Of a stretch of 56,254 nucleotides of DNA, positions 1-56,254 are shown one piece after another; the first letter of the stretch is position 1, and every line of letters begins with the position of its first letter. A program made the translations under genes and the position numbers. The stretch lies in assembly GCA_017620915.1 (NCBI GenBank), contig JAFZSK010000006.1:1-56254 (forward strand), given 5' to 3'. Source of the DNA: Clostridia bacterium. Its GTDB lineage: Bacteria; Bacillota; Clostridia; UBA1212; UBA1255. The notes beneath the pieces were generated by a model. It had not been told where the DNA came from. It worked only from the letters and a program-made list of their open reading frames with translations, and searched no databases.

Positions 1-1839
1 GTTGGCCGCGGACTTCCAGTTCGGCAGCTTCTCGCCCAGGAACGCGTGGAACACGGTGCCGGAAGTGTACAGCGTCTGCAGTTCGTCCTGAATGTCCAGC
101 GCGTCGAAGATATCGGACGTGAAGCTAACGGGCATGTGCGAGCTGGTGGTGTAGTACGGCGTGCCGCAGTCGCCGCCGGCGGTGATGATGTCGGGGTAGC
201 GGGCAACGTCGTGCTTGGCCAGTCTGTAGCTGGTGGATTCGGCCGGCGTGGCTTCCAGGTTGTACAGGTCGCCGTATTTTTCCTGATAGTCGGAGAGACG
301 GTTGCGCATGTGATTCAGCACGTCCTTCGTGAATTCCTGCGCCTCTTCGTGGGTGAGGTCAACGCGCAGCCACTTCGCGTTCAGGCACGCCTCGTTCATG
401 CCGACGAGACCGATGGTGGAGAAGTGGTTGTCGAAGGTGCCCAGATACCGCTTAGTGTACGGATACAGGCCCTCGTTAAGCAGCTTGGTGATGACGGTGC
501 GCTTGATCTTCAGCGAGCGGGCGGCAATGTCCATCATATGATCCAGACGGCGGTAAAACTCTTCTTCCGTCTTGGACAGGTACGCGATGCGCGGCATGTT
601 GATGGTGACAACACCGATCGAACCCGTGCTCTCGCCGCTGCCGAAGAAGCCGCCGGACTTTTTGCGCAGTTCGCGCAGGTCGAGGCGGAGGCGGCAGCAC
701 ATTGACCGCACGTCGCTGGGCTCCATGTCGCTGTTGATGTAGTTGGAGAAGTACGGCGTGCCGTATTTGGCGGTCATCTCGAACAGGAGCCGGTTGTTCT
801 CGGTGTCGGACCAGTCGAAGTCGCTGGTGATGGAGTAGGTGGGGATCGGATACTGGAAGCCGCGGCCGTTGGCGTCGCCTTCGATCATGATCTCGATGAA
901 CGCTTTGTTCACCATGTCCATCTCTTTCTTGCAGTCCTTGTACTTGTAGGGCATCTCCTTGCCGCCGACGATGCAGTTGAGTTCCGCCAGGTCGTTCGGC
1001 ACGGTCCAGTCCAGCGTGATGTTGGAGAAGGGCGCCTGCGTGCCCCAGCGGCTGGGCGTGTTGACGCCGAAAATGAAAGATTCGATGCACTTTTTGACTT
1101 CGTTGTAGGACAGATTGTCCGCCCGTACGAACGGCGCCAGATATGTGTCGAAAGAGGAGAACGCCTGCGCGCCCGCCCATTCGTTCTGCATGATGCCGAG
1201 GAAGTTGACCATCTGGTTGCAGAGGGTGGCGAGGTGGCTGGCGGGAGAGGACGTGATCTTGCCGGGGATGCCGCCGAGACCTTCCTGGATCAGCTGCTTG
1301 AGCGACCAGCCCGCGCAGTAGCCCGTGAGCATCGCCAGATCGTGCAGGTGCAGATCCGCGCTCTTGTGAGCATTGGCGATCTCGTCGTCGTAGATCTCGC
1401 TGAGCCAGTAGTTGGCGGTGATAGCGCCGGAATTGTGCAGGATAAGGCCGCCGACGGAGTAGGTGACGGTGGAGTTCTCCTTGACGCGCCAGTCGATGGA
1501 CTGGACGTAGTTGTCCACGAGCTCCTTGTAGTCAAGGATGGTGGATTTCATATTGCGCAGTTTTTCGCGCTGTTTGCGGTACAGAATGTACGCTTTCGCC
1601 ACGTCCGCGTAACCCGCCTGCACCAGCACGGCTTCCACGCTGTCCTGGATGTCTTCCACCGCGATGAGGCCGTCTTTGATCTTGGGCTCGTACTCGGCGG
1701 TCACTTTGAGGGCCAGCAGGTCAATGATGCTGGAGTTATACTGTCTGTCAACGGCGTCGAACGCGCGCGTGATGGCGTTGCTGATCTTGCTGAGGTTGAA
1801 TTCGGATACTTTTCCGTCTCTCTTTAGTACCTGATACAT
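1..1839 (-). CDS. nrdD: anaerobic ribonucleoside-triphosphate reductase NrdD (C-terminus beyond window)
   Basis: This class III reductase makes deoxyribonucleoside triphosphates under anoxia using a glycyl radical installed by NrdG. The visible 613 codons begin with an ATP-cone (MYQVLKRDGKVSEFNLSKI, about residues 1-95). The catalytic barrel follows, with HLHDLAMLTGYCAGW at about residues 164-178; Cys175 matches a conserved active-site cysteine. MCCRLRLDLRELRKKSGG and a GSGESTGSIG glycine-rich segment come later. The frame is open to base 1, so the C-terminal zinc cysteines and glycyl-radical loop lie outside; full-length relatives are about 700 residues. The ATG at 1839 follows GGGGAG. The gene has its own promoter and NrdR-type boxes upstream and lies downstream of nrdG. 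Family assignment is firm; radical-site integrity cannot be judged here. Confidence 0.95.
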   Translation of the reverse strand, partial: MYQVLKRDGKVSEFNLSKISNAITRAFDAVDRQYNSSIIDLLALKVTAEYEPKIKDGLIAVEDIQDSVEAVLVQAGYADVAKAYILYRKQREKLRNMKSTILDYKELVDNYVQSIDWRVKENSTVTYSVGGLILHNSGAITANYWLSEIYDDEIANAHKSADLHLHDLAMLTGYCAGWSLKQLIQEGLGGIPGKITSSPASHLATLCNQMVNFLGIMQNEWAGAQAFSSFDTYLAPFVRADNLSYNEVKKCIESFIFGVNTPSRWGTQAPFSNITLDWTVPNDLAELNCIVGGKEMPYKYKDCKKEMDMVNKAFIEIMIEGDANGRGFQYPIPTYSITSDFDWSDTENNRLLFEMTAKYGTPYFSNYINSDMEPSDVRSMCCRLRLDLRELRKKSGGFFGSGESTGSIGVVTINMPRIAYLSKTEEEFYRRLDHMMDIAARSLKIKRTVITKLLNEGLYPYTKRYLGTFDNHFSTIGLVGMNEACLNAKWLRVDLTHEEAQEFTKDVLNHMRNRLSDYQEKYGDLYNLEATPAESTSYRLAKHDVARYPDIITAGGDCGTPYYTTSSHMPVSFTSDIFDALDIQDELQTLYTSGTVFHAFLGEKLPNWKSAAN

Positions 1840-1949
1840 TGTGTCCACTCCCCGGATATCTGTATGTATTTCTCGCAGTAATGGCCGCTGTCCGACGCGC
1901 GCGTGTGCCGCGCCGGGACGGGTCAACTGTTTTAACCGCGTGTGGTTCG

Positions 1950-1979
1950 ATTATACATCGGGCAGTTTGGCGCTGTCAA
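1950..1979 (-). promoter_or_regulatory. sigma-A promoter of nrdD
   Basis: On the minus strand TTGACA (1974-1979) and TATAAT (1950-1955) are separated by 18 bases. Both hexamers match the consensus exactly. The predicted leader to the nrdD ATG is about 100 bases. Confidence 0.8.
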
Positions 1980-1988
1980 TAGCAAATA

Positions 1989-2033
1989 ACAAAATGTTGT
2001 AACTTTTTTTGCGGGCAACCACTATATATAGTG
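1989..2033 (-). promoter_or_regulatory. paired NrdR-type boxes upstream of nrdD
   Basis: CACTATATATAGTG at 2020-2033 is a perfect palindrome and matches the known NrdR box core (CwAtATaTwG). A weaker palindrome, ACAAAATGTTGT, lies at 1989-2000. Its centre is 32 bases from the first, about three helical turns, which is the spacing usual for NrdR box pairs. The boxes sit just upstream of the -35 hexamer of nrdD. NrdR itself is not encoded in this window. Repression of nrdD by NrdR is inferred. Confidence 0.75.
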
Positions 2034-2041
2034 CCTGAGAA

Positions 2042-2262
2042 GAATTAGACTTTTTCCTTTAACTCATTAGGGAATTGGGCTTTTTTCTTTAACTAATTAG
2101 GGAATGAGGGAATTGAGGAATCGCCGGCGGCGATGAATTCGTGCGTAATGCGGTCGCCGCTCCTCATCGCTCTTGAGTTCCGCGGCCGATCAGGCCGCAC
2201 CGCAAATCTCTAATTCCCTAATTCTACAAAGGATAAAAGTCTAATTCCCTAATTCTACAAAG
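2042..2262. mobile_element. MITE-like palindromic element, copy A
   Basis: The nrdG-nrdD intergenic space is filled by a long imperfect inverted repeat. The left side carries two copies of ATTAGGGAAT separated by TTTTTTCTTTAACTA, and the right side carries two copies of TAATTCCCTAATTC separated by TACAAAGGATAAAAGTC. The centre contains ATCGCCGGCGGCGATGAA and AATGCGGTCGCC. The centre (about 2122-2210) aligns with the reverse complement of 22320-22443 at roughly four positions in five. No reading frame resembling a transposase is present. A non-autonomous miniature element is the simplest reading. Confidence 0.65.
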
Positions 2263-2264
2263 GT

Positions 2265-2957
2265 TTATAGCCCTCTGATTTCCGCCTTCGGCAGATACGG
2301 CAATACGGCGGCGAGGCACTCCGCCATCTGTTCGGGCGTTTTGCCGCGCATAGAGGGGTCGATCAGATCGCCGGAGTCTTTGAAGTTCTGGAGAAAGTAG
2401 GGCTCGCTGCCCGCAAGCCACTCGCCGATGGCGGCGAGATCCTCGGGCGTATGCAGGCCGTCAACGACGGTCGTCCGGAACTCGAAGGGCGTGTTGCCGC
2501 TCATGAGCAGTGAGACGCTTTCGTTGATCCGGTCCATGCGGATGTTATTGACACCGGTGGTCAGCGCGTATTTTTGCGGGGAGTTTTTGATGTCCATTGC
2601 CACCAGATCCGCGAGCCCCTCGTCCAGCACCCGCCGGAGCACGTCGGGCCGCGTGCCGTTGGTGTCGAGTTTCACTCCGAAGCCCAGGTCGCGCACCCGC
2701 CGCATGAAATCGAGCAGATCCGGCTCCAGCGCCGGCTCGCCGCCCGTGATGGCAACGCCGTCCAGCAGCCCCTTGCGCTTTTTCAGGAACGCGAAAAACT
2801 CGTCTTCCTCCATGTACGCGTCGGGGTCAACATGCGTCACCAGCGCGGCGTTATGGCAAAACGGACAACGCAGATTGCACCCCGCGGTGAACACCGTGCA
2901 CGCGGTCTTCCCCGGGAAGTCCAGCAGCGTCAATTTCTGCAGTCCGTGTATCCTCAT
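2265..2957 (-). CDS. nrdG: anaerobic ribonucleotide reductase activating protein (radical SAM)
   Basis: This 230-residue enzyme would use S-adenosylmethionine and a [4Fe-4S] cluster to create the glycyl radical on NrdD. The radical-SAM cluster motif is CNLRCPFC near residue 28, followed by ITGGEPAL, which helps bind SAM, and by KLDTNGTRPDVL. The N-terminus MRIHGLQKLTLLDFPGKTAC is typical of the pyruvate-formate-lyase-activase-like branch found with clostridial NrdD. The ATG at 2957 follows AAAGGGG. It precedes nrdD on the same strand with a 425-base gap holding copy A of the MITE-like element and the nrdD promoter, so the two genes may be separately controlled. Confidence 0.93.
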   Translation of the reverse strand: MRIHGLQKLTLLDFPGKTACTVFTAGCNLRCPFCHNAALVTHVDPDAYMEEDEFFAFLKKRKGLLDGVAITGGEPALEPDLLDFMRRVRDLGFGVKLDTNGTRPDVLRRVLDEGLADLVAMDIKNSPQKYALTTGVNNIRMDRINESVSLLMSGNTPFEFRTTVVDGLHTPEDLAAIGEWLAGSEPYFLQNFKDSGDLIDPSMRGKTPEQMAECLAAVLPYLPKAEIRGL

Positions 2958-3004
2958 TCCGTTTCGCCCCTTTATATGTCTGAGCCATCCGCCCAGCGGA
3001 CAGT

Positions 3005-3035
3005 TTTGAACACGGGGTCAGTCCCCGCGTTCAAA
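3005..3035. repeat. REP-like palindrome, copy 1
   Basis: TTTGAACACGGGG, a five-base loop and CCCCGCGTTCAAA form a 13-base stem with one mismatch. It lies in the leader of nrdG just after the promoter. Related palindromes occur at 28022, 43440 and 44075. Confidence 0.65.
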
Positions 3036-3036
3036 G

Positions 3037-3065
3037 ATTGTACCACTGACAGCGCCGGATTTCAA
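3037..3065 (-). promoter_or_regulatory. promoter of nrdG
   Basis: On the minus strand TTGAAA (3060-3065) and TACAAT (3037-3042) are 17 bases apart. It is the only good promoter upstream of nrdG that I could find. Confidence 0.6.
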
Positions 3066-3187
3066 TCTGTCAGTTTCTTGATGTGAGGCGCTTTTCTGGT
3101 TTCCGTGAAAACCGATTATGGCAAAAACAGTCTTGTTTATTTCCGGAATCCATTAGTGGTATCTCGGTTTTCCATTTTTAAAAATCA

Positions 3188-3429
3188 GGATACCGCCTGA
3201 AACGCCGGAAGTATCCTCGTTTTGTGTTATTTAAAATTAGGGATACCGTTTAGAGCGCTGGCGGTATCCCTATTTTACAGTATCTGAAATTCAGGATACC
3301 GCTCGGAGCGTTTGCGGTATCCCTTTTTTTCGTGATTCGAAATCGGGATACTTTTTATGATGTTAGCAGTATCCCGAATTCAAATAATCCAAAATTAGGG
3401 ATACTGCTCATGGCGCCGGCAGTCTCCCT
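3188..3429. repeat. tandem array of five GGATACCGC hairpins
   Basis: Five palindromic units start near 3188, 3239, 3293, 3344 and 3396, a period of 52-54 bases. Each has an arm GGATACCGC (or variant), a short loop and a complementary arm GCGGTATCC. The spacers are AT-rich and contain recurring AAAATTAGG or GAAATTCAGG. The arms vary in a compensating way, for example GGATACT paired with AGTATCC. No gene is visible between 2958 and 3737, so the array occupies the central part of that gap. Its function is unknown. Confidence 0.8.
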
Positions 3430-3455
3430 GACGTTTTTTCGTTGTATTATCACGG

Positions 3456-3488
3456 AAACAAGAAAAGCGCCGTTTCTTCAGGCGCTGC
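3456..3488 (-). terminator. possible minus-strand terminator without an evident gene
   Basis: On the minus strand AGCGCC, a nine-base loop and GGCGCT are followed by TTTTCTTGTTT. The stem is only six base pairs. No protein-coding gene lies immediately upstream on that strand, so it could end a short RNA or be chance. Confidence 0.3.
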
Positions 3489-3622
3489 TTCCGGTTTCGC
3501 ACGTGGTCAGACCGTGCGGCCGAAGGTGCACGTTGTGCTATAAAACAGCAGAAAGAAGGAAAGATTGTCCAAATCAATAAAATTGATCCCGCCAAACGGT
3601 CTGTAACCTGTAAAAAAAGGTG

Positions 3623-3652
3623 TTTACAATTGCCGCTCCTATAATATATAAT
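3623..3652 (+). promoter_or_regulatory. promoter of the YegP-type gene
   Basis: TTTACA (3623-3628) and TATAAT (3647-3652) are separated by 18 bases, about 85 bases upstream of the chosen start. Confidence 0.65.
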
Positions 3653-3737
3653 ATAGACAACACGGGGCGGCGAAGCAGTGCTGACGCACTCAAGCGAAGG
3701 AAAAGACGCCCGAAAAAAGCGAAAGGAAGTTTTCAAT

Positions 3738-4115
3738 ATGGGAAAATTTGCGATCAGACCCACCACCAAGGGATTCAAATTCAATCTTAAAGCCAACAAC
3801 GGCGAGATCATTGCCACTTCACAGGTTTATGCGAGCCTTAAGACCTGCAAAGCCGGCTGCGAATCCGTAAGAAAGAACTCCATCAAAGCCAACCTCGAGG
3901 ATCAGACTGTTGCGGATTTCGTTCCCGTAAAGCATCCGAAATTTGAGGTCTATCTGGACAAGGCCGGCGAATACCGCTTCCGCCTTAAAGCCACCAACGG
4001 CCAGAACATCTGCGCTTCCGAAGGCTACAAGTCCAAAACTTCCTGCCTGAACGGCATCGAGTCCATCAAGAGAAACGCTCCCGACGCCGCTATCGTAGAA
4101 GAGAAAGCCGACTGA
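3738..4115 (+). CDS. YegP/DUF1508 family protein with two repeats
   Basis: The 125-residue protein consists of two copies of the DUF1508 fold. The first (FAIRPTTKGFKFNLKANNGE, about residues 3-55) and the second (FEVYLDKAGEYRFRLKATNG, about 62-115) both continue into a helix with KTC..G.ESV/IKRN. Relatives such as E. coli YegP are small tandem-repeat proteins of poorly known function, often abundant. I chose the ATG at 3738 because GAAAGGAAG lies eight bases before it; an upstream in-frame ATG at 3678 lacks such a site. With its own promoter and a strong terminator the gene is a single transcription unit. Confidence 0.85.
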   Translation: MGKFAIRPTTKGFKFNLKANNGEIIATSQVYASLKTCKAGCESVRKNSIKANLEDQTVADFVPVKHPKFEVYLDKAGEYRFRLKATNGQNICASEGYKSKTSCLNGIESIKRNAPDAAIVEEKAD

Positions 4116-4146
4116 GCAGATCACATCTGATCGACCGAGATCAAAG

Positions 4147-4177
4147 CAGCGCTCCGGAGAGGGGCGCTGTTTTTTGT
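4147..4177 (+). terminator. rho-independent terminator
   Basis: CAGCGCTCC, a GGAGA loop and GGGGCGCTG form a nine-base stem, followed by seven T residues. It ends the YegP-type gene. Confidence 0.85.
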
Positions 4178-4215
4178 TGTACACATTCGGAACGCTTTAT
4201 TTTTACGGCGCGGCG

Positions 4216-4224
4216 TGGTATAAT
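4216..4224 (+). promoter_or_regulatory. extended -10 promoter element for the glycosylation locus
   Basis: TGGTATAAT is a TGn-extended consensus -10. No convincing -35 hexamer is seen 17 bases upstream. It lies 40 bases before the TTG start of the bactofilin-like gene. Confidence 0.5.
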
Positions 4225-4263
4225 AATATAAGTATCATACCCACATCGGAAGGCGGCTGGAAA

Positions 4264-4983
4264 TTGGAGAGCTTTAACGGCATAGTCATCGAGGACGATC
4301 AGACGGTCGAGCAGCGCATTGACGTCAGGAATCTGCAGGTGTACGGCCGCGGCGTGTTCCGCGAGGACGTTGACGCCGATGAGATCGAAGTGTTCGGGAG
4401 CGCGCGCTTCCGGTCCTTCGTAAGCTGCGATCAGCTCAGCGTGCCCGGAGAGACGGTCATGCTGGACAGCCTGCTGGCGGAATCGGTGCGCGTTGACGGC
4501 GTACTGAACGTATCGGGCAAGTTCCGCACCGAAGTCGCGGTGGTGGAGGGCATGATGAACACGCAGGGGAAGCTGCACGCTACCCGGCTGGTGATTCGCA
4601 GCCGCGGCCGGCTGGAGGCGGCGGGCAACATAAAAGCCGAGCGCATCGTGATCGGCGGCGTCGCGTTTTCCGGCGCCACGTTCCGGGGGGACAATATCGA
4701 GATCACCTCCTGCGAGCAGTCCGAGATCGCCCGCATTGTCGCCTCCGACATCAAAGTAACGTACAAGCCCCGGGGCGATGTGCCGGGGATAAAAGAAGGG
4801 GAGTACCTGTTGTCCGCGTACAGCATCGAAGCGCAGACCGCCGAGCTCGAATATGTCGCGGCGGATTCGCTGGAGTGCGACAGCGCGGTCATCGGCCCCG
4901 GCTGCCGGATCGGCGAACTGACGTACAGAGACGGACTGGAACTGGATCCCGGCGCCGTCGTTGAAAGGTTGAATAAGATATGA
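4264..4983 (+). CDS. bactofilin-like polymer-forming protein
   Basis: The predicted 239 residues are made of short beta-rich repeats typical of the bactofilin/polymer-forming cytoskeletal family (VQRIDVRNLQVYGRGVFRED, then VFGSARFRS, VPGETVMLDSL and VRVDGVLNVSGKF). Such proteins form a right-handed beta-helix that polymerises beneath the membrane and often positions envelope enzymes. The TTG at 4264 follows GGAAGGCGG and the protein then starts MESFNGIVIEDD; the longer frame from 4174 overlaps the preceding terminator. It is the first gene of the locus, and its stop overlaps the next start as ATGA. Membership is judged from repeat character, so an unrelated beta-helix protein remains possible. 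Confidence 0.7.
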   Translation: MESFNGIVIEDDQTVEQRIDVRNLQVYGRGVFREDVDADEIEVFGSARFRSFVSCDQLSVPGETVMLDSLLAESVRVDGVLNVSGKFRTEVAVVEGMMNTQGKLHATRLVIRSRGRLEAAGNIKAERIVIGGVAFSGATFRGDNIEITSCEQSEIARIVASDIKVTYKPRGDVPGIKEGEYLLSAYSIEAQTAELEYVAADSLECDSAVIGPGCRIGELTYRDGLELDPGAVVERLNKI

Positions 4984-7322
4984 GTGCATCGAAAAACCGT
5001 CCTCAGGCCAAAACTGCGCGGACGGTTCAGATCAAAGAGGTGTTCAGGAAGCACCGGACCGCGGTGATATTGATCGCGGCGGGTTTGGTGCTGGCACTGG
5101 CGCTGGGCATTTTCCTGACAGCCCGAAGCGGACGCAAGGCAACGCATAAACTGCTCGTGGACTGGGATTTTTCGGGAGGCTACGGCGATTTTTATACCAG
5201 TGCGTATTATGACGGGCGGACGGATTTCGAGATCGTCCCCGAAGGTCCGGACGGCAGCAACTGCGCGAAGATCACCAGCGAACAGGTCAACGACGCCCGC
5301 TTCCTGGTCGATATCACCGTACTGCCCGAAACGTACTATAAAGTCACCGCCAAAGTGAAGACGCAGGGCGTCATCTCGCCCAACAAGCAGGCAGGTGCCA
5401 ACATCTCTTCGCAGTATTCGTACGAGTACGGCGGCGGTTTCACCGGGGACAACGACTGGACCGAGGTCACCGTTTACGGCCGCACTTCCAAGAACCAGAA
5501 GATCGCCAACATCTGCTTCCGCCTGGGCTTCTACAGCTGCGACACTTCCGGCACCGCCTGGTTTGACGACATAAAGATCGAGCAGCTTTCCAAACTGCCC
5601 GCCGGCGCGAGCGCGATCTCCTTCGAGCGTTCCATGATAGAGAACTCCGGCTCCAAGACCTCAAACGCCACAGCTTCCCAGAAGGATATAATGGCCAAAT
5701 ATTACGACGCCATGAAGGTGGGCCTCATCATAGTGATCGTGGCGTTCGCCGGCTTCTCGCTGATGTACCGCTACGGCGTGAAGCGCGACCGGGAGCGGCT
5801 GGCCGGCATTGACAACACCGTCACGGTGCTGGTGCCGGTGGAGCGCGAGGAGGAACCGCCGGAGGCGGACGAGCTCGAACGCGATAATCCTCTGCTGGCG
5901 GACGGAGAAGCGGACAACGCCGCCGCGCCGGACGAAAAGCCCGAACGCGAATTCAAACCGTTCTTCCGTACCGAGATCGTGGGGTACAAGGGCGTCAATA
6001 CTATTGCCGCCGTTATTATCGTACTGGTCGTGGGCCTGCTGGTCCGGCTGATCGTGTCCGTCGCGGCGCCGCAGTGCAGCATTGACGTCAATCTGTTCAA
6101 AAGCTGGGGCAAACACATCGTTGACGACGGCATCCCCAATTTCTACAGCAAAGCCACCCAGTACAACCTGGACTACCCGCCGCTGTACATGTACTTCCTG
6201 TGGTTCAACGCGCTCATCGCAAAGCTGTTCCGCATCACCGATACCGCGGCGTTCACGATGCTGGTGAAACTGCCTTCGATACTGGCGGACATTGCCCTCG
6301 GCTGGTTCATATACGTGTTCACGCGCAAAAAACTCAGCAAAAACTGGACGATCTTCGCTGTGGCGCTCTGGGTGCTGAATCCGATATCCATACTGGATTC
6401 CGCCGCCTGGGGCCAGGTGGATTCGATCCTCGCGCTGCTGTGCGTGCTGATGGTGTACTTCATCGTAAAGGACAAATACGAGCTGGCCGCGCTGATGCTG
6501 GGGCTGGCAATAATACTCAAGCCGCAGGGCTTCTTCATGCTGCCCATAATCGGATACGCGCTGGTGCGCAAATTCTTCAAAAACAAGTCGGTAAAGAATC
6601 TGCTGCTGACGCTCAGGTGCATACTGATCGTGCCGGCAACGATGGTGCTGGTGGCGCTGCCGTTCGGCTTCAAACAGGAGCCCGACTTCTTCTCCTGGAT
6701 GTTCAACCTGTACGTGGGCACGGCGCAGGGCTACAAAGGCGCCACGGTCAATTCATACAACTTCTACTACGTGATCCGCCAGAACTGGACGGACGATTCC
6801 AAGCTCTTCTTCGGAAAACTGTCCTACTTCTGGTTCGGCATGATCGCCATCGTGGTATCGTGCCTGATCGCCTGGGCGATATATCAGTTCACGAAGAAAG
6901 AGGAACCGGGGATGCCGTTCCTGATCGCCGCCTCTATGGTGTATATGGTCACGATGTTCGGCCCCCGCATGCATGAGCGCTACTTTTTCCCGTGCGCCGC
7001 ACTGCTGCTGGCCGCGGTCATTTTCTCGAACAACAAGATCATGCTCTGGCTGTACGGACTGCTCACCGGGGTCAATTTCCTATCCGTGCTCTCCGTCATG
7101 ATGGGGCTGGAGATCGGCGGCGAACTGAACCGCGCCGGGGCGTCAACGGATATTTACGGTCAATTCTACTGGGCGGCCCAGGAGCCGCACCGCCGGGTGA
7201 TCGCGGTCATCAATCTGATCTGCTGTCTGGTGCTGCTGGTGTTCACGGTACTGTACGCGTTCGGCTGGCTCAAAGCTGACAGCAAAAAGCTCAGGATCTG
7301 GAAAACGGAGGACGAAATATGA
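4980..7322 (+). CDS. GT-C family membrane glycosyltransferase with N-terminal CBM-like domain
   Basis: The 780-residue protein has a first membrane helix near residues 28-48. An extracytoplasmic beta-sandwich follows (about 55-205) that begins LLVDWDFSGGYGDFYTS and ends WFDDIKIEQL, like carbohydrate-binding modules of the CBM4/9 type. A second helix and an acidic cytoplasmic linker come next, then a multi-helix GT-C core (about 335-770). Core motifs include YPPLYMYFLWFNALIAK and AAWGQVDSILAL, which resemble mannosyl- or glucosyltransferases using polyprenyl-phosphate sugars. A catalytic acid is plausibly the Asp in CSIDVNLFKSW. Start and stop overlap both neighbours by four bases, so the genes are translationally coupled. 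Substrate is not shown by the sequence. Confidence 0.8.
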   Translation: MSASKNRPQAKTARTVQIKEVFRKHRTAVILIAAGLVLALALGIFLTARSGRKATHKLLVDWDFSGGYGDFYTSAYYDGRTDFEIVPEGPDGSNCAKITSEQVNDARFLVDITVLPETYYKVTAKVKTQGVISPNKQAGANISSQYSYEYGGGFTGDNDWTEVTVYGRTSKNQKIANICFRLGFYSCDTSGTAWFDDIKIEQLSKLPAGASAISFERSMIENSGSKTSNATASQKDIMAKYYDAMKVGLIIVIVAFAGFSLMYRYGVKRDRERLAGIDNTVTVLVPVEREEEPPEADELERDNPLLADGEADNAAAPDEKPEREFKPFFRTEIVGYKGVNTIAAVIIVLVVGLLVRLIVSVAAPQCSIDVNLFKSWGKHIVDDGIPNFYSKATQYNLDYPPLYMYFLWFNALIAKLFRITDTAAFTMLVKLPSILADIALGWFIYVFTRKKLSKNWTIFAVALWVLNPISILDSAAWGQVDSILALLCVLMVYFIVKDKYELAALMLGLAIILKPQGFFMLPIIGYALVRKFFKNKSVKNLLLTLRCILIVPATMVLVALPFGFKQEPDFFSWMFNLYVGTAQGYKGATVNSYNFYYVIRQNWTDDSKLFFGKLSYFWFGMIAIVVSCLIAWAIYQFTKKEEPGMPFLIAASMVYMVTMFGPRMHERYFFPCAALLLAAVIFSNNKIMLWLYGLLTGVNFLSVLSVMMGLEIGGELNRAGASTDIYGQFYWAAQEPHRRVIAVINLICCLVLLVFTVLYAFGWLKADSKKLRIWKTEDEI

Positions 7323-9865
7323 GAGTCACACACGGCAGAAAACGCGGCCTGATAAAGAAAAGTGTGCTGCTGCTCGCCGCGGCGCTGCTTATATGCATCG
7401 TATTGACCGGCTGCAGCGGTCTGAAACTGAAAAATGCCTCGTTTGAGAAGGGCAAAGGCGAACTGATCGACGGCTGGAGCATAAACAACTACGAGCGCTC
7501 GGCCGGCGACGATACCGCGCTGGCGCCGGTGATCAGCGACGGCGGCTACAGCGGCAAATGCGTGAAGATCGACAACAACGTCCGCAACGACGTCCGCGTA
7601 TATCAAAAGATCAAGGTCAGTAAAAACAGCTACTACCTGGTGAGCTGCATGGTAAAGATCGAAGGCGAGATCGACGCAGAACTGGCGGAAGGCGAGAAGG
7701 GCGCGGGCTTCAACATCTCCGCGATCCGGGCCTCCCAGCGCTCCGCGGCGCTGTACACCACCGGCGGCGAGTGGCAGGAGTATTCGGCATACATTAAGAC
7801 CGGCAAAGACCAGACTTCTTCGGAACTCAGCATCGGCGTAGGCGGCTACAGCGCGGAGTCGAAGGGCGTGGCGTACATTGACAACATCACGGTCAAGAAA
7901 GTATCCTCGCTGCCCGACGGCGCGGCCGCGGTGAACGTTGAAATTGCCGACAGCAGTTCTAAATCAGACGCGCCGAAGACCAGCGTGTGGTTCAAGGCGC
8001 TGTTCGTGGCATTGTCCGCGGCGCTGCTCGTGTTCGTGATCCTGGTGATCAAAAAGCACGACGAAGAACAGTTCAAACTGAAACAGCCCCTCAGTGAAGC
8101 GCCGGTGAAGCTTAAGCGCCTGGATGTGATACTGATCTGCGCGCTCACGCTGGTGACCGGCGTGGCTTCATTCTACAAACTGGGCAACGCCCACGGCGCC
8201 GAATCCTTCTGGAAACCCGTCGAGTACGGCGAGAGCGTGACTGTGGAATTCGATGAGGTCAAAAAAGTCAGCCGCACCACGTATCTGCCCAACATTCCCG
8301 CCAGCGGGTCGGGCACCTACTCCGTGGAATACGAGCAGACCGACGGCGCGGGGGATTACGTGAAGGCCTTCAGCTTTTCGCGCTCCGACAGCGATCCGCC
8401 GGAGTTCTTCGAGTGGAAGCTCAACAACACGTCCTTCACCACCCGCCGCGTGCGCGTGACGTGCCAGATCAAGGGCCTGGCGCTCAATGAGATGGCGTTC
8501 TGGGAGAAAGTTGACAACAAATACGTTCAGATCAACGTAAAAGTGATCGACCGCGTAAACGGCACCAACACGGAAAACATTCCGGACAGGCTGTTCGATG
8601 AACAGCAGGAGGCGCAGGCGTTCCGCACATACGAGAACGGCACGTATTTCGATGAGATCTATTTCCCGCGCACCGCGTACGAACACATCAACGGACTGAA
8701 CATTTACGAATGGACGCACCCGCCGCTGGGCAAGACGCTGATCTCCGTGGGTATCCGCATCTTCGGCATGAACCCCTTCGGCTGGCGCTTCATGGGTACG
8801 CTGATGGGCGTGCTGCTGGTGCCGATACTGTATCTGTTCGCGCTTAAACTGTTGAAACGCTCAAATTTTGCGTTCATCGCGGCGTTCCTGATGGCGTTCG
8901 ATTTTATGCGGACCTCCCAGACGCGATTGGCCACGATCGACACGTACTCGGTATTCTTTACGGTACTGATGTACTACTTCATGTATGATTATTTTACGAG
9001 ACGGTCGTACGATCTGCCGTTCTTCAAGTCGCTGCTGCCCCTGCTGCTGAGCGGCATCTGCTTCGGTCTCGGCGCGGCGTGCAAGTGGACGAGCATCTAC
9101 TCCGGGGTGGGACTGGCGATATTGTTCTTCGCGGCCAAGATCTCCGAAGCGGCGGATGTCAATGCCGGCAGGAAACGATTCAGCAATAAGAATAACTGGT
9201 TCCTGACTAATTTCCTGCCTACGTGCGGCTGCTGCATCATATTTTTCATATTGATCCCGGCGGCAATATATACGCTTTCCTACCTGCCGTACATGGCCTC
9301 GAATCCGGACAAGACGCTCTGGAAAGTCATGTTGGACAATCAGAAAGCGATGTACAATTACCACTCCGGCCTCAACTCTACGCACCCGTACCAGTCTTCC
9401 TGGTACTCCTGGATCCTCGATCTGCGGCCGATCTATTACTACTCCAGCGGCGACGCGGGCCTCGCGTCCGGCATGCGCGCTTCGGTAGCATCCTTCGGCA
9501 ACCCGGCGATCTGGTGGGTCGGCCTGGCCACGCTGCCGGTGGCGGTATACTTTACCTGGAAGCGCCGCGAACGCGGCATGCTGGTGGCCTTCATCGGCTA
9601 CGCCTGCCAGCTGTTCCCGTGGATCCTGGTGACGCGCTGCACATTTATTTACCACTACTTCACTTCCGTGCCGTTCCTGATCATTATGCTGGTGTATGTG
9701 ATCAAGTGCCTATACGAGGACAAGGTGATCGGCAAGCCCACGATCTTCATCTACATGGGCATCGTGCTCCTGCTGTACATCCTGTTCTATCCGGTATTGA
9801 CGGCAATACCCGTGAAGGACTCCTACATTTCCGACCTGCGCTGGTTCAATTCGTGGTCGTTCTGA
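7319..9865 (+). CDS. protein O-mannosyltransferase-like GT39 enzyme with lipobox and CBM-like domain
   Basis: The 848-residue protein starts with a hydrophobic segment ending in VLTGC (Cys32), a lipobox. A CBM4/9-like beta-sandwich follows (about 36-195, NASFEKGKGELIDGW to YIDNITVKK), then a membrane helix at 224-244. A second extracytoplasmic domain (about 295-400) precedes the GT-C core. The core has TYFDEIYF (Asp445-Glu446), the acidic pair typical of the PMT family, and HPPLGK (467-472), its second hallmark. PMT enzymes move mannose from polyprenyl-phosphate to Ser or Thr of exported proteins. The preceding gene overlaps by ATGA. The family call is strong; mannose as donor sugar is inferred. 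Confidence 0.85.
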   Translation: MRVTHGRKRGLIKKSVLLLAAALLICIVLTGCSGLKLKNASFEKGKGELIDGWSINNYERSAGDDTALAPVISDGGYSGKCVKIDNNVRNDVRVYQKIKVSKNSYYLVSCMVKIEGEIDAELAEGEKGAGFNISAIRASQRSAALYTTGGEWQEYSAYIKTGKDQTSSELSIGVGGYSAESKGVAYIDNITVKKVSSLPDGAAAVNVEIADSSSKSDAPKTSVWFKALFVALSAALLVFVILVIKKHDEEQFKLKQPLSEAPVKLKRLDVILICALTLVTGVASFYKLGNAHGAESFWKPVEYGESVTVEFDEVKKVSRTTYLPNIPASGSGTYSVEYEQTDGAGDYVKAFSFSRSDSDPPEFFEWKLNNTSFTTRRVRVTCQIKGLALNEMAFWEKVDNKYVQINVKVIDRVNGTNTENIPDRLFDEQQEAQAFRTYENGTYFDEIYFPRTAYEHINGLNIYEWTHPPLGKTLISVGIRIFGMNPFGWRFMGTLMGVLLVPILYLFALKLLKRSNFAFIAAFLMAFDFMRTSQTRLATIDTYSVFFTVLMYYFMYDYFTRRSYDLPFFKSLLPLLLSGICFGLGAACKWTSIYSGVGLAILFFAAKISEAADVNAGRKRFSNKNNWFLTNFLPTCGCCIIFFILIPAAIYTLSYLPYMASNPDKTLWKVMLDNQKAMYNYHSGLNSTHPYQSSWYSWILDLRPIYYYSSGDAGLASGMRASVASFGNPAIWWVGLATLPVAVYFTWKRRERGMLVAFIGYACQLFPWILVTRCTFIYHYFTSVPFLIIMLVYVIKCLYEDKVIGKPTIFIYMGIVLLLYILFYPVLTAIPVKDSYISDLRWFNSWSF

Positions 9866-9869
9866 CAAT

Positions 9870-9898
9870 TTGACACTTTAGCGCGGATTTGCTATACT
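9870..9898 (+). promoter_or_regulatory. promoter of the GT2 glycosyltransferase gene
   Basis: TTGACA (9870-9875) and TATACT (9893-9898) are 17 bases apart. The promoter starts directly after the stop of the PMT-like gene, so the GT2 and CotH genes can be transcribed independently. Confidence 0.75.
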
Positions 9899-9940
9899 TC
9901 CGGCACGGATATTGACCGCTATTTGAGAGAAGGTGCAGAT

Positions 9941-10927
9941 TTGGAGACTGAAAAGACTGACGGCATCGTATGCAGTGTCGTTGTCCCGCTATACAATGAA
10001 GAAGAGGTAATAGGCGAGAGCTATAAACGGCTCACGGCGGTGATGGAGGGCGAAGGCATCTCCTACGAGCTGATAATGGTCAACGACGGCAGCCGCGACC
10101 GCACGGAGGAACTTGCCCGTGCCATCTGTACCGCGGACAAACGCGTGAAGCTGATCAATTTTGCCCGCAATTTCGGCCACCAGACCGCCATTACCGCCGG
10201 CATGGACGCGGCGGGGGGACTATGCGTGGTGGTTATTGACGCCGACCTCCAGGACCCGCCGGAAGTGATCCCGGAAATGCTGGCCAAGTGGCGCGAGGGC
10301 ATCGACGTCGTATACGGCAAGCGCATCTCCCGCGAAGGCGAGACGTTCTTCAAAAAATTCACTGCCAAAACGTTCTATCGGACGCTCAATAAAATGACCG
10401 ACGTGGACATCCCGGTGGATACCGGCGATTTCCGCCTGATCGACCGCAAGGTCAAAGACGCACTTCTGCAGGTCCGGGAGCATAACCGCTATGTGCGCGG
10501 CATCGTCAGCTGGCTGGGCTTCAAGACCGCCCCGGTGGAGTTTGAACGTAAAAAGCGCTTCGCCGGCACCACCAAATATCCGCTCAAAAAGATGCTGAAA
10601 CTCGCAAAGGACGCGCTGCTGTCCTTCTCCTTCAAACCGCTCAAGCTGGCTATGGGCACGGGGATATTCCTGTCCGCCGCCAGCGTGATCTACCTCATAG
10701 TGGCGCTTATCCTGGGGCTCTGCGGCGTGCTGGGAAGCACCGGCATGCTGTTCGTGGTCCTGGCGATCGCGCTGTTCTTCCAGGGCCTTACACTGATCTA
10801 CATGGGCGTGCAGAACGAATATATGGCGCGCATGTATGACGAGACACGCGACCGTCCGTTGTATTTGATCCGTGACCGGGTCAATTTCGACGAACACAAC
10901 GACGCTTCGCCACCGCTGCGGCATTGA
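9941..10927 (+). CDS. polyprenyl-phosphate mannose synthase-like GT2 glycosyltransferase
   Basis: This 328-residue GT2 enzyme has CSVVVPLYNEEEVI near the N-terminus, VNDGSRDRT, the metal-binding DADLQDPPE, and DTGDFRLIDRKV. It ends with two membrane helices (about 232-252 and 265-290), as in the DPM1/GtrB group. Members move a sugar from a nucleotide donor to undecaprenyl- or dolichyl-phosphate on the cytoplasmic face. That lipid-linked sugar is the donor used by GT-C enzymes such as the two encoded upstream, so the three genes form a coherent pathway. The TTG at 9941 was chosen because AGAAGG lies seven bases upstream. Sugar identity is not determined. Confidence 0.85.
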   Translation: METEKTDGIVCSVVVPLYNEEEVIGESYKRLTAVMEGEGISYELIMVNDGSRDRTEELARAICTADKRVKLINFARNFGHQTAITAGMDAAGGLCVVVIDADLQDPPEVIPEMLAKWREGIDVVYGKRISREGETFFKKFTAKTFYRTLNKMTDVDIPVDTGDFRLIDRKVKDALLQVREHNRYVRGIVSWLGFKTAPVEFERKKRFAGTTKYPLKKMLKLAKDALLSFSFKPLKLAMGTGIFLSAASVIYLIVALILGLCGVLGSTGMLFVVLAIALFFQGLTLIYMGVQNEYMARMYDETRDRPLYLIRDRVNFDEHNDASPPLRH

Positions 10928-10959
10928 CCGCGCGGCAGGCGCCGTCAACGTACCTGCCT

Positions 10960-13900
10960 ATGATTCACCGTGACAACAAACAGATTACCGCGTTTGCGGT
11001 GCGGGGAAGAGCGCTGACGGCGCTCTTCGCGGTGCTGCTGCTTTGCATTGCCTTCATATCCTGCACCGGCAGCCGCAGCGATACGCCGCGTGGAACGCCC
11101 GTTGAGACCGCAAGCGGCGCGGAAGAGACCGCGCCCGTTCCCACTGACGAGCCCACTGCGGGTCCCACCGAAGAACCCACCGAAGAACCTGCGCCCCAAA
11201 AGCCGGCGGCGGGAGTGGAACTGTCTCACCCGGGCGGTTTCTACGCGGAAGCGATCGAGCTGTCAATGACCGCGGCGGAAGGCTATACGATCTATTACAC
11301 CACCGACGGCACCAAACCCACGACAGAGTCGAAACAGTATACCGGGCCGGTGAGCCTGGCCGACAGCCAGAGGCGCAACGCGGGCACATTTACCAAAAAT
11401 CTGTGCACGCTGATGGGTTATCCGTCGCCGGCGAGCCGCATGCCGAAAGGCCGCGTGATCCGCGCCGTGGCCGTATCGCCCGAAGGCGAGTATACGACGG
11501 AAGCGTTCGAAACATATCTGATCTGGCCCGACGGCGCCGCGTTGTACGACGCGCCGATAGTGTCGCTGTTCGTTGACAGCGGCGGCTTCGACGGCAAGAC
11601 CGGTATCTACTTTACCACGATGCAGCACCCCTTTGACACCAAACCGCGCGCGGTGGCGTACTGTCAGATATTCGACGAAGCCGGCAAAGAACGCGCTGGG
11701 CAGTGGATCGAGATCTCGCTCTCGGGCAACGGCTCTCTGGGCAACCTTCAGAAATCCATCCGCCTGTATTTTAAGAGCGACGCCAACCCGGATATTACGG
11801 ACAATCCCGGCAAACTCCGATACGATATTTTCCGCGGCGAGGCCAAAGATTCCAACGGCAAGGTGATCAAGACCTACAAGCGCCTGATGATGCGCAACGC
11901 GGGCAACGACGCCGTAGGCTCCTTTATGTCCGACCGGGTGAGTCAGAAGCTGAGCGCGATGCTGGGCTATGTAGACTACCAGGAGGCCCGCTCCGTGATC
12001 GTGCTGATCAACGGCGAACTCTGGGGCACGTACAATATGCGCGAACGCTTCGGTGCCAAATATTTCGAGGCGCATTACGGCGTTCTGGAAGAAAATTTCG
12101 CCATGCTGGAGGCGCCCACGCCGCTTAAGACCGGCAACGGCAACAGCCCCTACGAGCTCACCGACGGCACGGAGCAGGATTTGAAGGACTGGGAAGCGCT
12201 GGTCAAGCTCATTACCCGCAAGGACATGTCCAATGCGGAAAATTACTCTCAGGTAACGGCGCAGCTGGATGTCGACAGCCTCATCAGCGTGATGATCGCC
12301 CATATGTACCTGTGCAACGGCGACTTCCCCTGGAACAACGTAAAAGTCTGGCGCTGCAATTCCGACAAGGATCCCAGCCGGCTGGATACGCGCTGGCGTT
12401 TCGTGGTGATGGACATGGACGGCGGACTGATCTCCGACTACAATTCCAACATGTTTGCCCACGCGCTGAACAACAACACCATTCTGGGCGCCGTTACCGT
12501 CAGTCTGCTGAAGAACGACGAGTTCAAGCAGAAATTCATTGACCGCTGCGTGTACGCGGCGGAAGTCGTATTCACCCCGGAGCGCTGCCTTGAGGTGATC
12601 AACAGCACCGTGACGGAGATGGAAAAACCCATCCAGGCGAACTTCCTGCGCTGGAAGGAAGCCGGCGCCAGTGAAAGCACCTGGAAATCCAAGATCGATT
12701 ATATGAAGCAGTTTGCCTCCCGCCGCGGCGAGATCTGGCTGGAGCAGCTGTACGCGTATTTCGGCATCACGCGCACCGCGGCCGTGGCGTCCTTCGATCC
12801 CAACGCTGTATCGCTCCAGCTCAACGGAAAATCCGTCAAAAACGGCGATAAGATCGTACTGGGCACATACGCCGGAGCAGGGGATACACATACCGTACGC
12901 TACGCTGTGTCGCCTAAAAGCGGGTATAAACTGGACTGCGTCATCGTCACCGACGTACGCGGCCGGCAGCAGTTCCTGACCGCGGCGGAAGGCGAGGCCG
13001 AAGTGAGCGGCGAGAGCACGATCACCGTCTGCGTGGTCAAGACCGGCACGGTGCTGAGCACCACGCCGAATATGTCCGCAGGCGGCTCCGAACTGTTCGT
13101 AGTCACCGCGAACGGCGAGCTGTATGCCTGGGGCAACAACAGTACGAGCGCCATGAGCATCGCAGCCGGCATCTATTCGAAACCGGTCAAACTGCTCACC
13201 GGCGTCAAGGCGGTATACACCGCGCAGGGCGGCAGCACCGGCGATCTGCCGTTCACGTACGTGCTCATGCTGGACGGCCGGGTGTTGTCCGCGGGGGACA
13301 ATACATACAGCCAGCTGGCTCGCACCGGTTCGGGCAGCGTATTCAGGCAGATCAAAGTCCCCGCCGGCGGCAAGGTCAAAGATATCAGTCTGGGTTACGA
13401 CCATGCGCTGCTGATCATGGAAGACGGCACGCTGTGGGGCATCGGCAACAACGCGTACGGCCAGCTGGGCGATACCGGCTCGGAAAAGAGCATCAACTGG
13501 ATCAAGCTGGCGAGCAGCGTTGTCAGCGCCGCCGCGGGCCGCCGCCACACACTGTACGTAACGGCTGACGGTGCGCTGTACGCGCTCGGCGACAACCGCT
13601 GGAGCAAGCTCAGCTCTACCGCGCCGGAGAAAATAACTACGCCGTACAAACTTGCTTCAAATGCCCGGGCGGCGTTCGCCGGCGAGCATTCAGGATTGTA
13701 TATTGACCGCGACAACGTGCTGTACTACATCGGCACCCGCGCGGGCAACGTGAGCGACGGCGTCACGGGCACGCCGTGCCGGTTGTTCACCAACGTCGAG
13801 ACGGTCTCGATGCAGGAGGGGCACGCGCTGATATTGACCACGGACGGCACGCTTTACGGCTGGGGCGAGAACAGCTACGGCCAGGTGGATCCGGCCAAGA

Positions 13901-14085
13901 CCGCCACCCAGACCGTACCGGTGCTGATCTGCAAAAACTGCGTTTGTGCCGGAGCCGGTGCGGGCTTCAGCGCGTATATGGATGAAAGCGGCAAAATAAC
14001 GGTCTGGGGCGCCAATTCTTCCGGTATCGCGGGCAAAGGCGCCATTTCCGAAAAGATCCGCAATTCGGTGATCACACTCTCCTGA
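10960..14085 (+). CDS. CotH-kinase lipoprotein with seven RCC1 repeats
   Basis: The protein has a signal segment ending AFISC and a Thr/Glu/Pro-rich spacer. A chitobiase-C-like domain (about residues 85-175, with YYTTDGTKPTTES) precedes a CotH kinase domain (about 185-600). The CotH part includes KRLMMRNAGND, VLINGELWGTYNMRERF and FVVMDMDGGLISDYNSN; the last resembles the metal-binding region of spore-coat kinase CotH. The C-terminus (about 690-1035) holds seven RCC1-type repeats such as DGTLWGIGNNAYGQLGDTG and DGTLYGWGENSYGQVD, enough for a seven-bladed propeller. It would be anchored outside the membrane. No clear Shine-Dalgarno marks the start; ATG 10960 is a choice, and a TTG at 10924 overlapping the previous stop is possible. 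Confidence 0.85.
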   Translation: MIHRDNKQITAFAVRGRALTALFAVLLLCIAFISCTGSRSDTPRGTPVETASGAEETAPVPTDEPTAGPTEEPTEEPAPQKPAAGVELSHPGGFYAEAIELSMTAAEGYTIYYTTDGTKPTTESKQYTGPVSLADSQRRNAGTFTKNLCTLMGYPSPASRMPKGRVIRAVAVSPEGEYTTEAFETYLIWPDGAALYDAPIVSLFVDSGGFDGKTGIYFTTMQHPFDTKPRAVAYCQIFDEAGKERAGQWIEISLSGNGSLGNLQKSIRLYFKSDANPDITDNPGKLRYDIFRGEAKDSNGKVIKTYKRLMMRNAGNDAVGSFMSDRVSQKLSAMLGYVDYQEARSVIVLINGELWGTYNMRERFGAKYFEAHYGVLEENFAMLEAPTPLKTGNGNSPYELTDGTEQDLKDWEALVKLITRKDMSNAENYSQVTAQLDVDSLISVMIAHMYLCNGDFPWNNVKVWRCNSDKDPSRLDTRWRFVVMDMDGGLISDYNSNMFAHALNNNTILGAVTVSLLKNDEFKQKFIDRCVYAAEVVFTPERCLEVINSTVTEMEKPIQANFLRWKEAGASESTWKSKIDYMKQFASRRGEIWLEQLYAYFGITRTAAVASFDPNAVSLQLNGKSVKNGDKIVLGTYAGAGDTHTVRYAVSPKSGYKLDCVIVTDVRGRQQFLTAAEGEAEVSGESTITVCVVKTGTVLSTTPNMSAGGSELFVVTANGELYAWGNNSTSAMSIAAGIYSKPVKLLTGVKAVYTAQGGSTGDLPFTYVLMLDGRVLSAGDNTYSQLARTGSGSVFRQIKVPAGGKVKDISLGYDHALLIMEDGTLWGIGNNAYGQLGDTGSEKSINWIKLASSVVSAAAGRRHTLYVTADGALYALGDNRWSKLSSTAPEKITTPYKLASNARAAFAGEHSGLYIDRDNVLYYIGTRAGNVSDGVTGTPCRLFTNVETVSMQEGHALILTTDGTLYGWGENSYGQVDPAKTATQTVPVLICKNCVCAGAGAGFSAYMDESGKITVWGANSSGIAGKGAISEKIRNSVITLS

Positions 14086-14112
14086 TCATAATATTATAAA
14101 GGAGCCGGAATC

Positions 14113-15630
14113 ATGGAACAGAAGAAAAAATCGCTCAGGACCTTTTTACTGATCAGCAACATCGTCATCGCACTGATGTGCGTAGCGTCAATACTGGGCT
14201 ACCTGCTGATGCCCCTGGCGGCAGTTAAACTGACCGCGGAAATAGACCGCGACTTTATAACCGCGCTGAAGGATTCCGGCGCACTGGCGAACAGCGGCGC
14301 GCTGTTTTCGCCGGAATTGACGGTGCGCGGCGGGAACGAAGTGCTGCCGGATACACGGTTATTGTCCGGCTCCGGGTCGTCCGGGGGACAGATCAATCTG
14401 GGTGACGGCGTTGACCTTGAAATGATCGCGGCGGCACTGATCGAAGGCCTCGGCGACGAGAGTATAGATATATATGTGCGCTTTGAAATAACTCCTTTTG
14501 ACGCGCTGGGGTCGATCCCGATCTCCGATTCCGCCGCGGCGGAGATGCTGATCAGGCACAACGTAGACCGGATGACGGACGAACTGTTTATCCAGTATGA
14601 GGGCTCCAAACCGGCGATCACCCGCATGACCGCCTGCCTGCTGAAGGCTGTATCGGAGCAGGCCGTGGCCAACGGCTTCAAAGCGATGGAAAACATTGTC
14701 AGCGAGAAACTGGGGTACGAAGACGCGGCGGAATTTGAAAAGTTCAGCGAGCGGATCGGATTGTCCAACGGCTATGTAAAGGACGAGATCGGCGAACTGG
14801 TGGACGACATAGGCGAGGGCAAAATGACTCCCGAGGATATTGCCGCCCGGGCGGTGGCGATCTACACCGGCGTGTTCGAACTTGCCAAAGCGGATGATGA
14901 TTACGGAGCGACGGTGACTGAGCGCTTCGAATACGACCCGGACCAGTTCTACAACGGGATACTGGACTGGATCAATAACGCGGAGATCACGGACGACAGC
15001 GGCCACGTTTCGCTGGATTCCGCCGCGGATCAGGCATTGTTCGGCGATATTTCCAAGCTGATCCCCGACGTGGAAGAGGAAGATCTGCACGTTCAGCATC
15101 AGAGCAACGCGGCAGGCACAACGGACGCTTCGGAACCGTACGGCTGGGCAGCGTCAACTTCCGGCGGCAATAAGTCCATCGAACAGCAAAAAGAAGAAAC
15201 AAAAGCAATGGTGAAAAACAAGCTGATGGAGACGCTGACCGCAGATAATATGACAGGCGCGTATAAAGCCATCCATATTATGATGATCGTTGCCGCGGCG
15301 CTGCTGCTGGTGGCGATCCTGTCCTGGTTCTATCTGCTGATCAAGATCCTGCTTAAACTCGGCAGACCCAACCCCGGCGTCACGCTTTGGGTACCCATCG
15401 TATTCGGCTGGTCGCTGATCAGCCTGGTGGCGCTCTTCCCGAGAATACCGTTTAAGATCCTGAATAATTTAGTCCCGGGCAACTTTAACGATACTGTCCG
15501 CCAGCTGGCATCGCACCTGTTCCTGCGTTTTGCCACCGGCGGTCTGATCGCGGCGATCTGCGGTATCGTGCTGTTCATATTCTCATTTGTGTATGCGTCT
15601 AAACGGCGGCAGCTGAATACGATGATCTGA
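14113..15630 (+). CDS. unrecognised membrane protein with large extracytoplasmic domain
   Basis: I do not recognise this 505-residue protein. One membrane helix lies near residues 12-36 (FLLISNIVIALMCVASILGY). A mostly helical, acidic region of about 340 residues follows, then three helices near 380-410, 420-445 and 465-495. The topology suggests a large loop outside the cell between the first and second helices. The ATG at 14113 follows AAAGGAG. It begins 27 bases after the CotH-RCC1 gene on the same strand, so it may belong to that locus. No catalytic motif was found. Confidence 0.75.
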   Translation: MEQKKKSLRTFLLISNIVIALMCVASILGYLLMPLAAVKLTAEIDRDFITALKDSGALANSGALFSPELTVRGGNEVLPDTRLLSGSGSSGGQINLGDGVDLEMIAAALIEGLGDESIDIYVRFEITPFDALGSIPISDSAAAEMLIRHNVDRMTDELFIQYEGSKPAITRMTACLLKAVSEQAVANGFKAMENIVSEKLGYEDAAEFEKFSERIGLSNGYVKDEIGELVDDIGEGKMTPEDIAARAVAIYTGVFELAKADDDYGATVTERFEYDPDQFYNGILDWINNAEITDDSGHVSLDSAADQALFGDISKLIPDVEEEDLHVQHQSNAAGTTDASEPYGWAASTSGGNKSIEQQKEETKAMVKNKLMETLTADNMTGAYKAIHIMMIVAAALLLVAILSWFYLLIKILLKLGRPNPGVTLWVPIVFGWSLISLVALFPRIPFKILNNLVPGNFNDTVRQLASHLFLRFATGGLIAAICGIVLFIFSFVYASKRRQLNTMI

Positions 15631-15663
15631 ACGATGGCTTAACGGGCAGACTCAAAAAGACTC

Positions 15664-15692
15664 GTGACAACAGACAGTTTTTATGGTAAACT
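15664..15692 (+). promoter_or_regulatory. likely promoter for the 15723 gene
   Basis: GTGACA (15664-15669) and TAAACT (15687-15692) are 17 bases apart, about 30 bases before the start codon. Confidence 0.45.
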
Positions 15693-15722
15693 AAGATAGT
15701 TTCAGGAAAGGAATGGAGCTCT

Positions 15723-17009
15723 ATGGTAGATAAAACTATTTTCTCTGTCAACGACAGCAATCTTTCTATGCGTATACAGCAGGCCGAGGTCTATCTTAAG
15801 GAATTCGAAGCCGAGGTCCGCCGCGCGAACGGCGCGACCGGAGTCTTCCGCTCGAAGGAGGACGCTCTGGGCCGCATCAAGATCCTGCAGGAATTTGCTC
15901 CGGATGATCCCCGTGTCAAGGAAATGTTCGATAGGGCCAAACGCTGCCTCATGGGCTCGCTCGGCAATTTCTTCGACGTCACCGCCGACATGACAGTATA
16001 TCTTGAAAACGAGGAAAACATCCGAAAGCTTTATGCCGAAAAGAGCGAGAAAGCGTGGAACGCGCTGCTCGAGCAGTATAAAGGCAAACTTCTTGAGAAG
16101 GTCTACCCGGCTCCGGACGTGCAGGAAACGTCGCCCGAGGATATCGAAGATAAATACGTCGTGCTGGACGAGGTCCGCTACCCCGCAAACCAGTTTATGG
16201 GCGTAACGGGCGAATTCGTCCACGTGGGCAAGCGATCCACGGGCATGTATTTCGTCAAGATCGACGCCAGAAGCTGGCTCGGCCCCTATGAGGCCGTGAA
16301 ACGCTACCGGAGGCTGGTGGATACCACCATGATGGAAGTCGATAGCTGGACCGTTCTCGGCAAACTAAAGGAATTCACCATGGAGCTCCCTGAGGCCGGC
16401 GAGAAGAAGGTCGGACCTCCGGTCTTCGCGGTAGTTGTGGAGCCCGTCGCGCTGTACGTGCCAGGCCACGTGCTCGGCTTTTACGATAAGGAACGCGAAA
16501 ACAGCGGCTATTTCGTGGACGAGGAAGAGGTCGCCGCTATCAAAGAGAGCTGGTACACCGAGAAAAGTGTGCCGGACGACGTCACCCCCGAACGGCTTGT
16601 GGAGATCTTCCGCCAGGCCATCAAAGAGAAGAATTACGACCTTTATGTGGACTGCATCCAGCCCGAGCGGCGCAAGAATCCGACGCAGGAATCCCTGCTG
16701 CTCTACTATTGGGATCTGCACCAGGAGCGCTTCCACGGCGAATACGTGCATGCCGTAGTCCAGCCGGACGCCACCAAGATAACGGTCGTGAAAGGCTACA
16801 GCGACGAGAGCGGGCTGGAATCCTTCTTCCTGTCGCAGGAGGAGCAGCAGGCTATTGCCGCCAGATACGGCGAAAAGGTCGAATACGCTTCGGTGCAGAC
16901 CGTCGCGTTCGACAAGAACGGAAAACAGCTTGGAAGCCCGGTCAAGAGGAACCTGATCAGGACCAACAACGGCAGATGGTACATCCGCGATTACGAGATC
17001 CGGTTCTGA
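15723..17009 (+). CDS. hypothetical cytoplasmic protein
   Basis: This 428-residue protein has no signal peptide or membrane helix and matches no family I can name. The first 120 residues are predicted helical and charged (MRIQQAEVYLKEFEAEVRR). The middle and C-terminal parts alternate beta and helical segments, with TPERLVEIFRQAIKEKNYD and a final NNGRWYIRDYEIRF. The ending resembles the closing strand of an NTF2-like or SnoaL-like domain, but this is only a resemblance. GGAAAGGA precedes the ATG. The next gene follows after 45 bases and is probably cotranscribed. Confidence 0.75.
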   Translation: MVDKTIFSVNDSNLSMRIQQAEVYLKEFEAEVRRANGATGVFRSKEDALGRIKILQEFAPDDPRVKEMFDRAKRCLMGSLGNFFDVTADMTVYLENEENIRKLYAEKSEKAWNALLEQYKGKLLEKVYPAPDVQETSPEDIEDKYVVLDEVRYPANQFMGVTGEFVHVGKRSTGMYFVKIDARSWLGPYEAVKRYRRLVDTTMMEVDSWTVLGKLKEFTMELPEAGEKKVGPPVFAVVVEPVALYVPGHVLGFYDKERENSGYFVDEEEVAAIKESWYTEKSVPDDVTPERLVEIFRQAIKEKNYDLYVDCIQPERRKNPTQESLLLYYWDLHQERFHGEYVHAVVQPDATKITVVKGYSDESGLESFFLSQEEQQAIAARYGEKVEYASVQTVAFDKNGKQLGSPVKRNLIRTNNGRWYIRDYEIRF

Positions 17010-17054
17010 TCACAATAAAACGCACGGCAAATAACGAGTATCGGAGATAATAAC

Positions 17055-18263
17055 ATGGCAGATAACGACAATATAATAAATCCCGCGGACGGCGATGACG
17101 GCGGTATCAACGATTTCTCCTGGGAGATCATGAATGAAGACGCGATGCAGGGCGATATCACTTCTTTAACGCAGGAAGTCTATCAGGCCTCGAAGAAAGT
17201 GCAGGAGATGTACACCCACAACGAGTATCTGCCCGTTTACAAGGCGCTCAATGAGCTCTGCAGATATCAGCTGGGCAGGGGAGGCCCGATCCAGCAGTAT
17301 TATTATTCCAATCATGATTACTTCGCGCCGTACATGAAGAGCGACGCAAAACCTTCCGACTATCACGATATGTCCCCGGATAAGCAGAAGCGTTTCACAA
17401 AAAACGTGAACTGGATGAGGGACGCCGCGTGGTGCATCAAGCCGCTCGACCAGTTGACTATGCTGGTGAACGGCATTCCGCTGTTCTCCTCCTTCAAGAT
17501 CACGCAAGCCACATCAAACCTGGATGATTCCGGTTTTGACAAAGATTTTTACGACGAGATCAACGACGTATGCAAAGAAGTAAGTGATCTGATCAACCAT
17601 AACTGGACCTGGATGAAGAACACCACCGACCGGGAAAGTTACCGCTTATTCAAAGAGCATTACGAAGATATGGAGCTCACCAAGCTGAATGAAGAATACC
17701 GCAAGGCAAGACTCCGGGATTACAAGCTCACGTTAGAGGTATACGCCCCGAAGACATCCAAAAACTTCAAGAGCAACGACTTCTGTATGATCTATCCCGA
17801 TCTGCAGTTTCTGGCATGCATGATGGTCATCGACGAATATATGGAAGTCATTGCGAAAGCGTTAAAGAACGATATCGTCAGCAATCTCGAGCGCAGTCTG
17901 GAGGACAGCAAAAAGCTGCGGGTAGTGATAAACTCCCGAATCGAAAAGTGTACCACGGATCAGTTCAACATGGTTCTGACGGCGATCGACACCCTTAACA
18001 ACGAGCTCTATGATTTCTGCGAATACTCCCTGAATGTCGCGAAGAATTACAAGAATAAGATATCGGCGGAGCCGTACTGTTATATGACGAAGCCGCCTGC
18101 CAGCGAAAGCATCCAGTCGAAATACGGATTCGCGCCTATGGGCGGCGACCCGCTGTCAGACGGTACCAAGTATAAGGATCTGATCTCGAAGGCCGGAAGC
18201 GCGCTCTCTCAGCACTGCCGTGACTACGTGTATAACCACGGCGAAGAAAAATTGATGTTCTGA
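17055..18263 (+). CDS. hypothetical all-helical cytoplasmic protein
   Basis: I do not recognise this 402-residue protein. It is acidic at the N-terminus and then almost entirely helical, with aromatic-rich stretches such as GGPIQQYYYSNHDYFAPYMKS. It has no signal peptide or membrane helix. GGAGAT lies ahead of the ATG. It shares strand, spacing and lack of homologs known to me with the preceding gene, so the two may act together. It is convergent with the methyltransferase gene; a short GACGC/GCGTC hairpin at 18264-18280 has only a weak T run after it. Confidence 0.75.
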   Translation: MADNDNIINPADGDDGGINDFSWEIMNEDAMQGDITSLTQEVYQASKKVQEMYTHNEYLPVYKALNELCRYQLGRGGPIQQYYYSNHDYFAPYMKSDAKPSDYHDMSPDKQKRFTKNVNWMRDAAWCIKPLDQLTMLVNGIPLFSSFKITQATSNLDDSGFDKDFYDEINDVCKEVSDLINHNWTWMKNTTDRESYRLFKEHYEDMELTKLNEEYRKARLRDYKLTLEVYAPKTSKNFKSNDFCMIYPDLQFLACMMVIDEYMEVIAKALKNDIVSNLERSLEDSKKLRVVINSRIEKCTTDQFNMVLTAIDTLNNELYDFCEYSLNVAKNYKNKISAEPYCYMTKPPASESIQSKYGFAPMGGDPLSDGTKYKDLISKAGSALSQHCRDYVYNHGEEKLMF

Positions 18264-18281
18264 CGCGCCGAAAGCGTCGAT

Positions 18282-19715
18282 TTATTCCCTGATTAAAAGT
18301 ACGACCGTCTCGATATGTCCCGTGTCCGGGAACATGTTGACCGGTCGTATGCGCGTTATGCGGTAATTGCCCCCGGCGCACAACACTTTCAGGTCGCGGG
18401 CCAGCGTGGCGGGATTGCAGGACACATAAACGATCCGGGCGGGGGACAGGCGGTCGAGGGCGGCGAGAAGCGTGTTGTCCGTGCCTTTGCGCGGCGGGTC
18501 AATGATGACCAGATCGGGAGTCCCGGGGGACAATCCGCCGATAATCGCGGGCACGTCTCCGGCAATGAATTGACATCTTGAAATTGAGTTGAGTTCGGCG
18601 TTGCGCCGGGCGTTGTCAACGGCGTCCGGCACTATTTCTATGCCTGTCAATGCGGGCGGATCTCCGGCGAACGCGGCAGGTTCAACAGATCTGAACCGGT
18701 CGAGCAGATACAGGCCGATCGTGCCAGCACCGCAATACAGATCCAGCACCGTTTCGCCTCCGGAGAGCGCGGCAAACTCCGCGACGGTATCGTACAATAA
18801 CTCAGCGCCGGCGGTGCTCACCTGAAAAAATGAAGCGGGAGATATGCGGAATGCAGCGGTGTGAAGCCGGCATTCCAGCTCCGGTTTGCCTGAAAGCAGC
18901 CGGAATTCGGGGCCGAGGATCGCGCTGCCGGTGCTGCGGTTGGTGTTGAGCCACAGGCTGTCCAGTTCGGGCAGCGCCGCGGTCACCTCCGCAACAAATT
19001 CAGATTCTTTCGGCAGTCTGTTTTGCGTGGCGGTGACGATAGCCATCAGCTTGCCGAGGTGGTCGCTTATCCGCAACGTCAGGTGGCGCAGCAATCCTGC
19101 AGCAGCGGTCTCATCGTACGCGGTATATCCGCACCGGCGCGCCGCGGCCAGGATCGTTTCCCGCACCCGGGCAGACAACGGATTTTCGTGGAGGCAGGGC
19201 ACCCCGGGATCAAATACTATCGGGCGGTGGGAGGCGCGGGCGTAGAAACCGGCGCACAGCTCGCCGTCAACGCAGAAAAACGGATATACAGTTTTGTTGC
19301 GATATTGCTGACCGGCGGACGATCCGGGCGAAGCGCAGGGCTCCGCCAATGCGTCAATTTCTGTTTCCGGGAAGCCGCCGATGCGGGAGAGGCAGTCAAC
19401 GACCCGGCTGCGGGCCAGTTCGGATTGTCCTTTCGGAGTGACGTGGGGAAACGCGCAGCCGCCGCAGCCTTTTGCCACATACGGGCAGGCGGGCGGGCGG
19501 CGGAGCGGGGAAGTATTGTCCACCTCACCGGCAAGGCGCGCGATGGCGTAGCCGGAGGTGACTTTGATAATGCGCATTGACGCGGATTCGCCCGGCAGCA
19601 GACCGCGGCAGAATATCACGAAACCTTCGGGCGTGCGGCAGATGCCGTCACCGTTTTCGTTGACCGCGGTGCAGGCGAGCGTCATCAGCTGATTTTTCAA
19701 TACCGGCGTCTGCAT
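18282..19715 (-). CDS. rlmD: 23S rRNA (uracil-5-)-methyltransferase, RlmD/RumA family
   Basis: The 477-residue SAM-dependent enzyme would methylate C5 of a uridine in rRNA. After an N-terminal TRAM-type region it has CPYVAKGCGGC, which with a later Cys (VPCLHENP) would hold a [4Fe-4S] cluster. The methyltransferase core shows VLDLYCGAGTIGLYL for SAM binding, IIDPPRKG, and VYVSCNPATLARDL, whose Cys is the catalytic nucleophile. RlmCD-type enzymes with dual specificity are common in Bacillota, so the exact uridine is unsettled. The ATG at 19715 begins 10 bases after the stop of the VanW gene; a longer frame to 19790 would overlap that gene. Confidence 0.88.
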   Translation of the reverse strand: MQTPVLKNQLMTLACTAVNENGDGICRTPEGFVIFCRGLLPGESASMRIIKVTSGYAIARLAGEVDNTSPLRRPPACPYVAKGCGGCAFPHVTPKGQSELARSRVVDCLSRIGGFPETEIDALAEPCASPGSSAGQQYRNKTVYPFFCVDGELCAGFYARASHRPIVFDPGVPCLHENPLSARVRETILAAARRCGYTAYDETAAAGLLRHLTLRISDHLGKLMAIVTATQNRLPKESEFVAEVTAALPELDSLWLNTNRSTGSAILGPEFRLLSGKPELECRLHTAAFRISPASFFQVSTAGAELLYDTVAEFAALSGGETVLDLYCGAGTIGLYLLDRFRSVEPAAFAGDPPALTGIEIVPDAVDNARRNAELNSISRCQFIAGDVPAIIGGLSPGTPDLVIIDPPRKGTDNTLLAALDRLSPARIVYVSCNPATLARDLKVLCAGGNYRITRIRPVNMFPDTGHIETVVLLIRE

Positions 19716-19725
19716 TATACGCGGC

Positions 19726-22191
19726 TCAGCCTTCCGTACCCGGATCTGTAGGCTCCGGTTCATCCGTGATCTCCGGCGTTGCGGTAACATCCGGTGTATC
19801 GGTCGGAGTCTCTGTGGGAGTTTCTGTGGGCGGCTCCGTCGGGGGTTCCGTAGGCGGTTCGGTAGGTTCTTCCGTGGGCGGCTCAGTAGGCTCTTCCGTG
19901 GGCGGTTCCGTCGGGGGCTCAGTAGGCTCTTCCGTAGGAGTGGCAGTAGGCGTTTCTGTGGGAGCCGGCGTGATGACCGCGGTGCCGTTCAGCACGATCT
20001 CGTCGCGGTTGCTGTAGGTTTCCACACCTAAGAACTGCTTTTCGCTCTTGTCGCCGACGCGCTCGATCATGTACAGGTTAATGTTGTAGCCGGTAACGCC
20101 GCGCTGTTTGACGCGCTTATCGCCTTCGGGCATCGTGGGGTCGTTCTCGTTGACCGTGGTGTATTTGTTGCTGCGGGCGATCTGGGAGGAAAGCGATCTT
20201 TCCGGCCGTTTTTCCGGCACTTTCACCGGGATATCTTCGGGTTTGATGTCCGGAAAATCGTCGTACGTGTATATCGTGCCGGCAAGCTCGACATACACCG
20301 TGTCATCGTTATACGCGGCGCCGATCTTTACCGGCATGTCGCTCTTATTGACAAAAATGAAGTCAACGCGCGAAGTGGCGTCCACATACGCGTCAAATCC
20401 CATCAGTCCGAAATTCGGCGCGTACGGATATTTGGTGCGGGAGAAGATGCCCATATCGGCCACCAGCGCGGCGTTATACAGCGCGGTCGCCACCTGGGAA
20501 ATACCGCCGCCCTTGACCGGCGTATCGAAGCCGCTGTAGTTCTCCATGGAACTTACATAGCCGTTGCGGTCATCGGTCACTTTTAATGTGCTGAGCAGGC
20601 TGAAGGTCTCGCCGGGCATTACTATATAGCCGTTAATGGCATCTACCGCCAGCTTGATGTTGGTATCGCGCAGCCCTTTTGCCGGCGCCTTGGCAGGATC
20701 GTCTTCCTGCACGTTCTTGTTGGAACCGGCGCCGAGCCGGTCACGGAACAGCACGGTCTCGTACAATTCTTTGGTCAGCACCGTGCCGTACAGCGCCACG
20801 GGCAATTCCTCGGTCTGCCCCTCTTCGCCTTCGGAATTGTTGATCTTCAGCAGTATTTCGTCCAGCAGCGCTTCGTCGTACTCGGCGCCAACTGTCTCGG
20901 GCACGATCCACACTTCGGTAGAGGATTTGCGTTCGATCCGCGCATCGCTGGGTTTGGCGGGCAATTCGTTCATTATATTGATCTTCAGCAGTTTGCGGAA
21001 TTCGGTGAACGTGGGGACCAGCGTGACGGTGCCGCTGTCCGTGCCGGAAATGTTGCCCTCCGACAGCGCGACCAGCAAGTCATCCGTGTATTCGCTGAGT
21101 TTGGCCTTAATGTCTTCGGATCTGAGCTCAACGCCGTTGCGGCCGTACGTGAATACGATGCGGTCCTCTTCGACTTTGTATGTGGGATCGATCTTGGTGC
21201 GGCTTTTGGAGTTCATGGAGTTGGCAATGGATGATATGATATCTTCATTCACCGTATAATTCAGGGAGAAGTCCTTGCCGGTCTCCTTGAGGCGCAGCAC
21301 GGAAAAGGCGCGCTTGATCAGACCGCCCTGGCGCGATTCGTTGTAGATGCGGTCCGCCAGTTCGGTGGTGTCGGGCAGCGTGATGATCGCGTCGAGCGGG
21401 TAGGTGACGTTGTCTTCGTTGACTTTTATGTTGATGGTGGATCGGGCGATGGGAGAGGAATACGTGTCGCTGATATATTTGTCCAGTTCCTCGCGCGTGA
21501 GGCCGGCAACGCTCTTGCCGTTCAGCGTGATCCCGGAATACACTTTGTCTCCGCTTACGACGCGGCGGCAATATTTGATGAACATCATACCGGAGGCAAA
21601 CAGCGTGCCGATGACCACGAGCGCGATTATTATACCTACGATCACGCGCCTTTTGCCGGGCGCGGCTTCGTACTCTTCGTCACTGTAGCTCTCTACGTAC
21701 ACCACTCCCCGGGAGGTGGTCACCGCATGCCGCTGCCCGGAGGACGCGGTGCGCCGCAAAGTGTTCCGGCCGGTCTTGCCGGAAGGAACCCCGCGCTGTT
21801 TTTTGACCGGGGCGGAAACCGGCGCGCGGCCGGCTTTGGCAACGGACACCGTGGTCGCTTCCAGCTCCGCGTCTTCGTCCGGATCGTCTTCAAATCCGTT
21901 TTCGTCACCGCCTTCGTCCGCGTCATCCAGTCCGTCGAACAATCCGTCGCTTTCTTCTTCGATCAAGCGCTGACCACGGCCGGCGCCGACGGGCACGATC
22001 TTAACGTCGTCATCCTCGTCTTCTTCGGCTTCGTCAACATTCTCCGCGGCTTCGTCAACGTCTTCCGCTACTTCTTCGGCAACCGCTTCGGCAGTGCCGG
22101 CAATTTCTTCCGCCACCTCCGGAACGTTTTCCGCAATATCTTCTCCGGCGATCTCGTCAGCCGGCAATTTGTTAATATCCTGGTTGCTCAA
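19726..22191 (-). CDS. VanW family wall protein with Thr-Glu-Pro-Pro tail
   Basis: This protein of about 821 residues has an acidic N-terminal stretch, a basic patch and one membrane helix (VIVGIIIALVVIGTLFASGMM). Repeated PG_binding_4-like domains follow (VYSGITLNGKSVAGLTREEL). A VanW domain comes next (AINGYIVMPGETFSLL, GGGISQVATALYNAAL), then a tail of repeated TEPPTEPPTEEP. VanW domains occur in surface proteins of Bacillota, and some members are murein-active. The TTG at 22191 is the start because AGGAGG lies just ahead of it. The tail resembles the linker in the SpoIID protein at 51861 and may span the wall. Confidence 0.85.
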   Translation of the reverse strand: MSNQDINKLPADEIAGEDIAENVPEVAEEIAGTAEAVAEEVAEDVDEAAENVDEAEEDEDDDVKIVPVGAGRGQRLIEEESDGLFDGLDDADEGGDENGFEDDPDEDAELEATTVSVAKAGRAPVSAPVKKQRGVPSGKTGRNTLRRTASSGQRHAVTTSRGVVYVESYSDEEYEAAPGKRRVIVGIIIALVVIGTLFASGMMFIKYCRRVVSGDKVYSGITLNGKSVAGLTREELDKYISDTYSSPIARSTINIKVNEDNVTYPLDAIITLPDTTELADRIYNESRQGGLIKRAFSVLRLKETGKDFSLNYTVNEDIISSIANSMNSKSRTKIDPTYKVEEDRIVFTYGRNGVELRSEDIKAKLSEYTDDLLVALSEGNISGTDSGTVTLVPTFTEFRKLLKINIMNELPAKPSDARIERKSSTEVWIVPETVGAEYDEALLDEILLKINNSEGEEGQTEELPVALYGTVLTKELYETVLFRDRLGAGSNKNVQEDDPAKAPAKGLRDTNIKLAVDAINGYIVMPGETFSLLSTLKVTDDRNGYVSSMENYSGFDTPVKGGGISQVATALYNAALVADMGIFSRTKYPYAPNFGLMGFDAYVDATSRVDFIFVNKSDMPVKIGAAYNDDTVYVELAGTIYTYDDFPDIKPEDIPVKVPEKRPERSLSSQIARSNKYTTVNENDPTMPEGDKRVKQRGVTGYNINLYMIERVGDKSEKQFLGVETYSNRDEIVLNGTAVITPAPTETPTATPTEEPTEPPTEPPTEEPTEPPTEEPTEPPTEPPTEPPTETPTETPTDTPDVTATPEITDEPEPTDPGTEG

Positions 22192-22319
22192 AATAGCTTC
22201 CTCCTTTGTAACGGGCGTGCCTGCCGGCGTGAAGCAACTGCCTCTCCCGGCCGCATATAAAAACCCACTTTTTATTATATCACAGCAAAGACAGACAATC
22301 AATTATTAAGTCTTTGAAT

Positions 22320-22443
22320 AGAATTAGGGAATTGCGGAGCGTCCTGAACGGCCGCGATTTCATGAGCGGTGCGGAGTGGCGACCGCATTGAGTGTGAGTT
22401 CATCGCCGCCGGCGATACCACAATTCTATAATTCCCTAATTCC
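22320..22443. mobile_element. MITE-like palindromic element, copy B
   Basis: GAATTAGGGAATTG at the left is mirrored by AATTCCCTAATTCC at the right. The interior reads, on the minus strand, ATCGCCGGCGGCGATGAA then AATGCGGTCGCC, as in copy A at 2042-2262. It lies in the divergent gap between the VanW gene and the metal transporter. No transposase frame is present. Confidence 0.65.
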
Positions 22444-22514
22444 TTCAAGACAAAAGCCTGATTCTATACAGGCTCTGATTTTAATTCTGCTAAAGGCGAA
22501 AAAAGGAATTGCCC

Positions 22515-22544
22515 TTGCCATTTGCCGTTTGTTTATTGTACAAT
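22515..22544 (+). promoter_or_regulatory. promoter of the metal ABC transporter
   Basis: TTGCCA (22515-22520) and TACAAT (22539-22544) are 18 bases apart. It lies 60 bases upstream of the chosen start of the ATPase gene. No clear Zur or MntR palindrome was seen. Confidence 0.5.
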
Positions 22545-22605
22545 TTTATTGCGGTCCGGGCAGGCATTGACCCCCGCGCGAGAACTGTGCGAAAAGGTGA
22601 CGGTA

Positions 22606-23376
22606 TTGGCGCTGATCGAATGTAAAAATGTGACGCTGGCGTACGAGAAGAACGTCGTGCTGGAGGATCTGTCGTTCGAAGTGAACGAAGGGGATTATCT
22701 GTGCATCATCGGCGAAAACGGCTCGGGCAAAAGCACGCTGATGAAGGCGCTGCTGGGCCTCAAGGCGCCGCTCCGGGGTGAGATAGTACGGGGTGACGGG
22801 CTTATGCGCAACCAGATCGGGTATCTGCCGCAGCAGACCGGCGTGCAGAAGGATTTTCCGGCCAGCGTGTTTGAAGTGGTGTTGTCCGGCTGCCTGAACG
22901 GCTCGGGCTGGCGTCCGTTCTACACGCGCACGCAGAAACAGACCGCGCTGGACAACATGGCCAAACTCAACATTACCGCCCTGAAAAACGCGTGCTACCG
23001 CGAATTGTCCGGCGGCCAGCAGCAGCGGGTGTTGATCGCCCGCGCTCTCTGCGCCACGGGAAAGCTGTTGCTGCTGGACGAGCCGGTGACCGGGCTGGAT
23101 CCGGTCGCCAGCGGGGAACTGTACGAACTGATCGACCACTTGAACCGCGCCCACGGCATCACCGTGATAATGATCACCCACGACACCGCCGCGGCGCTGC
23201 CCCGCTGTACGCACATCCTGCACCTCCACAAGGACACCACGTTCTTCGGCCGGCGGGAGGATTACGCGCAGTGCAGCGTGTGTGCGGAGACGCTGGACGC
23301 GGCGGGCAATCCGGCCGTTCCCGGCGAAAAGGAGCATATGCATCATGAGTGCTGTGAGCATCACATACATTTTTAA
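22606..23376 (+). CDS. zinc/manganese-type ABC transporter ATP-binding protein
   Basis: The 256-residue ATPase has Walker A GENGSGKST, the signature LSGGQQQR, Walker B LLLLDEP and the switch ITHD. It resembles ZnuC/AdcC-type ATPases. The C-terminus HMHHECCEHHIHF is rich in His and Cys and could bind metal. TTG 22606 was chosen because AAGGTGA lies just before it; a longer frame from 22522 overlaps the promoter. It overlaps the permease gene by 32 bases. No solute-binding lipoprotein of the ZnuA type is encoded next to the pair. Confidence 0.88.
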   Translation: MALIECKNVTLAYEKNVVLEDLSFEVNEGDYLCIIGENGSGKSTLMKALLGLKAPLRGEIVRGDGLMRNQIGYLPQQTGVQKDFPASVFEVVLSGCLNGSGWRPFYTRTQKQTALDNMAKLNITALKNACYRELSGGQQQRVLIARALCATGKLLLLDEPVTGLDPVASGELYELIDHLNRAHGITVIMITHDTAAALPRCTHILHLHKDTTFFGRREDYAQCSVCAETLDAAGNPAVPGEKEHMHHECCEHHIHF

Positions 23377-24196
23377 GACGATATTCGGGTACGGCTTCAT
23401 CTTCCGCGCCATGCTGGTAGGGGTGCTGATCTCCGTATGCGCTGCGCTGCTGGGCGTGAGCCTGGTGCTCCGGCGCTGTTCTATGATAGGTGACGGACTT
23501 TCCCACGTAGGCTTCGGCGCGCTGGCGGTGGCGGCGGCGCTCGGCGCGGCGCAGCTGTGGGTGGCGTTGCCCGTGGTGATAGCGGTGGCGTTTCTGATCA
23601 TCCGGCTGAACGACAACTCGAAACTCTCCAGCGATTCCGCAGTGGCGCTGATCTCCAGCGCGTCGCTGGCGCTGGGCGTGCTGATCGTATCGCTCACGGG
23701 ATCAAATACCAATCTGAACGACTTTCTGTTCGGCTCGGTGTTTGCGCTGAGCAGGGCGGATGTGAATCTGAGCCTGGTGTTGTCTGCGGCGGTGCTGATA
23801 CTGTTCGTGCTGTTTTACAACAAGATATTCGCGGTGACGTTTGACGCCGGATTCGCACGGGCAACGGGCACCCGCGAAGTTTTTTACAACACGTTCGTAG
23901 CGCTGCTCACCGCGGTGACGGTGGTGATCGGCATGCGGCTCGTGGGGGCAATGCTGGTCGCCAGCCTGATCATTTTCCCGCCCCTCACCGCGATGCAGGT
24001 GTGCAAAAAGTTCCGCAGCGTCGTGATCTGTTCGGGTGTTCTGGCGGCAATCGCGTTTATTGCCGGCATGATGATCTCCATCGGCGTGCGTTCGGCGCCC
24101 GTCGGTGCCAGCGTGGTATGCGTCAACGCGGTCCTGTTCCTGGTATTCCTGGCAGCGGGGGCGATCATCCGCGCCGGAAAGCCGAAGACCGCCTGA
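23345..24196 (+). CDS. zinc/manganese-type ABC transporter permease
   Basis: This 283-residue membrane protein of the ZnuB/MntC family has about eight helices. It starts MSAVSITYIFKTIFGYGF and contains RRCSMIGDGLSHVGFGALA, the conserved cytoplasmic segment of the family, and GAMLVASLIIFPPLTAMQ. It would form a homodimeric channel with the ATPase encoded just upstream. The ATG at 23345 lies inside the end of the ATPase gene, with AAAAGGAG 10 bases before it. Confidence 0.9.
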   Translation: MSAVSITYIFKTIFGYGFIFRAMLVGVLISVCAALLGVSLVLRRCSMIGDGLSHVGFGALAVAAALGAAQLWVALPVVIAVAFLIIRLNDNSKLSSDSAVALISSASLALGVLIVSLTGSNTNLNDFLFGSVFALSRADVNLSLVLSAAVLILFVLFYNKIFAVTFDAGFARATGTREVFYNTFVALLTAVTVVIGMRLVGAMLVASLIIFPPLTAMQVCKKFRSVVICSGVLAAIAFIAGMMISIGVRSAPVGASVVCVNAVLFLVFLAAGAIIRAGKPKTA

Positions 24197-24215
24197 AACC
24201 CGTGCCGCGGTTCCC

Positions 24216-26003
24216 TTAAAAGTAGTAATAATAACTCAAGCGGCCCATGGGCAGCGATTTGCCCGAAATGTAAGTATTTAGTATGTTGTCCGGATCCTCT
24301 ACGCCGTCGGTGACTTTGAAATAAACGCCCCGGCAGCCGGACACTTTTTTGATCCCGAGCGCCTTGAGCGGCACTTCCACCTGCACATATTTGCCGGATA
24401 CCGACGTTCGCACGGTCCCGGCTTCGGTGCCGTTGCCGTCCGCGTCCAGCCGGTACAGCGTGCCGCCTTCGAGCGTGCAGTCCGCGAGAAACTCATAGCC
24501 GCAGAAGCCTTTGACCGACAGCTCGCCGGTGCCGATGTATATGTTCATCCAGCCGGTTGCGTCGGAGCAGACCACGTCGTTCTCGCAGCGGATCAGGAAG
24601 TACAGATTCGTTTTGTCGTGAGCCAGTTTAATCTCCTGAATATTGTTGTCCGGCGCCGCCTGCTTGTACCGGGTCTTGCTGTCCACCGAGAGTTCGTTGC
24701 GGGCGCGCACGGTCTGGGAGAGGGCGATATATGACGCGGAGACCGAGTCCCATTGCGCGGGGTCCGCGTTGACGTCGATGGTGATGAGCGGGGGATGCGC
24801 GGCGGTGATGTTGTCAGCGCCCTTGAAGCAGCGAATGTAGGAACAGAGCTGGAGGTAGAAATTGTCCCCGTACCCCTCTTTCGGCATCTCGATATCCCGC
24901 GAGAATTCTTCGTTGAACTGGTCTACGAATCCCACCACGCCGTCAACGAGAAGCTTCTGCGCGATCCATTCGTTCCAGCCGGTCACGAAAACGGTGTCGA
25001 TATCGTCAATATTATTGAAGACCGTGTCCCACTGCTGCTGAAAGTTTATGCCTTCGCGGAAAGATTCGCCGTGGTTGTACTCATCGGTGTGATCGTAGCC
25101 GCGGCCCCAGTTCCGGTCGCGCTCGGTCCAGGAGCGGCTCAGCGGGATCGCGGTATGCTGGCAGATGGACACGTTTATAGTACGATCGTGGATGGGCTGG
25201 GGGTAGGTCCATTCCATCCAGGAAAGCGCATCGCCTTCATATTCCTCATCGGGCCACAGCGTATAAATAATGTCAAAAAACGCGTCCAGCTCCGCATACC
25301 GCGCCTCTAAGCCTTCCTGCGGGATGCCCAGTATGACGGGCGTCTCGCCGTCGCGGCAATACCACAGATCCTTGTACAGTCCTTCTTTGTACAGCGCTTC
25401 ATATATGCGTTCCATGGTCTCGACGGACTTGCTGCGGGTCATGAAGCAGAGTTTGGGCACGTCCCAGCCGGCGTCGTAGTATTCCTGAAAAACGTCGCAC
25501 AGCGCCATGAACTGGTCGGTATAGATCTCGCCGTTGGAGGTGTCAAAAGCCAGAAAGTCCACGCCCGCGGCGGTGAGCATTTCGCAGTGGCGCGCAATGA
25601 CCCATTTATCGGTGGAGCGGTAGTAGCCGAACAGCGGCTCGTTCCAGTAGTGGAATGCGTACAGCGGGCTGGAGGGGGTGCCGGCTTTGTTCCAGAGGGA
25701 TTTCGTGTCGGTCTTCAGGAGTTCGGTGATGTTGTACGTGGTCTTGCCGGAAGCGCCGTGCCAGAGGAAATAGAACATCCCGACGGTCTTGCCGGAGTCG
25801 GTCTTAAGCACGGGGTCAAACGTCCGGCCGAATTCGTCAACGCCGCAGATCAGGTTGATGTTCCGGCCCCCGTTTTCGGCGTAGGGGTCAACGGTCTGCG
25901 TTTTACGGCAGCCGCTGAATGCCGCGATTGCCGCAATTGCCGCCGTGAGCAGCGTCAACAGCGCCGCGAGCCTGAGTTTGCTTATAAAGGTGTTATGTTC
26001 CAT
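24216..26003 (-). CDS. GH71/GH99-like glycoside hydrolase lipoprotein
   Basis: The 595-residue protein has a signal segment ending AFSGC, a lipobox, so it should be anchored on the outer face of the membrane. The barrel (about residues 60-390) contains VGMFYFLWHG, ARHCEMLTAAGVDFLAFDTS and FVTGWNEWIAQ. The GWNEW signature is shared by GH99-like and WbsX-type proteins that act on mannose-containing glycans. The C-terminal 180 residues (ITIDVNADPAQWDSV, NLYFLIRCENDV) look like a CBM9-type module. A role in trimming mannose-rich surface glycans would fit the O-glycosylation locus, but that link is speculative and the enzyme is not adjacent to it. Confidence 0.7.
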   Translation of the reverse strand: MEHNTFISKLRLAALLTLLTAAIAAIAAFSGCRKTQTVDPYAENGGRNINLICGVDEFGRTFDPVLKTDSGKTVGMFYFLWHGASGKTTYNITELLKTDTKSLWNKAGTPSSPLYAFHYWNEPLFGYYRSTDKWVIARHCEMLTAAGVDFLAFDTSNGEIYTDQFMALCDVFQEYYDAGWDVPKLCFMTRSKSVETMERIYEALYKEGLYKDLWYCRDGETPVILGIPQEGLEARYAELDAFFDIIYTLWPDEEYEGDALSWMEWTYPQPIHDRTINVSICQHTAIPLSRSWTERDRNWGRGYDHTDEYNHGESFREGINFQQQWDTVFNNIDDIDTVFVTGWNEWIAQKLLVDGVVGFVDQFNEEFSRDIEMPKEGYGDNFYLQLCSYIRCFKGADNITAAHPPLITIDVNADPAQWDSVSASYIALSQTVRARNELSVDSKTRYKQAAPDNNIQEIKLAHDKTNLYFLIRCENDVVCSDATGWMNIYIGTGELSVKGFCGYEFLADCTLEGGTLYRLDADGNGTEAGTVRTSVSGKYVQVEVPLKALGIKKVSGCRGVYFKVTDGVEDPDNILNTYISGKSLPMGRLSYYYYF

Positions 26004-26033
26004 ATTGCTACCCCGATGCAGTGAATAACCGGT

Positions 26034-26402
26034 TTAGTGTTTATGTTTTCGGCAGATATATGACCATTCGCAGTCGGAGCAGATCTGATCGAACTTGTTC
26101 GGCTCGTATATTTTTTCTTCTGCCGATTTAAAGATTTCGCTGTTTAAGCATTCTTTTTCCGTAATGCCGAGCAAACCGGCGGTCAAACGGTCGTATCGCT
26201 GCACTTTTTCTTCGCTGCTGCAGATGCCGCCGACCAGGTTCGGGCAGGAAGCGCACAGGTCGTCGGGCCCGAAGATAAGTTCGAATTGACCCCCGGATTT
26301 AAGCGCTTCTATGATCGCCTGCATTTTTATGTTGAATTCTTCGCTGTAGCCTTTGCCCTCGTAGTGCGCTATGCAGAGAATATGATGCGGACGGAGCTGC
26401 AT
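26034..26402 (-). CDS. DUF1284 cysteine-rich protein
   Basis: This 122-residue protein begins MQLRPHHILCIAHYEGKGYS, the hallmark of DUF1284. It carries CASCPNLVGGIC and CSDCEWSYIC, pairs of cysteines suited to an iron-sulfur cluster or zinc. Its function is unknown in the family. AAAGGA lies eight bases before the ATG. It follows the metal ATPase on the same strand but has its own promoter. Confidence 0.85.
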   Translation of the reverse strand: MQLRPHHILCIAHYEGKGYSEEFNIKMQAIIEALKSGGQFELIFGPDDLCASCPNLVGGICSSEEKVQRYDRLTAGLLGITEKECLNSEIFKSAEEKIYEPNKFDQICSDCEWSYICRKHKH

Positions 26403-26454
26403 TGATTACATCCTTTCAAGCTGAAGTTGGCGATAGTCATAATGACCGGATGTA

Positions 26455-26482
26455 ATTATATCAAAAAAAGCGGATAATTCAA
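26455..26482 (-). promoter_or_regulatory. promoter of the DUF1284 gene
   Basis: On the minus strand TTGAAT (26477-26482) and TATAAT (26455-26460) are 16 bases apart. The -35 hexamer overlaps the stop codon of the ATPase gene. Confidence 0.6.
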
Positions 26483-28467
26483 ACTGATACCGGCCGCAGC
26501 GCGCGCACCGCGTTGAGCACGGACAACACCATCACGCCGACGTCCGCGAACACCGCGAGCCACATGCCGCCGAGTCCGGCCGCCACCAGCACCAGCGTGA
26601 GCAGTTTGATGCCGATCGCGAACACGATGTTTTCGTATACGATGCGCATGCTCCGGCGGGCGGTCTTGATCGCGGCCGGGATCTTGACCGGGTCGTCATC
26701 CATGAGCACGATGTCGGCGGCTTCGATCGCGGCATCCGAGCCGATGCCGCCCATGGCGATGCCTATGTCCGCGCGCACGAGGACGGGGGCGTCGTTGATG
26801 CCGTCGCCGACGAACGCCAGCTTGCGGCCTTCGGGTACGGTGTCGAGGAGTTTTTCCAGCTGCTCGACTTTGTTTTCCGGCAGCAGCCCGCCGTACACTT
26901 CGTCGATACCCAGTTCTCCGGCCACCCGGTCGCCGACGTCCTGCCGGTCACCGGTCAGCATGGCGGTTTTGTTGACGCCGGTGCCGCCGGACTTGCCAGA
27001 CTGCCGCAGCAGTCTGAGCGCTTCCGCCGCGGTGGGCTTGAGCTCGTCGGAGATCAATATCCGGCCTGCGTACACGCCGTCCACCGCCACGTAGACCACC
27101 GTGCAGCCCGCGTCCTCACGAGCCGAATTGTCGTCTGTCCCCGGTTTAAAACCGGCCGGGTCAGCAGAGAGCAGGGAGGCGTTGCCGACGGCGATACGCC
27201 GGCCGTCAACGACCGCGGTGACGCCTTTGCCGCTGACGTTGACGATATTGTCCACGCGTTTCGGATCGGGAGTGCGGCCGTACGCCCGGAGCAGGCTTTG
27301 ACCGATGGGATGCGGCGAGTCGAGTTCGGCGTGAGCGGCGAGTTCGAGCAGCTCGCTTTCCGGAAGCATGGCGGCTTCGACGCGGACAACTTCGAAATTG
27401 CCCCGGGTCAGCGTGCCGGTCTTATCGAATACCACCGTGTCGGTGCGGGACAACGCCTCCAGGAAACACGAGCCTTTGACCAGTATGCCGTTCCGGCCGG
27501 CGCCGCCTACGCCCGCAAAGAACGCGAGGGGCACGCTGACCACCAGCGCGCAGGGGCAGCTGGCCACCAGGAACGCCAGCGCCCGGTACAGCCAGAGCGT
27601 CCAGCGCGGGTCTGTCCCCTTTATCAAAAGCGTCAGGAGCGGTGGCAACACTGCCAGCAGCGCCGCGAGGGCGCACACCACGGGGGTGTAGATCCGGGCA
27701 AAGCGGGTGATGAAGTTTTCGGAGCGGGCCTTGCGCTCGCCGGAATTTTCGACCAGCTCCAGGATACGCGAGACAGCGGACTGACTGAATTCTTTCGTGG
27801 TCTGGATGAGGAGATCGGAGTTGAGGTTGACGCAGCCGCTCAGCAGTTCATCGCCGGGCCGCGCGGTGCGGGGCACGCTTTCGCCGGTCAGCGCGGCGGT
27901 GTCAACGCCGGATTCGCCCCTGACCACGATCCCGTCGATGGGTATCCGTTCGCCGGGCTTTACTAATATATAGCTGCCCGCGGGCACGTCTTCGGGCGCC
28001 GTGCGGACGGTGTCGAGGTCATTCAAACTGTGGTCTGACCCTGTGTTTAAATCGTTGTCCGAACCCCGGTACAGATTGGCGTACTCGGGACGCAGGTCCA
28101 TCAGTTCGGTAATGTTTTTGCGGCTGCGCTCCACGGCCAGGTCCTGGAACAATTCGCCCAGCTGGTAAAACACCATCACCGCGGTCGCCTCGTAAAAATC
28201 GCCGCCGGAGAGCCAGCCGAGGGCGAGCGCGCCGAGCGTTGCCACCGCCATCAGGAAGCACTCGTCCAGCAGTTCGCCGTGGACAATGCCCTCTCCCGCC
28301 TCAAGCAGCACGTCGTATCCGGCGATCAGGTACGGCACCAGATTCAGCAAAAACAGCGCCCATATGGGCAGATCCAGCAGATTCAGCGCTTTCAACACCA
28401 GGAGCACGCCAGTAATGACGGCGGCAACTGTGATTCTGATCAAAATTACTTTTTGCTCTTTTTCCAT
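26479..28467 (-). CDS. P1B-type heavy-metal ATPase (Zn/Cd/Pb class)
   Basis: The 662-residue pump has eight predicted helices and no N-terminal HMA or Cys-rich metal domain. Motifs are LTGES in the actuator domain, the metal-binding CPC in SCPCALV, the phosphorylated DKTGTLT, the SPHPIG motif of the nucleotide domain and GDGINDAP. The CPC and the HP motif place it with ZntA/CadA-type exporters. The actuator domain has an extra stretch DNDLNTGSDHSLNDL encoded by a REP-like palindrome at 28022-28051. It is divergent from an ArsR-AraC regulator, a typical metal-resistance arrangement. The ATG at 28467 has only a weak ribosome site. Confidence 0.9.
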   Translation of the reverse strand: MEKEQKVILIRITVAAVITGVLLVLKALNLLDLPIWALFLLNLVPYLIAGYDVLLEAGEGIVHGELLDECFLMAVATLGALALGWLSGGDFYEATAVMVFYQLGELFQDLAVERSRKNITELMDLRPEYANLYRGSDNDLNTGSDHSLNDLDTVRTAPEDVPAGSYILVKPGERIPIDGIVVRGESGVDTAALTGESVPRTARPGDELLSGCVNLNSDLLIQTTKEFSQSAVSRILELVENSGERKARSENFITRFARIYTPVVCALAALLAVLPPLLTLLIKGTDPRWTLWLYRALAFLVASCPCALVVSVPLAFFAGVGGAGRNGILVKGSCFLEALSRTDTVVFDKTGTLTRGNFEVVRVEAAMLPESELLELAAHAELDSPHPIGQSLLRAYGRTPDPKRVDNIVNVSGKGVTAVVDGRRIAVGNASLLSADPAGFKPGTDDNSAREDAGCTVVYVAVDGVYAGRILISDELKPTAAEALRLLRQSGKSGGTGVNKTAMLTGDRQDVGDRVAGELGIDEVYGGLLPENKVEQLEKLLDTVPEGRKLAFVGDGINDAPVLVRADIGIAMGGIGSDAAIEAADIVLMDDDPVKIPAAIKTARRSMRIVYENIVFAIGIKLLTLVLVAAGLGGMWLAVFADVGVMVLSVLNAVRALRPVSV
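28022..28051. repeat. REP-like palindrome inside the metal ATPase gene
   Basis: TTCAAACTGTGG, a short loop and CCTGTGTTTAAA form an imperfect palindrome. On the minus strand it contains AGGGTCAGACC, as in the copy at 44075. It encodes an in-frame peptide insertion. Confidence 0.55.
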
Positions 28468-28497
28468 TTTTGTCCGGCCTTTCCGTTTTGCGGTCAA

Positions 28498-28519
28498 CGA
28501 TTAAATGATTGTTTAATCG
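28498..28519. promoter_or_regulatory. probable ArsR-family operator
   Basis: CGATTAAA, a six-base spacer and TTTAATCG form a perfect inverted repeat in the divergent gap between the metal ATPase and its regulator. It overlaps the -35 of the regulator promoter. Its shape fits SmtB/CadC-type operators. Confidence 0.65.
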
Positions 28520-28540
28520 TCGGTGCGATTATGCTATAAT
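28512..28540 (+). promoter_or_regulatory. promoter of the ArsR-AraC regulator
   Basis: TTTAAT (28512-28517) and the consensus TATAAT (28535-28540) are 17 bases apart. The -35 lies in the right arm of the inverted repeat, which suggests autoregulation. Confidence 0.6.
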
Positions 28541-28614
28541 ATTTCTGTACCTGTCAACGGCCCGCGCCGTTTTACTGACGGACGGACAATATTTATTGCT
28601 GAAAGGGACAAAAA

Positions 28615-29328
28615 ATGGACGTTAAGCATTTCAATATTAAGCAACTCCCGCACAACCACGGCCGGCTGCCCGTCAATCTCGTGGCCGAAATGCCCGACGG
28701 TGCCACGTTCGGGAGCGTTGCCGACGTGTTCAGCCTTTTGGGGGACGGACGCCGCGTGCAGCTGTTTTGGCTGCTGTGTCACTGCGAAGAGTGTGTTGCC
28801 AACCTGTCCTCGCTGATGGGCCTTTCCAGTCCCGCGCTGTCGCATCATTTAAAGCTGCTGAAGAACGCCGGCCTGATCGGGAGCCGCCGGGAAGGGCGGG
28901 AGGTGTATTACACCGCGGCCGACACGCCCCGTGCGAGCGCCCTCCACATAATGATCGAGGACACCGTGGAGCTCACATGCCCGGAACACGAACCCGGGAC
29001 AGACGAACGCACGCACGCCATCGCGGAAGTGCACGACTATCTGGTGGCGGATCTGGGACGCCGGGAGACGATCGAGTCTCTGGCCGCGCGTTTCCATATG
29101 AACCGCACCACGCTGCAGGAGGATTTCCGGCGCATGTACGGGCTGCCGGTGGCAACGTACATCCGCAACATGCGCATACGGCGGGCAATGGAACTCCTGC
29201 GCACCACCGGGCGGGGCGTGGCTGACATCGCCGCGGAAGTGGGCTACGGCAGCCAGAGCAAGTTCACGCAGGCCTTCCGGGAGGTCTCCGGATTGACGCC
29301 GCGGGAGTATAGGACTGTTGCACATTGA
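28615..29328 (+). CDS. ArsR-AraC fused metal-responsive regulator
   Basis: This 237-residue protein joins two DNA-binding modules. Residues about 30-125 are an ArsR/SmtB domain with CHCEEC (55-60) at the metal-binding position of CadC-type sensors. The recognition helix region is MGLSSPALSHHLKLLKNAGL and the wing contains GREVYYT; Cys122 and nearby His residues could add ligands. Residues about 135-237 are an AraC-type double helix-turn-helix (TIESLAARFHMNRTTLQEDF and GVADIAAEVGYGSQSKF). It would repress the divergent ATPase until Cd, Zn or Pb binds; what the AraC half adds is unknown. AAAGGGA precedes the ATG. Confidence 0.85.
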   Translation: MDVKHFNIKQLPHNHGRLPVNLVAEMPDGATFGSVADVFSLLGDGRRVQLFWLLCHCEECVANLSSLMGLSSPALSHHLKLLKNAGLIGSRREGREVYYTAADTPRASALHIMIEDTVELTCPEHEPGTDERTHAIAEVHDYLVADLGRRETIESLAARFHMNRTTLQEDFRRMYGLPVATYIRNMRIRRAMELLRTTGRGVADIAAEVGYGSQSKFTQAFREVSGLTPREYRTVAH

Positions 29329-29346
29329 CCGCGCGCAATGTATAAT
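29318..29346 (+). promoter_or_regulatory. promoter of the repeat lipoprotein
   Basis: TTGCAC (29318-29323) and TATAAT (29341-29346) are 17 bases apart. The -35 overlaps the end of the regulator gene. Confidence 0.6.
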
Positions 29347-29435
29347 TACAATAAAGTACAGAAACAGCCCGCCGGGATCGAGCGCGGGCGGAGATTGTTC
29401 ACGAACCGGAATTGACCGGTATGGAGGGCAAAAAA

Positions 29436-31679
29436 ATGAAAAAACGATCGATTATCGCACTACTGGCGCTGGTATTGACCGGCGTTATGATCCTGGCGTT
29501 CAGCGGCTGCAACAATCCGCCGGCGGGACAGCCCACCGCGGAACCGAATGCCACGGGATCAGATCCGGCTGCTACCGAGCCCGCCGGATCGTCGCAGGAG
29601 GCTGCGGATAGGGCAGCTAAATTCTGCGAACGCTTTAACGGCACCTGGACGGCGACGGACAATGCGTTTATTGACTTCTATTTTGACGAAAAGCAGCCGG
29701 CCGCGGTGTTCGGCGTCTGGGGGTCGGACGCGGCGTTCCCCGAAGGCCGGATCGAGGATGCGGTCGAGACTGCGGAAGGAGAGTACGACCTTACGGTGCG
29801 CATGGATCCGAACTCGGATACGGTTAAAATGCACTGCAGAAACGAAAACAACGCGATTTTCTTCACGGATGCCATGAACGTCACCAAAAGGTACGAGTAC
29901 GACGGCACCCGCCAGTACCCGTCAACGGTCATCGTGCTCACGCCGCAGGAGATCATGACACTGTTCGGCGGCCTCTGGACGGAGGCGCTGGAAGGGAAGG
30001 AGTTCCTTTATATTGACACCATCAACGACGGTCAGATCGTGATCAAAGTCGGGGAATGGGGCACTGAAGGCTACAAGACCGCCTACGCGATCCTGCGTGT
30101 AGAAACGGACAGCTCCTGGGAAAAATTCCAGTTCACGCTGGAAGACGCGGACGGCAACCCCGGCATTTATCCCGGCGCGCTGTACAACGCCATGAACACG
30201 ATGGGCATTGACTTCGGCGGCGGCGAGAAAGCGTACAATACGGATGATTATGCGAACCATCAGGGCTCGTCCGATCCCGGCACAGACCCCGGCACGGATC
30301 CCGCGGCGGTCGAAGCCGCCCGGCGGCGCGCGCTGGAATTCGCGTTCCTGGTGGACGGCACCTGGAATACGCCGGACGGGCCGGTATTCGTTGACTTCGA
30401 TATTGAGGGCAACGAAGCCTGGTTTATGACGGCGGTCTGGAACGCGGGCGGCGATTTCCCGTCGTACCATATTCTGGACGCGGTCGAACAGAATAGCGGC
30501 GAATACGAGCTGACCGTGCAGGAGCGCGGCGTGACGGAGCCGGTAAAAATGAAGTGCAAGATCATCGGCAATTCCATGGAGCTCACTGATAACACCGGCT
30601 ACAAAAAAACGCTAGAATACAAGCCCACCAAGCAATATCCGACCAATATCATTGATGCGCAGCGCAGCAGCATCATATACCTGTGCGGCGGCGTGCGCAC
30701 GGAGGCTACGCAGCGGATGGAATACCTGAACGTCTACGAGGACAATTACGGGCACATCATCATGAACCGCTGCACGTGGGGCGTTGAAGGCATCCAGGCC
30801 AGCTTCCGCGTGGTCAAGATCGAATACACGAACGACAAGGCCACGGATATCAACGTGATCCTGGCGGACAGCGACTACAATGTGTACGATTGCCCGGGAC
30901 ACCTGTTGGGCGCGGATATGATCTTCCATATCGACTTCGGCGACGGGATGCATGCGTACGTGGAAGATTTTCCCGAAAATCATACGCTGACCGTTAATCC
31001 GAACACGGCGGAGAAGCGGGCGCTGGAGTTCGCGTTCCTGGTGGACGGCACTTGGAACAGCAGCGACATGACGGATTTCATCGATTTCGAGATCAACGAT
31101 AAAAACGAGCCCTGGTTCATGCTGGCGGTCTGGAATTCGGGCGGCGATTTCCCCAGCGGCCGCATTATGGACGCGGTCAAGATCAAAGACGGCGAATATG
31201 ATGTGACGTACAAGATGCGCGACGAGTCGAAAACGCGCACCGTAAGGACCAAGGTGAACGGCAACCGTCTGGATTTTGTCGACATGGATAACAAGGCGGC
31301 AACGTTCTATTACGACGCTGAAAAGCAGTTCCCGTCGAGCATTGAGGATATTCCGCGAAGCCAGATCATGACTTACGCGGGCGGCGTGCGGACCGAGGCC
31401 AACAACGGCGAGATGTACATTCATGTTTATAAAGATGACGACGGCAATATCTGGCTCGACCGCCGCGTCTGGGGCATGCAGGGGATCGTGGCGCGGTACC
31501 GTATCGTCAAGATCGAAGCGCTGGATAAACTGTACCACGAACTGAACGTCATCCTTGTGGACGGCCGGTACAATGTCTATCAGTGCCCCGGCAGGATCAT
31601 CGGTGCGGAAATGATCTTCCATATCGACTTCGGCGACGGCATGTACGCATATCTGGAGGACAGTTTCGAGAATCATTGA
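29436..31679 (+). CDS. lipoprotein with three long tandem repeats
   Basis: I do not recognise this family. The 747-residue protein has a signal ending AFSGC and then three repeats of about 215-240 residues. Each repeat has a first half with GTW, F(I/V)DF, VW and FP...I.DAV, and a second half with GG.(R/W)TEA, a strand-rich stretch and WG.(E/Q)G. The two halves resemble each other weakly, so six related beta modules may be present. The first repeat is the most diverged. GGAGGG lies seven bases before ATG 29436. Secreted and membrane-anchored, its ligand is unknown. Confidence 0.8.
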   Translation: MKKRSIIALLALVLTGVMILAFSGCNNPPAGQPTAEPNATGSDPAATEPAGSSQEAADRAAKFCERFNGTWTATDNAFIDFYFDEKQPAAVFGVWGSDAAFPEGRIEDAVETAEGEYDLTVRMDPNSDTVKMHCRNENNAIFFTDAMNVTKRYEYDGTRQYPSTVIVLTPQEIMTLFGGLWTEALEGKEFLYIDTINDGQIVIKVGEWGTEGYKTAYAILRVETDSSWEKFQFTLEDADGNPGIYPGALYNAMNTMGIDFGGGEKAYNTDDYANHQGSSDPGTDPGTDPAAVEAARRRALEFAFLVDGTWNTPDGPVFVDFDIEGNEAWFMTAVWNAGGDFPSYHILDAVEQNSGEYELTVQERGVTEPVKMKCKIIGNSMELTDNTGYKKTLEYKPTKQYPTNIIDAQRSSIIYLCGGVRTEATQRMEYLNVYEDNYGHIIMNRCTWGVEGIQASFRVVKIEYTNDKATDINVILADSDYNVYDCPGHLLGADMIFHIDFGDGMHAYVEDFPENHTLTVNPNTAEKRALEFAFLVDGTWNSSDMTDFIDFEINDKNEPWFMLAVWNSGGDFPSGRIMDAVKIKDGEYDVTYKMRDESKTRTVRTKVNGNRLDFVDMDNKAATFYYDAEKQFPSSIEDIPRSQIMTYAGGVRTEANNGEMYIHVYKDDDGNIWLDRRVWGMQGIVARYRIVKIEALDKLYHELNVILVDGRYNVYQCPGRIIGAEMIFHIDFGDGMYAYLEDSFENH

Positions 31680-31743
31680 CGCCCGGGACCGGGCCGGCAG
31701 GATGACTGCCGAAACAGCGCTGACCCGCGCGAATAATTAACTG

Positions 31744-31786
31744 AAAAAGACCACGCCGGTGAAGTATTCCGGCGTGGCCTTTTTTG
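31744..31786. terminator. bidirectional rho-independent terminator
   Basis: CCACGCCGG and CCGGCGTGG form a nine-base stem flanked by an A run on the left and TTTTTT on the right. It separates the convergent lipoprotein and methyltransferase genes. Confidence 0.85.
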
Positions 31787-31810
31787 ATATTGTCATTGCG
31801 AAATGCGGTA

Positions 31811-32656
31811 TCAGAGCAGCTTTTTGATCTCCCGGATATAGGAGGAATCAGAGCCGCAGCAGCCGCCGATGTAGCTGACGAACTCGAGCGCCGGCTTGAT
31901 GTCTTCGGCAAACTGCTGCGCGCTGTAGGCGGTCGAGATGGTGCCGTCGGCGCTCAGGATCGGTTTGCCGGCGTTGGGTTTGAACAGCAGGGGCAGCGAT
32001 GTTTTTTCGGAAAATTCCTTAATGATCGGGAGAGCCAGATCCGGGCCGAGGGAGCAGTTGAGGCCGATGGCGTCAATGCCAAGAGGCTCCAGCGTCTCGA
32101 TCGTGTCTTCCACGGAATTGCCGAACATCGTTTTGCCCGACTTCTCGAAGGTCATGGCGCAGAATATCGGGACGCCGTACTTCTTGGCTTCGACGGTGGC
32201 AACGCGCATCATCTCCAGATCCATAAACGTCTGGATCAGCACCATATCGCTGCCGGCGCCGATCCCTGCGTCCAGCATCTCGTCATATATCGCGGCGCAC
32301 TCTTCCTCTTCCAGATCGCCGTAGGGTTCCAGCAGCTGGGTGAGGGGACCGATGGACAGGCATAACTTTACATCCGTGCCGTCGAGCGCTTTTCGGGCGG
32401 CTTTGACGCCCGAAGTGATAACCTCATGCACGGAATAATTCGAGGAGCGCTTCACCGCGGGACCGTTGGCGCCGAAAGTGTTGGCCAGCACTATCTCGGA
32501 ACCGGCGTCCACATACCGGCGCACGACCTCTTCCACGAACTCCGGATGTTCGACGTTGTATTTCCAGACGGGCACCTTGGCCACGCCGTTTGCTTCGGCG
32601 AGTCCCCACAGGGTGGTGCCTACCGCGCCGTCCAGCAGTGTGATCTTTTTCTGCAT
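31811..32656 (-). CDS. homocysteine S-methyltransferase family protein
   Basis: This 281-residue barrel protein resembles the homocysteine-binding domain of MetH, BHMT and MmuM. It has LLDGAVGTTLW at the N-terminus, ANTFGANG, the zinc-ligand region GLNCSLGP, and GGCCGSDSSYI with the paired cysteines that complete the zinc site. It would transfer a methyl group to homocysteine to make methionine. The methyl donor is not clear: a free-standing domain may use S-methylmethionine or a corrinoid partner. It follows rhaA on the same strand after 104 bases. Homocysteine is also the product of LuxS, encoded 5 kb away. Confidence 0.88.
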   Translation of the reverse strand: MQKKITLLDGAVGTTLWGLAEANGVAKVPVWKYNVEHPEFVEEVVRRYVDAGSEIVLANTFGANGPAVKRSSNYSVHEVITSGVKAARKALDGTDVKLCLSIGPLTQLLEPYGDLEEEECAAIYDEMLDAGIGAGSDMVLIQTFMDLEMMRVATVEAKKYGVPIFCAMTFEKSGKTMFGNSVEDTIETLEPLGIDAIGLNCSLGPDLALPIIKEFSEKTSLPLLFKPNAGKPILSADGTISTAYSAQQFAEDIKPALEFVSYIGGCCGSDSSYIREIKKLL

Positions 32657-32760
32657 ATGATACCTCGCGATCTGATAAAACGGACGGCCGTCCGCGGGCG
32701 GACCTGCCTTTCTGGCAATGACCGGACCCTGCGTAAAACGGCCGCCGGATTCAATAAATA

Positions 32761-34014
32761 TTACTTACGTTTGGTGAGAACATCCTTCTCGTAGGCTTTG
32801 ACCTCGTCGAACCACTCGGGACCGGCGGCAACACCGCAGCGCTCGCAGTATTCGTTCCAGATGTCGCCGAAGGGCAGCATCTTGACCTCTTCCTGACGGA
32901 CGAAGAGCTCGGTGAAATTGCCCGCGTCCTGCAGCGCCTTGAGAGTCTCGTGCGGCGTGCACAGCGCGATCAGCAGTGCCTTCTGCCAGCTTCTAAAGCC
33001 GGTCGTCCAGGCGGCGATGCGGTTGATGCTGGCGTCAAAATAGTCGAGCGCCATGTACACGCGGTCAAGGCCGCCGCCGCGCACGATCTCTTTCGCCATT
33101 TCTTTGGTCTCGTCGTCCAGCAGGACCACGTGGTCGGAGTCCCAGCGTATCGGGCGGGTGATGTGGAGCGCGAACTCGGGGTAGAAGCACATGAGCGCGG
33201 GGATCTTGTCGGAGACGACTTCGGTGGGATGGTAATGACCGTTGTCCATCAGCGGCATGACGCCCTCGCGGGTGGCGGCGTAGCTCAGCGTGAACTCCGC
33301 GGAGCCGGCGGTGTACGCTTCCACACCGATGCCGAATACTTTCGACTCGACGCAGGGCTTGACCCACTTTCTGTCGTAGGGCTCGGAAAGGATCTGATCC
33401 AGCGAATCCATGTAGCGCATTCTCGGGCCGACGCGGTCAGCGGGAATGTCCTTGTAGCCGTCGGGGATCCAGAAGTTGATCACGCAGGGAATGCCGGTCT
33501 CTTTCGCAAAATAGCTGGCGATGCGGATGCAGGCTTTGCCGTGCTCGATCCAGAATTTACGTGTCTCTTCGTCGGGGCTCGAAAGGGTAAGGCCGTCTTT
33601 TACTTTCGAATGAGAGAAGAACGTGGGGTTGAAGTCGATACCGGTGTTGTACTTTTTGGCCAGGTCTACCCATTTCTTGAAGTGCTTCGGCTCGATCTTG
33701 TCGCGGTCAACGAACTCGCCTTTTTTGAAGATGGCGTAGCAGGCATGTACGTTGAGTTTGATCTTGCCGGGGCAGAGGGCAATGACCTTCTCGATGTCCG
33801 CCATAAGCTCTTTCGGATTGCGTGCTTTTCCGGGGTAGTTGCCGGTAGTCTGGATGCCGCCGGTGAGCGGTCCGTCGTGGTCAAAACCGATAACGTCGTC
33901 GCCCTGCCAGCAGTGGAGGGACACCGGGATATCCTTCAGCCGCGCGATAGCCGCGTCAGTGTCAATGCCGTATCCGGCAAAAATCTTCTTCGCCGATTCG
34001 TATCTGTTGCTCAT
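32761..34014 (-). CDS. rhaA: L-rhamnose isomerase
   Basis: The 417-residue enzyme would convert L-rhamnose to L-rhamnulose. It begins RYESAKKIFAGYGIDTD and has VSLHCWQGDDV, GNYPGKA, KLNVHACYA and DFNPTFFSHSK. FWIPDGYKD and MDNGHYHPTE supply metal-binding Asp and His residues of the isomerase barrel. The length matches RhaA. No kinase, aldolase or regulator of rhamnose use is nearby, which is unusual. AAGGAG precedes the ATG at 34014, and a strong promoter lies about 80 bases upstream. Confidence 0.93.
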   Translation of the reverse strand: MSNRYESAKKIFAGYGIDTDAAIARLKDIPVSLHCWQGDDVIGFDHDGPLTGGIQTTGNYPGKARNPKELMADIEKVIALCPGKIKLNVHACYAIFKKGEFVDRDKIEPKHFKKWVDLAKKYNTGIDFNPTFFSHSKVKDGLTLSSPDEETRKFWIEHGKACIRIASYFAKETGIPCVINFWIPDGYKDIPADRVGPRMRYMDSLDQILSEPYDRKWVKPCVESKVFGIGVEAYTAGSAEFTLSYAATREGVMPLMDNGHYHPTEVVSDKIPALMCFYPEFALHITRPIRWDSDHVVLLDDETKEMAKEIVRGGGLDRVYMALDYFDASINRIAAWTTGFRSWQKALLIALCTPHETLKALQDAGNFTELFVRQEEVKMLPFGDIWNEYCERCGVAAGPEWFDEVKAYEKDVLTKRK

Positions 34015-34095
34015 AACATAACTCCTTACGATCATACTGTAAAACCGCGCTTCCGGCGCCGGTCACGGTTCCGGCCGCGCCAATTTCCGCTTCGA

Positions 34096-34124
34096 ATTAT
34101 ATATTATTTTAAAAGTGCTTTCAA
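34096..34124 (-). promoter_or_regulatory. promoter of rhaA
   Basis: On the minus strand TTGAAA (34119-34124) and TATAAT (34096-34101) are 17 bases apart. Confidence 0.7.
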
Positions 34125-34328
34125 TAGTGAATTTGGGTCTGTCGATCTGTCAATCAACTCATATCTTTGGCCTATCAGTCCATTGTCTGCCGATCAGACC
34201 TGAACCGCAAACCAGACTGCGCAAAAACCATTGTTGCTGTTTGAACACCGAACGGTGCTGTAGAATAGGCAGAGGAAACTTCCTTTGAGATGTCTCTTGC
34301 TCATTTCAAACGCCGGTTTTCGGAAAAA

Positions 34329-34567
34329 GTGGGACAAAAATTCCCGTTTGTGAAATTTTGTCCCACCTCGGGCGCCTTCTGAGGGGCTCTGGCGGGTCAA
34401 TGCCGCTTTCGACACGGCCTCATGCCGCTTTTGACCCGGCTGCAATAGGACAAAAATCTACTTTTCACGCTTTTTTGTCCCACTTTCGCGCTCCGTAAGG
34501 CGGAACCGGCCAGGGAGATGCAGCCATGAGTGGGACAAAAATCCTTATTTGAGCGATTTTGTCCCAC
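34329..34567. repeat. three GTGGGACAAAA palindromes
   Basis: GTGGGACAAAA and TTTTGTCCCAC flank unrelated loops of 16 bases at 34329-34366 and 34530-34567. A degenerate unit with AGGACAAAAA and TTTTTTGTCCCAC lies at 34447-34483. Stem bases are conserved while loops differ. The gap 34125-34682 holds no convincing gene apart from these units. Each palindrome could fold into a hairpin on either strand; the function is unknown. Confidence 0.75.
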
Positions 34568-34682
34568 TTTTTGAAATTTCCCCTTCTTAAAATGAGCGAG
34601 AATGCGGATGGACGAGCGATTCCCGGAATCGGTACGGGATCAGGAAAAGCGGAATCAGGAAAAGAGCCCTCCGAGAATAATA

Positions 34683-34711
34683 TTGACTTCGGCGGGCGCG
34701 TAGTGTAAAAT
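34683..34711 (+). promoter_or_regulatory. promoter of the DUF1846 gene
   Basis: TTGACT (34683-34688) and TAAAAT (34706-34711) are 17 bases apart. The leader to the ATG is about 100 bases. Confidence 0.65.
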
Positions 34712-34817
34712 CATTAAGCGTTTGAGGCTGCATCCTCCGGACATGCGCGGGGGTGGTCGCCCACGGACAAATCTGCGCGTGAGACTTCGGTCACGGCAGC
34801 AATCGGGAAGGTGCTAT

Positions 34818-36302
34818 ATGGGTAAGATCGGTTTTGACAGCGAACTTTACATGGAAAAGCAGACCAGCCACATCATCGAACGCATCTCGCAATTCAACAA
34901 CAAACTGTACCTCGAATTCGGCGGAAAGATATTTGACGACCTGCACGCCGCGCGGGTATTGCCCGGGTTCGACGTCAACGGCAAAATCAAGCTCCTCCAG
35001 AAGCTTCGTGACAAAGCCGAGGTCGTGATCTGCGTCAACGCGGCCGACATCGAAAAGACCAAAATGCGCGCCGACATCGGCATCACGTACGACCTGGAAG
35101 TGCTGCGCCTTATTGACCTGATCAGCAAAATGGATATCCTCGTGAGCGCCGTGGTCATTACGCAGTACATCGGCCAGCAGGCGGTGGAAGGCTTCATCAA
35201 GCGCCTGGACCACATCGGCATGCGGCACTACCTGCATTACCGGATCTCCGGGTATCCCGCCAACGTCAGCACTATTGTCAGCGACGAAGGCTACGGCAAA
35301 AACGAATTCGTGGAGACCGAGCGGCCGCTGGTCGTGGTCACTGCGCCCGGCCCCGGCAGCGGCAAACTTGCCACCTGTCTGTCCCAGCTGTATCACGAGT
35401 ACAAGCGCGGCAGAGTGGCCGGCTACGCGAAGTTCGAAACGTTCCCGATCTGGAACCTGCCGCTCAAGCATCCGGTCAATCTGGCGTACGAAGCCGCCAC
35501 CGCCGACCTGATGGACGTCAACATGATCGACCCCTTCCACCTCGAAGCGTACGGCGTGTCCACGGTCAACTACAACCGCGACATCGAGGCGTTCCCGGTG
35601 CTGCGCAATATATTGAAAATGATCACCGGCGACCCGGACTTTTACCGGTCGCCTACGGATATGGGCGTCAATATGGCCGGCTACTGCATCACCGACGACG
35701 CGGTCTGCCGCGAAGCTTCCTGCCAGGAGATCATCCGCCGCTATTACAAGACCGCCTGCCAGTGCAAACTCGGCCGCGAGAAACCCGAACCGCTGGAGAA
35801 GATCGCGATGATAATGCAGCAGCTGGGGCTCAAGACCACCGACCGGCGCGTGGTGGTTGCCGCCACGCAGAAAATGCACGATTCCGGCTGCCCCGCCTGC
35901 GCCATCGAGCTGGAGGACGGACGCATTATCACCGGCCGCAAGACACAGCTGATGAGCGCCTCGGCCAGCTGTGTGCTGAACTCGATAAAATCGCTGGGTG
36001 GCATTGCCGACGAGATCATGCTGATCACGCCGGAAACGCTGGAGCCGATCCTTGATCTGAAGCACAATATTCTGGGTTCCGCCAGCCCGGTGCTGAAGCT
36101 GGACGACGTGCTTACGGCACTCTCCATCAGCGCCGTGATGAACCCGTACGCCCGCCAGGCCGTGCAGTATCTGACGCAGCTTAAGGGCTGCGACATGCAC
36201 TCCACGCAGCTTTTGCGCAGCGGCGACGAAGGCACGATCCGCAAGCTGGGCATGAACCTTACGTGCGAGCCGGTGTTCCCGGAGAATGATATCCTGCTGT
36301 AA
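34818..36302 (+). CDS. DUF1846/UPF0371 family protein
   Basis: The 494-residue protein starts KIGFDSELYMEKQTSHI and contains LYLEFGGKIFDDLHAARVLPG, VVVTAPGPGSGKLATCLSQL and FPIWNLPLKHPVN, all typical of DUF1846. Members occur across Bacillota and have unknown function. The APGPGSGK segment resembles a nucleotide-binding loop. A cluster of cysteines (CREASCQE, CQCKLG) lies in the second half. GGGAAGGTG precedes ATG 34818. It is a single gene with its own promoter, convergent with mtnN after a 20-base gap. Confidence 0.9.
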   Translation: MGKIGFDSELYMEKQTSHIIERISQFNNKLYLEFGGKIFDDLHAARVLPGFDVNGKIKLLQKLRDKAEVVICVNAADIEKTKMRADIGITYDLEVLRLIDLISKMDILVSAVVITQYIGQQAVEGFIKRLDHIGMRHYLHYRISGYPANVSTIVSDEGYGKNEFVETERPLVVVTAPGPGSGKLATCLSQLYHEYKRGRVAGYAKFETFPIWNLPLKHPVNLAYEAATADLMDVNMIDPFHLEAYGVSTVNYNRDIEAFPVLRNILKMITGDPDFYRSPTDMGVNMAGYCITDDAVCREASCQEIIRRYYKTACQCKLGREKPEPLEKIAMIMQQLGLKTTDRRVVVAATQKMHDSGCPACAIELEDGRIITGRKTQLMSASASCVLNSIKSLGGIADEIMLITPETLEPILDLKHNILGSASPVLKLDDVLTALSISAVMNPYARQAVQYLTQLKGCDMHSTQLLRSGDEGTIRKLGMNLTCEPVFPENDILL

Positions 36303-36322
36303 AGCTGTTTGTTTTTTAGAAC

Positions 36323-37024
36323 TTAACGGTACCTGCGGCCCAGTTCGGGCAGGGCGTAGGTGAGGACTTTGATGGAATTGCCCGCGGCCAGTTTGCAGAA
36401 TGTCGGAAAATCGGTGGGAGCACCGCCGTCGGCGCCGTCGGAAATCGACCGGAGAATAACGTAGGGGACCAGATTGATCGCCGCCACCGCCGCGATCGCG
36501 CCGCCCTCCATTTCACAGGCTGACGCGCCGAAATCGTCGCGCAGCTTCTTTTTTTGCTCGCCTTCCGCCACAAAGCAGTCGCCGGATGCCACGATGCCGC
36601 GGTAAGCCTTCAGACCGGCTTTTTTCGCCGCGGAAAGCATTATATCCACCGCGGGTCTGTCGGCGGGGATGTTGACCGTTTCGAGCGCCTGGATCCAGCC
36701 GCGCGGATCGCCGAACGCGGTGGTGTCAAAATCGTGCTGCAGCGCCGAGTCGGAGACCAGGATGTCGCCGATGCGGAGCGCGTTGTCAACGCCCCCGGCC
36801 ACGCCCGTGTTTACGATAAGCCTCGGCTTGAATTTCACGCACATGACGGTGGCGCACATCGCCGCGAACACTTTGCCCACGCCGCACACTGCGGTCACGA
36901 CGTCTACGCCGCCGATCTTGCCCGCACTGAATGTGATGCCGCAGATCTTGCGGTCGCGCCGCTCGGCCATCAGGGCCAGCAGCCCTTTTATTTCAATATC
37001 CAGCGCACCGATGATCCCGATCAT
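36323..37024 (-). CDS. mtnN: 5'-methylthioadenosine/S-adenosylhomocysteine nucleosidase
   Basis: This 233-residue enzyme (Pfs) would split adenine from S-adenosylhomocysteine and methylthioadenosine. Features are IGIIGALDIEI at the N-terminus, VNTGVAGG, GDCFVAE and CEMEGGAIAAVA, whose Glu binds the ribose, and ILRSISDGAD with the catalytic Asp. Its ATG overlaps the luxS stop as ATGA, so the two are translationally coupled. The product S-ribosylhomocysteine is the substrate of LuxS. Confidence 0.95.
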   Translation of the reverse strand: MIGIIGALDIEIKGLLALMAERRDRKICGITFSAGKIGGVDVVTAVCGVGKVFAAMCATVMCVKFKPRLIVNTGVAGGVDNALRIGDILVSDSALQHDFDTTAFGDPRGWIQALETVNIPADRPAVDIMLSAAKKAGLKAYRGIVASGDCFVAEGEQKKKLRDDFGASACEMEGGAIAAVAAINLVPYVILRSISDGADGGAPTDFPTFCKLAAGNSIKVLTYALPELGRRYR

Positions 37025-37554
37025 GATGCCGCACCTCCCGTCGATATGTCTGTGTTATCCGCCGTCGGTCCCGGATACCGGAACGTTACATTTGTATTTT
37101 CCAGCACGTTCAAAAAGTATGCCGCCCCGGCTTTGGCTTTGTCAATGTCGAGATTCCGGTAATTGCCGCACTCGATCTCGCTCTTGCCGAACACGTCGCC
37201 CTGATGGTGAACGATCATTTCCAGCGTAGCTTTGGTGGCGGTCAATACTTCCTCCGGATCCGGCGGCTCGCCGTCAATGCCCCGCACCAGCAGATAATAC
37301 CCGGTCTGGCAGCCCATCGGCCCGAAATAGATCACCCGCGGCCCGATGGCGGAGTTGCGAATGTAAGTGGCGAACATGTGCTCCATACTGTGTATTTCTG
37401 CGTTGGAGATCAGGTCGCCCGAGTTGGGCACCCGCGCGCGCAGGTCAAACGTGGTAATGTCGCCGTCGCTCCGCGAAATGTACATTCCGGGGACAATATA
37501 CCGGTGATCCACCGTAAAGCTGGCGATCTTCTCTATTTTTTCTGTCTTTTCCAT
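37021..37554 (-). CDS. luxS: S-ribosylhomocysteine lyase LuxS, from internal start
   Basis: LuxS cleaves S-ribosylhomocysteine to homocysteine and the precursor of autoinducer-2. From an internal ATG at 37554 the product has 177 residues. Zinc ligands appear in HSMEH (His55, His59) and in SEIECGNYRN (Cys129); the catalytic Cys82 lies in FGPMGCQTGYY. These match the B. subtilis spacing closely. AAAGGTG lies five bases before this ATG, so separate LuxS can be made. The same frame is also open upstream into tadA without a stop. It precedes mtnN with an ATGA overlap. Confidence 0.92.
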   Translation of the reverse strand: MEKTEKIEKIASFTVDHRYIVPGMYISRSDGDITTFDLRARVPNSGDLISNAEIHSMEHMFATYIRNSAIGPRVIYFGPMGCQTGYYLLVRGIDGEPPDPEEVLTATKATLEMIVHHQGDVFGKSEIECGNYRNLDIDKAKAGAAYFLNVLENTNVTFRYPGPTADNTDISTGGAAS

Positions 37555-38031
37555 TTCAGCACCTTTTTCGGTCTTGTCTCTGAGTTCTTTAAAGAAGCGG
37601 CTGAGCAGCGCCGACGCTTCGGTCCCGCAGATCAGCGGATACACTTCGGTACCTCTCCCGGTACGGTTGTCCGTTCCCCGCGCAAACAGATTGAAGCGGG
37701 AGCCGGCGGCGCCGGCCTCGGGATCGTACGCACCGAAATAGAGCCGGCGGAAGCGGGCGGAGGATATTGCCCCCGCGCACATGGGGCAGGGCTCGAGGGT
37801 CACGTATATGTCGCAGTCATCCAGGCGCCAGTCGCCGGCGGCGCGGGCCGCGGCTTCGATGGCCCGCAGTTCCGCGTGACCGGTAGGGGAGTGCTCGGCT
37901 TCACGGACGTTGTGCGCGCGGGCAATGACGGCGCCGTCTTTGACTACCACCGCGCCGACCGGCACGTCGCAAGGCAGACTCAGCGCCGCCTCCCGGAGCG
38001 CTTCTTCCATAAACCGCCTCACTATTGACAT
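37021..38031 (-). CDS. tadA: TadA-LuxS single reading frame (tRNA adenosine deaminase fused to LuxS)
   Basis: From ATG 38031 the frame runs 336 codons without a stop. Residues 1-150 form a complete TadA: VPVGAVVV, GHAELRAIEAA (His52, Glu54) and EPCPMCAGAI (Cys82, Cys85), the zinc-deaminase site that converts A34 to inosine in tRNA-Arg. The usual C-terminal helix ALLSRFFKELRD follows, then KTEKGAE, then LuxS from Met160. A bifunctional protein is therefore possible beside LuxS made from the internal start. Another TadA start, at 38010, has GAGGCGG ahead of it. The frame stays open further upstream, but there it is antisense to mazG and not credible. Confidence 0.85.
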   Translation of the reverse strand: MSIVRRFMEEALREAALSLPCDVPVGAVVVKDGAVIARAHNVREAEHSPTGHAELRAIEAAARAAGDWRLDDCDIYVTLEPCPMCAGAISSARFRRLYFGAYDPEAGAAGSRFNLFARGTDNRTGRGTEVYPLICGTEASALLSRFFKELRDKTEKGAEMEKTEKIEKIASFTVDHRYIVPGMYISRSDGDITTFDLRARVPNSGDLISNAEIHSMEHMFATYIRNSAIGPRVIYFGPMGCQTGYYLLVRGIDGEPPDPEEVLTATKATLEMIVHHQGDVFGKSEIECGNYRNLDIDKAKAGAAYFLNVLENTNVTFRYPGPTADNTDISTGGAAS

Positions 38032-38067
38032 ACTTTTGCAACACCGTCCGTGTATAATATTGCCGGG

Positions 38068-38097
38068 TTGAGAATGGCACCCGACTTGTGCTATTAT
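38068..38097 (+). promoter_or_regulatory. promoter of mazG-rqcP
   Basis: TTGAGA (38068-38073) and TATTAT (38092-38097) are 18 bases apart. It lies in the divergent gap between tadA and mazG. Confidence 0.55.
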
Positions 38098-38163
38098 TAT
38101 ACAAGAACGGCAGTGCCGTTTGCAAGCCGCACACAGGCAATGTCTCTCGAGGAGAATGCAGAT

Positions 38164-38823
38164 ATGATCAGTTTTGACCGGACGCCGGAAGACGGCAAAT
38201 ATAAATTTTACGACTTGTACGAAGTAATAAGGCTCCTGAGATCTCCGGGGGGCTGCCCCTGGGACCGGGTCCAGACGCACCGCACGCTCATCACGCCGAT
38301 GGTGGAGGAAGCGTACGAACTCGTGGACGCCATTGAAAAAGAGCGCGACGACAAGCTGGTGGAAGAACTGGGCGACGTCCTGCTGCAGGTGATCTTTCAT
38401 ACGATCATCGGCGCGGAAGAGGGCAAATTCACGTTTGACGACGTGACCGACCGCTGCACGCGCAAGATGCTGTTTCGCCATTCGCACGTTTTCGGCGAGG
38501 ACACCGCGGCCAACGCGGGCGAAGCGCTTGAGAACTGGGAAAAGCGCAAGACGAATGAGAAGGGGTTCGACTCGCTGGAGCAGAAGCTCCGGGACATTCC
38601 GCGCAATTATCCCGCGCTGTACAAGGCGTACAAGGCGGCGTCCAAGATCCGCAAAGACGCGGAGGCCCGGGGCAGTTCCGCAGATACTGCGGACGTGCCG
38701 GACAACGAGGAAGAACTGGGAAAGCAGCTGTACGAGATCGTCCGCGCGGCCGAGGCAAAAGGGCTCAATCCGGAGACGGCGCTGCGAAGGTATGTTGACC
38801 GCGAAATAATAAAAGCTGATTAA
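38164..38823 (+). CDS. mazG: MazG family nucleoside triphosphate pyrophosphohydrolase
   Basis: This 219-residue all-helical enzyme would hydrolyse nucleoside triphosphates to monophosphates, helping to clean the nucleotide pool. LRSPGGCPWDRVQTH opens the MazG domain, and EEAYELVDAIEKE with EELGDVLLQVIFH supplies the metal-binding acidic residues. A second, shorter MazG-like half ends the protein. GAGGAG nine bases ahead supports ATG 38164 over upstream in-frame starts. Linkage to rqcP directly downstream copies the yabN-yabO order of Bacillus. Confidence 0.92.
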   Translation: MISFDRTPEDGKYKFYDLYEVIRLLRSPGGCPWDRVQTHRTLITPMVEEAYELVDAIEKERDDKLVEELGDVLLQVIFHTIIGAEEGKFTFDDVTDRCTRKMLFRHSHVFGEDTAANAGEALENWEKRKTNEKGFDSLEQKLRDIPRNYPALYKAYKAASKIRKDAEARGSSADTADVPDNEEELGKQLYEIVRAAEAKGLNPETALRRYVDREIIKAD

Positions 38824-38839
38824 AACAGAGAGGTAATCC

Positions 38840-39085
38840 ATGAGGATCGACAAGTTTTTAAAAGTATCACGCGTGATCAAACGGCGCACCGTGGCCAACG
38901 AAGCCTGCGACGCCGGCCGGGTCACGATCAACGGCCGCCCTGCCAAAGCGAGCGCCGATGTCAAAGAGGGCGACATCGTAGAGATCGGTTTCGGCACCGG
39001 CAAAACGCGTTTCCAGGTGCTGAAAGTTACGGAAACTGTCAGAAAAGAAGATGCGGCGGGCATGTACCGGCTGCTGGAAGAATAA
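38840..39085 (+). CDS. rqcP: S4-domain protein RqcP (YabO)
   Basis: The 81-residue protein is a single S4 RNA-binding domain: MRIDKFLKVSRVIKRRTVAN, then AGRVTINGRPAKAS and VKEGDIVEI. RqcP works with RqcH in the bacterial ribosome quality-control pathway, where it helps add alanine tails to stalled nascent chains on 50S subunits. AGAGGT precedes the ATG. It starts 16 bases after mazG and 20 bases before the foldase gene. An Hsp15-like role is the alternative, but size and context favour RqcP. Confidence 0.9.
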   Translation: MRIDKFLKVSRVIKRRTVANEACDAGRVTINGRPAKASADVKEGDIVEIGFGTGKTRFQVLKVTETVRKEDAAGMYRLLEE

Positions 39086-39105
39086 TTGACCGGGGGACAG
39101 ACAAG

Positions 39106-41415
39106 ATGTTCAAAAACACGATGAACAAGGATTTGAAGCACAACTCATTCAAGAAGATCCTTTGCGCGGTACTGGCGGTATTGACCGCGGTCACGCTGCT
39201 CGGCGCGGCGGCCGGCTGCCGCAAAAATAAAGGGAACAAGAGCGAGTATGCCGGAAAAGTTGACGGCCTCGATTTTACCCGCCCGGTGTTCATGTACGCG
39301 TTCAATTATGCCGCCAACAAACTGTACCAGTCCGGCGAAGTGTCGTTTGACACCTTCGGCACGGATGAGTTCGTTGACCTCCTGAAAGAGACAAAAAACG
39401 CTGACGGCAAAAGCTACTACGACGCGATGCTGGAAGACATTCTGACCGAGGGACAGAAGTACCTGATCAACGAAAAAATGGCGCGCGGCGAGTCAGACTG
39501 GCCCGGGGACAGCACGCTGAAGGCCAAGGGCGATAACCTCAAGACTTCGCTGGAAGGCGACTACGCCATGTACATCCAGTATTACGGGTATACAGCGGAA
39601 ATGATCGCGCTCCAGCTGTTCGGCATGCCGCTCAGCGATTATATGGATATTTATCCGCGTACAGAGGCCGTTGATGAATATAACACCAAGTGGATGCGCA
39701 CGCTCGATCCGACCGAAGAACAGCTCGCGCAGTTCTACGCGGACCATACGAGCGAGTACCGCATCGTCACCGTCCGTCACAGTCTGATCCTCACCGAGGA
39801 CATGACGGATGCCGAAAAGCAGGAGGCGCTGGCTGAGGCGCAGGGGTATGTTGACGCCGTAAAGAACGGCACGATGACGTTCGATGAGGTCGTGGCGCTC
39901 TCCGAGGACACCGGTGTGACTTCCAACGACGGCTACTATGATGTTTACAAGAACAGCGGCTTTGTGAAGCCTTTCGAGGAATGGGCCGTTGCCTGCACGG
40001 AGACCACGACTGTCCCCGAGATCGTCGAAACGGAATTCGGCTACCACCTGATGATCTGCACCGAGATCAAGGATTACACGGATGAGGACGTACAGACCAA
40101 CGTCGCCCAGGGCTGGCGCGCCGAGCAGCTGGACAACGAACTGAACAGACTGGCCGCCCAGAGCGAGCATGCCATACAGGACCGCAACGACGCGGTCATC
40201 GAAAAATACATGAAAATGGCGCTTACGGTGAATTTTGACGAGTCAGATTCCGATGATCCAGCCGCCACTTCGGCGCCGGCGGCCACCGCCACCCCGAAAC
40301 CCGAGTACAACGACGACCCGCTGGATGACACAGTAGTCGCGAAAGTAGGGGAGCAAAAGATCATCTACCCTGAATTTGTGTTCATGTTCAGCACCGCCGT
40401 CAACGAGATCCTGACCGACGATTACACGCCCGATCCCGATGTCACCACGGCGGAGCGCTACCGGCAGCTGCGCGAGTTCCTGGAGACGCCGTACAAGGAC
40501 ACCGGCATGACCTACCTCGAAAAGATCAAGGCGCGCGCGCAGGAACTGGCCGTGGAGTATGCCGCGTCGTACATGATGGCGCTGGAGCAGAAGGAACCGT
40601 ACACCGAAGAAAAATTAGCGTCGATGAACGACGAGATCGATGAAGCGATCGATTATTATCTGATGTACGCGGGCGAATATTACGGCGTTACGACGCGCGA
40701 TGAGTACATGCGCTACGTTACGGGCATGGGCGTCAACGATTATAAGTATTTCAACGCGATCCACACATTCCTGTCGGAGTATGCCGAGGAGGCGATGGCG
40801 GCAATGACCGTCACGGACGAACAGCTCAAAGCGTATTACGACGTCAACGAAGAGTATTATCGCATAGTTGCCGTCCGCCATATCCGGCTGGATTTTACCG
40901 ACACGGATGAAGACGAAACTATCTCGGACGCCGAAAAGCAGGCAGTGCGCGACACCGCAAATTTGCTGGTGGCAAAGATAAACGCCGGCGATTCTCCGGA
41001 AGCGCTGGTCAAAGCCTGGTCTCAGGCAGAGGATGCGACTACGAACGGAGGCATCGCTGCGCTGAGCGCAGTCTCCGGCGCGCTGGACAAAGAGATCGTT
41101 GACTGGGCAATGGAAACCACGACAGTCGGCACCGAAACGCTCACCGTATTTGAATTTACGGACGGCATCGAGGTCGTGTACGTATGCGGCATTCTGACGT
41201 TCGACGGACTGGAAGGCGAGACCGGTTCTGACGAAGTTACGCCGGAAACGCTGAAAAGCACGCTGGAATCCGCGTATAAGAATGAAGAGTACGACCGGCA
41301 GATCAAACAGTACGTGACGGATCATAATCTCGAACTCTCCGAACTTCGTACCGATCTGGTAGACAAGGCCGCGGAGGCTTACCTGACTTACGAGGACAAC
41401 GAGGCAACCGAGTGA
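39106..41415 (+). CDS. PrsA/SurA-like foldase lipoprotein with duplicated module
   Basis: The 769-residue protein has a signal ending AAAGC, so it is probably membrane-anchored outside the cell. It contains two similar modules (about residues 40-385 and 405-755) joined by an Ala/Thr/Pro linker. Each has a helical SurA-N-like part and a parvulin-like part: VTVRHSLILT, AQGYVDAVKNGTMTFDEVV and VETEFGYHLMICTEI in the first, VAVRHIRLDF and TNGGIAALSAVSGALD in the second. Such proteins help fold exported proteins after translocation. The first parvulin unit looks complete, the second more degenerate. The start region resembles the dispersed GGGGACAG repeat. Confidence 0.8.
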   Translation: MFKNTMNKDLKHNSFKKILCAVLAVLTAVTLLGAAAGCRKNKGNKSEYAGKVDGLDFTRPVFMYAFNYAANKLYQSGEVSFDTFGTDEFVDLLKETKNADGKSYYDAMLEDILTEGQKYLINEKMARGESDWPGDSTLKAKGDNLKTSLEGDYAMYIQYYGYTAEMIALQLFGMPLSDYMDIYPRTEAVDEYNTKWMRTLDPTEEQLAQFYADHTSEYRIVTVRHSLILTEDMTDAEKQEALAEAQGYVDAVKNGTMTFDEVVALSEDTGVTSNDGYYDVYKNSGFVKPFEEWAVACTETTTVPEIVETEFGYHLMICTEIKDYTDEDVQTNVAQGWRAEQLDNELNRLAAQSEHAIQDRNDAVIEKYMKMALTVNFDESDSDDPAATSAPAATATPKPEYNDDPLDDTVVAKVGEQKIIYPEFVFMFSTAVNEILTDDYTPDPDVTTAERYRQLREFLETPYKDTGMTYLEKIKARAQELAVEYAASYMMALEQKEPYTEEKLASMNDEIDEAIDYYLMYAGEYYGVTTRDEYMRYVTGMGVNDYKYFNAIHTFLSEYAEEAMAAMTVTDEQLKAYYDVNEEYYRIVAVRHIRLDFTDTDEDETISDAEKQAVRDTANLLVAKINAGDSPEALVKAWSQAEDATTNGGIAALSAVSGALDKEIVDWAMETTTVGTETLTVFEFTDGIEVVYVCGILTFDGLEGETGSDEVTPETLKSTLESAYKNEEYDRQIKQYVTDHNLELSELRTDLVDKAAEAYLTYEDNEATE

Positions 41416-41441
41416 TCGTTCAGCCCTCATAAAGGCAAAAA

Positions 41442-41482
41442 CAGCCGGCAGTCCGGGTGACACGTCTGCCGGCTGTTTTTTT
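41442..41482. terminator. bidirectional rho-independent terminator
   Basis: CAGCCGGCAG and CTGCCGGCTG form a perfect 10-base stem followed by seven T residues, with an A run on the other side. It separates the convergent foldase and dUTPase-IspF genes. Confidence 0.9.
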
Positions 41483-41501
41483 GCGTGATCGTCTGTTCCG
41501 G

Positions 41502-42515
41502 TCAGTCGCGCGGTTCGGCGTTGACAACGCAGAATACCTGGATGCCCCGCCCCCGGCCGAAGGCGGTGAGGGCTTCGCCGGTGGTGGCGGTAATGCCGAT
41601 CGCTGCCGGCGCAAGGCCGCACAGACGGGCAGTGTTTTCTTTGATCTCCTGAATATGTGCCGCGAGTCTGGGCTTGGCGGCTTCGATACTGAACGAAATA
41701 TGCGTCAGGCAGTATCCGGCCGCAGTGAGATCGTCGAGCGCGAGGCGCAGGTACGCGGCGGAATCGGTCGTACCGCTTTGGCACAGTTCGTCCGCGGGGC
41801 CGCCCAGAATGTTGCGGCCGGTGATGCCGGACAGCGCGTTCGTCAGCGCGTGGAGCAGTACGTCGCCGTCGCTGTTGGCTCTGAGTGTAAGCCGGTCGTT
41901 CAGTTTTATACCGCCCAGGATCAGCGGCTTTTCGGGATCATAGCGTGTGAACGCGTGTGAATCCTGGCCGATAGCAGACACGGCGCCGCCGGCGTGCGGC
42001 CTGTCATCTGACGGGCGGAAAGACGCGGGACCGGAAGAGAGCGATCCGGGCAACGCTCCGGATACGCCGCTGGAGCCGAAACCGCCGCCGCGGTCAACGC
42101 CGATCGAAGCGACATTGTCCACTTCCGTGAACGCGGCCATGGGCACCCGCGCCAGGATGAACTGGGCGATGCGGTCGCCGCGGTTGACCGTGATCGGCTC
42201 GGTCTGCGATGAATTCCACACGATCACGCTGATCTCGTTCCGGTAGCCCGCATCCAGCGTGCCCGGCGCGTTGGGCACCCGGAGCGCCGTCTTGAGGCTG
42301 AGCCCGGACCGGGGACGGACCTGCAGTTCAAAACCGTCCGGAATGGCCATTTTCAGGCCGGTGGGCACCAGCGCGGTGGCACCGGGCGCGATCTCTACTG
42401 TTTCCGCTGCGTAAATATCCATTCCGGCATCGTCGGGATGGGCGTAGCAGGGCAGTACGGCGCTTTCGCGGCATTTTTCAACGAAGATCTCGATTTTTTC
42501 ACGTTTATCTGACAT
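41502..42515 (-). CDS. dUTPase-IspF fusion protein
   Basis: One 337-residue frame carries two enzymes. Residues 1-150 are a trimeric-type dUTPase with all five motifs: DDAGMDIY (28), RPRSGLS (67), GTLDAGYRNEI (85), RGDRIAQ (112) and RGGGFGSSG (142). A linker (151-180) follows. Residues 181-337 resemble 2-C-methyl-D-erythritol 2,4-cyclodiphosphate synthase: GQDSHAF with Asp185 and His187, PLILGGIKL, SDGDVLLHAL with His222, and ATTGEALTAFGRGRGI. The three metal ligands of IspF are therefore present, although the middle region is divergent. AAGGAGG lies 10 bases before the ATG. The gene follows zapA and the U32 peptidase in one operon. Confidence 0.88.
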   Translation of the reverse strand: MSDKREKIEIFVEKCRESAVLPCYAHPDDAGMDIYAAETVEIAPGATALVPTGLKMAIPDGFELQVRPRSGLSLKTALRVPNAPGTLDAGYRNEISVIVWNSSQTEPITVNRGDRIAQFILARVPMAAFTEVDNVASIGVDRGGGFGSSGVSGALPGSLSSGPASFRPSDDRPHAGGAVSAIGQDSHAFTRYDPEKPLILGGIKLNDRLTLRANSDGDVLLHALTNALSGITGRNILGGPADELCQSGTTDSAAYLRLALDDLTAAGYCLTHISFSIEAAKPRLAAHIQEIKENTARLCGLAPAAIGITATTGEALTAFGRGRGIQVFCVVNAEPRD

Positions 42516-42558
42516 TGCGGGGCGACCTCCTTAGAGTGGGGTGCAACATTTTGCGTTA

Positions 42559-45231
42559 TTATGGTGCGATCTGAGTGCGGATGATCACGTTGTCCGGCAG
42601 CGCGCTGTCCGCAAATTCCGATTGCGGTGCGCCCGCCAGCAGGGCGGCTTTGGGTCTGAAGTCTCCGGGGGAGAGCAGGACGTTCTGGCAGAAGCGCGGG
42701 AAAATATCGGTGCTGCTGTTGCCGGCGACGGCGCGGTCATCCGGGAGCGTCAGCAGCGGGTACGTTGCCCCGCGTTCGTCCTTCAGCGCGAACCGCCCCG
42801 CCGAACCGTAAGGGCCGCAGCGCCGGCAGTTATTGCCCCCGTATCCCACAACGCAGTGCCGCATGCGCATGAGGGGCACCGGCCCGTTTTTGACGATCTC
42901 GGCCTTTACGCCCGCGGGGAAACCTTGTGCCAGACTTCCGGCCGGATACTCCGGGGACAGCGTCAGCACTGACGCACCCAGCGCGGTCAACACCCGCACC
43001 GTCTCCAAATTCGTTATATTCAGCGACAGATCCGCACAGATCAGCAGTTTTTTCTGCCGAATGCGGGCGGAAATGTCGATTCCGTTCATAAAACAGCCTT
43101 CCAGCAGCCCGAAATCGTTGAAAGTGGTCAGCTGCAGGCCGTCGCAGTTGTCGATCAGTGCGGGCAACAGCTCCAAAAAACGTATATACTGCCCTCCGAG
43201 GGGCAATACCGGCAGCGTTGCCACCGCCAGTCCGCCGTTTTCCGCCACGATACTGCGAATTGTTGCGCATCTGTCCGGCGCCAGCCAGAGCTGCCACGGC
43301 AAGTAGCAGAGCACAGATCCGGGAAGCGTTGACCCCGGGATCGACGCGTGCAGAGCCGAACTAAATGCCGCCGCATCGTATGCGGCACTCAGCGGATCGG
43401 GGTCGAGGAAACTGACGGCCCGATTTAGTCCGCCCGGGATTTGACACGGGGACAGACCCGTGTTCAAAAAACGAGTGTGCAAAGCGTCCGCACCGCTGTC
43501 GCTTTCAACGATGTGCCGGGCAAGCACCGCGGCGGTGTAAGCATCGACACCTTTGCGGCGGAGCGCGTTGAGCGCGGCCACCGGCATGAACACGCTGCCC
43601 TCCGTGACGGCAGAGATCGAGTGCGCGTAAAAGCAGGTATCGTTGAGCCGGGAAAGCTGTTTTGCGACGGAATCCTCCGTGAGCGGCTGGCGGGCTGCGG
43701 GCGCGCACGGCTCTTCGGACTCCACGGTCACGGAGACGCCGGACGGGCCGGATACGGTCAAAGCCGCACATTGACCCTGCGCGGCCGAAAAGGCGAGGGA
43801 GAGGGGAACTTTAACGTTCTGATCGTCAACCGCGCACGCGGCGGCGATCGCCTTACTCAGGCGGAGGTCGGAGGTCAGGTATGCTTCGATATTGTCCCCG
43901 GCCGCCGGCCGCGTCAATTCGCCGCACACCAGCAGTTCGACGCCTGCTTGACCGTCTGTGCCGCGGTCAACGGGCGCTGCCCGGTTTACGACACCGCTGC
44001 CGATCACAGTTCCGTCGCCGTCGATAAGTATGACGCCGTCTCCCGGGACCGGTACGTACGCGGAGCCAGACGGCTTTTTAAGCCGGGGGTCAGACCTCAG
44101 TTTGAACGAGAAAAAGGGGAGCGCGGCAGCGGTGCGGGCGGGCGGCGGTACGCGGCGCAGCTCCGCTGCAGGGCCGAGGGGCGCGCCGCGGCGGCCGGCG
44201 TTGTCCAGCGTCACATGGCGCATGCCGGTGTTGCCCAAAAGAAAACCGGCCCCGCCTCCTGCCCGCGTGAACACCGTCTGCAGGATCCGCACCGCTTCCG
44301 GCAGCTCCTGTTCCTTAAAAGCTTCAAATCTGCCTTCAGCGGCCGCGTCGAGGCCCGCGCGGTACACCCGCGCGGTCAGCGCCGCGTATTCCGCCGTCTT
44401 CAGACGCCCCTCGATCTTGATCGAGGCCACGCCGGTTTCAGAGAGCCGGTCCAGCAGTCCGAGCGCGCACAAGTCGTCTGGCGATAAGTGATTCAGCGGA
44501 TGGGGGACTGACGCACCGGGAGCCCGGTTGTCCGAGAGCGTGCAGCGCAGGCGGCAGGGCTGCGCGCATTGACCGCGGTTGCCGCTGCGGCCGCCGTGAA
44601 AACTGGACAGCAGGCAGCTGCCCGAATAGCACATGCAAAGCGCGCCGTGGGCGAATACCTCGAGTTCCAGCCCGATGCGCGCCGCAGAGGCGGCCAGCGC
44701 GGCGATCTCCTCCAGTGTCAACTCCCGCGGCAGTATCACCCGGTCCGCGCCGAGACGTTTTGCCAGCCGCAGACCGCCTTCGGTGACGATTCCGGCCTGC
44801 GTGCTCACGTGTATGGCAAAATCCCGCCGTATTTGGCCGCTTAAACGCATTTCGCTGATGCGGCTGAGTAATCCGGTGTCCTGAATAATAACGCCGTCAG
44901 CGCCCGCCAGAGCCGCTTTTTTCGCGTTCTCCGCAAACCGTTCGAGTTCATCCTCTCCGAAGCACAGGATATTGAGGGCAACATACACTTTGCTCTCCCG
45001 CAGATGCGCGAAATCGCACAGATCGCGCAGTTCCTCCGGAGTGAAATTGCCCGCGGATGCCCGCGCGCTCCCTTCCTTCAGTCCGGCGTAGACCGCGTCC
45101 GCGCCGTTCAGTATTGCCGCCCGGCCGCAGTCCGGATCGCCCGCGGGCGACAAAAGCTCCGGCACCTTGACAGTACCGGAGCCGCGGGGCGCCTTTATTA
45201 TCTTTTTCGCAAACAGTTCTTCCGCGAACAT
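42559..45231 (-). CDS. U32 family peptidase with C-terminal DUF3656-like domain
   Basis: The 890-residue protein starts with the U32 barrel: PELLSPAGDPDCGRAAILNGADAVY is compressed in the first 55 residues, then IHVSTQAG, RVILPRELTLEEI and CMCYSGSCLLSS. The metal-binding NRGQCAQPCR and SIKIEGRLKTAEY complete the family signature. Related proteins such as RlhA modify 23S rRNA, so hydroxylation rather than proteolysis is possible. The long C-terminal region contains CVVGYGGNNCRRCG. Two REP-like palindromes within the gene encode extra peptides (FKLRSDPRLKK and FLNTGLSPCQIP). It starts 15 bases after zapA. Confidence 0.88.
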   Translation of the reverse strand: MFAEELFAKKIIKAPRGSGTVKVPELLSPAGDPDCGRAAILNGADAVYAGLKEGSARASAGNFTPEELRDLCDFAHLRESKVYVALNILCFGEDELERFAENAKKAALAGADGVIIQDTGLLSRISEMRLSGQIRRDFAIHVSTQAGIVTEGGLRLAKRLGADRVILPRELTLEEIAALAASAARIGLELEVFAHGALCMCYSGSCLLSSFHGGRSGNRGQCAQPCRLRCTLSDNRAPGASVPHPLNHLSPDDLCALGLLDRLSETGVASIKIEGRLKTAEYAALTARVYRAGLDAAAEGRFEAFKEQELPEAVRILQTVFTRAGGGAGFLLGNTGMRHVTLDNAGRRGAPLGPAAELRRVPPPARTAAALPFFSFKLRSDPRLKKPSGSAYVPVPGDGVILIDGDGTVIGSGVVNRAAPVDRGTDGQAGVELLVCGELTRPAAGDNIEAYLTSDLRLSKAIAAACAVDDQNVKVPLSLAFSAAQGQCAALTVSGPSGVSVTVESEEPCAPAARQPLTEDSVAKQLSRLNDTCFYAHSISAVTEGSVFMPVAALNALRRKGVDAYTAAVLARHIVESDSGADALHTRFLNTGLSPCQIPGGLNRAVSFLDPDPLSAAYDAAAFSSALHASIPGSTLPGSVLCYLPWQLWLAPDRCATIRSIVAENGGLAVATLPVLPLGGQYIRFLELLPALIDNCDGLQLTTFNDFGLLEGCFMNGIDISARIRQKKLLICADLSLNITNLETVRVLTALGASVLTLSPEYPAGSLAQGFPAGVKAEIVKNGPVPLMRMRHCVVGYGGNNCRRCGPYGSAGRFALKDERGATYPLLTLPDDRAVAGNSSTDIFPRFCQNVLLSPGDFRPKAALLAGAPQSEFADSALPDNVIIRTQIAP
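43440..43468. repeat. REP-like palindrome inside the U32 peptidase gene, copy 1
   Basis: TTTGACACGGG, a short loop GACAGA and CCCGTGTTCAAA form a near-perfect stem. On the coding strand it encodes LNTGLSPCQ in frame. Confidence 0.65.
44075..44107. repeat. REP-like palindrome inside the U32 peptidase gene, copy 2
   Basis: TTTTTAAGCCGGGGG, TCAG and ACCTCAGTTTGAAC form a degenerate version of the same palindrome. On the coding strand it encodes FKLRSDPRLKK in frame. Confidence 0.5.
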
Positions 45232-45246
45232 CGTCCGTTCAGCCGG

Positions 45247-45606
45247 TCATTTTCCGCGCTCGATCAGCCGCGCCGAGAGTTCTTCGATCTTGCGGTCCGC
45301 TTCGGCGAGGGACTCTTCGAGGACCTGTTTGTCCGCGCGGAGCTTGTCGTATTCGTCCATGATGCGCTTGATCTCGTTCTTCAGCGTGTTGAAGTTTTTC
45401 TGCGTCTTGAAGAGGTCGTCGATAACGGAAATGGACGCCATGATCAGCGCGGTCTGCTCTCCAAGCTGCACGCCCGCCTTGCTTGCGGTCTCGATCTTGG
45501 AATTGAGGTAATGCTCTATGCGCTTCATGTAATCGTCGGTCTCGTCATGCACCAGCGTATAATTCTTCCCGTTTACGGTGAGCGTTATTTTGTTTTTTTC
45601 GGCCAT
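45247..45606 (-). CDS. zapA: cell division protein ZapA
   Basis: This 119-residue protein begins MAEKNKITLTVNGKNYTLVH, the ZapA globular domain. It continues through TALIMASISVIDDLFKTQKN into a C-terminal coiled coil (about residues 60-115). ZapA binds FtsZ and stabilises the Z ring. ATG 45606 was chosen over 45615 because the latter leaves only two bases after AAAGGAT... AAAGG. zapA, the U32 gene and the dUTPase-IspF gene are closely spaced on one strand; zapA next to a U32 peptidase is common in Bacillota. Confidence 0.9.
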   Translation of the reverse strand: MAEKNKITLTVNGKNYTLVHDETDDYMKRIEHYLNSKIETASKAGVQLGEQTALIMASISVIDDLFKTQKNFNTLKNEIKRIMDEYDKLRADKQVLEESLAEADRKIEELSARLIERGK

Positions 45607-45711
45607 TGACCTCATATCCTTTCAAGTTGAGCTCGGCAGGGGACTCCTGAACTTGTTGACTCGCTGTCCGTCCCCCTGTTCAAACGCTATTTTATCAAAT
45701 ATGAGTATATG

Positions 45712-45740
45712 TTGTCAATCGCCGGGCCGTGTGATATAAT
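45712..45740 (+). promoter_or_regulatory. promoter of the lipid kinase gene
   Basis: TTGTCA (45712-45717) and TATAAT (45735-45740) are 17 bases apart, about 50 bases before the chosen start. Confidence 0.7.
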
Positions 45741-45792
45741 CCGAATCGGTAAAATATGTGTCCGGTTCGTATCCGGCATGGAGGCAGGGCTT

Positions 45793-46782
45793 ATGGGATC
45801 GCAGGAGTTGGAATCGCGGCAGACGGCGGAGAAGATCAAGTACTTTTTTGTGATCAATCCCAACGCGGGCAGACGCAGGGAACAGAAGCGGCTCCACGCG
45901 AATATCGTTAAAGCGTGCGAGGCAGCCGGGGCCGATTTCGAGATATATGACACCGAATGCGCGGGCGACGGCGGGGAATATATGATCAGCGCGGTCAACG
46001 CGCTCCTCGAAGGCGAAAACGCGGATCCGGGGCTTTCGCTCAGGTTCTACTTCGGCGGCGGCGACGGCACGGTGCTGGAATCGGCCAACGCGTACATGGC
46101 GCTTCCCGAGGAACTGCGCCGGAGCGGCCGGGTCGCGGTGGGCATCCTTCCCGTGGGCACGGGCAACGACTTTCTGCGCAATTTCGGCACGGCAAAAGAT
46201 TTTCTGAATATTGACCGCCAGCTCGCCGCGGAGGCGAGAGACGTTGACCTCATCGCGTACGGCGGCAAATACTGCGCCAACATGTTCAACATCGGCTTCG
46301 ACTGCCAGGTCGTTGTCCGCGTCAACCATAATCACGGCAAAGCGTTCATGACCAAGAACCTGGCGTACCCGCTCGGCGTAGTACACACGCTTAGAAAGTT
46401 CCCGCACACGTACCTCCGCGTCTCGTTCGACAACGGCGAAGAATTCAAAGGCAAATTCCTGCTTACGCTGGTATCCAACGGCTCTTACTGCGGCGGCGGT
46501 TTCTACGCGGCGTCAAAAGCGCGTCCCGACGACGGCCTGCTCGACGTGCTGATGGTGGATCCCATCACGCGGCGGCAATTCATTTCCATGGTCGGCAAGT
46601 ACAAAAAAGGCAAACTGTTAGGCACCAAACTGGGCGACAGCATCTCCACGCTGCGCAAATGCCGTTCCGTCACCATCGAATCGCCCGAGGAGACTGACAT
46701 CTGCGTGGACGGCGAAGTCGAGCGCTTCACAAAAGTCACGATGACTAACGTCCCCGCGGCGTTCCGGTTCCTGGTCCCTTGA
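45793..46782 (+). CDS. diacylglycerol kinase family (YegS/DagK-like) lipid kinase
   Basis: The 329-residue enzyme has FVINPNAGRR, the nucleotide-binding GGGDGTVLE, and LPVGTGNDFLRNFG, the three signatures of the soluble bacterial lipid kinase family (DgkB, YegS, BmrU). It probably phosphorylates diacylglycerol or a related lipid at the membrane surface; DgkB recycles diacylglycerol in Gram-positive bacteria. The C-terminal beta domain ends CVDGEVERFTKV. GGAGG eight bases ahead supports ATG 45793. The substrate is inferred from the family. Confidence 0.88.
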   Translation: MGSQELESRQTAEKIKYFFVINPNAGRRREQKRLHANIVKACEAAGADFEIYDTECAGDGGEYMISAVNALLEGENADPGLSLRFYFGGGDGTVLESANAYMALPEELRRSGRVAVGILPVGTGNDFLRNFGTAKDFLNIDRQLAAEARDVDLIAYGGKYCANMFNIGFDCQVVVRVNHNHGKAFMTKNLAYPLGVVHTLRKFPHTYLRVSFDNGEEFKGKFLLTLVSNGSYCGGGFYAASKARPDDGLLDVLMVDPITRRQFISMVGKYKKGKLLGTKLGDSISTLRKCRSVTIESPEETDICVDGEVERFTKVTMTNVPAAFRFLVP

Positions 46783-46831
46783 CCTGATGTGATATAATTA
46801 ATACAAAGATCCATAAAGGAGGATTTCAAAC

Positions 46832-47335
46832 ATGTTTTGTCCCGTATGCGGAAAAATGATTCCGGACGGCAGCGCCTTCTGCCCCGAGTGCGGTTCTTCC
46901 ACCACTGTCAATGCCAACCCCGGCAATCAGCAATATGCCAACCCCGGCGTAAGAGACGGCGGCAATTTCACCGGCTACGTTCCCACCAAGCGCGAACTGG
47001 TCACCTGCATTATTCTGTCTATCGTCACCTGCGGTATTTATATGTACTACTGGATGTACAAACTGAATGATGACATGGGCGGTATTTCCGGCCGCCAGGA
47101 AATGAGCAGCGGCATGGTCGTGCTGTTGTCCATCGTCACCTGCGGCATCTACGCGATGATCTGGTCATATCAGCAGGGTCAGAAAGTAGATGAACTCAAG
47201 AAACGCAACGGATTGTCGACCGACAATACCGCGCTGGTATATCTGCTGCTGACGATATTCGGCTTCAGTATCATAACCGTTGCGCTGATGCAGAACGAAG
47301 TCAACGGCGTCGCCGAAGGCCGCTACCGTGCCTGA
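46832..47335 (+). CDS. zinc-ribbon DUF4234 membrane protein
   Basis: The 167-residue protein starts with a zinc ribbon, CPVCGKMIPDGSAFCPECG. An Asn/Pro/Gly linker follows, then a DUF4234 region with repeated SIVTCGIYMYYWMYKLND and SIVTCGIYAMIWSYQQGQK and a last helix near residue 140. It is probably an integral membrane protein with a cytoplasmic ribbon; the function is unknown. AAAGGAGG precedes the ATG, and GATATAAT at 46791-46798 is a likely -10. The stop overlaps the next start. Confidence 0.87.
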   Translation: MFCPVCGKMIPDGSAFCPECGSSTTVNANPGNQQYANPGVRDGGNFTGYVPTKRELVTCIILSIVTCGIYMYYWMYKLNDDMGGISGRQEMSSGMVVLLSIVTCGIYAMIWSYQQGQKVDELKKRNGLSTDNTALVYLLLTIFGFSIITVALMQNEVNGVAEGRYRA

Positions 47336-47754
47336 TGTTCCGCGCTTTCGGAAACAGAGTCAGCGCATTCTTTTCCGACCGCCGGAAAGTAATAAAAACG
47401 GCGATCCTGCTGGCCGTCGGTATAGCGTATTATTTGCTGTACCGGTTCACCGGACTGGGATTGCCGTGTGTTTTTCATAAAATAACCGGGCTGTACTGCC
47501 CGGGCTGCGGTGTGACGCGTCTTATCGTTGACGCGTCACATTTTCGTTTTTTAAAAGCGTTCAGGGACAATGCCGTTGTCGCGGTGATGATCCCGGTCTG
47601 GCTGATCGTGCTGTTCATCCTGATGTTTCGCAGGGAGAACACCCGCCTTACCGAAACACGCACGTTCCGGATCCTTTCGATAATTACGCTGATGCTGCTG
47701 ATCGTGTTCGGCGTTTTGCGCAATATCCCGTTTTTCTGGTTTTTCAGGCCGTGA
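47335..47754 (+). CDS. DUF2752 membrane protein
   Basis: This 139-residue protein has CPGCGVTR near residue 55, the DUF2752 signature, between three or four membrane helices (AILLAVGIAYYLLY, AVVAVMIPVWLIVLFILMF, ILSIITLMLLIVFGVL). Its function is unknown. The ATG overlaps the previous stop (TGATG), so it is translationally coupled to the zinc-ribbon protein. Its own stop abuts the stop of the convergent GH109-like gene with no base between. Confidence 0.87.
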   Translation: MFRAFGNRVSAFFSDRRKVIKTAILLAVGIAYYLLYRFTGLGLPCVFHKITGLYCPGCGVTRLIVDASHFRFLKAFRDNAVVAVMIPVWLIVLFILMFRRENTRLTETRTFRILSIITLMLLIVFGVLRNIPFFWFFRP

Positions 47755-48987
47755 TCAGAGACTGTAAATACTGCTCTCGTCGCGGCCGCGCCGGATCCAG
47801 GCACCGCACGTGAAGTCGGGGATCGGCACGGGCTGGCTGCCCATGGCGATGGACTGCTCCGACAGCGCGGTGATCACCATCCACGCCGCCATGTCGTAAA
47901 CGTCGATCGGCAGTGGCAGGCCGTTCCGCAGGCTGTGGATCAGCGCAGAGAATACCAGATAATCCATGCCGTCGTGACCGCCCACAACGCCTCTCGCCCG
48001 GTACTGCTTCCAGAGTTCCGGCTCGAATTCGTCGTAGTACGCGGAGATGTCGTCCCAGTTGTGCGCCCAGCAGGTGGAGACGGTGCGGCCTTCGATATTG
48101 ACGCCGTGTTTGTCTTCCGACCAGATGCCCCGGGTGCCCTGCAGCCGGCCGCCGCGGGAATACGGGCGGGGGAGCGTGGTATCGTGGGTAAGCAGGATCG
48201 TTTCGCCGCGGGCGCATTTGATGAGCGTATTGACCACGTCGCCCTGGGTGAAGCGGAAATCCGCGTTTTCAAAATCCTTGCCCCGGTGGTTCTCAATCCA
48301 GCTGTTCAGACCGCGCGCTTTGGAAGACATGGACGTCAGCGTGAGCATGCGGTTGCCCCGGTTGATATCCAGCCATTTGGCGATAGGGCCCAGTTCGTGG
48401 GTGGGATAGATCTCGCCGTTGCGGTGCATATATTCATCCAGCCGGTAGTGGCGGATCTCGTGACCCAGCGACACCTCGTCCCGCAGATCGTGCTGATAGC
48501 CGCCTTCAGCGTGCACCAGTTCGCCGAACAGTCCCTTGCGCGCCATGTTCATCACCGTCTGCTCATCGCGGCCGTAGCAGCAGTTCTCCAGCAGCATCAC
48601 CGGCGTTTTCGTGCGCTCATGGGTGCGCACCAGTTCCCAGCACTGCTCCGGATCGTACGCGCCGCCCACTTCGGAGGCCACCGGCTTGCCGGCGTTCATG
48701 GCGTCAATACAGATCGGGATATGCGTATGCCACGACGAGGATACTATGACGCAGTCTACGTCGCTGCGGGTCAATATCTCACGATAATCCGTCGTTTGGA
48801 AGGGGACAACGCCGCGTTTGTCTTTGATCATAGCCGCCGCGCCGTCCACGCGGTCCTGATACGCGTCGCAAACGGCGGTGACGTTCACGTCCGGCATGGT
48901 ATCCAGAACCATGGCGAGCAGCATCGGCCCGCGCTGGCCCATACCGATGAAAGCCAGATTAAATTTGTCCGGTGAGGGAGCAGACAT
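47755..48987 (-). CDS. Gfo/Idh/MocA oxidoreductase, GH109-like
   Basis: The 410-residue protein has an N-terminal NAD-binding fold with AFIGMGQRGPMLL, CDAYQDR and VSSSWHTHIPICIDAMNAGKPVASE. The C-terminal part has YPTHELGPIAKWLDINRGNR and VGGHDGMDYLVFSALI, which resemble GH109 alpha-N-acetylgalactosaminidases that use bound NAD in hydrolysis. No export signal is present, so it probably acts in the cytoplasm; a plain sugar dehydrogenase is the alternative. AAGGAG lies inside the end of yajC, and the ATG follows the yajC stop by two bases. Confidence 0.8.
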   Translation of the reverse strand: MSAPSPDKFNLAFIGMGQRGPMLLAMVLDTMPDVNVTAVCDAYQDRVDGAAAMIKDKRGVVPFQTTDYREILTRSDVDCVIVSSSWHTHIPICIDAMNAGKPVASEVGGAYDPEQCWELVRTHERTKTPVMLLENCCYGRDEQTVMNMARKGLFGELVHAEGGYQHDLRDEVSLGHEIRHYRLDEYMHRNGEIYPTHELGPIAKWLDINRGNRMLTLTSMSSKARGLNSWIENHRGKDFENADFRFTQGDVVNTLIKCARGETILLTHDTTLPRPYSRGGRLQGTRGIWSEDKHGVNIEGRTVSTCWAHNWDDISAYYDEFEPELWKQYRARGVVGGHDGMDYLVFSALIHSLRNGLPLPIDVYDMAAWMVITALSEQSIAMGSQPVPIPDFTCGAWIRRGRDESSIYSL

Positions 48988-48989
48988 AA

Positions 48990-49466
48990 TTATTTCTCCT
49001 TTTTGTCGTCGTCCGTGATCAGCTTCTTGACATCGCGAACGGCCCAGTTTTTGACCTCCATCAGCGTGCGGTCAATAGAAGATTCGATGGTGAGGTTGTC
49101 GTCTTTGATGCTTACGATCTTGCCGCATATGCCGCCGATGGTAGTGATTTCGTCGCCCAGCATCAGGCTGGAGCGCAGTTCCTCCTCCTGCTGCTTGCGC
49201 TTCTTCTGCGGTCTGAAGAGCAGGAAATAACCGATGAGGATGAATAGTGCGATGTATATGATGATGGGCAGCCAGGTCATGAACGCGTTGGGCTTCGCGG
49301 TGTTTGTCGGCGCATTGGTGGCAGTCTCGACAGCATCTTTGACCTCTTCCGCGGCGGCAGCGCCGTCTTCACCTTCGGCGAATGCGACCAGCGAGCCCAG
49401 CCCGCAAAGCAGCGCGGTGGACAGGCCCAGTTCCAGTTTCAGCAGGTTCTTTTTCATATCGATCAT
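48990..49466 (-). CDS. yajC: preprotein translocase subunit YajC
   Basis: The 158-residue protein contains the YajC core: a membrane helix (WLPIIIYIALFILIGYFLLF) followed by RPQKKRKQQEEEL and LMLGDEITTIGGICGKI. YajC associates with SecDF and the SecYEG channel. It has an N-terminal signal-like segment (LSTALLCGLGSLVAFAEG) and an Ala-rich stretch before the usual helix, longer than most YajC proteins. GGAGG eight bases upstream supports ATG 49466. The order queA-tgt-yajC is the classic bacterial arrangement. Confidence 0.92.
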   Translation of the reverse strand: MIDMKKNLLKLELGLSTALLCGLGSLVAFAEGEDGAAAAEEVKDAVETATNAPTNTAKPNAFMTWLPIIIYIALFILIGYFLLFRPQKKRKQQEEELRSSLMLGDEITTIGGICGKIVSIKDDNLTIESSIDRTLMEVKNWAVRDVKKLITDDDKKEK

Positions 49467-49485
49467 TATCAGTTCCTCCGGATCT

Positions 49486-50640
<1,155 letters not shown>

Positions 50641-50642
50641 TC

Positions 50643-50698
50643 ACTTCCAACTTAAAACTTAAAACTTGTAACTTAAAACTTAAAACTTAAAACTTATT
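50643..50698. repeat. tandem seven-base ACTTAAA repeats
   Basis: Eight consecutive units of ACTTAAA or close variants fill the gap between queA and tgt. The last unit runs into the queA stop codon. Confidence 0.8.
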
Positions 50699-51806
50699 GT
50701 ATGATCATCGCGTCCCCGAACGAAAAGAACCGGTACCGCTCCTCGATCGCGTGGCGGTACGCGGCCAGCACGTGCTCCCGGCCCGCGAGCGCGGATACCA
50801 GCATCAGGAGCGTTGACTCCGGCAGGTGGAAGTTCGTGATCAGCGCGTCCAGTATCTTGAAACGGTATCCGGGGTAGATGTAAATATCAGTCCAGCCCGA
50901 ACCGGGACGCAGTACGCCCTCGTCATCGGCCGCGGTCTCCAGTACGCGGCAGGACGTGGTGCCCACCGAGACTATACGGCCGCCGGAGGCTTTGGCGGCG
51001 TTGACCGCCGCGGCTGCTTCGGGCGTGACCTCATAATATTCGGAGTGCATCAGGTGGTCTTCGATATTGTCCTCTTTGACCGGCCGGAACGTGCCCAGCC
51101 CCACGTGCAGCGTCACGAACGCGGTAGCGACCCCTTTCGCACGGATGCGGTCCAGCAGTTCTTCGGTGAAATGCAGGCCGGCGGTGGGCGCAGCGGCGGA
51201 ACCGTTCTCGCGGGAGTATACGGTCTGGTAGCGCTCGGGGTCGTCCAGCTTTTCTTTGATGTACGGGGGTAGGGGAACAATTCCCACCCGGTCCAGTATC
51301 TCCTCGAACGCGCCGCGGAAATTAAATCGGACAATGCGGTTGCCGCCGTCAATTATCTCCATTATCTCCGCCCGCAGCATCGGCGACTGCATAAGTTCCT
51401 GCGGTGTTGCCCCTTCGCCGAAATCGAATACGCTGCCCGGCCGCGCGCGCTTGCCCGGGCGCAGCAGCACTTCCCAGAAGCAGTGGTCCGGGAGTTCAGG
51501 ATATTTGGGCGCGGGATAGTCTTTCCCCGCAAGTTCCGCCTCTCCGAGCCGTTTGAGCAGCACAAATTCGATGGCGCTGCCGGTGGGATCCTTAACGCCC
51601 AGCAGCCGCGCGGGAATGACGCGGGTGTCGTTCAGCACCAGACAGTCGCCGGGCTGCAGCAGGTCAACTATATCAGTAAAATGCCGGTCGGAATACGCGC
51701 CGGTGTGCTTGTCGAGGGTGAGCAGGCGCGAGGCGCTGCGGTCCCGAAGCGGCGTCTGAGCGATCAGCTCCGGCGGCAGGTCATAATAAAAATCGTGCAG
51801 TTTCAA
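50694..51806 (-). CDS. queA: S-adenosylmethionine:tRNA ribosyltransferase-isomerase
   Basis: The 370-residue enzyme builds epoxyqueuosine on preQ1-modified tRNA by moving the ribosyl part of SAM. It begins [20 protein letters not shown] and contains [36 protein letters not shown] compressed near residues 178-200, [11 protein letters not shown] and THVGLGTF-like [12 protein letters not shown]. The C-terminus [20 protein letters not shown] is also diagnostic. It lies between the SpoIID gene and tgt. Confidence 0.96.
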
Positions 51807-51860
51807 TTGGTCGGTTTCTCCTTTGTCCGCGTGCGCAGTCCGCAGTGGGACATTATTGAT

Positions 51861-53867
51861 CTATCGTTTAGTACGGGTGTATGTGGATTCGTCGATCAGC
51901 TCCACGCCGGGCATGTAGAACTGGATGATCTCTTCGAAAGTCTTGCCCGCGCGGCTCATCTCTTCCGCGCCGTCCTGGCTCATGCCGACGCCGTGGCCGT
52001 GGCCGTTGCCCCGGACCACGATTTGTTTCGGATCGGAAGAACTGAGTATATGGATGCGTTCGTACGTGTAGCCGTTGCTCGCGCGCACCGCGTATGAGTC
52101 CGGCAGGAAAGCGAGGGTGTATGTAGCGCCTTCCAGATATTTGCGGGCGCGGGTGGACAACGCGTCGTCCCGCCCGTCGCTCTGGTAGTCTATCTTGAGT
52201 GTTTCATCCACGTCAAACCAGAACAGCTGTCCCACCACATTCAGGCACAGGCGCGTCTGCTGCAGCGTGAGCAGCGCATCGGTCTCGGTGCCTTCGAAGA
52301 TCATCTCGGTGACGCGCCCGGATACGGCCCGGTCGGTGACGTTGAGGTATCTGAGGCTGCCGATGGAAATGCCTTTTTGATTGTAAATGTAATCTGACAC
52401 CCGTGTTGAAAGCGTCGCGCCGGTGTATGTCTTTTTCCAAGGGTAGTCGGGCGTCCAGGGATCCGGCACGCTCACGTACGGCTCCTGCGTTCCGCCCCAT
52501 ACGACTTCGGGCACTTCGGTGTAGCCGCCGTTGTTGCCGTGGTAAAACAGCGCGTCGCAGATCTTGCCTTTATATGTGAGGATGATGCCCGCAGTGGCCC
52601 GCGTGGCCTTGGTGGTGTTCTCGAACTCGCCGGCTTCGCCGTTGTCCTTTATATAACCGCTGTACACCTGGTAGTTGGTGGTGTCGTCCATGTGGAACCC
52701 GTACGCGGTGAGCTTGTTGTTGTAAATGTAGTAGTACGCCAGTGTGCGCGCCATTATGGCCTGTGCTTTGAGGCCTTCTTTGCGCCATTCCCAGCTGGCG
52801 GAGGTGCCTGCGATCATTTCGGAGGGGACCACGCCGTAGGTGTAGTCTTCCACGTCCACGTCGTTGACCAGCACCAGCTTGCCGCCCTGATGGCGGTGTA
52901 TGTCGAAGTACCCTCGATACCGCGCCAGCCCGAGCTTGAGCAGGGGAGGCAGCGTGCCGGTTTCGGGATCCAGCGGCGTTATGCGCACTTTGTATTGACT
53001 GTCGTTCACGGACAATATGAGCACCGGCGACCCGTCGACGTACATTTTGACCGCGTTCGACCCGCAGGTCAGCACGGTCAACTGATATCCCGCTCCCGCC
53101 AGCCGGCCGCTCAGCGTGGCCCAGCGGTCCTGCCCGGTCACATCCAGTACGCCCGGCGCGGGGTAAGTCTGGTAGAATCCGGCGCCCACGTACCAGCTGG
53201 TGCCGTCGAACATATACAGCATAGATGTCCCGGCGCCTTCCATAAGGCGCGAGATCCGCAGCATCTCCAGCCGCGCGGTCTCCACGTCCGGGAGCGGCGG
53301 CGTGACAGCAATATGATACCCGCTGTCGGCTCTCGCCGTGACGGTGCTGCCGGCGTAGAACCGCAGCACAGGAAAGTAGTCGGTGTTATCGCGGACAATG
53401 CCCATCGTGCCCCCGCTGTCCGATCCGGTAGTGAGCACGTCCAGGGCAGACTTGTTGAATTTCAAGCCGATCCGCACTGTGTCCACATGTGGCGCTACCG
53501 AGGGCAGCGGCTCCGGTGTAGGTTCCGGTGTGGGCGTAGGCGGCTCTGTAGGCGGTTCGGTCGGGGGCTCCGTAGGCGGTTCCGTAGGCGGTTCGGTGGG
53601 CGGCTCCGTCGGAGGCGCTGAGGGCTCGTCGGTCGCCGGGTCAGTCGGTGTTGCCGACGGTTCGTCGGTCGTGACGTCCGGAGTAACCGACGGCTCGTCT
53701 GTCCCCGTGTCAAATGGAGTGGCGGACGGCGCGTCAGTCGATGTTTCAGAAGTGGCTTCGGCAGCCCGGGCGGCGCGCGGCGCGCGCAATGTCATAACGG
53801 CGCAGACAAAAGCGGCTGCGGCAATGATCACAGCTATTAATGCTCTGTCCCCGCGCTTCGGCGTCAA
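51861..53867 (-). CDS. SpoIID/LytB-domain protein with TEPP linker
   Basis: The 668-residue protein has an N-terminal membrane helix (ALIAVIIAAAAFVCAVMTL). A long Thr/Asp/Glu/Pro spacer follows, including repeated TEPP units. A middle domain (about 125-330) precedes a SpoIID domain (about 335-660). SpoIID motifs are YGVVPSEMI with the likely catalytic Glu, LKAQAIMARTLAYYY, and GHGHGVGMSQDGAEEM. SpoIID is a lytic transglycosylase for peptidoglycan in engulfment, while LytB-type members act in vegetative cells. The TTG at 53867 follows GGAGA and lies five bases after the previous stop. The domain alone does not prove spore formation. Confidence 0.88.
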   Translation of the reverse strand: MTPKRGDRALIAVIIAAAAFVCAVMTLRAPRAARAAEATSETSTDAPSATPFDTGTDEPSVTPDVTTDEPSATPTDPATDEPSAPPTEPPTEPPTEPPTEPPTEPPTEPPTPTPEPTPEPLPSVAPHVDTVRIGLKFNKSALDVLTTGSDSGGTMGIVRDNTDYFPVLRFYAGSTVTARADSGYHIAVTPPLPDVETARLEMLRISRLMEGAGTSMLYMFDGTSWYVGAGFYQTYPAPGVLDVTGQDRWATLSGRLAGAGYQLTVLTCGSNAVKMYVDGSPVLILSVNDSQYKVRITPLDPETGTLPPLLKLGLARYRGYFDIHRHQGGKLVLVNDVDVEDYTYGVVPSEMIAGTSASWEWRKEGLKAQAIMARTLAYYYIYNNKLTAYGFHMDDTTNYQVYSGYIKDNGEAGEFENTTKATRATAGIILTYKGKICDALFYHGNNGGYTEVPEVVWGGTQEPYVSVPDPWTPDYPWKKTYTGATLSTRVSDYIYNQKGISIGSLRYLNVTDRAVSGRVTEMIFEGTETDALLTLQQTRLCLNVVGQLFWFDVDETLKIDYQSDGRDDALSTRARKYLEGATYTLAFLPDSYAVRASNGYTYERIHILSSSDPKQIVVRGNGHGHGVGMSQDGAEEMSRAGKTFEEIIQFYMPGVELIDESTYTRTKR

Positions 53868-53872
53868 TAAGA

Positions 53873-55003
53873 TCAGTCTCCGTTCTCCAGTCCGCTGAAA
53901 TAGTTGCTCCAGTTGCGCATTGACGTGTCGATCAGTTCGCTGAGGTCCAGCTTGTCATAAACGCTCTGGTTGACGGTGCACGAATATTTGCCCGAATTGA
54001 CCAGTTCGTCCGCCTCGCGGTCAACGATATACAGCCGCGTCCAATCCAGCATCGTATCAGTGTTTTTCAGTGAATCAAAATCCTGCGTATTGCCCGCGCG
54101 CACGATGTACACCGCATCCTTCGACACCACCGTGCCCAGCGCGCCGTCCTCCGCGGCGGTCGCCCAGGCGTACAGCTCCGGGAAGTTGGCCTTCATGACC
54201 TCGGTCACGGTGATCTTGCCGCCCAGTTCCTTCAATTCCTCGTCGTCGCAGTGCTTGTCGATCAGCGCCGCCATATCCGCGCCGCCCCGGATCTGCTCTT
54301 CCAGTTCCCGCGCCAGCGTCAGCACTGTATTGGTCCGTTCCTCATTGAGGCCTCTGAGATCCAGCGACAGCACCGTGCATTCGCGTCCGTACAGGAACTG
54401 CCGGAACGCTTCGTACGCGGCCTGCTGATTTGCCTCGGACACGTCGGCGTCCGCTTCTCTCTGTACGTTGTACTTTTCGATCAGCGCCCAGTTCAGCCAG
54501 AAATCTGTGTACTGTTTCTCGGTAAGGCCGTAAAAATGTTCGTAAAAATTCTCGCCTTTATCCAGTTTGCCGCCCTCCGCGGTGTACTGCGTCAGTTCGG
54601 CGGCAATACTGTCCAGCACTTCCTGCCGTTCGGTCTCGCTGAGTTCGATCCCGGCGGCTCTGGCTTCGCGCAGAGTGAATATATATTCTTTCGTAAAGGC
54701 CAATACGGCGTTCTTTACGGTGGCGCCGCGGTCAATGCCCTCTTCGGTCAGCAGCGCGTACGCCGTGTTTTCCTGATCCAGCACCAGCGACGCGTAGAAC
54801 CGGAATTCGTTTTCATACACGTCCGTGCCGTCCGCGGTCAATACCACTGCGCCTTTATTAATGCTGCTGTTAGCCTTCGTTTTGTGCTTTTTGCCGATCA
54901 CGGCCACTATAATGACCGCCATCAACACGAGCAGCGCCACGCCCGCGATCGTGAGCAGGATCAGTTTGCGCTTGACGGAATTTGAATTGACATCTTTTGA
55001 CAT
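53873..55003 (-). CDS. membrane-anchored SurA/PrsA-like foldase
   Basis: The 376-residue protein has a membrane helix at about 15-36 (LILLTIAGVALLVLMAVIIV). A SurA-N-like helical region follows (VVLTADGTDVYENEFRFYAS to WALIEKYNVQRE), then a degenerate parvulin-like stretch (RECTVLSLDLRGL, LGTVVSKDAVYIVRAG). It probably helps fold exported proteins at the outer face of the membrane. The parvulin part is poorly conserved, so isomerase activity is doubtful. It is upstream of the SpoIID gene by five bases and likely cotranscribed. It resembles the duplicated foldase at 39106 only in architecture. Confidence 0.75.
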   Translation of the reverse strand: MSKDVNSNSVKRKLILLTIAGVALLVLMAVIIVAVIGKKHKTKANSSINKGAVVLTADGTDVYENEFRFYASLVLDQENTAYALLTEEGIDRGATVKNAVLAFTKEYIFTLREARAAGIELSETERQEVLDSIAAELTQYTAEGGKLDKGENFYEHFYGLTEKQYTDFWLNWALIEKYNVQREADADVSEANQQAAYEAFRQFLYGRECTVLSLDLRGLNEERTNTVLTLARELEEQIRGGADMAALIDKHCDDEELKELGGKITVTEVMKANFPELYAWATAAEDGALGTVVSKDAVYIVRAGNTQDFDSLKNTDTMLDWTRLYIVDREADELVNSGKYSCTVNQSVYDKLDLSELIDTSMRNWSNYFSGLENGD

Positions 55004-55076
55004 GGTTTACGGTTTCCTTATCTTTGGCATTGACCGGTCTCTCCGCGGTGCGGGTGCGCCGGCGGGCAGTACGGCA

Positions 55077-55946
55077 TCAGTCGCTGTCGAACATGTCGCC
55101 CTTCATCGCGGAGAACATGTCGAACACGAAATAAACATATAAGTAATTGACGATAGTACGCAGCATCCAGGTGGCCACCATGATGCACATTGCGGCGCCT
55201 CGGCTGGCGAGACCGTAATGAATTGCCCACAGCAGCACGCGAATGCCGCCGGAGACCAGCAGATACAGCAGCGTGCGGGGCATGAGGTACCAGCAGTAGC
55301 CGTTGACCATGCGGAACGCGACGCCGACCCCGCCGCGCCGGAAATAGATCAGCGAGGGTATCAGGTACGTGATGTACAGCGTGAAGAACGTGAGCGCGAA
55401 GAACGCGGCTACCAGTGACACCACGCACATCAGGATCATCGGCAGCAGCATGCCCGCCGAGCCGAGGAAGAACAGTTTCACCGACATGATGGCGGGGATG
55501 GCGGAGTACAGGACCGCGGCCACGACTACCAGCGTCAATATGATAGTTATAAAGAAATACAGGGCCAGCTTGAACGTGTACCGCCCGATGCCCACGCGGT
55601 ATTCGCCGCGGCGGCGGGGCTTGTCGAAGGTTGCGCCGGACAACTGGTTGAAGAACCCGGAAAACACGAGCCCCAGTATCACGCAGCCGGCAAACAGCAG
55701 CAGCGCGGCGGCGCCCAGCGTCAACGCGGCGACCCGCGGCGTTTTAAAGAACGCCAGGAAGCGGTTGGCAATGTCGTTCAGAAACGCAATATAATCGAAC
55801 CCTTTGAACGTGCTGAAATACGCGTACTGCCGGGTCCAGGAGTTGTACTGCTCCAGCACTGTAAAGACCAGCGTCATCAGCGCCACAAAAGCAAACAATC
55901 CGGGCCGTTTCTTCGCGCGTTTCAGGCAATTCTTAAAGCTGCTCAT
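55077..55946 (-). CDS. multi-pass membrane protein of unknown function
   Basis: I do not recognise this 289-residue protein. It has about six hydrophobic helices: near residues 18-35, 70-95, 125-150, 158-190, 215-235 and 240-265. Its basic N-terminus (MSSFKNCLKRAKKRPG) is probably cytoplasmic. A hydrophilic loop with FDKPRRRGEYRVGIGRYT sits in the middle. GGAG lies ahead of the ATG. It is the first gene of the minus-strand run that continues through the foldase, SpoIID, queA, tgt, yajC and the GH109-like gene. Confidence 0.75.
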   Translation of the reverse strand: MSSFKNCLKRAKKRPGLFAFVALMTLVFTVLEQYNSWTRQYAYFSTFKGFDYIAFLNDIANRFLAFFKTPRVAALTLGAAALLLFAGCVILGLVFSGFFNQLSGATFDKPRRRGEYRVGIGRYTFKLALYFFITIILTLVVVAAVLYSAIPAIMSVKLFFLGSAGMLLPMILMCVVSLVAAFFALTFFTLYITYLIPSLIYFRRGGVGVAFRMVNGYCWYLMPRTLLYLLVSGGIRVLLWAIHYGLASRGAAMCIMVATWMLRTIVNYLYVYFVFDMFSAMKGDMFDSD

Positions 55947-56222
55947 CCGTAGTTCTTCTCCGTTCGTGTACTGGCGGGAATTCAGTATTGCTTCCCGCGG
56001 CTCCGACGCGCGGCGAGGATCCCGCCCCGGTCAAAGCTATACAGTATAATTATATCACAGGAAAACACCTATGTAAAGAATTAGGCTTCTATCCTTCTGG
56101 CGCATGTAGGATCAGTAAATTCCCAAAGTAACTCCCACAGTAGGATTTGCGATGGGATTTACTTTGAGATGCTTTGTGTGGTTGAATTTACTTTAAGAAA
56201 TTATTCTTAAGGAGGCCGTGTT
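55947..56222. other. intergenic region with a hairpin before the last gene
   Basis: No gene was found here. On the minus strand TATAAT-like sequence at about 56042-56056 could serve the membrane-protein operon. At 56193-56210 TTAAGAA, a four-base loop and TTCTTAA form a hairpin that abuts the ribosome site of the rightmost gene. Confidence 0.4.
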
Positions 56223-56254
56223 ATGGCAAAAAAAACAAACCCCAAAAAGAACAA
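56223..56254 (+). CDS. start of an unidentified gene (truncated by window edge)
   Basis: AAGGAGG lies seven bases before ATG 56223, and ten Lys/Asn-rich codons (MAKKTNPKKN) are visible. The product cannot be identified from so little. Confidence 0.55.
   Translation, partial: MAKKTNPKKN

Follow-up and report, generated by a model that had tools for sequence, protein, structure and literature searches.

An in-frame TadA-LuxS gene fusion in a genus of uncultured Clostridia

The tRNA adenosine deaminase TadA and the S-ribosylhomocysteine lyase LuxS are well-known, unrelated enzymes, ordinarily made as two distinct proteins, each of them a homodimer, and tRNA-Arg(ACG) is the known substrate of bacterial TadA. 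No natural TadA-LuxS protein, or any natural fusion of a LuxS domain, is described in the literature searched; chains in the PDB match one half or the other of such a protein but none match both, and NCBIfam contains no two-domain TadA + LuxS model. As far as could be searched (literature, PDB and NCBIfam), TadA-LuxS is a new domain combination; annotation may exist among the proteins of UniProt or RefSeq. The gene described here lies in a window of 56,254 nucleotides, the whole of contig C64 (JAFZSK010000006.1) of a clostridial genome (G000; 121 contigs, 97% complete). Its product resembles TadA of known structure (PDB 7cph, 2b3j and others) in having the whole domain with the HAE and PCPMC zinc ligands, in being the sole copy found and in the presence of tRNA-Arg(ACG) in the genome, and differs in bearing a C-terminal LuxS. 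Likewise, it shares with LuxS (PDB 1inn, 1ie0 and others) the whole domain, the HxxEH, GPMGC and CGNY motifs and a position adjoining mtnN, whereas an N-terminal TadA replaces the start at LuxS's own Met.

An earlier note on this DNA, made from the sequence alone, had claimed that TadA and LuxS share one uninterrupted reading frame to which mtnN is directly coupled, and both claims were borne out. The minus strand from 38031 to 37021 translates to 336 residues with no internal stop, and this one protein gave Pfam matches above cut-off to both deaminase models (PF14437, 6.9e-32; PF00383, 4.6e-27; residues 4-151) and to LuxS (PF02664, 1e-41; 142.7 bits against a cut-off of 27; residues 168-312). 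The deaminase core (GHAELRA, EPCPMCAG) is present, as are the metal site and conserved cysteines of LuxS (HSMEH, GPMGCQTG, IECGNY) when aligned with other LuxS proteins. The ATG at 38031 occupies the same position as the TadA start in relatives; a longer mechanical open reading frame extending upstream to 39141 was rejected, its extra part being antisense to mazG. Against the NCBIfam equivalog model for TadA (NF008113), the protein scored 102.9 bits over model positions 11-157 of 165, below a cut-off of 150 that is the naming threshold of one model and no biological definition; the domain was still assigned to TadA because of its motifs, the best PDB matches, which are TadA, its status as the sole copy and the presence of the substrate tRNA. 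With the nearest NCBIfam LuxS model the score was 149 bits, just under the cut-off of 158. The luxS stop codon (TGA, 37021-37023) overlaps the mtnN start (ATG, 37024) as ATGA, and the mazG/tadA/(luxS)/mtnN block is conserved among relatives (Table 1).

Table 1. Features of the tadA-luxS locus, in window coordinates.
Feature	Position	Strand	Remarks
mtnN (SAH/MTA nucleosidase)	36323..37024	-	strong Shine-Dalgarno (-11.6 kcal/mol); named by sequence resemblance and operon context
tadA-luxS fused gene	37021..38031	-	336 aa, single open frame; orthologous fusions L025/L035 (G003) and L020 (G006)
LuxS domain	37096..37530	-	Pfam match; HSMEH, GPMGC, CGNY intact
Linker and LuxS N-terminal lead, about residues 156-169	37525..37566	-	lowest model confidence at 160-163
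Internal in-frame ATG	37552..37554	-	weak Shine-Dalgarno (-3.9 kcal/mol)
TadA domain, residues 1-155	37567..38031	-	zinc-binding HAE and PCPMC intact; only TadA found in genome
mazG-like gene	38164..38823	+	divergent from tadA; neighbour conserved across family; named by sequence resemblance
S4-domain-like small protein	38840..39085	+	after mazG, in conserved block; named by sequence resemblance

Six other species of the genus were compared, and the same in-frame fusion was found in two of them, G003 (335 aa) and G006 (334 aa), each represented by a separate and incomplete MAG (70% and 82%, respectively). The linker is 14 codons longer in G003 than in the source genome and both differ from that of G006, yet the frame is kept; a stop codon or frameshift between the domains was looked for in these two relatives and none was found. 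Over 20 junction codons compared between the source genome and G003, dN/dS was 0.2, and the TadA and LuxS halves are 62-82% identical between the fused species. In G002, the frame on the contig carrying tadA meets no stop across the linker up to the contig end, and a separate contig begins at the SFTVDH of LuxS and runs into mtnN; this is probably a fourth fused species whose gene is split by a contig break. A search of named genome contigs recovered the fusion only in RUG12823, which appears to be G003 (the match figures are identical), while the G002 tadA contig is apparently Tb.RUG.494. Since two separate MAGs from other species, G003 and G006, share the fused frame, it is attributable neither to chance nor to an indel error in the contig; on this sequence evidence TadA-LuxS is a real fusion, passed on by inheritance within a small group of uncultured Clostridia from gut and rumen.

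Outside the genus, no TadA-LuxS was found in about 790 genomes. The order (31 genomes) yielded no other LuxS frame long enough to hold a TadA, except those read as LuxS-MtnN; no TadA-LuxS occurred among the matches listed for the class sample (156 genomes with LuxS among 391), nor among the long LuxS frames of the phylum sample, in which 72 of 398 genomes have LuxS. G693 holds the sole long LuxS frame from outside the family, and this too is a LuxS-MtnN, of 410 aa. One candidate, L038, seemed to extend into TadA and was rejected when tblastn, run with each domain on its own, found no TadA there. In the LuxS-MtnN fusions (L023 in G008, L017 in G011 and L132 in G693), open frames of 378-410 aa combine consecutive methyl-cycle steps; their MtnN halves are very unlike one another, and these fusions probably arose on two separate occasions. 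They are like the TadA-LuxS gene in that LuxS is joined in frame with an operon neighbour, and show that such fusions of LuxS occur elsewhere, but differ in that the partner is a nucleosidase of the same pathway and lies on the C-terminal side.

Other LuxS-like sequences were met in the same searches. The source genome encodes a degenerate LuxS-like protein (L002, G000:C108:407-787) that scores above the PF02664 cut-off (38.8 bits) with HSIQH replacing HxxEH and PCGS replacing MGC. Similar matches occur in six of the seven species of the genus (also L030, L031, L032, L033 and L034), including two without a true LuxS, and where read (L002, L030, L031) their N-termini carry repeated RGRPRKNP-like, AT-hook-like motifs; the protein is perhaps a DNA-binding pseudoenzyme. 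Five genomes of the phylum sample (G420, G177, G285, G389 and G411) gave LuxS matches in which a single TAG or TAA was counted inside; these could be match edges or pseudogenes.

The origin of the fusion may be traced in the sister genus (G009 and G012), where the same genes are found in the same order, on the same strand and with the same neighbours, but tadA and luxS are separate, in different frames, and overlap at ATGA. Because of this shared order and overlap, the fusion is taken to have arisen when the frame changed within an operon of overlapping genes: in an ancestral tadA-luxS-mtnN run with overlapping stop and start codons, an indel where tadA and luxS overlap would have shifted the frame, removed the tadA stop and brought luxS into frame. 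Two overlapping neighbour genes thereby probably entered one frame. In three other species of the source genus (G001, G004 and G005), tadA has its own stop, mtnN follows directly, and luxS is absent from the site. A concatenated tree grouped the fused G006 with G001 and G004 (support 100), with G002 adjoining (77) and G005 weakly placed (55). In the simplest history that these gene arrangements suggest, the genes fused once, close to the base of the genus, and luxS was later lost from a fused gene at least once; should G005 be the first branch, luxS may have gone from it before the fusion took place. Elsewhere in its genome, G004 carries a LuxS of another lineage (40% identity; L009 / L094), which suggests replacement.

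The earlier note had also pointed to the internal ATG at 37554, preceded by AAAGGTG, as a start from which LuxS alone might be made. The codon and the upstream bases are there; the production of LuxS from them fared less well. In its favour, translation of tadA would deliver ribosomes to this ATG, and the ATG with its partial Shine-Dalgarno is kept in G003. However, the calculated pairing with the anti-Shine-Dalgarno (-3.9 kcal/mol; -3.4 for the ATG of G003) is near background, the median for 64 internal ATGs in neighbouring genes being -2.0 kcal/mol with at least 12 of them pairing better, and is far below that of the unfused luxS starts (-8.5 and -10.3) and of mtnN (-11.6 kcal/mol). Neither G006 nor that part of the G002 linker which was sequenced has this ATG. 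G006 has instead a GTG six codons before SFTVDH, its purine stretch (-6.6 kcal/mol) lying 12 bases upstream, a long spacing; no ATG, GTG or TTG was found in the last 25 codons of the G002 tadA contig. Across the fused species, internal starts are weak or poorly positioned, and although some LuxS alone could come from the internal ATG (G000, G003) or the weak GTG (G006), production of an 18-kDa LuxS beside the fusion seems doubtful in the source species.

The reading favoured here, to which a probability of roughly 0.83 is given, is that of a real, inherited fusion created by a frame-changing indel and made mainly as one 36-kDa protein in which TadA and LuxS act independently. No second TadA was found in the source genome, and a single TadA match was obtained per genome in the fused species (G003 and G006 being incomplete MAGs, in which a further copy of either gene may have been missed). 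No other LuxS match in the source genome keeps HxxEH intact. Since these are the sole TadA and sole intact LuxS detected, and tRNA-Arg(ACG) is present (L128), both halves should work; TadA being expected to be essential, its only match must do so either in fused form or as something made from the fusion. The N-terminal TadA would deaminate A34 of tRNA-Arg(ACG), while MtnN, from the next, overlapping gene, would supply the S-ribosylhomocysteine that the C-terminal LuxS would cleave to homocysteine and DPD, the AI-2 precursor. An AlphaFold model (22 sequences) placed most of both domains above pLDDT 90 and linker residues 160-163 below 50, with low confidence also at residues 119-123 and the C-terminus; at a pTM of 0.52, the model does not fix how the domains lie relative to each other. 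A flexible linker would lie between independent active sites, and the shared chain would mainly set the ratio of the two. That the gene is expressed as one protein, that both halves are active and that they act independently is what we infer from the coding sequence, in which proteolytic splitting of the fusion would leave no trace.

A stronger proposal, in which the fusion links wobble editing with the methyl cycle, found no support. Under it, the fusion would have been selected for coupling tRNA editing to methyl-cycle flux or AI-2 through shared regulation, localization or allostery, and its persistence over several speciations speaks for this. Yet G001, G004 and G005 lost luxS at the site with TadA intact and the sister genus keeps the genes separate, the two enzymes have no shared substrate, a change of frame between overlapping operon genes suffices as an origin, and LuxS-MtnN fusions arose elsewhere; selection for coupling is considered improbable. 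An obligate bifunctional enzyme, in which the state of LuxS or its binding of S-ribosylhomocysteine alters TadA, or the reverse, is judged slightly less probable again; if true, wobble decoding of CGN arginine codons would follow methyl-cycle flux or AI-2 production. That an assembly or sequencing indel joined two separate genes is scarcely credible: the window comes from a draft genome, but the separate MAGs of other species share the frame with differing linkers.

This is a real, genus-level fusion of two well-known enzymes that most likely act independently, and as mechanism it is modest. It nevertheless joins in one chain a tRNA-editing enzyme expected to be essential and an enzyme of quorum signalling and the methyl cycle. 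The genus and its sister genus show overlap, fusion and loss of luxS together, and so offer a compact case of operon-gene fusion that may come apart again. Surveys of LuxS that rely on its stand-alone length would misjudge these genomes.
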